Positions 1-18,653 of a stretch of DNA of 18,653 nucleotides are shown here, piece by piece. The DNA comes from Gammaproteobacteria bacterium (GTDB lineage: Bacteria > Pseudomonadota > Gammaproteobacteria > UBA9214): NCBI GenBank assembly GCA_030635865.1, contig DAOVYA010000004.1, forward strand, positions 1-18,653, written 5' to 3'. Position 1 is the stretch's first letter. The number at the start of each line of letters is the position of its first letter. Both the position numbers and the translations under genes were made by a program. The notes under the pieces were generated by a model. It was not told the DNA's origin, did no database searches, and saw nothing but the letters and a program-made list of their open reading frames with translations.

Positions 1-2
1 AG

Positions 3-29
3 GTAAAGGTCGAGGTGGGCCAGGTATGA
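3..29 (+). CDS. Possible 3' end of an upstream gene (rlmN by synteny)
   Basis: One frame is open from the window edge and ends VKVEVGQV-stop, with its TGA at 27-29 overlapping the pilF ATG at 26-28 (ATGA). In many Gammaproteobacteria the gene just upstream of pilF is rlmN, the 23S rRNA/tRNA adenine C2 methyltransferase, so this may be its last residues. Only eight codons are visible and they carry no diagnostic motif. A second frame ends earlier, at TAA 4-6, and could equally be the tail. The identity rests on gene order alone. Confidence 0.25.
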   Translation, partial: VKVEVGQV

Positions 30-805
30 AAATAACTTCCAGTCTGTTTGTCATTATTGTGCTTTTACTGTCTGCGTGTGCATCCGTGGAAGTGGAAGAG
101 GGGGTTAACCCGAGAATAAACAATGAGGTTGCAGCAGAGGCAAATACCAAGTTGGGTATCGCGTACCTGCGCGATGGCAACTATGAGATGGCGCGTTTGA
201 AACTTGAAAAGGCCCTGAAACTTCAGCCGGACAGTCCGGAGGCACATGAGGCCATTGCAATTCTGTTCGAGCGGGTTGGTGAAACCGGAAAGGCTGAAAG
301 GCATTACAAAGAAACACTGAAAATAAAACCTGATTACGCAAGGGGACACAATAATTATGGCCAGTTCCTCTGCACGCAAGGGCGTTACAAGGAAGCAGAG
401 AAGGAATTTCTGCTCGCTGCGAACAATCCATTTTATTCTATACCCAGTCTGCCGCTTACTAATGCTGGTCTGTGTGCAAAGCGGATACCGGATCTGGTCA
501 AGGCCGAAGAATACTTCCGGCAGGCGCTGGCGAGAGATCCGGCTTTTGCACCTGCATTGCTGCAACTGGGGCTCATCAGTTACTCACAGGCTAATTACAT
601 GAGTGTGCGTGGCTATATGCAGCGTTACCAGGAGGTTGCGGCCCACACGCCCGAGAGCCTCTGGCTGGCAATTCGTACCGAGTACGCCCTGAAAGATCAC
701 CAGGCCTGGGGTAACTACGCCGTTATGCTCAGAAACAATTTTCCTGACAGTGATGAAGTCAGGAACCTGGAGGAGTGGGAAAATGAGCGACGCTCCGGGG
801 AATGA
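26..805 (+). CDS. pilF: Type IV pilus biogenesis/stability lipoprotein PilF (PilW), TPR protein
   Basis: This 259-residue protein starts with a lipoprotein signal peptide: a charged start, a hydrophobic run, then a lipobox LSAC with Cys18. The rest is tetratricopeptide repeats from about residue 36 to 240, with typical TPR spacing (for example NYEMARLKLEKALKLQPDS and GETGKAERHYKETLKIKPDY). PilF is the outer-membrane pilotin that lets PilQ secretin multimers localise and assemble; its usual length is about 250 residues. Its place upstream of rodZ and hisS is the conserved position. The stop lies 23 nt inside rodZ, so the two are probably translationally coupled. No pilus structural genes lie in the window, so a role in pili is inferred from family and context. 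Confidence 0.9.
   Translation: MKITSSLFVIIVLLLSACASVEVEEGVNPRINNEVAAEANTKLGIAYLRDGNYEMARLKLEKALKLQPDSPEAHEAIAILFERVGETGKAERHYKETLKIKPDYARGHNNYGQFLCTQGRYKEAEKEFLLAANNPFYSIPSLPLTNAGLCAKRIPDLVKAEEYFRQALARDPAFAPALLQLGLISYSQANYMSVRGYMQRYQEVAAHTPESLWLAIRTEYALKDHQAWGNYAVMLRNNFPDSDEVRNLEEWENERRSGE
769..775 (+). promoter_or_regulatory. Ribosome binding site deciding the rodZ start
   Basis: GGAGGAG lies 7 nt before the ATG at 783, inside the end of pilF. It favours that ATG over the in-frame upstream ATGs at 750 and 753, which would add 10-11 residues of no recognisable character. Confidence 0.7.
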
Positions 806-1367
806 TGTCCGGGGGGGGGAGCAAGCCGGTTCCCGGGTATCGATCGGCGCACAGCTGTGTGCGGCGAGAAAAAAGCGCAAGTTCACGGTCGAGAAAGTGG
901 CGAAAGAGTTGCACCTTGATATTGATGTAATCAAGGCGCTTGAGAATGATGAGAGAGAGAAGCTGCCGGCACCGATCTTCGTACAGGGCTACCTGAAAAG
1001 TTACGGGCGACTTGTTGGCTTGCCGGTAGAGGGGCTGCTCAAGGATTACAGTGAGCAAATGGGTGAGCCGCCTCCATTATCTGTTATCAGGACAGCCGGC
1101 AAGCTGCCGGCTGTCAGGTTGCGATCAATCCGGCTGATCCGGTATGTGTTTGTATTATTGATGGCTGGAATTCTTTTATGGCTGGCCTGGCCGTTTTTAG
1201 AGCGATATATGGAGTTGCGACACGAATCAGCCGGGGAGCAGGTGCCGGGCCGCCTTGAATTGCCACCGGCAAGCGGAATTATCGGCAATGGTTTCATGAA
1301 TGTCGGAATGGATGACCGGGGTGCCGCTGCAACAGAACAGTCCGGCCCGACTCCGCGGTCGATCTGA
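783..1367 (+). CDS. rodZ: RodZ-like cytoskeletal protein, short form lacking the periplasmic domain
   Basis: The start at 783 gives 194 residues. Residues about 20-90 form the Xre/Cro-type helix-turn-helix of RodZ, including the motif LPAPIFVQGYLKSYGRLVGL that typifies the family. In RodZ this domain binds MreB in the cytoplasm. Residues about 119-139 form one transmembrane helix. Only about 55 residues follow outside the membrane, rich in Gly, Pro, Glu and Ala, and the beta-sheet domain (DUF4115) present in full-length RodZ (about 330 residues in E. coli) is missing. The hisS ATG follows 29 nt after the stop, so no hidden continuation fits. The gene overlaps pilF by 23 nt. It probably keeps the MreB link, and rod-shape function may be altered. 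ispG, the usual next gene, is absent. Confidence 0.85.
   Translation: MSDAPGNDVRGGEQAGSRVSIGAQLCAARKKRKFTVEKVAKELHLDIDVIKALENDEREKLPAPIFVQGYLKSYGRLVGLPVEGLLKDYSEQMGEPPPLSVIRTAGKLPAVRLRSIRLIRYVFVLLMAGILLWLAWPFLERYMELRHESAGEQVPGRLELPPASGIIGNGFMNVGMDDRGAAATEQSGPTPRSI
1091..1115 (+). repeat. Perfect 10-bp inverted repeat inside rodZ
   Basis: GACAGCCGGC (1091-1100) and GCCGGCTGTC (1106-1115) are exact reverse complements with a 5-nt loop. The repeat lies in the codons just before the transmembrane helix. No U-run follows, so it does not look like an intrinsic terminator. It could slow transcription or translation, or be chance in a G+C-rich gene. Confidence 0.6.
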
Positions 1368-1395
1368 TATTTTTACGGGTTAACGCGTGTAGATC

Positions 1396-2682
1396 ATGGC
1401 AAATACGATTCAGGCCATTCGTGGCATGAAAGACATACTCCCCGGGGAGTCCTCATCGTGGCAGTACCTTGAAGATACACTGCGTGGTGTTGTGCATGCC
1501 TATGGGTATAGAGAAATCAGGCTGCCCCTGCTGGAGAAGACCGAGTTGTTCAGGCGCTCTATCGGGGAAGTAACCGATATTGTCGAAAAGGAGATGTACA
1601 CCTTTGATGATCGCAATGGCGACAGCCTGACCTTGCGGCCTGAAGGTACGGCCAGCTGTGTGCGTGCATGTATGGAGCATGGCCTGCTGCATAACCAGGT
1701 GCAGCGCTTGTGGTACATGGGGCCGATGTTCCGGCATGAACGGCCACAAAAGGGGCGCTATCGCCAGTTTCACCAGATCGGGGTGGAAGCATTCGGACTG
1801 GAAGGTCCGGATATTGATGCCGAGATGCTGATGATGACGGCCCGTATGTGGAAACAGCTGGGCATCAGTGATGTGGTACTGCAAATCAACTCACTGGGTA
1901 CACCGCGCTCGCGTGCCAGCTATCGCGCAGCGCTTGTCGATTACCTTGCCGGAGAAAAATCCAGTCTCGATGAAGACAGCCTGAGACGCCTTGAAAGCAA
2001 TCCGTTGCGCATACTGGACAGCAAGAACCCGGATATGCGGCAGTTGATCGAGGCTGCGCCCAGCTTGCCGGATTATCTTGACGATGATTCCCGTGCGCAC
2101 TTCGAGGCACTGTGTTTGCTGCTGGATGCGGCTAACATCGGCTATGAAGTGAATCCGCGCCTGGTTCGGGGCCTGGATTACTATACCAGGACTGTCTTTG
2201 AGTGGGTTACTGACAGTCTCGGTGCACAAGGTACAATATGCGCCGGCGGGCGCTATGATGGCCTGGTTGAATACCTTGGCGGGAAACCTGCACCGGCTTT
2301 TGGTTTTGCGCTGGGTCTGGAACGCTTATTGGCCCTGCTGGCCACAGGCGGGGCGACATTGCCTGATAATGCCCCGCATATATACCTTGTTTTGAACGGT
2401 GACAAGGCAGTTCACAGGGGGCTGGTATTTGCCGATGAACTGCGCGATGTTATTCCCGGGCTGCGGCTGCTCGCGAATTGCGGCAACGGAAGCTTCAAGA
2501 GCCAGTTCAAGCGTGCGGACAAGAGTGGTGCACAGTATGCGCTGGTGATTGGTGATGATGAGGCAGAACAGGGAAATGTTGTACTCAAACCATTACGCAG
2601 CGAATCCGGGCAGAAGGTTTACACCCAGGAAGAGACGGCAAAGCGCCTGCTTGATTTGCTGGAGCTGGAGCGAACGGCATGA
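1396..2682 (+). CDS. hisS: Histidyl-tRNA synthetase
   Basis: This 428-residue class II synthetase charges tRNA-His with histidine in the cytoplasm; E. coli HisRS has 424 residues. All family marks are present in order: the substrate loop [14 protein letters not shown], motif 2 ([21 protein letters not shown]), the histidine-specific [15 protein letters not shown] with the catalytic Arg at about residue 258, [13 protein letters not shown], motif 3 ([12 protein letters not shown]), and a C-terminal anticodon-binding domain from about residue 330. The ATG has only a weak ribosome site. It sits 28 nt after rodZ, where ispG would normally intervene, and is followed by yfgM and bamB as in most Gammaproteobacteria. 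Its stop is part of an ATGA overlap with a 15-codon mini-ORF. Confidence 0.97.
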
Positions 2683-2726
2683 CCCTGGATATTGAAAATA
2701 CGAAGACTGGTAACAGGAGTGATTGA
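2679..2726 (+). CDS. Possible 15-codon mini-ORF bridging hisS and yfgM
   Basis: An ATG at 2679 overlaps the hisS stop (ATGA, 2679-2682) and has GGAG 8 nt upstream (2667-2670). It reads [15 protein letters not shown] and stops at TGA 2724-2726, overlapping the yfgM ATG (TGATG). It joins both neighbours stop-to-start with a plausible ribosome site, as expected of a translational-coupling mini-ORF. The peptide itself has no recognisable feature. It may be coincidental, and I have only the geometry to support it. Confidence 0.25.
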
Positions 2727-3385
2727 TGGCGAATGAAACAGAAGAACAGCAGATTGCTGACATCAAAAAATGGTGGAGTGAAAATGCTACCTCGATAATT
2801 GTCGGTTTAGTGATTGGACTCGCTGGCGTATTTGGTTTCAAGGGGTGGCAGAGCTATCAGGAGAATCTTTCCGAGAGGGCCTCGACAATCTATACCGTCA
2901 TGGTGCAGGGGCTTGAAACGGATAACCGGCAGCTTGTCAGTGAACGGGCGGATACCCTGATTACACAATACAGCTCATCGCCCTATGCAGCCATTGCAGC
3001 ACTGGCACTGGCAAAAATCAAGATCCGGGAAGGAGATCTGGACGCCGCAAATACACAACTTCAGTGGGTGCTGGATAACGGCGACGTCGATGTGGTCAGG
3101 GATACCGCGCGATTGCGACTGGCCCGCGTGTTGATAGCGCAACAACATCTGGATGAGGCGGGGGCGCTCCTGGACCAACCTCGCAGTACGACTGCTTTTG
3201 ATGCCCTGTACACCGAGGTTGCAGGGGATATTTACAGTGCACGTGGTAATTCGGCTGGTGCGAGTGAAGCATACCAGCGTGCCCTGGCGGCGACCCCGGC
3301 ACGCAACCCGGGATATCAGCTGCTGCAGCTCAAATATGAAAATTCCCTGGCAGTCAGCAACATTGCGAACGAGATCTCGCAATGA
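2726..3385 (+). CDS. yfgM: YfgM family inner-membrane TPR-like protein (periplasmic chaperone network)
   Basis: The start is the ATG at 2726, with AGGAG at 2715-2719 six nt upstream; the preceding in-frame TTG at 2723 would sit too close to that site. The 219-residue protein has a short cytoplasmic N-terminus (NETEEQQIADIKKWWSENA), one membrane helix at about residues 18-35 (SIIVGLVIGLAGVFGFKGW), and a periplasmic helical TPR-like domain (TPR_21 family). In E. coli YfgM (206 residues) associates with the SecYEG translocon and PpiD and helps hand outer-membrane proteins to periplasmic chaperones. It lies in the conserved hisS-yfgM-bamB order. Its TGA is shared with the bamB start in an ATGA overlap, indicating coupled translation. 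Confidence 0.9.
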   Translation: MANETEEQQIADIKKWWSENATSIIVGLVIGLAGVFGFKGWQSYQENLSERASTIYTVMVQGLETDNRQLVSERADTLITQYSSSPYAAIAALALAKIKIREGDLDAANTQLQWVLDNGDVDVVRDTARLRLARVLIAQQHLDEAGALLDQPRSTTAFDALYTEVAGDIYSARGNSAGASEAYQRALAATPARNPGYQLLQLKYENSLAVSNIANEISQ

Positions 3386-4554
3386 GAAAGGCTGTTGGAA
3401 TTTTCCTGCTTGCAGGCCTGCTGACAGGGTGTTCCACCCTGTCGGACTTCGGTGAGAGCATCCTGGGCGGTGAAGATAATTCAGAGCCACCCACTGAACT
3501 GGAGAAGCTTGCTGACGAAGTCAGGCTGAAGAAGCTATGGAGTTCCAATGTCGGTGTGGGGTATGACGAACAGTTCATAAACCTGGTGCCCGGTGCCGGC
3601 AACAACCAGCTGTTCGTCGCAGATCGCAAGGGCCGAGTGGTCGCCTTTGATGCGGAAACGGGTAAACGTAGCTGGGCCGTGAAAACGGAAGCAGCCATTT
3701 CTGCCGGGCCGGGAGCCGGTGAAGGACTTGTACTTGTCGGGACAAGTGATGGCTACGTACTGGCGCTGGACGCCTTGAATGGCGATCTGCTCTGGAAGGC
3801 GCGCGTCAGTAGTGAAGTACTCTCGGTTCCAAGGGTTGATCTCGGCAAGATCATTGTGCAAACAGCTGATGGCAAAATTGCCGCGCTGAGCGGGGCTGAC
3901 GGAAAGCAGTTATGGATATACGACCGCTCGGTGCCGGCGTTGACACTGCGTGGCACCAGCACACCGGCTGTCGAGCACGGGGTGGTCGTGGCAGGATTTT
4001 CCAACGGGAAACTGGTTGCGTTAAGTGCGGACAAGGGGTTTGCCGTGTGGGAAAGCAATGTCGCTATTCCAAGAGGACGTTCCGAGCTGGAACGGATGAT
4101 AGATATTGATGGCGATCCGGTTATCGTTGGTGGTGCCGTCTATGTCACGACCTTTCAGGGTCATATTGCCGTAGTCAATGTACAGAACGGCGATCCCGGC
4201 TGGAAGCGGGAAATGTCATCGCATGCCGGACTGGACGTTGATTTCTCACAGGTTTATGTGACCGATGACCTGGGTCAGGTTTGGGCCCTGACGCGTAGCA
4301 GTGGTGCTTCAGTGTGGAAGCTGGAGCAGCTAAAGCATCGTAGCCTGACTGCGCCGGTATCCTTCGATGAGTATGTTGCTGTTGGTGATTTCGAGGGTTA
4401 CGTGCACCTGTTATCACGTTATGACGGGCATATTGCAGGGCGTGTGAAGGTTGACTCGAAAGGTATTACAGCCAGGCCCCGGGTACTGAATAATATCCTT
4501 TATGTCTATGGTAACGGCGGCACACTCGCCGCGTATATTTTGCCCGAGAAGTGA
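3382..4554 (+). CDS. bamB: Outer membrane protein assembly factor BamB
   Basis: This 390-residue lipoprotein matches the usual BamB length (392 in E. coli). The signal peptide ends in a lipobox LTGC with Cys17, so the mature protein should be anchored in the inner leaflet of the outer membrane. The rest is an eight-bladed beta-propeller of PQQ-like repeats, seen as recurring DAETGKRSW, DALNGDLLW, SGADGKQLW, SADKGFAVW, NVQNGDPGW and TRSSGASVW segments. BamB supports BamA in inserting beta-barrel proteins. The ATG overlaps the yfgM stop by 4 nt. A 76-bp gap separates it from der; a small hairpin there (4565-4579) lacks an adjacent T-run and is not clearly a terminator. Confidence 0.95.
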   Translation: MRKAVGIFLLAGLLTGCSTLSDFGESILGGEDNSEPPTELEKLADEVRLKKLWSSNVGVGYDEQFINLVPGAGNNQLFVADRKGRVVAFDAETGKRSWAVKTEAAISAGPGAGEGLVLVGTSDGYVLALDALNGDLLWKARVSSEVLSVPRVDLGKIIVQTADGKIAALSGADGKQLWIYDRSVPALTLRGTSTPAVEHGVVVAGFSNGKLVALSADKGFAVWESNVAIPRGRSELERMIDIDGDPVIVGGAVYVTTFQGHIAVVNVQNGDPGWKREMSSHAGLDVDFSQVYVTDDLGQVWALTRSSGASVWKLEQLKHRSLTAPVSFDEYVAVGDFEGYVHLLSRYDGHIAGRVKVDSKGITARPRVLNNILYVYGNGGTLAAYILPEK

Positions 4555-4630
4555 TTTTTTCGTTGCAGGGATATCCTGCGGGTCTCAGTTTTTAATCACG
4601 TATTTCCGAACCTGAATCAAGTCAAGCCCC

Positions 4631-6028
4631 ATGTTGCCGGTTATCGCTCTGGTAGGTCGCCCGAATGTGGGCAAGTCGACGTTATTCAATCGAATGACCG
4701 GGACCCGGGATGCGCTGGTCGCAGATGTTCCGGGGCTGACGCGTGACCGGAAATACGGGGATGGCAGGATTGGAGAACGGCCATTCATCGTCATCGATAC
4801 CGGCGGGCTTTCGGGGGTTAAGGAAGACCTGGACAGCCTGATGGCCCGGCAATCCTGGCAGGCTGTTGAAGAGGCAGACCTGGTATTTTTCCTGGTTGAC
4901 GGGCGTGAGGGTCTGACTGCCGCTGATGAGGTGATTGCCGAGGCATTGCGGTGCACCGGCAAACCGCGTGTCCTGGTCGTGAACAAGACAGACGGGATAG
5001 ATGCCGAGGCGGCAGTGATGGAGTTTCATGCGCTCGGTATCGGGGAGCCCCGGGCCATTGCCGCGGCACACGGGCGTGGTGTGGCAGCGTTGATGGCTGC
5101 CGCACTGGAGCAATTGCCGGCGGTAGATGACAGCGCTGCCGCGGCGTTTGAAGATGAACGCATCCGTGTTGCCATCGTTGGCCGGCCCAATGTCGGCAAG
5201 TCCACACTGATTAACCGCATAATGGGCGAGGAGCGGGTGCTCGCTTTTGATCAGCCGGGCACAACCCGTGACAGCATCTTTATCCCCTTTGAACGGGATG
5301 GCCAGGCCTATACGCTGATCGATACTGCCGGGGTGAGACGCCGTGCCCGGGTCAAAGAAGCCATTGAAAAATTCAGTGTCATCAAGACACTGCAGGCCGT
5401 GGACGCTGCAAATGTTGTGATACTGGTGCTCGATGCCCAGCTGGAAATCAGTGAACAGGATGCCAGTCTTGCCGGCTATATAGCCGAAAAGGGGAGTGCG
5501 CTTATTGTGGCCGTCAACAAGTGGGACGGGCTGGATAGCTACGACCGCAGCCAGATAACCGGGCAACTGGAACGCAGGTTGCCGTTTCTCGGTTTTGCGA
5601 CCACTTGTTTCATTTCGGCATTGCACGGGACGGGAGTCGGTGACCTGTTCCCGCAGATCAACGCGGCCTATGCCTCGGCAATGCGGGAGTTGCCAACACA
5701 CGAGTTGACAAAAATCCTGGAACAGGCAGTGCAGGCACACCAGCCACCACTGGTACGCGGGCGGCGTATCAAGCTGCGTTATGCCCACCAGGGCGGCAGG
5801 AACCCCCCGGTGATTGTGATTCATGGCAACCAGACAAAGAATGTCCCCCCGACCTACCAGCGCTATCTTGTAAATGCGTTCCGTAAGGCCATGAAGCTCA
5901 GCGGCACACCGATACGCATCGAGTTCCGCACCGGCGAGAATCCCTACAAGGGGCGCAAAAACAAGCTGACAGGTCGTCAGATCAAGCGCAAGAGCCGGCT
6001 AATGCGGCATGTGAAGAAGAAGCACTGA
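4631..6028 (+). CDS. der: Ribosome-associated GTPase Der (EngA)
   Basis: This 465-residue protein has the tandem GTPase domains found only in Der. Domain 1 has GRPNVGKST (residues 9-17), DTGG (56-59) and NKTD (118-121). Domain 2 has GRPNVGKST (184-192), DTAG (231-234) and NKWD (296-299). A KH-like domain and a basic tail ([23 protein letters not shown]) follow. Der acts in 50S subunit assembly. The acidic linker between domains is short (about residues 165-178). The ATG lacks a strong ribosome site but gives the standard N-terminus. Block A ends here: in many relatives der continues a co-directional region, whereas here a palindromic repeat and a foreign-looking minus-strand gene follow. Confidence 0.97.
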
Positions 6029-6056
6029 TTTATTCCCGGGGAAGTACTGATTTATT
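6024..6056 (+). repeat. Direct repeat ACTGATTTATT at the der stop codon
   Basis: The 11-mer occurs at 6024-6034, where it includes the der TGA (6026-6028), and again at 6046-6056. Its CTGATTTAT part is the reverse complement of ATAAATCAG at 7641-7649, the outer right flank of palindrome copy 2. This suggests a shared outer edge of the mobile palindrome or an insertion trace. Confidence 0.55.
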
Positions 6057-6057
6057 G

Positions 6058-6178
6058 GTCATTGCGGGCGTACACTCCCGTCATTGCGAGCGAAGCGAAG
6101 CAATCTCCTGAATCTGGCAGCGGACTTCAGGTGCGCTCATGTAAGAGATTGCCGCGTCGCTTCGCTCCTCGCAATGAC
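6058..6178 (+). repeat. Palindromic repeat copy 1 (MITE/REP-like) with one 22-bp-spaced outer octamer
   Basis: The main palindrome is 6080-6178: a left arm of 28 nt (6080-6107), a 37-nt core containing CTGGCAGCGG (6114-6123), and a right arm of 34 nt (6145-6178). The arms pair from GTCATTGCGAG/CTCGCAATGAC inward. The right arm has two extra 3-nt bulges, and the left arm has two mismatches at 6098-6099. An additional GTCATTGC at 6058-6065 lies exactly 22 bp outside the left end. It sits between convergent der and the cyclase gene, where the transcript could fold as a bidirectional terminator. There is no coding capacity. Confidence 0.9.
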
Positions 6179-6206
6179 AAGGATATTTTGATTCATTAAT
6201 TCTGGT

Positions 6207-7457
6207 CTAAACAGCATTTGATGCTAAAGACGATGTATCGGGTATTTTCCCCTTGAGAAAGTACACTTTCATTTTCCCCTTACCTTTTACTTCGATGGCC
6301 TCTCGTTCTTCAAAAACATATTTGCCTTTTAAATATTTGTAGGTAACTTCGGTCAGTTGAATACGATCAGCTACCCCGTGCGATTCCATTCGACTTGCGG
6401 TATTGACGGCATCTCCCCAAAGATCATAAATAAACTTCTGAATGCCTATCACACCTGCCACCACAGTCCCCGTGTTGATGCCTATTCTTATACTAAGTTC
6501 TTCGCCAATTTCTGACCTCAAACGGACCATTTCTTCCTGCATACTCAAAGCCATGTCCGCAATAGCTTCAGCATGGTCCTCTCGAGGAATGGGTAATCCT
6601 CCCACGACCATATAGGCGTCACCGATTGTTTTAATCTTTTCCAGTCCATAGAGCAAGGCTAAACGATCAAAGGCTGAGAAAATGTTGTTCAACATAGCTA
6701 CTAATTCCTGAGGTGAAATTCGGGCAGAAAGTTTCGTAAAATTGACAATGTCTGCAAAGAGGATAGTAACTTCTGTAAATCCATCAGCAATGATTTCTTC
6801 TTTCTGCTTTAAGCGGTCCGCTATTGAAGACGGTAGAATGTTAAGAAGTAACTTTTCTGATTTATTATGCTCTCTTTGAAATGCATTGACGTAATACATC
6901 ATTGAGGCAAAAATTATCATGGAGGGGCCAATGAGATTCATACCAAAAAATGTCATGGATATCGTCTTTGATAAAGGAGGCGCCCACTGGGAAACGTACT
7001 CATCAAAATAAAGAGAGATGAAGAGAAGTATCAAGTAAGCGAGGAACCACCCAGTGGCTTTTTTGATATTTTGAAACATCAGGGAGCTAAATGGAGCTAA
7101 AAGGGACCACAGCATCAAAACTCCAGAAGCGGCAAATCCTCCCAGACTCCATTGCATCGCAATCGGGTTCCAGAAAATCATGAAGAAAAAAACGTAAAGA
7201 AGGAGAGAAAAACGTTTCGTTATGAGAAAAATAAAGAGAGCTGTTCCAACGATAACGGTAAAGCCAAAAGTAATGTAGGTCGTGATGGCAGGTCCCAATA
7301 GAACATAATACAGAGTGCCCCAAATGATACTTGCAAGGGTACATAGCCCTGTTATCACGACTAAAGTTACTTTCTCTCGTCGTATTTCAGAAGAATCACA
7401 ATCTAATGTGCAGAGTTTCTCTAGCTGTTTCCAAAAGTTGCTAAAGACAAGTCTCAT
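6207..7457 (-). CDS. Membrane class III adenylate cyclase (six TM helices plus catalytic domain)
   Basis: This 416-residue protein makes cAMP from ATP by family assignment. About six hydrophobic helices lie between residues 33 and 190, followed by a linker (EKLLLNILPSSIADRLKQKE, 201-220) typical of bacterial class III cyclases and a catalytic domain at about 226-402. Key residues are present: metal-binding Asp236 (LFADIVNF) and Asp280 (KTIGDAY), adenine-specifying Lys276 and Asp345 (YDLWGDAVNTASRME), and transition-state Asn352 and Arg356. The Lys/Asp pair argues for ATP rather than GTP. The gene is visibly A+T-rich: three hand-counted 60-base lines gave 19, 22 and 22 G+C, against 34 in a der line. 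It lies between two direct palindromes and breaks der/dolP surroundings, so transfer is likely. The ATG at 7457 has only a weak ribosome site. Confidence 0.93.
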   Translation of the reverse strand: MRLVFSNFWKQLEKLCTLDCDSSEIRREKVTLVVITGLCTLASIIWGTLYYVLLGPAITTYITFGFTVIVGTALFIFLITKRFSLLLYVFFFMIFWNPIAMQWSLGGFAASGVLMLWSLLAPFSSLMFQNIKKATGWFLAYLILLFISLYFDEYVSQWAPPLSKTISMTFFGMNLIGPSMIIFASMMYYVNAFQREHNKSEKLLLNILPSSIADRLKQKEEIIADGFTEVTILFADIVNFTKLSARISPQELVAMLNNIFSAFDRLALLYGLEKIKTIGDAYMVVGGLPIPREDHAEAIADMALSMQEEMVRLRSEIGEELSIRIGINTGTVVAGVIGIQKFIYDLWGDAVNTASRMESHGVADRIQLTEVTYKYLKGKYVFEEREAIEVKGKGKMKVYFLKGKIPDTSSLASNAV

Positions 7458-7523
7458 CTGTTTGCTCTAGAGTTGAGGTTATGCAGATTGGCGGTGAGAT
7501 AACATAGTTAGTGGACTAAGGAA

Positions 7524-7652
7524 CCTCTGATTAATAATCGAAACTCCGTCATTGCGAGCGAAGCGCGGCAATCTCCTGAATCTGGCAGCGGAGTCAATCT
7601 GAAAGAGATTGCCGCGTCACTGCGTTCCTCGCAATGACGGATAAATCAGAGG
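7524..7652 (+). repeat. Outer inverted repeat around palindrome copy 2
   Basis: CCTCTGATT (7524-7532) and AATCAGAGG (7644-7652) are exact reverse complements enclosing copy 2. With flanking near-matches (GGAACCTCTGATTAA against GGGGCCTCTGATTTA read in reverse) they extend the cruciform outward. They may be the true termini of a slightly larger element at this copy, or part of the dolP transcript terminator. Confidence 0.6.
7548..7638 (+). repeat. Palindromic repeat copy 2 (MITE/REP-like)
   Basis: It has a 28-nt left arm (7548-7575), a 29-nt core with CTGGCAGCGG, and a 34-nt right arm (7605-7638), in the same orientation as copy 1. Both arms are identical to those of copy 4 read in reverse. 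It begins 18 nt beyond the dolP stop (downstream in the dolP direction) and lies upstream of the cyclase gene, so it separates the acquired gene from the lpoA-dolP operon and may stop its transcription. Confidence 0.9.
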
Positions 7653-7655
7653 CCC

Positions 7656-8243
7656 CTAATCTAAATACTCAAACAATTTGACGACTTTCTGTACACCACT
7701 CACCTGGCTGGCTTTTCCTGCTGCTGCATCGGCTTCGGCATGGTAGAGCAGGCCCATGAGGTAGACGGTGCCATTTTCGGTAACGACCTTGACGCGTGAC
7801 GGGTCAAAGTCATCCTGCCCCTTTACGCCGAACAGGCTGCCCTTTACCTTGGTCGTGATGAGCGAATCGCTGCTGCGCGTCATCATGGAGTTGGGTGCCG
7901 CTATCGTCATTTCATTGTGCACCAGCCGTACTTTCTCGATTCCCTGGGTGATTGAGCCTGCCTGCTGCCGCAAGGCCTCGGTCGGCGCCTGTCCAACAAG
8001 CAGCACTACGCCATTGATACTGATGATATTGATGTGAATCTGGCTGCTCAGATCTTTCTCCTTGCCTATCGCGGAGCCTGCCTTTAATTCGATGCCCTCG
8101 TCATCGATGTACGTGCCAACCGTGCGCCGGTCATGGGCTATGTTTACGCCGCTGGCCGTGGCACCCCCGACAACGACGGGGGCACAGCCATTCAGCAGGG
8201 TGATCGTGACTAAAACAGTCAATAATGCCTTCAGCGCTTTCAT
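7656..8243 (-). CDS. dolP: Outer-membrane lipoprotein DolP (YraP), two BON domains
   Basis: This 195-residue protein (191 in E. coli) has a lipoprotein signal peptide with lipobox LNGC and Cys20. It keeps the family segment AHDRRTVGTYIDDE and has two BON domains at about residues 46-115 and 125-194. DolP localises to the outer membrane, binds anionic phospholipids at division sites and supports envelope integrity and BAM function. It is the last gene of the minus-strand lpoA-yraN-gmhA-dolP run, the same order as yraM-yraN-diaA-yraP in E. coli, 18 nt after gmhA. An AGGAG site lies about 12 nt upstream of the ATG at 8243, a rather long spacing. Palindrome copy 2 begins just beyond its stop. Confidence 0.92.
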   Translation of the reverse strand: MKALKALLTVLVTITLLNGCAPVVVGGATASGVNIAHDRRTVGTYIDDEGIELKAGSAIGKEKDLSSQIHINIISINGVVLLVGQAPTEALRQQAGSITQGIEKVRLVHNEMTIAAPNSMMTRSSDSLITTKVKGSLFGVKGQDDFDPSRVKVVTENGTVYLMGLLYHAEADAAAGKASQVSGVQKVVKLFEYLD

Positions 8244-8261
8244 TGGTTCGGGTTACTCCTG

Positions 8262-8855
<594 letters not shown>

Positions 8856-9209
8856 TTAGGCTCCAAAGGCATTCCTGATCCACTCGATGCTGTCCATTTT
8901 TCCGCCCATCGATACTACATCAAACCGGCAGGGTTGCTGTGCAATCTCCGGGAACGCCTGTAAGTAATGGTTGGCACAGGCGATCAGTTTTGACTGTTTG
9001 CGCCGGTCGACACTTTCTGCTGCGGATCCGAAATGTGTCTGGCGGCGGTATCGTACCTCAACAAAGACCAGGCTGTCTTTATCCTGCATGACCAGGTCGA
9101 TTTCCCCGCGCCGGGTATGGTAGTTGCGATGCACAATCTGCAGGCCTTGTGCCTGCAGGTAGCGGCAGGCATGCTCCTCGGCATCCTTGCCGGTTTTTAT
9201 CGCACTCAT
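8856..9209 (-). CDS. yraN: YraN family (UPF0102) nuclease-fold protein
   Basis: This 117-residue protein has the UPF0102 layout: GKDAEEHACRYLQAQGLQIV at the N-terminus, GEIDLV (residues 35-40) and FVEVRYR (49-55), then a helical C-terminus. It resembles the Holliday-junction resolvase/restriction endonuclease fold, where the Asp and Glu would bind metal; Arg53 takes the place of the usual catalytic Lys. The biological role of the family is unsettled. Its ATG is 2 nt after the lpoA stop and its stop is 3 nt before gmhA, so it is translated as part of this operon. The start is fixed by that spacing and by the standard N-terminus. Confidence 0.93.
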   Translation of the reverse strand: MSAIKTGKDAEEHACRYLQAQGLQIVHRNYHTRRGEIDLVMQDKDSLVFVEVRYRRQTHFGSAAESVDRRKQSKLIACANHYLQAFPEIAQQPCRFDVVSMGGKMDSIEWIRNAFGA

Positions 9210-9211
9210 GT

Positions 9212-11107
9212 TCAGGGCATGTCGATGTCTGTTGTGGCAACGGGCACCAGCAGCCGTGGCAGTCCCTTCCGGAATTTTGCACAGCGCAGGGTGCGGCTGA
9301 TCTGTCCCTGCCGGTCAACGGAAAGGTTGCCGCTGACGCCGTGGTAGGTACCGAATATGCCGCCGCCAAGCTGGGTCAGGTAGGGGAGTACCCGGTAGGC
9401 ATCGATGCCCAGGGCATAGAGCCGGTTGTAGCGGCTGGCATTTTCGGGCCAGTACTCGTTAATGGCCTGCTTCAGGTGTTCCCAGTTGCTGTTGTGCTCC
9501 AGTGTCCAGGGCATGTCACAAAATATAATGCCGTCCAGGTCAATGTCCCTGTCCTTGTCGGGATGACCTGTAAACACTTGTGATGTTGAATATACAGGGA
9601 CCGTGGATGCGCGATAGAAGCTCAGTTGCGGTCGAATCAGTCGTGCCTGCCTTGGTCCGGCAAGCAGAAACACAAAATCCACATCTTGCCGGCGGCGTGG
9701 TTCGAACTCCACTTTCCCCCCGAGTAACCGGGAAATTTGCTTGTGTCTTGCCTTGCTGCTGTCCAGGTTAAGTGATGCGCTTATGGCCTCGCCATGATCG
9801 GTCTTTGTTGTGTCATAGCGTTGCACCTCCAGGATTACGCCGCCGAGCGTTTGCCATTCCGCTCTAAATGCTTCATAGACGCGCTCACCCCGGTCATTGG
9901 CCGGGATCATGGCGATGCTGCGGTGATGGCCGTCCCGCCAGGCCATTCGGGCCACCTCACGTGCTTCGTCTTCGGGGGGTAGCCCGAACTGGTAGAGTGC
10001 ATCTCTGAACTGTGGCAGTCCCTGGACATGATTCAGCGCGAGAACCGGTACCGGAAGTTGTTCCTGCATGGCAACTGCCCGTACCGCATCTTTGCGCAGC
10101 GGGCCGATGGTAAATTGTGCGCCTTCGGACACGGCCTGCTGATAAGCGGCCAGGGCAGTTTCCGTGGTGCCCCCGGTATCGTACAGGCGCAGTTGCGGCA
10201 GCATGGCTGTGTCGGGAGAATCATAGTAGGCGGCGAAGACTCCGTCACGTATTGCATCGGCTGCACCAGCGAGGTTGCCTGTCAGTGGCAACAACAGCGC
10301 CAGGTGTGCGGGAGGCTGGCCTGCTACCCGCATGGTTCCCAGTAATTTATCGATAAAACTCCGGCTTGCGGGGTGACCGGGATAGCGTTTCTGCCAATAG
10401 GGCGTGACTTCTTTCAGGGCGTCCGGTTGTTGCAGGTACAGTCGCGCCAGTTCTACCAGTTCAATCCAGCCACTGGTCGGGTCGGGAGGGGGTGCGCTGC
10501 GAAGTGTCTGCAGCTCGGTGTCCGTCAGGTTGTTCAAGGCCTCCCATATCAGGAATTCGTTCTTCAGCTGTTTTTCGGGATCAGTCAACAGCGGGTCACG
10601 TAGAATTCTTTCACGTGCGCTTGAGAAAAACTGGTTATTCTGCAGGTAGGCCTCGGCTCGCAGCCGGTATATATCTCCGGCAAAAGGCCCACTCAAGGGG
10701 ACTGACTGCAGGATTGTCAGTGCTGCCTCGGGGTGTTGTTCCCGCACCGCGATCTCGGCCCGGTTGACATCATAATGCTGAAGGTTTAGCGGGTTGAGCC
10801 GGGCGATCGGGAGTGCCTCAAGGATTTCCGTGGCGCCTTGATAGTCAGTGCCGCGAATCAGACTGCCAGCAGCTTGCAACTCAAGGGCATGTTTTTCATT
10901 GGTGGTGGCGCGCGACGCAGCCTCAAGATAAAGCCGCGCAGCACCCTGGTAATCACCCCGGGCTTCAAGTAACTCTGCCTGTTGATACAGGGGGCTCTTG
11001 GCGGCGGGCTCGTAAGGGCCGCTGGTGGTGCAGGCCTGCAACAGGGTAACAAGCAGAAACAGGGTCAGGACAGTTCTGCTCGCAGTCAGGCGTGTAGGTA
11101 CAGGCAT
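9212..11107 (-). CDS. lpoA: Penicillin-binding protein activator LpoA
   Basis: This 631-residue lipoprotein has a signal peptide with lipobox LQAC and Cys26, an N-terminal helical TPR-like domain (about residues 35-255), and a C-terminal periplasmic-binding-protein type I fold starting near HLALLLPLTGNLAGAADAIRDG (about residue 268). LpoA reaches from the outer membrane through the peptidoglycan to activate the class A synthase PBP1A. E. coli LpoA has 678 residues and H. influenzae 575, so the length fits. It is the first gene of the lpoA-yraN-gmhA-dolP operon and diverges from rsmI across a gap of about 120 bp, as yraM and yraL do in E. coli. No clear Shine-Dalgarno precedes the ATG, but the signal peptide requires a start about here. 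Confidence 0.95.
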   Translation of the reverse strand: MPVPTRLTASRTVLTLFLLVTLLQACTTSGPYEPAAKSPLYQQAELLEARGDYQGAARLYLEAASRATTNEKHALELQAAGSLIRGTDYQGATEILEALPIARLNPLNLQHYDVNRAEIAVREQHPEAALTILQSVPLSGPFAGDIYRLRAEAYLQNNQFFSSARERILRDPLLTDPEKQLKNEFLIWEALNNLTDTELQTLRSAPPPDPTSGWIELVELARLYLQQPDALKEVTPYWQKRYPGHPASRSFIDKLLGTMRVAGQPPAHLALLLPLTGNLAGAADAIRDGVFAAYYDSPDTAMLPQLRLYDTGGTTETALAAYQQAVSEGAQFTIGPLRKDAVRAVAMQEQLPVPVLALNHVQGLPQFRDALYQFGLPPEDEAREVARMAWRDGHHRSIAMIPANDRGERVYEAFRAEWQTLGGVILEVQRYDTTKTDHGEAISASLNLDSSKARHKQISRLLGGKVEFEPRRRQDVDFVFLLAGPRQARLIRPQLSFYRASTVPVYSTSQVFTGHPDKDRDIDLDGIIFCDMPWTLEHNSNWEHLKQAINEYWPENASRYNRLYALGIDAYRVLPYLTQLGGGIFGTYHGVSGNLSVDRQGQISRTLRCAKFRKGLPRLLVPVATTDIDMP

Positions 11108-11141
11108 CGGGTGGCAGGACAGTGTCGGGTAGTCAATAAGT

Positions 11142-11159
11142 AGTCAGAAGCCACTGACT
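11142..11159. promoter_or_regulatory. Inverted repeat in the divergent lpoA-rsmI gap
   Basis: AGTCAG (11142-11147) and CTGACT (11154-11159) are exact reverse complements separated by 6 nt, with a further AGTCA at 11131-11135. Its position in the shared control region allows an operator, but six-bp arms are weak evidence. I could not place convincing -35/-10 boxes for either gene here. Confidence 0.3.
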
Positions 11160-11229
11160 CTACTGAAAAGCCGTTACCGCGTCCACCATCTAACCCTGTG
11201 GGTGAAGAATTTTGCTAGGATTCGTGCCC

Positions 11230-12084
11230 ATGGATATGAGCCGCAAGAAGTCCGGAGTGCTGTATGTCGTGGCAACACCGATCGGGAACCTGGATGATAT
11301 CTCTCTGCGGGCGCTGGAGGTACTGAAGGCCGTCTCGCTGATCGCTGCAGAAGACACCCGGCACAGCCGGAAACTGCTGGCGCACTACGGGATTGCTGGA
11401 CGCATGTTTGCCTTGCATGAACATAATGAGCAGAAAGTGACCGATAAGCTGCTGAAAACGCTGCTGGGTGGCGATGATGTCGCACTGGTCTCTGACGCCG
11501 GTACACCATTGGTCAGTGATCCAGGGTTTTACCTGGTACGCGCTGCACGCCAGGCCGGTATCCGGGTTGCTCCACTGCCGGGGCCGAGCGCGTGTATTGC
11601 CGCACTGTCAGTTGCCGGCTTGCCAACAGACCGCTTCGTGTTCGAGGGGTTTCTGCCGGTACGTGCGGCGGCACGCAGCCAGCGCTTGCGTGAACTGGCA
11701 ACCGAGATGCGCACACTGGTGTTTTATGAGTCCAGCCACCGCATCTGTGAGTGTTTGACAGACATGGCTGAATGCATGGGCAGTGACCGGCAGGCAACGG
11801 TTGCAAGGGAGCTGACCAAGACCTTTGAAACCATCAGGGACGGCACTCTTGCCGAGCTTGTTGACTGGGTGCAGGCAGATAGTAACCAGCAAAAAGGGGA
11901 ATTTGTCGTGGTTCTGCAGGGGGCGCCTGCCCGCGATTCAGATATCGACGAGGCCACTGAACAGGCGTTAACCGTGCTTATTGCCGAGTTGCCGCTCAAG
12001 CAGGCGGCATCACTGGCAGCGAAAATCACCGGCCTGCCGAAAAACCGCTTATACGAAGCAGGGCTGGTTATTAAAGGAAAATAA
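11230..12084 (+). CDS. rsmI: 16S rRNA (cytidine(1402)-2'-O)-methyltransferase RsmI
   Basis: The ATG at 11230 (AGGA at 11217-11220, 9 nt upstream) gives 284 residues; E. coli RsmI has 286. An in-frame TTG at 11212 and a second ATG at 11236 are less likely starts. The tetrapyrrole-methylase fold is marked by VVATPIGNLDDISLRALEVL, AAEDTRHSRKLL, LVSDAGTPLVSDPG and PLPGPSACIAALSVAGLPTD, followed by the C-terminal KNRLY segment. The enzyme uses SAM to methylate the 2'-OH of C1402 in the ribosomal P site, together with RsmH. It diverges from lpoA, the conserved arrangement. Its TAA is 5 nt before palindrome copy 3, which separates it from convergent queG. Confidence 0.96.
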   Translation: MDMSRKKSGVLYVVATPIGNLDDISLRALEVLKAVSLIAAEDTRHSRKLLAHYGIAGRMFALHEHNEQKVTDKLLKTLLGGDDVALVSDAGTPLVSDPGFYLVRAARQAGIRVAPLPGPSACIAALSVAGLPTDRFVFEGFLPVRAAARSQRLRELATEMRTLVFYESSHRICECLTDMAECMGSDRQATVARELTKTFETIRDGTLAELVDWVQADSNQQKGEFVVVLQGAPARDSDIDEATEQALTVLIAELPLKQAASLAAKITGLPKNRLYEAGLVIKGK

Positions 12085-12089
12085 CACCC

Positions 12090-12218
12090 GTCATTGCGAG
12101 CGTAGCGCGGCAATCTCGCTAATCTGGCAGCGGACTTGACGAGATTGCCGCGTCGCTACGCTCCTCGCAATGACGGGATGGGTGAGTCGCAATGATGAAG
12201 GAATGTAGTCGCAACGAC
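12090..12218 (+). repeat. Palindromic repeat copy 3 with two 22-bp-spaced outer octamers
   Basis: The main palindrome is 12090-12174: a 28-nt left arm (12090-12117), a 23-nt core with CTGGCAGCGG, and a 34-nt right arm (12141-12174). All 28 left-arm bases pair, leaving the two 3-nt bulges on the right (12151-12153 and 12161-12163). Decaying copies of the right-end octamer follow at exact 22-bp steps: GCAATGAC 12167, GCAATGAT 12189, GCAACGAC 12211. It fills the gap between convergent rsmI and queG and could terminate both. Confidence 0.9.
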
Positions 12219-12227
12219 AGAGGCGGC

Positions 12228-13310
12228 TTATTCCCGAATATGCTGTCTTAACGCCCATTCAACATGTTCACGCACCAGTTCGGAGGCATGGTCTCTTCGA
12301 GTTTTCAACGCAGTGACCACCTGCTCCGTGGTTGGTGCGTTACCCAGACCCACGGCAATGTTCCGCAACCAGCATTCATGGCCGATGCGGTAGATAGCAC
12401 TGCCCTGTGTATAACGTTCAAAGTCTTCCTGCTCCCATTGGAACAGCCGTACCAGGCTGTTGGCGTCAAGCGCATGGCGGGGGTGGAAATCGGTTTCGCA
12501 GGTGGGGCTTGAGAAGCGGTTCCAGGGGCAAACCAGTTGGCAATCATCACAACCATAGACCCGGTTTCCAATCAGCGGGCGCAACTCCTCGGGTATTGAG
12601 CCACGCAACTCGATGGTGAGGTAGGAAATGCACAGGCGCGCATCGAGCTTGTAGGGCGCAACAATGGCCCGGGTCGGACAGACATCGATGCAGGCGTGAC
12701 AGGTGCCGCAGTGGTTCACGGCGCCTGTGTCGGTTGGTAATGGCAGGTTGGTGTACAGTTCGCCAATGAAAAACCAGGAACCTGCGTGTTCATTGATGAG
12801 GTTGGTGTGTTTCCCGATCCAGCCGAGTCCTGCATTTTGCGCCAGCGCCTTTTCAAGTACCGGTGCACTGTCTGAAAAAACACGGTAACCGAACGGGCCG
12901 GTCTGTGCTTCAATCCTGTCAGCCAGTTTTTGCAGTCGTTTGCGGAGTACCTTGTGATAGTCACGGCCCAGGGCATAACGGGACAGGTAGGCCAGTGCAG
13001 GGTCCTGCAGGACAGTGTCGGCTGGCTGAGCATCCGCTGGCCAGTAATCCATGCGCACGGAAATTATCCGGATCGTACCGGGCACCAGCTCGCCCGGACG
13101 GCTGCGGCGGGTGCCATGGCGCTCCATGTAATGCATCTCGCCATGGTTACCCGCCTTTAACCATTGCAATAAATGCGCTTCGTCTTCTGCAAGTTCCGTG
13201 TCAGAAATGCCAAGTTGCTGGAATCCGAGCTCCATTCCCCAGCGTTTAATAGATTGCGCCAGCGCCTGGTAATCCAGCCTGGAGTCGGGTTGTCCGGGTT
13301 GCTCGCTCAT
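12228..13310 (-). CDS. queG: Epoxyqueuosine reductase QueG
   Basis: This 360-residue enzyme performs the last step of queuosine synthesis, reducing epoxyqueuosine to queuosine in tRNA with a cobalamin and two [4Fe-4S] clusters (379 residues in E. coli). It has the N-terminal DUF1730 domain, the segment FSDSAPVLEKALAQNAGLGWIGKHTN with probable proton-donor Asp147, and ferredoxin-like cysteine motifs CGTCHACIDVCP (Cys201, 204, 207, 211) and GCDDCQLVCPWN (Cys254, 257, 261). A HEAT-like helical C-terminus follows. It diverges from nnr, as in E. coli and Pseudomonas. No Shine-Dalgarno precedes the ATG at 13310, and a -10-like box lies only about 10 nt upstream, so its mRNA may be almost leaderless. 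Confidence 0.96.
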   Translation of the reverse strand: MSEQPGQPDSRLDYQALAQSIKRWGMELGFQQLGISDTELAEDEAHLLQWLKAGNHGEMHYMERHGTRRSRPGELVPGTIRIISVRMDYWPADAQPADTVLQDPALAYLSRYALGRDYHKVLRKRLQKLADRIEAQTGPFGYRVFSDSAPVLEKALAQNAGLGWIGKHTNLINEHAGSWFFIGELYTNLPLPTDTGAVNHCGTCHACIDVCPTRAIVAPYKLDARLCISYLTIELRGSIPEELRPLIGNRVYGCDDCQLVCPWNRFSSPTCETDFHPRHALDANSLVRLFQWEQEDFERYTQGSAIYRIGHECWLRNIAVGLGNAPTTEQVVTALKTRRDHASELVREHVEWALRQHIRE

Positions 13311-13320
13311 GCAGTACTGG

Positions 13321-13349
13321 ATTTTAGCGTGTGCTTCACGGTATGTTGA
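13321..13349 (-). promoter_or_regulatory. Candidate sigma-70 promoter for queG
   Basis: On the minus strand TCAACA (13349-13344) and TAAAAT (13326-13321) are separated by 17 nt, matching 4/6 and 5/6 consensus positions. Transcription would start only a few nt before the ATG at 13310. Confidence 0.35.
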
Positions 13350-13362
13350 GCCTGGATATTAA
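13335..13362 (+). promoter_or_regulatory. Candidate sigma-70 promoter for nnr-tsaE
   Basis: TTCACG (13335-13340) and TATTAA (13357-13362) are 16 nt apart and each match four of six consensus bases. They lie 26 nt before the nnr ATG and overlap the proposed queG promoter, so the two could interfere. Confidence 0.3.
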
Positions 13363-13388
13363 CAGAATACACGTATTTTAAAGGGCTG

Positions 13389-14897
13389 ATGAACATCAAT
13401 TACTCTGAGCCGCAGGCAGTTCCCCTGTACACGGCTGAACAGGTTCGCGAGCTGGACCGGCTGGCCATTCAGGAGGCCGGTATCCCGGGCTACACCCTGA
13501 TGACGCGCGCGGGTGAGGCCTGTTGGGTATGCCTGTGCGCACGTTGGCCGACGGCGCGCTGCATCGTTGTGCTTTGCGGTACCGGAAATAATGGCGGTGA
13601 TGGTTTTGTAGTGGCCCGGCTTGCGCTGGCTGCCGGTTTACAGGTGCGCGTGCTGCAAATCGGTGCTGCAGACAGGATCAGGGGAGATGCACTGACGGCG
13701 CGTACGGACTATGTCGAGGCCAATGGAGCGATAGCACCATTCTCGGCGGACGCCCTGGCGGGTGCCGATGTCATTATCGATGCGATGCTGGGTACCGGTC
13801 TGCAACATTTGCTGGAAGGCGCCTGGCATGATGCGGTTGTGGCGATCAATACCTCGGGAGTCCCGGTACTGGCCATCGATATTCCCAGTGGCTTGCATGC
13901 CGATAGCGGGTCGGTCATGGGTGTTGCCGTCCGTGCAGTGGAAACCGTCACCCTTATAGGGCGCAAACGCGGTCTTTATACGGGGCAGGGAAAGGTCCAT
14001 GCCGGTACGGTCAGCTTTGCAGAGCTCGGTGTGCCAGCCTCTGTTTACAAGCAGTGTGCTGCAGGCTGCGAGCTCGTCGATCAGCCACCGCTTGGGCGGC
14101 TTGCCGCTCCACGGCCACGTAACGCACACAAGGGGGATTTTGGCCATGTACTGGTGCTGGGCGGCGACCGGGGCATGGCGGGTGCTGTGCGACTGGCCGG
14201 TGAGGCGGCATTGCGTACCGGTGCCGGGCTGGTCAGTCTGGCAACGCGCGCAGAGCATGCGGCTGTCCTTGCAGCTGCCTGCCCGGAACTGATGGCCCAC
14301 GCGGTTACCGGTCCGCTGGAATTAAAGGACTTGATGCAGAAGGCCACGGTTGTCATTGCAGGTCCGGGGCTGGGGCAATCGGCATGGGCACAGTCCCTGC
14401 TGCCCGTGGTGCTGGAATCACGGCTCCCGCAGGTGCTGGATGCCGATGCGTTGAACCTGCTGGCGAAGGATCCTTTGCGCTGTGATAACTGTGTACTGAC
14501 GCCGCACCCGGGTGAGGCGGGGCGTTTGCTGCGACAGTCGACCGCGGAGATACAGGCCGATCGTTTTGCTGCAGTAACGGCTATTAATCAGCAATACGGT
14601 GGGATTGTCGTGTTAAAAGGTGCCGGTACGATTATCAACACCGCTAACCGTGTGCTATCGGTTTGCAAGAACGGTAATCCCGGCATGGCAACCGCGGGGA
14701 TGGGGGACGTATTAAGCGGCGTGATTGCCGGACTGATAGCGCAGGGTATGCCGATAGCCGAGGCAGTCGTGGCGGGGGTATGCGTACATGCCAGTGCCGG
14801 AGACCGCGCGGCATCGCATGGTGAGCGTGGCATGACGGCAGGCGATGTTATTAAGGAAATACGCGGCCTCGTGAATCCTGCAGGGGTGCTTGTGTGA
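13389..14897 (+). CDS. nnr: Bifunctional NAD(P)H-hydrate epimerase / ADP-dependent NAD(P)H-hydrate dehydratase
   Basis: This 502-residue fusion (515 in E. coli YjeF) repairs hydrated NADH and NADPH. The N-terminal epimerase (about 1-215) interconverts R- and S-hydrates and shows GNNGGDG (residues 66-72), DAMLGTGL and DIPSGLHADSG. The C-terminal dehydratase (about 225-500) removes water from the S form using ADP and shows NAHKGDFGHVLVLGGDRGMAGA, GPGLG, DADALNLL, TPHPGEAGRLL and GMGDVLSG with catalytic Asp440. The AAGGG ribosome site is only 3 nt from the ATG, which may reduce translation. It is first in an nnr-tsaE-amiB-mutL run and overlaps tsaE by 4 nt (GTGA). Confidence 0.96.
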   Translation: MNINYSEPQAVPLYTAEQVRELDRLAIQEAGIPGYTLMTRAGEACWVCLCARWPTARCIVVLCGTGNNGGDGFVVARLALAAGLQVRVLQIGAADRIRGDALTARTDYVEANGAIAPFSADALAGADVIIDAMLGTGLQHLLEGAWHDAVVAINTSGVPVLAIDIPSGLHADSGSVMGVAVRAVETVTLIGRKRGLYTGQGKVHAGTVSFAELGVPASVYKQCAAGCELVDQPPLGRLAAPRPRNAHKGDFGHVLVLGGDRGMAGAVRLAGEAALRTGAGLVSLATRAEHAAVLAAACPELMAHAVTGPLELKDLMQKATVVIAGPGLGQSAWAQSLLPVVLESRLPQVLDADALNLLAKDPLRCDNCVLTPHPGEAGRLLRQSTAEIQADRFAAVTAINQQYGGIVVLKGAGTIINTANRVLSVCKNGNPGMATAGMGDVLSGVIAGLIAQGMPIAEAVVAGVCVHASAGDRAASHGERGMTAGDVIKEIRGLVNPAGVLV

Positions 14898-15346
14898 TAA
14901 TGGATATCCCGGATGCCACTGCGATGGAGGCCCTGGGTGCGCAGCTTGCGCAAGCGTGTACAGCGGGCATTATCTACCTAAAGGGTGAACTGGGTGCCGG
15001 TAAAACAACCCTGGCTCGTGGTTTCCTGCGTGCGCTGGGGCACGAAGGCAGGGTCAGGAGCCCGACTTACACCCTGGTAGAGCCATACCCGTTTGATTCC
15101 GGGACGGTCTATCATCTCGACCTGTACCGGCTCTCCGATGCCCGGGAGCTTGAAGACCTGGGTCTGCGTGACCTGCTTGCAGAGCAGGCGCTGCTACTGG
15201 TGGAGTGGCCGGAGCGGGGCAGCGGGGTCCTCCCGGCTGCCGATTTGCTGGTCACCATTGAGCACCGGGACGAAGGTCGCCGGGTAACGCTGGAGGCGGC
15301 AACCGCGACGGGTCAGCATCTTGTAAGCCAGATACAATCCACATAA
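14894..15346 (+). CDS. tsaE: tRNA t6A37 biosynthesis ATPase TsaE
   Basis: This 150-residue protein (153 in E. coli) is the small P-loop ATPase that works with TsaB and TsaD to form N6-threonylcarbamoyladenosine at tRNA position 37. It shows the Walker A GELGAGKTT (residues 31-39), VRSPTYTLVEPY, HLDLYRL and LVEWPERG. The GTG at 14894 is preferred: it overlaps the nnr stop (GTGA) and has AGGGG 7 nt upstream (14882-14886), whereas the ATG at 14900 is 13 nt from that site. The next gene is 317 bp away, so it probably ends the nnr-tsaE transcription unit. Confidence 0.95.
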   Translation: MIMDIPDATAMEALGAQLAQACTAGIIYLKGELGAGKTTLARGFLRALGHEGRVRSPTYTLVEPYPFDSGTVYHLDLYRLSDARELEDLGLRDLLAEQALLLVEWPERGSGVLPAADLLVTIEHRDEGRRVTLEAATATGQHLVSQIQST

Positions 15347-15424
15347 TCCCATGTTGTTAATTCAGCTATCTGGTTCTTTTCTATCCAAAAAGAAAAACTC
15401 GCACCAATGGGTCGAATCCGTTCG

Positions 15425-15485
15425 TTGTAGGACCGGCGCCCCGCCGGGAACGGTAAGAATTCCCCGCGAGGCGCGGGTCCTGCGA
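15425..15485. repeat. REP-like GC-rich hairpin
   Basis: Two 24-nt arms, 15425-15448 (starting TTGTAGGACC) and 15462-15485 (ending GGTCCTGCGA), match at 19 of 24 positions as reverse complements, with some mismatches being G-T wobbles. The loop is 13 nt. The form recalls the TGTAGGAGC...GCTCCTACA class of extragenic palindromes in Gammaproteobacteria. It may end tsaE transcription. It is unrelated in sequence to the GTCATTGC palindromes. Confidence 0.65.
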
Positions 15486-15593
15486 TGAGAAGTGAGCATT
15501 GGCGCCTCTGCGAGAGAAAATACAGTATTTATAGCGGAAACTAGATTGTTGTGCAGGTATGAGTCCTATCTCAACGAGTTTAAAGGATATTTG

Positions 15594-15623
15594 TTGCAAT
15601 CTGTCACAGATTGTGGGTATATT
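15594..15623 (+). promoter_or_regulatory. Candidate amiB promoter with operator-like palindrome in the spacer
   Basis: TTGCAA (15594-15599) and TATATT (15618-15623) are 18 nt apart, each close to sigma-70 consensus. AATCTG-TCA-CAGATT (15598-15612) is a perfect 6-bp-arm palindrome lying between the boxes, where a bound repressor would block RNA polymerase. Activity and regulator are unknown. Confidence 0.4.
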
Positions 15624-15650
15624 CTGCCCAATCCTTGGGGGGAACCGGGT

Positions 15651-15656
15651 GAGGGG
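15651..15656 (+). promoter_or_regulatory. Ribosome binding site deciding the amiB start
   Basis: GAGGGG lies 7 nt before the ATG at 15664, which opens a canonical signal peptide. This selects 15664 over the in-frame ATG at 15559. Confidence 0.65.
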
Positions 15657-15663
15657 CATTCGA

Positions 15664-16971
15664 ATGAGAAATCTGCTTACAGGGTTGTGTCTCTGGCTGG
15701 CCGGGCCAGTTCTCGCTGTTGCAGCCCCGGTCGATTTCAAGGACGTGCGTTTCTGGACGGCCCCGGATCATACCCGCGTGGTATTCGATATAAACGGCCC
15801 GGTACAGCATAATTTGTTTATCGTGAAAAACCCGGAACGTGTTGTTATCGACATTCCCGGGGCACGTGCAAAATCCTCTCTTAATACCAAAGCCGTCAAT
15901 GCCGGTTTAATCGATGGTGTACGTGCCGCGATGTACAAGCCGGATGTATTGCGGATCGTGCTGGATCTGAAACAGGGCGTTCGTCCAAAAAGTTTCACCC
16001 TTAAGCCAAACGGGCAGTATGGACATCGCCTGGTAGTCGATCTGTATAACAAAACAGAAAAAGCCGGCAAGGCGGTCGTTAAAAAGACGGTAGCAGACAT
16101 GAATATTCAATCGCGTGACCTGGTCATAGCGATAGATGCCGGTCATGGTGGTGAAGATCCGGGTGCAATCGGTCGTCATGGAACCCGTGAAAAGGATGTC
16201 GTGTATTCAATTGCGCGCCGGCTTGAAGCGCTGATAAAAAAAGAACCCGGAATGCAAGCGGTCCTGATAAGGAAGGGCGATTACTATATCGGCTTGCGCC
16301 AGCGCATCAACAAGGCACGCAAACTCAATGCCGATCTGTTTATCTCGATTCATGCTGACGGTTTTCGTGACCGGCGTGTCCGGGGTTCTTCTGTGTTTGT
16401 TTTGTCGAACCGGGGTGCAACCTCTGAAATGGCCCGTTGGCTGGCGGAGAAGGAGAATTCATCAGATCTTGCCGGTGGTGTGAGCCTGGATGACAAGGAT
16501 GGCCTGCTTGCCGAGGTTCTGCTTGACCTGTCACAGACGGCGACCATCGAGGCCAGCCTGGAGGTGGCGGACAATCTGCTGGGTGAGCTCAAGGGCATTG
16601 GCAAGACACACAAGTCCAGTGTTCAGCAGGCAGGATTCGTGGTACTGAAATCACCGGATATCCCGTCGATCCTGGTTGAAACCGCTTTTATCTCCAACCC
16701 GCAGGAAGAAAAGAAGCTGCGCAGCAAACAGCACCAGCAGATGCTTGCCCGTGCCATGTTGCGCGGTATACAGGACTATTTTTCCAAACACCCACCACCT
16801 GGAACCCGTATGATTGCCCGCCAATATGTTGTCAAGCGCGGTGATACACTGAGCCATATTGCGGTGCAACACCAGGTCGGTCTGAACCGTTTGCGTGGTT
16901 ATAACGATCTGAGAAACGACCGTCTTCGCATCGGTGACACCCTGCGCATTCCGCCCTCCCGGGGTAGTTAG
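15664..16971 (+). CDS. amiB: N-acetylmuramoyl-L-alanine amidase AmiB/AmiC family with LysM
   Basis: The chosen start gives 435 residues (AmiB of E. coli has 445). A Sec signal peptide (MRNLLTGLCLWLAGPVLAVA, cleavage near residue 20) is followed by an AMIN domain (about 23-120), which targets the septal envelope. The zinc amidase_3 domain (about 155-375) has ligands His161 (DAGHGGEDPGA), Glu176 and His230 (SIHADGF) and catalytic Glu339 (LVETAFISN). A helical insert at about 255-310 probably acts as the autoinhibitory arm relieved by EnvC/NlpD-type activators. A LysM domain (about 387-431, YVVKRGDTLSHIAVQH) binds peptidoglycan. The enzyme splits septal wall during daughter-cell separation. LysM and the tsaE-amiB-mutL order favour amiB over amiC. 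Confidence 0.93.
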   Translation: MRNLLTGLCLWLAGPVLAVAAPVDFKDVRFWTAPDHTRVVFDINGPVQHNLFIVKNPERVVIDIPGARAKSSLNTKAVNAGLIDGVRAAMYKPDVLRIVLDLKQGVRPKSFTLKPNGQYGHRLVVDLYNKTEKAGKAVVKKTVADMNIQSRDLVIAIDAGHGGEDPGAIGRHGTREKDVVYSIARRLEALIKKEPGMQAVLIRKGDYYIGLRQRINKARKLNADLFISIHADGFRDRRVRGSSVFVLSNRGATSEMARWLAEKENSSDLAGGVSLDDKDGLLAEVLLDLSQTATIEASLEVADNLLGELKGIGKTHKSSVQQAGFVVLKSPDIPSILVETAFISNPQEEKKLRSKQHQQMLARAMLRGIQDYFSKHPPPGTRMIARQYVVKRGDTLSHIAVQHQVGLNRLRGYNDLRNDRLRIGDTLRIPPSRGS

Positions 16972-16980
16972 CCACACCTT

Positions 16981-17108
16981 GTCATTGCGAGGAACGCAGT
17001 GACGCGGCAATCTCTTCAAGCCCGCTGCCAGAGTCATGAGATTGCCGCGCTTCGCTCGCAATGACGGGAGGTTGAGCTTGCAATGACGAGGTAAGGGGGC
17101 GCAATGAC
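16981..17108 (-). repeat. Palindromic repeat copy 4 (inverted) with two outer octamers
   Basis: The main palindrome is 16981-17065, in reverse orientation: a 34-nt arm (16981-17014), a 23-nt core with CCGCTGCCAG (17022-17031), and a 28-nt arm (17038-17065). Both arms equal those of copy 2 read in reverse. Extra GCAATGAC octamers follow at 17080 and 17101, stepping 22 and 21 bp from the one at 17058. It separates amiB from mutL. Confidence 0.9.
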
Positions 17109-17217
17109 GGGATTATTTCAGTAAGCAAGAGCTCCCCTGGTTCATTTCTCCCACTATTCTGTGGCAGGCGATAGCAGTATCATGGGCGGCCTGTCCACTG
17201 CACATTGTTCACATCCG

Positions 17218-18653
17218 ATGCCCATCCAGGTTCTCCCCACTCACCTGATAAACCAGATTGCTGCCGGTGAAGTCATCGAGCGACCGGCTTCTGTTGTGAA
17301 AGAGTTGCTGGAGAACAGCATCGACGCCGGGGCACGTGCCGTCGAGGTGGATATTGAGCAGGGCGGCAAACAGCGTATCCGCGTGCGTGATGACGGCATC
17401 GGTATACAGCACAACGAATTGTCACTGGCCCTGTCACCCCATGCCACCAGCAAGATCACGTCACTGGAAGACCTGGAGTCGGTAGACAGTCTCGGGTTTC
17501 GGGGCGAGGCCTTGCCGAGCATTGCATCGGTATCGCGACTGCAACTCAGTTCACGCATACCCGGTGCTGATTCCGGCTGGTCCGTGTGCGGCGATGGTTC
17601 TGAAACATCAGGTGCAGCATCGCCCGTTGCCCACACACCCGGCACAACGGTAGATGTGAAAGACCTGTTTTTCAATACACCGGCAAGACGCAAGTTTCTG
17701 CGTACCGAGGCAACCGAGTTCAAGCATATTGAAAATGTGGTGCGGCGTATTGCACTGAGCTGTTTTCCCGTGGCAATGAAGTTGCAGCACAACCAGCGGA
17801 CAGTGTTTCATCTGCCCGAAGCCACTACCAGAGACCAGCAGCAACGCCGGGTCGCCGACCTGTGTGGCAAGGCCTTCATGGAGCAGGCGATCCATATCGA
17901 GCATGCGGCTGCCGGCCTGTCCCTGCATGGCTGGGTGGGCTTGCCGACCTTTTCCCGCAGCCAGGCCGATTTGCAGTTTTTCTACGTTAATCACCGCATG
18001 GTGCGCGACAAGCTGGTCACGCATGCCATCCGCCAGGCCTACCAGGATGTGCTGTTTCACGGGCGTCACCCGGCCTATGTGTTGTTCCTGGAAATTGATC
18101 CGGCCAGCGTGGATGTGAATGCGCATCCAACCAAGCATGAAGTGCGATTTCGTGACAGCCGCCTGGTTCATGACTATCTGTTTCGGACCCTGCACGATGC
18201 GCTGGCAGATGTCCGGCCAGCGGCCGATCAGCCGACACCGTTGCCGGCACAGCCGTTGCAGCAACTGAATGTACAAACAGGTCAGGGCAGTGCACCGTCA
18301 CAGGCAAACATGCGCCTGGGTGTGCAGGAACTGATGGCCCGCTATGCAGCCTTGCACCCGACGGACAACACGGTGGCTTCGGAGAAGGAAGCCACGGACA
18401 CGGGTGACGGTTTTCCACTCGGCTTTGCGCTGGCCCAGTTACACGGAGTTTATATCCTGGCACAGAATGCAGACGGCCTGGTGCTGGTGGATATGCACGC
18501 GGCACATGAGCGCATCACCTACGAAGGCCTGAAAACGGCACAGTCGGGCGAGGGGGTCCGTATCCAGCCGTTGCTGGTTCCCGTCAGTCTGAATGTCAGT
18601 CAGCGGGAAGCCGATGTATGCGAGGAAAAACAGGACTGGTTTGCGGAACTGGG
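17218..18653 (+). CDS. mutL: DNA mismatch repair protein MutL (3' truncated by the window)
   Basis: The reading frame stays open to the window edge, giving 478 residues of an expected 600 or so. The GHKL ATPase domain has Glu29 ([12 protein letters not shown]), Asp58 (DDGIG) and LGFRGEAL (about 92-99), then the transducer domain with [11 protein letters not shown] and [12 protein letters not shown] linker follows at about 330-395, then the dimerisation domain begins. It carries [12 protein letters not shown] (residues 425-436), fitting DxHAxxExxxxE, the metal site of nicking MutL proteins. MutL links MutS recognition to strand removal. The ATG at 17218 gives the standard MPIQVLP start; an in-frame ATG at 17182 would add 12 residues. 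Neither has a strong ribosome site. Confidence 0.95.

Follow-up and report, generated by a model that had tools for sequence, protein, structure and literature searches.

CGTC-type REP hairpin pairs in a gammaproteobacterial genome, many of them probably cargo of IS5-type MITEs

Introduction

CGTC-tagged REPs (Di Nocera, De Gregorio and Rocco 2013, PMC3733652) carry a C/TGTC tag outside a stem of 8–9 bp that starts with A,T, together with a loop of 4–5 nt and a 3-nt tail, mostly CCA. They form head-to-head heterodimers, are mostly intergenic, have no linked transposase and sometimes lie within an outer palindrome, as REP dimers do in H. neapolitanus, A. variabilis and T. roseum (PMC3733652). 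The same authors state that bulged REP types may have escaped their survey. REPINs with RAYT, built from GTAG REPs, are also inverted hairpin pairs of high copy number. IS5-family MITEs are gene-free, with terminal inverted repeats that match a full IS5-type element and 4-bp YTAR duplications, YTAR being the IS5 target duplication according to PMC10359306.

Here we analyse a hairpin family first seen in an 18,653-nt stretch (the window) of contig DAOVYA010000004.1 from the gammaproteobacterial assembly GCA_030635865.1. The family is a variant of the head-to-head CGTC-tagged REP dimer plan, with stem and loop outside the published lengths, as compared with the published description rather than with family sequences (PMC3733652).

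Results

Four hairpin pairs in the window

Each copy consists of two inverted hairpins with their tags outside, making a head-to-head pair of the CGTC-tagged REP type. The four copies lie exactly where the preliminary description placed them, each with a 28-nt and a 34-nt arm, and the cores of copies 1 to 4 measure 37, 29, 23 and 23 nt and all keep CTGGCAGCGG. Copy 1 (6080..6178, plus strand, 99 nt) has its 28-nt arm at 6080–6107 and its 34-nt arm at 6145–6178. To its left on the same strand (6040..6066) are a degenerate outer IS5-type end at 6040–6052, with 3 mismatches in 13, and an orphan GTCATTGCG end at 6058–6066. Copy 2 (7548..7638, plus strand, 91 nt) has its 28-nt and 34-nt arms at 7548–7575 and 7605–7638, and copy 3 (12090..12174, plus strand, 85 nt) at 12090–12117 and 12141–12174. 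Two degenerate orphan ends on the minus strand follow copy 3 (12188..12218), CGCAATGAT at 12188–12196 and CGCAACGAC at 12210–12218. Copy 4 is inverted (16981..17065, minus strand, 85 nt), with the 34-nt arm at 16981–17014 and the 28-nt arm at 17038–17065, and two more minus-strand orphan ends lie to its right (17079..17108), TGCAATGAC at 17079–17087 and CGCAATGAC at 17100–17108. The arms of copies 2 and 4 are identical in inverted orientation, as had been noticed. In addition to what was listed earlier, an outer inverted repeat surrounds copy 2: it delimits an IS5-type MITE of 137 bp on the plus strand (7520..7656), with GGAACCTCTGATTAAT on the left (7520–7535) and ATAAATCAGAGGCCCC on the right (7641–7656).

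The only ORFs that the copies overlap are mechanical ones from the program-made list, which agrees with the view that none encodes a protein, and the genes neighbouring them are der, rsmI, queG, mutL and those for an adenylate cyclase, a BON protein and an amidase. All four fold strongly as DNA (z −5.2 to −7.0, with none of 200 dinucleotide shuffles equally good for any copy). RNA folds are strong too (z −4.4 to −8.3).

Architecture of the arms

The outer stem is ATTGC/GCAAT in both arms, and the (C)GTC tag lies outside it. The short arm is tipped by GC-GNA-GC. The long arm has been described as carrying two 3-nt insertions; these are present, but they amount to a single extra module, GAG on one side and CGA on the other, set in symmetrical positions either side of the loop of this arm's hairpin, which produces the apparent bulges. 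Analysed alone with standard parameters, the long arm folds weakly (z 0.25), and the proposed tandem G·A pairs are therefore a drawn model, not a computed one.

The family resembles the CGTC-tagged REPs in its tag, in a stem starting A,T and in its head-to-head, mostly intergenic heterodimers without a linked transposase, sometimes set within an outer palindrome. The first tag letter is C in 165 and T in 27 of 194 arms of the source genome; elsewhere it is C in 27 of 28 Bacteroidia arms, and C in 10 and T in 23 of 55 from Ruminococcus. Unlike the CGTC-tagged REPs, the family has an interrupted stem, a 5-bp outer part and a separate inner stem that is hypervariable in two other genomes. Its tip is a 3-nt GNA in the common arms, with different tips in other genomes. 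A 3-nt tail is present, reading CTC in 177 of the 194 arms, where CCA prevails in the published type. The GNA loop is also found in 28-nt arms that the scan had not selected. Neighbouring arms in the source genome are head-to-head in 70 cases versus 4 head-to-tail, and among 120 cross-phylum arms the tags lie outside in 55 and inside in 7; in the Ruminococcus and Bacteroidia stretches, tandem neighbours (6 and 10, respectively) outnumber head-to-head ones (3 and 5).

The arm interiors are under structural constraint. In the scanned cross-phylum arms, pair 14–20 is G-C in 99, A-T in 32, C-G in 1, A-C in 4 and G-T in 2. Inner stems of at least 5 bp occur in 24 of 115 interiors of the scan set (2.1% of shuffles), in 14 of 39 distinct interiors from Ruminococcus (3.1%) and in 18 of 27 from Bacteroidia (3.7%). 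Arm interiors of the source genome show no such excess (6 of 65 versus 11.5% of shuffles).

Copy number, spread and insertion

Genome-wide pattern searches extend the family far beyond the four copies from which its dispersal was first proposed. The 1.9-Mb draft source genome contains 271 exact GTCATTGCGAG ends (132 forward and 139 reverse), against 0 forward and 1 reverse for the reversed-pattern control. Recent copying, suggested by the matching arms in the window, is borne out by the 97 dimers, in which whole elements form 2 identical pairs and 8 pairs with a single difference. The stated recurrence of such palindromes in unrelated genomes also holds, as records under about 20 phylum-level names contain the 34-nt arm. 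Three complete Rickettsia genomes have 70, 85 and 121 arms of the family, three Sphingopyxis genomes have 134, 118 and 117, and 15 stretches of viral contigs carry the arm. Copy 2 has no match among plasmids and phages at E 1e-5, and no Rfam family reaches its gathering score. In the literature, the letters of GTCATTGCGAG and GAGCGAAGCGA are, where checked and in the parts of the texts concerned, a primer and a probe. The Rickettsia palindromic elements RPE-4, RPE-6 and RPE-7 share the end ATGAC with the family, a comparison of ends only that draws on an extract of PMC3767692.

The proposed mobility is supported by comparison with relatives, with the loci considered on both strands. In all 10 readable relatives, the stretch from the amidase gene to mutL lacks copy 4, and in all 9 readable relatives the 1.3 kb after rsmI, the place of copy 3, holds no such end.

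IS5-type repeats around the dimers

Within 150 bp, GGAACCTCTGATT-type repeats flank 34 of the 97 dimers, which come from 593 kb of the source genome, on one side in 22 cases and on both sides in 12; the other 63 have no outer repeat inside this distance. The outer-repeat search gave 51 matches and its control none. An exact 4-bp duplication is present at 7 of 25 outer-repeat pairs, an excess over the 46 of 600 mismatched pairs (7.7%), and six of these duplications are YTAR and one is TTGT. The remaining 18 pairs have no exact duplication, including the pair around copy 2, with 4-bp flanks CTAA and TAAT. The same outer repeat holds more than one CGTC dimer type.

Relatives carry full IS5 elements whose ends match the GGAACCTCTGATT-type repeats, namely L307 (1186 bp), L309 (1189 bp), L332 (1200 bp) and L393 (1188 bp). 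L393 is flanked by CTAG on both sides, and the L309 transposase belongs to the IS5 family (360.5 bits against a cut-off of 140). L332 is the one full element of a genome (G063) whose L161 dimer has degenerate ends of this IS5 kind. Neither the source genome, an 83%-complete draft, nor copy-bearing relatives such as G007 and G008 yielded a DDE_Tnp_1 gene. Given this match of the outer repeats to IS5 ends and the exact duplication kept at 7 of 25 pairs, many copies in the source genome probably move inside IS5-type MITEs, as their cargo, and a DDE (IS5) route is indicated for about one third of the copies there. These units resemble IS5-family MITEs in lacking genes, in their terminal repeats and in having YTAR duplications at part of the copies; unlike those MITEs, they have a REP-type hairpin pair as their interior, and this pair is widespread also without these ends. 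The Chunjie MITE of Geobacter uraniireducens, as described in an extract of PMC10969869, is likewise short with many partial copies lacking ends, a likeness by description only, and differs from the family in its length of 178–235 bp.

We reject the dimer itself as a DDE element, as 71 dimers show no excess of 2–9-bp direct duplications. In other groups, most of the palindromes inspected around dimers are not this IS5 end, and IS5 therefore cannot account for the whole family.

Discussion

The best explanation overall, which we favour with reasonable confidence, is that these are CGTC-type REP dimers of which, in the source genome, a large part has multiplied as cargo of short IS5-type derivatives. 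The 17–18-bp ends of an IS5 element would flank a hairpin pair that replaces the transposase gene, and IS5 transposase acting in trans would insert the unit of about 130 bp at YTAR sites, making a 4-bp duplication. Later copies would have landed in or beside older ones, leaving nests and orphan ends. We infer that the transposase was supplied by a copy that this draft lacks; the dimer was presumably captured once per MITE lineage. Several results weigh against this explanation: the 63 dimers without an outer repeat and the 22 with a one-sided one, the 18 repeat pairs lacking an exact duplication, the missing DDE_Tnp_1 gene, the different palindromes of other groups, the lack of direct duplications at the dimers themselves, the ordinary frequency of inner stems in the source genome and the mostly tandem arms of the Ruminococcus and Bacteroidia stretches.

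A second reading, which we think possible and distinctly less probable, is that the hairpin pair inserts alone into existing palindromes (MITEs, terminator-like hairpins and older dimers), at their dyad centre and without duplicating the target. The enzyme would be single-strand-specific or structure-specific, neither Y1 nor linked to Y1, with carriage by MITEs secondary. Among 76 cross-phylum dimers with full flanks, a flanking inverted repeat scores at least 10 in 15 (two of which, L121 and L169, arise from neighbouring family copies themselves) versus 12 of 912 mismatched flanks, and at least 15 in 8 versus 1 of 912. The outer repeats vary by organism and often have the dimer close to the middle, with gaps of 7/7, 11/10, 14/13 and 22/23; dimers nested in dimers, the lack of excess direct duplications at the 71 dimers and the published cases of REP dimers within palindromes (PMC3733652) also fit this reading. 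Inside the source genome the same test gives 18 of 72 versus 69 of 576 in the control, which is uninformative as the copies share IS5 ends. In a broader form of this reading, which we put forward tentatively, the family would be a palindrome hyperparasite. Without duplication or Y1, it would enter the dyad centres of transposon ends, of hairpins resembling terminators and of older family copies. DDE transposases able to recognise the palindrome it sits in would then amplify it, IS5 in this genome and others elsewhere; the DNA-type tip GC-GNA-GC or the swapped inner stems would reflect recognition of the arm as folded single-stranded DNA. Against direct insertion, there is no candidate enzyme and no recurrent neighbour protein at the 80 of 114 cross-phylum loci covered. 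Clustering of 567 ORFs from these loci gave four clusters present at three or more loci, none consistently near the arm (nearest members 0, 335, 425 and 2458 bp away, others 0.4–5 kb). Moreover, many MITE copies in the source genome have identical orientation and linkers, which looks like copying of one composite, and some of the outer repeats may be no more than other MITEs.

We consider it improbable that the repeats are kept as RNA elements, be it as terminators acting in both directions or as stabilisers of mRNA, and owe their spread mostly to recombination. Their RNA folds are indeed strong, and by a crude ORF caller 18 of the 71 dimers lie between convergent ORFs, 29 between unidirectional and 8 between divergent ones (13 are at contig edges and 3 inside ORF calls), compared with 69, 275 and 71 of all gaps. 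The same crude caller puts the nearest 3′ end less than 60 bp away in 38 of 47 dimers. However, promoter avoidance accounts for this placement equally well, and insertion is shown by the lack of copies at the matching positions of relatives and by the target duplications. Terminators as such are rejected, as scans for terminator-like sequences stay at background (10 found versus 10.8 expected; one overlaps copy 3).

The preliminary description likened the hairpins to those mobilised by single-strand transposases, a comparison that did not survive a survey of 50 Y1 loci (one or a few per genome) from the source genome, 39 relatives and 20 named genomes. No arm end lies within one mismatch at 48 of them; the exceptions are an exact end about 740 bp from a Y1 gene in Rickettsia MEAM1, whose genome has 89 Y1 matches, and one end with one mismatch. 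Movement as REP or REPIN elements by a RAYT (Y1 HUH) transposase is thus largely refuted and very improbable: tagged hairpins in pairs, high copy number, mostly intergenic positions, dimers without target duplication, the MEAM1 locus and one RAYT-like gene in the source genome (NF047646, 73.2 bits, below the cut-off of 80) speak for it, but that genome's single Y1 gene is flanked by GGGGACAG-type inverted repeats and not by the arm, the tag is mostly C/TGTC rather than the GTAG of REPINs, and five genomes with 85–134 arms (the two complete Rickettsia genomes with 85 and 121, and the three of Sphingopyxis) have no Y1 gene.

The occurrence of one 34-nt hairpin across so many groups is an unexpected breadth. 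Carriage by IS5 would link two repeat classes that are usually treated apart, REP-type hairpins and MITEs, and with a CGTC-REP-type family as cargo of an IS5-type mini-transposon, the spread of orphan bacterial repeats becomes testable.

Structure of the hairpin pairs

All four copies of the preliminary description are present in the window, with the arms of 28 and 34 nt reported there, and all are intergenic: copy 1 (6080–6178) between der and adenylate cyclase, copy 2 (7548–7638) between adenylate cyclase and a BON protein, copy 3 (12090–12174) between rsmI and queG, and copy 4 (16981–17065, inverted) between an amidase and mutL. Their cores measure 37, 29, 23 and 23 nt, each keeping CTGGCAGCGG, and the arms of copies 2 and 4 are indeed identical. 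As a single strand, each copy forms one long hairpin with a DNA folding energy of −27.2 to −32.8 kcal/mol (z −5.2 to −7.0; 0 of 200 shuffles equally good). An Rfam search of the copies returned no family at gathering score.

Each arm is also a hairpin of its own, reading (C)GTC, stem ATTGC, interior, stem GCAAT, CTC. The 28-nt arm has the tip G-C-G-N-A-G-C, and d(GCGAAGC) is described as an extraordinarily stable DNA mini-hairpin (PMC10527192). In these arms, which were not selected by the scan for the 34-nt arm, N varies (A 14, C 11, T 8, G 6) and the neighbouring G and A are kept in 37 and 38 of 39. GNA loops as a class tend to be similarly stable. The two 3-nt insertions first noticed in the long arm are present but form one module rather than two, with GAG 5′ and CGA 3′ of the loop. 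Positions 14 and 20 of this arm, both unconstrained in the scan pattern, pair as G-C 99, A-T 32, C-G 1, A-C 4 and G-T 2 times in the cross-phylum scan set (among the matches listed), and as A-T 79 and G-C 5 times in G000, the draft genome to which the window belongs. The long-arm interior can be modelled as tandem G·A pairs; standard DNA parameters give no stable fold for the long arm by itself.

Stronger evidence for structure comes from stretches of Ruminococcus RUG14402 (G059) and Bacteroidia KatS3mg027 (G056), in which the inner stems are hypervariable yet paired. The search pattern itself imposed the outer GTCATTGC/GCAATC; inner stems of at least 5 bp occur in 14 of 39 distinct interiors in the former (3.1% of shuffles) and 18 of 27 in the latter (3.7%). 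The proportion is 24 of 115 in the scan set (among the matches listed; 2.1% of shuffles), and G000 arms show no excess (6 of 65, against 11.5%). Neighbouring arms in both G059 and G056 are tandem more often than head-to-head, and in G059 just 10 of 55 arms have C immediately before GTC.

Copy number and variants in G000

A genome-wide pattern search finds many more than four copies: exact GTCATTGCGAG occurs 132 and 139 times on the two strands of G000 (1,893,998 bases in 325 contigs, 82.8% complete; reversed-pattern control, 0 and 1). Allowing one mismatch per end, 593.5 kb of fetched sequence, a non-random sample because contigs were picked for holding copies, contains 97 paired elements; two whole-element pairs are identical and eight more differ by one base. 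A count on 463 kb gives 79 pairs, 59 of them with both arms in the 28/34 form, the commonest lengths being 85 nt (36), 91 nt (14) and 84 nt (12). At 11 fetched loci (L008, L019, L032, L038, L039, L041, L049, L052, L054, L061 and L067) a longer insert containing a further hairpin, AGGATGGC ATA GCCATCCT and variants, takes the place of the short-arm end, and GCAATGAC again closes the unit. A separate motif with a sequence close to TTTGCGATCTTTGCGTCTTTGCGAGAG recurs in G000 (L011:9037, L012:4465, L034:1647, L040:5102, L042:5057, L060:1520 and 1724).

Hairpin pairs within IS5-type units

Many pairs, including copy 2 (within 7520–7656), are enclosed by the IS5-type ends GGAACCTCTGATTAATTA...AATAAATCAGAGGTTCC. 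This end occurs 51 times at up to three mismatches (control 0), and in the 593.5 kb of G000 it forms 25 inverted pairs, 110–251 bp apart, around a CGTC dimer, 21 of this hairpin family and four of other CGTC types. Exact 4-bp direct duplications flank 7 of the 25 (TTAG twice, CTAA twice, TTAA, CTAG and TTGT), compared with 46 of 600 mismatched combinations; 18, copy 2 included, have none. The target duplication of IS5 is given as YTAR (PMC10359306). At a threshold of 3 mismatches in 13, with a chance rate estimated at roughly 4%, outer ends lie within 150 bp of 34 of the 97 dimers, 12 of which have them on either side, and are undetectable within that distance at 63. Another CGTC end lies within 60 bp of 45 of the 97.

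Other CGTC dimers (GTCATCCCGGCGAATGCCGGGATCC ... GCCGGAATGAC and relatives) occupy the same IS5-type ends at L062:2899–3031 (= L261), L289 (= L259), L298 (= L262) and L290, and the MITE has therefore held more than one hairpin type. Full elements with the MITE's ends and a DDE_Tnp_1 gene occur in relatives (L307, 1186 bp; L309, 1189 bp), where duplications are unreadable because the left ends sit at contig edges. The L309 transposase belongs to the IS5 family (360.5 bits, cut-off 140; domains DDE_Tnp_1 and DUF772). A further such element, of 1188 bp and on a viral contig (L393), with 88% transposase identity to L309 at the protein level, has exact CTAG/CTAG flanks and ends in TTTATTC and TTAATTC; the MITE has TTTATTC on its long-arm side and TTAATTA on its short-arm side. 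Another full element with these ends (L332, 1200 bp) has flanks CTAA/TTAA and comes from the same genome as L161, where degenerate IS5-type ends accompany the dimer. No DDE_Tnp_1 gene was found in the 82.8% complete G000 draft, which leaves a gap in the IS5 argument. Repeated elements often drop out of draft bins.

Copies 3 and 4 are absent at the readable sites of relatives. The amidase–mutL gap lacks copy 4 in 10 of 10 readable relatives (L234–L241, L243 and L244; L242, L245 and L246 left out), other matches in these loci falling inside the genes. L239 (G005) has a different inverted repeat there, ACACGGAAGGACACGGAAG ... CTTCCGTGTCCTTCCGTGT. Copy 3 begins 8 bases past the rsmI stop; in the nine relatives with the rsmI end and 1.49 kb beyond readable (L376–L379, L382, L383, L385, L388 and L392; remaining loci left out), no arm end occurs within the first 1.3 kb past rsmI; the one in L392 lies at 1.37 kb.

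We consider it probable that these are CGTC-type hairpin pairs, many of which would be copied in G000 as the interior of IS5-type MITEs, with later copies nesting into older ones.

Spread and flanking palindromes

Such palindromes do recur in unrelated genomes, as the preliminary description stated: scanning a species-genome collection for CGTCATTGCGAGNNNCNNAGNGACNNNGCAATCTC gives at least 114 stretches, and record titles among the matches listed span about 20 phylum-level groups, including Chloroflexi, Armatimonadetes, Patescibacteria, Melainabacteria, Firmicutes families, Atribacteria, Desulfobacterales, Fibrobacteria, Bacteroidetes families, Planctomycetes, Nitrospirae, KSB1, Spirochaetaceae, Omnitrophota and Sulfurimonas. 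Most matches are metagenome bins, in which misbinning is possible; isolates among the matches listed include Rickettsia, Sphingopyxis, Chryseobacterium, Thioalkalivibrio, Thiohalobacter, Thiomicrospira and Porticoccus. GTCATTGCN{10,24}GCAATC occurs 8 to 202 times in 20 scan-set genomes (control 0 in all 20). Among 120 scanned arms from the matches listed, a strict partner within 120 nt has tags outside in 55 and inside in 7; the partner is the 28-nt form in 29 of the 55, most often with a spacer of 24–25 nt. The 34-nt arm pattern is present in 15 of 39 relatives and absent from 24. Two Rickettsia species (L126 and L208) have a similar dimer in the same flanking sequence, so it probably predates their split. 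The Legionella rRNA-spacer probe OA-3833 holds an arm-like stretch, GCGAGGGAGCGAAGCGACC (listed in PMC4254607).

Flanks of 60 nt are complete for 76 cross-phylum dimers (among the matches listed). Flanking inverted repeats score at least 10 in 15 of these, against 12 of 912 mismatched flanks, and at least 15 in 8, against 1 of 912. These repeats vary between organisms, and the dimer is frequently near their middle. Two of the 15 (L121 and L169) are formed by neighbouring copies of the hairpin family; L167 and L130 have an IS5-like end in their flanks, and L106 and L200 come from one organism, bacterium MAG_12. The latter two have a common outer inverted repeat of ~25 bp, GGCTCTTCGCTATTTTGTGTGGGTA, with gaps of 22 and 23 nt, that looks like a MITE from another IS family. 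Di Nocera et al. describe REP dimers within palindromes in three species (PMC3733652). Either several transposon families may have taken up the dimer, or the dimer may enter palindrome centres. As the overall mechanism, self-insertion at such centres through some Y1-independent enzyme seems to us less likely than copying within MITEs.

Y1 transposases

Mobilisation of the RAYT/REP type, suggested by the preliminary description, is rejected: the single G000 Y1 gene (L029:651–1487, contig 281) is flanked by other inverted repeats, of GGGGACAGACC type, and 6 of 20 named genomes have no Y1 gene. These repeats have the GGGGWSAS signature, given for TIRYTs in PMC3733652. The gene scores 73.2 against NCBIfam REP_Tyr_transpos (cut-off 80), with no arm end in its 2.6-kb locus. 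Arm ends occur at 2 of 50 Y1 loci: one of 30 from G000 and relatives, with one mismatch, and one exact among 20 from named genomes (L227, ~740 bp from the Y1 match), the latter in Rickettsia MEAM1, whose genome has 89 Y1 matches as well as 70 arms. The genomes without Y1 are two complete Rickettsia (85 and 121 arms), three Sphingopyxis (134, 118 and 117) and one Chryseobacterium (12). Di Nocera et al. likewise report finding no Y1 gene with CGTC repeats at its flanks (PMC3733652).

Relationship to known repeats

The hairpin pairs have the same overall plan as the CGTC-tagged REPs, but their arms fall outside the stem and loop lengths in the available text (PMC3733652), and the family is therefore not assigned to the four families. 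Rickettsia RPE-7, as far as the available text of PMC3767692 describes it, might belong to this family under a different name. The titles and abstract openings of the papers listed yielded nothing on this hairpin repeat, nor, for the years after 2013, on anything that mobilises CGTC repeats. Carriage within MITEs and self-insertion at palindrome centres may both be valid, at different stages.
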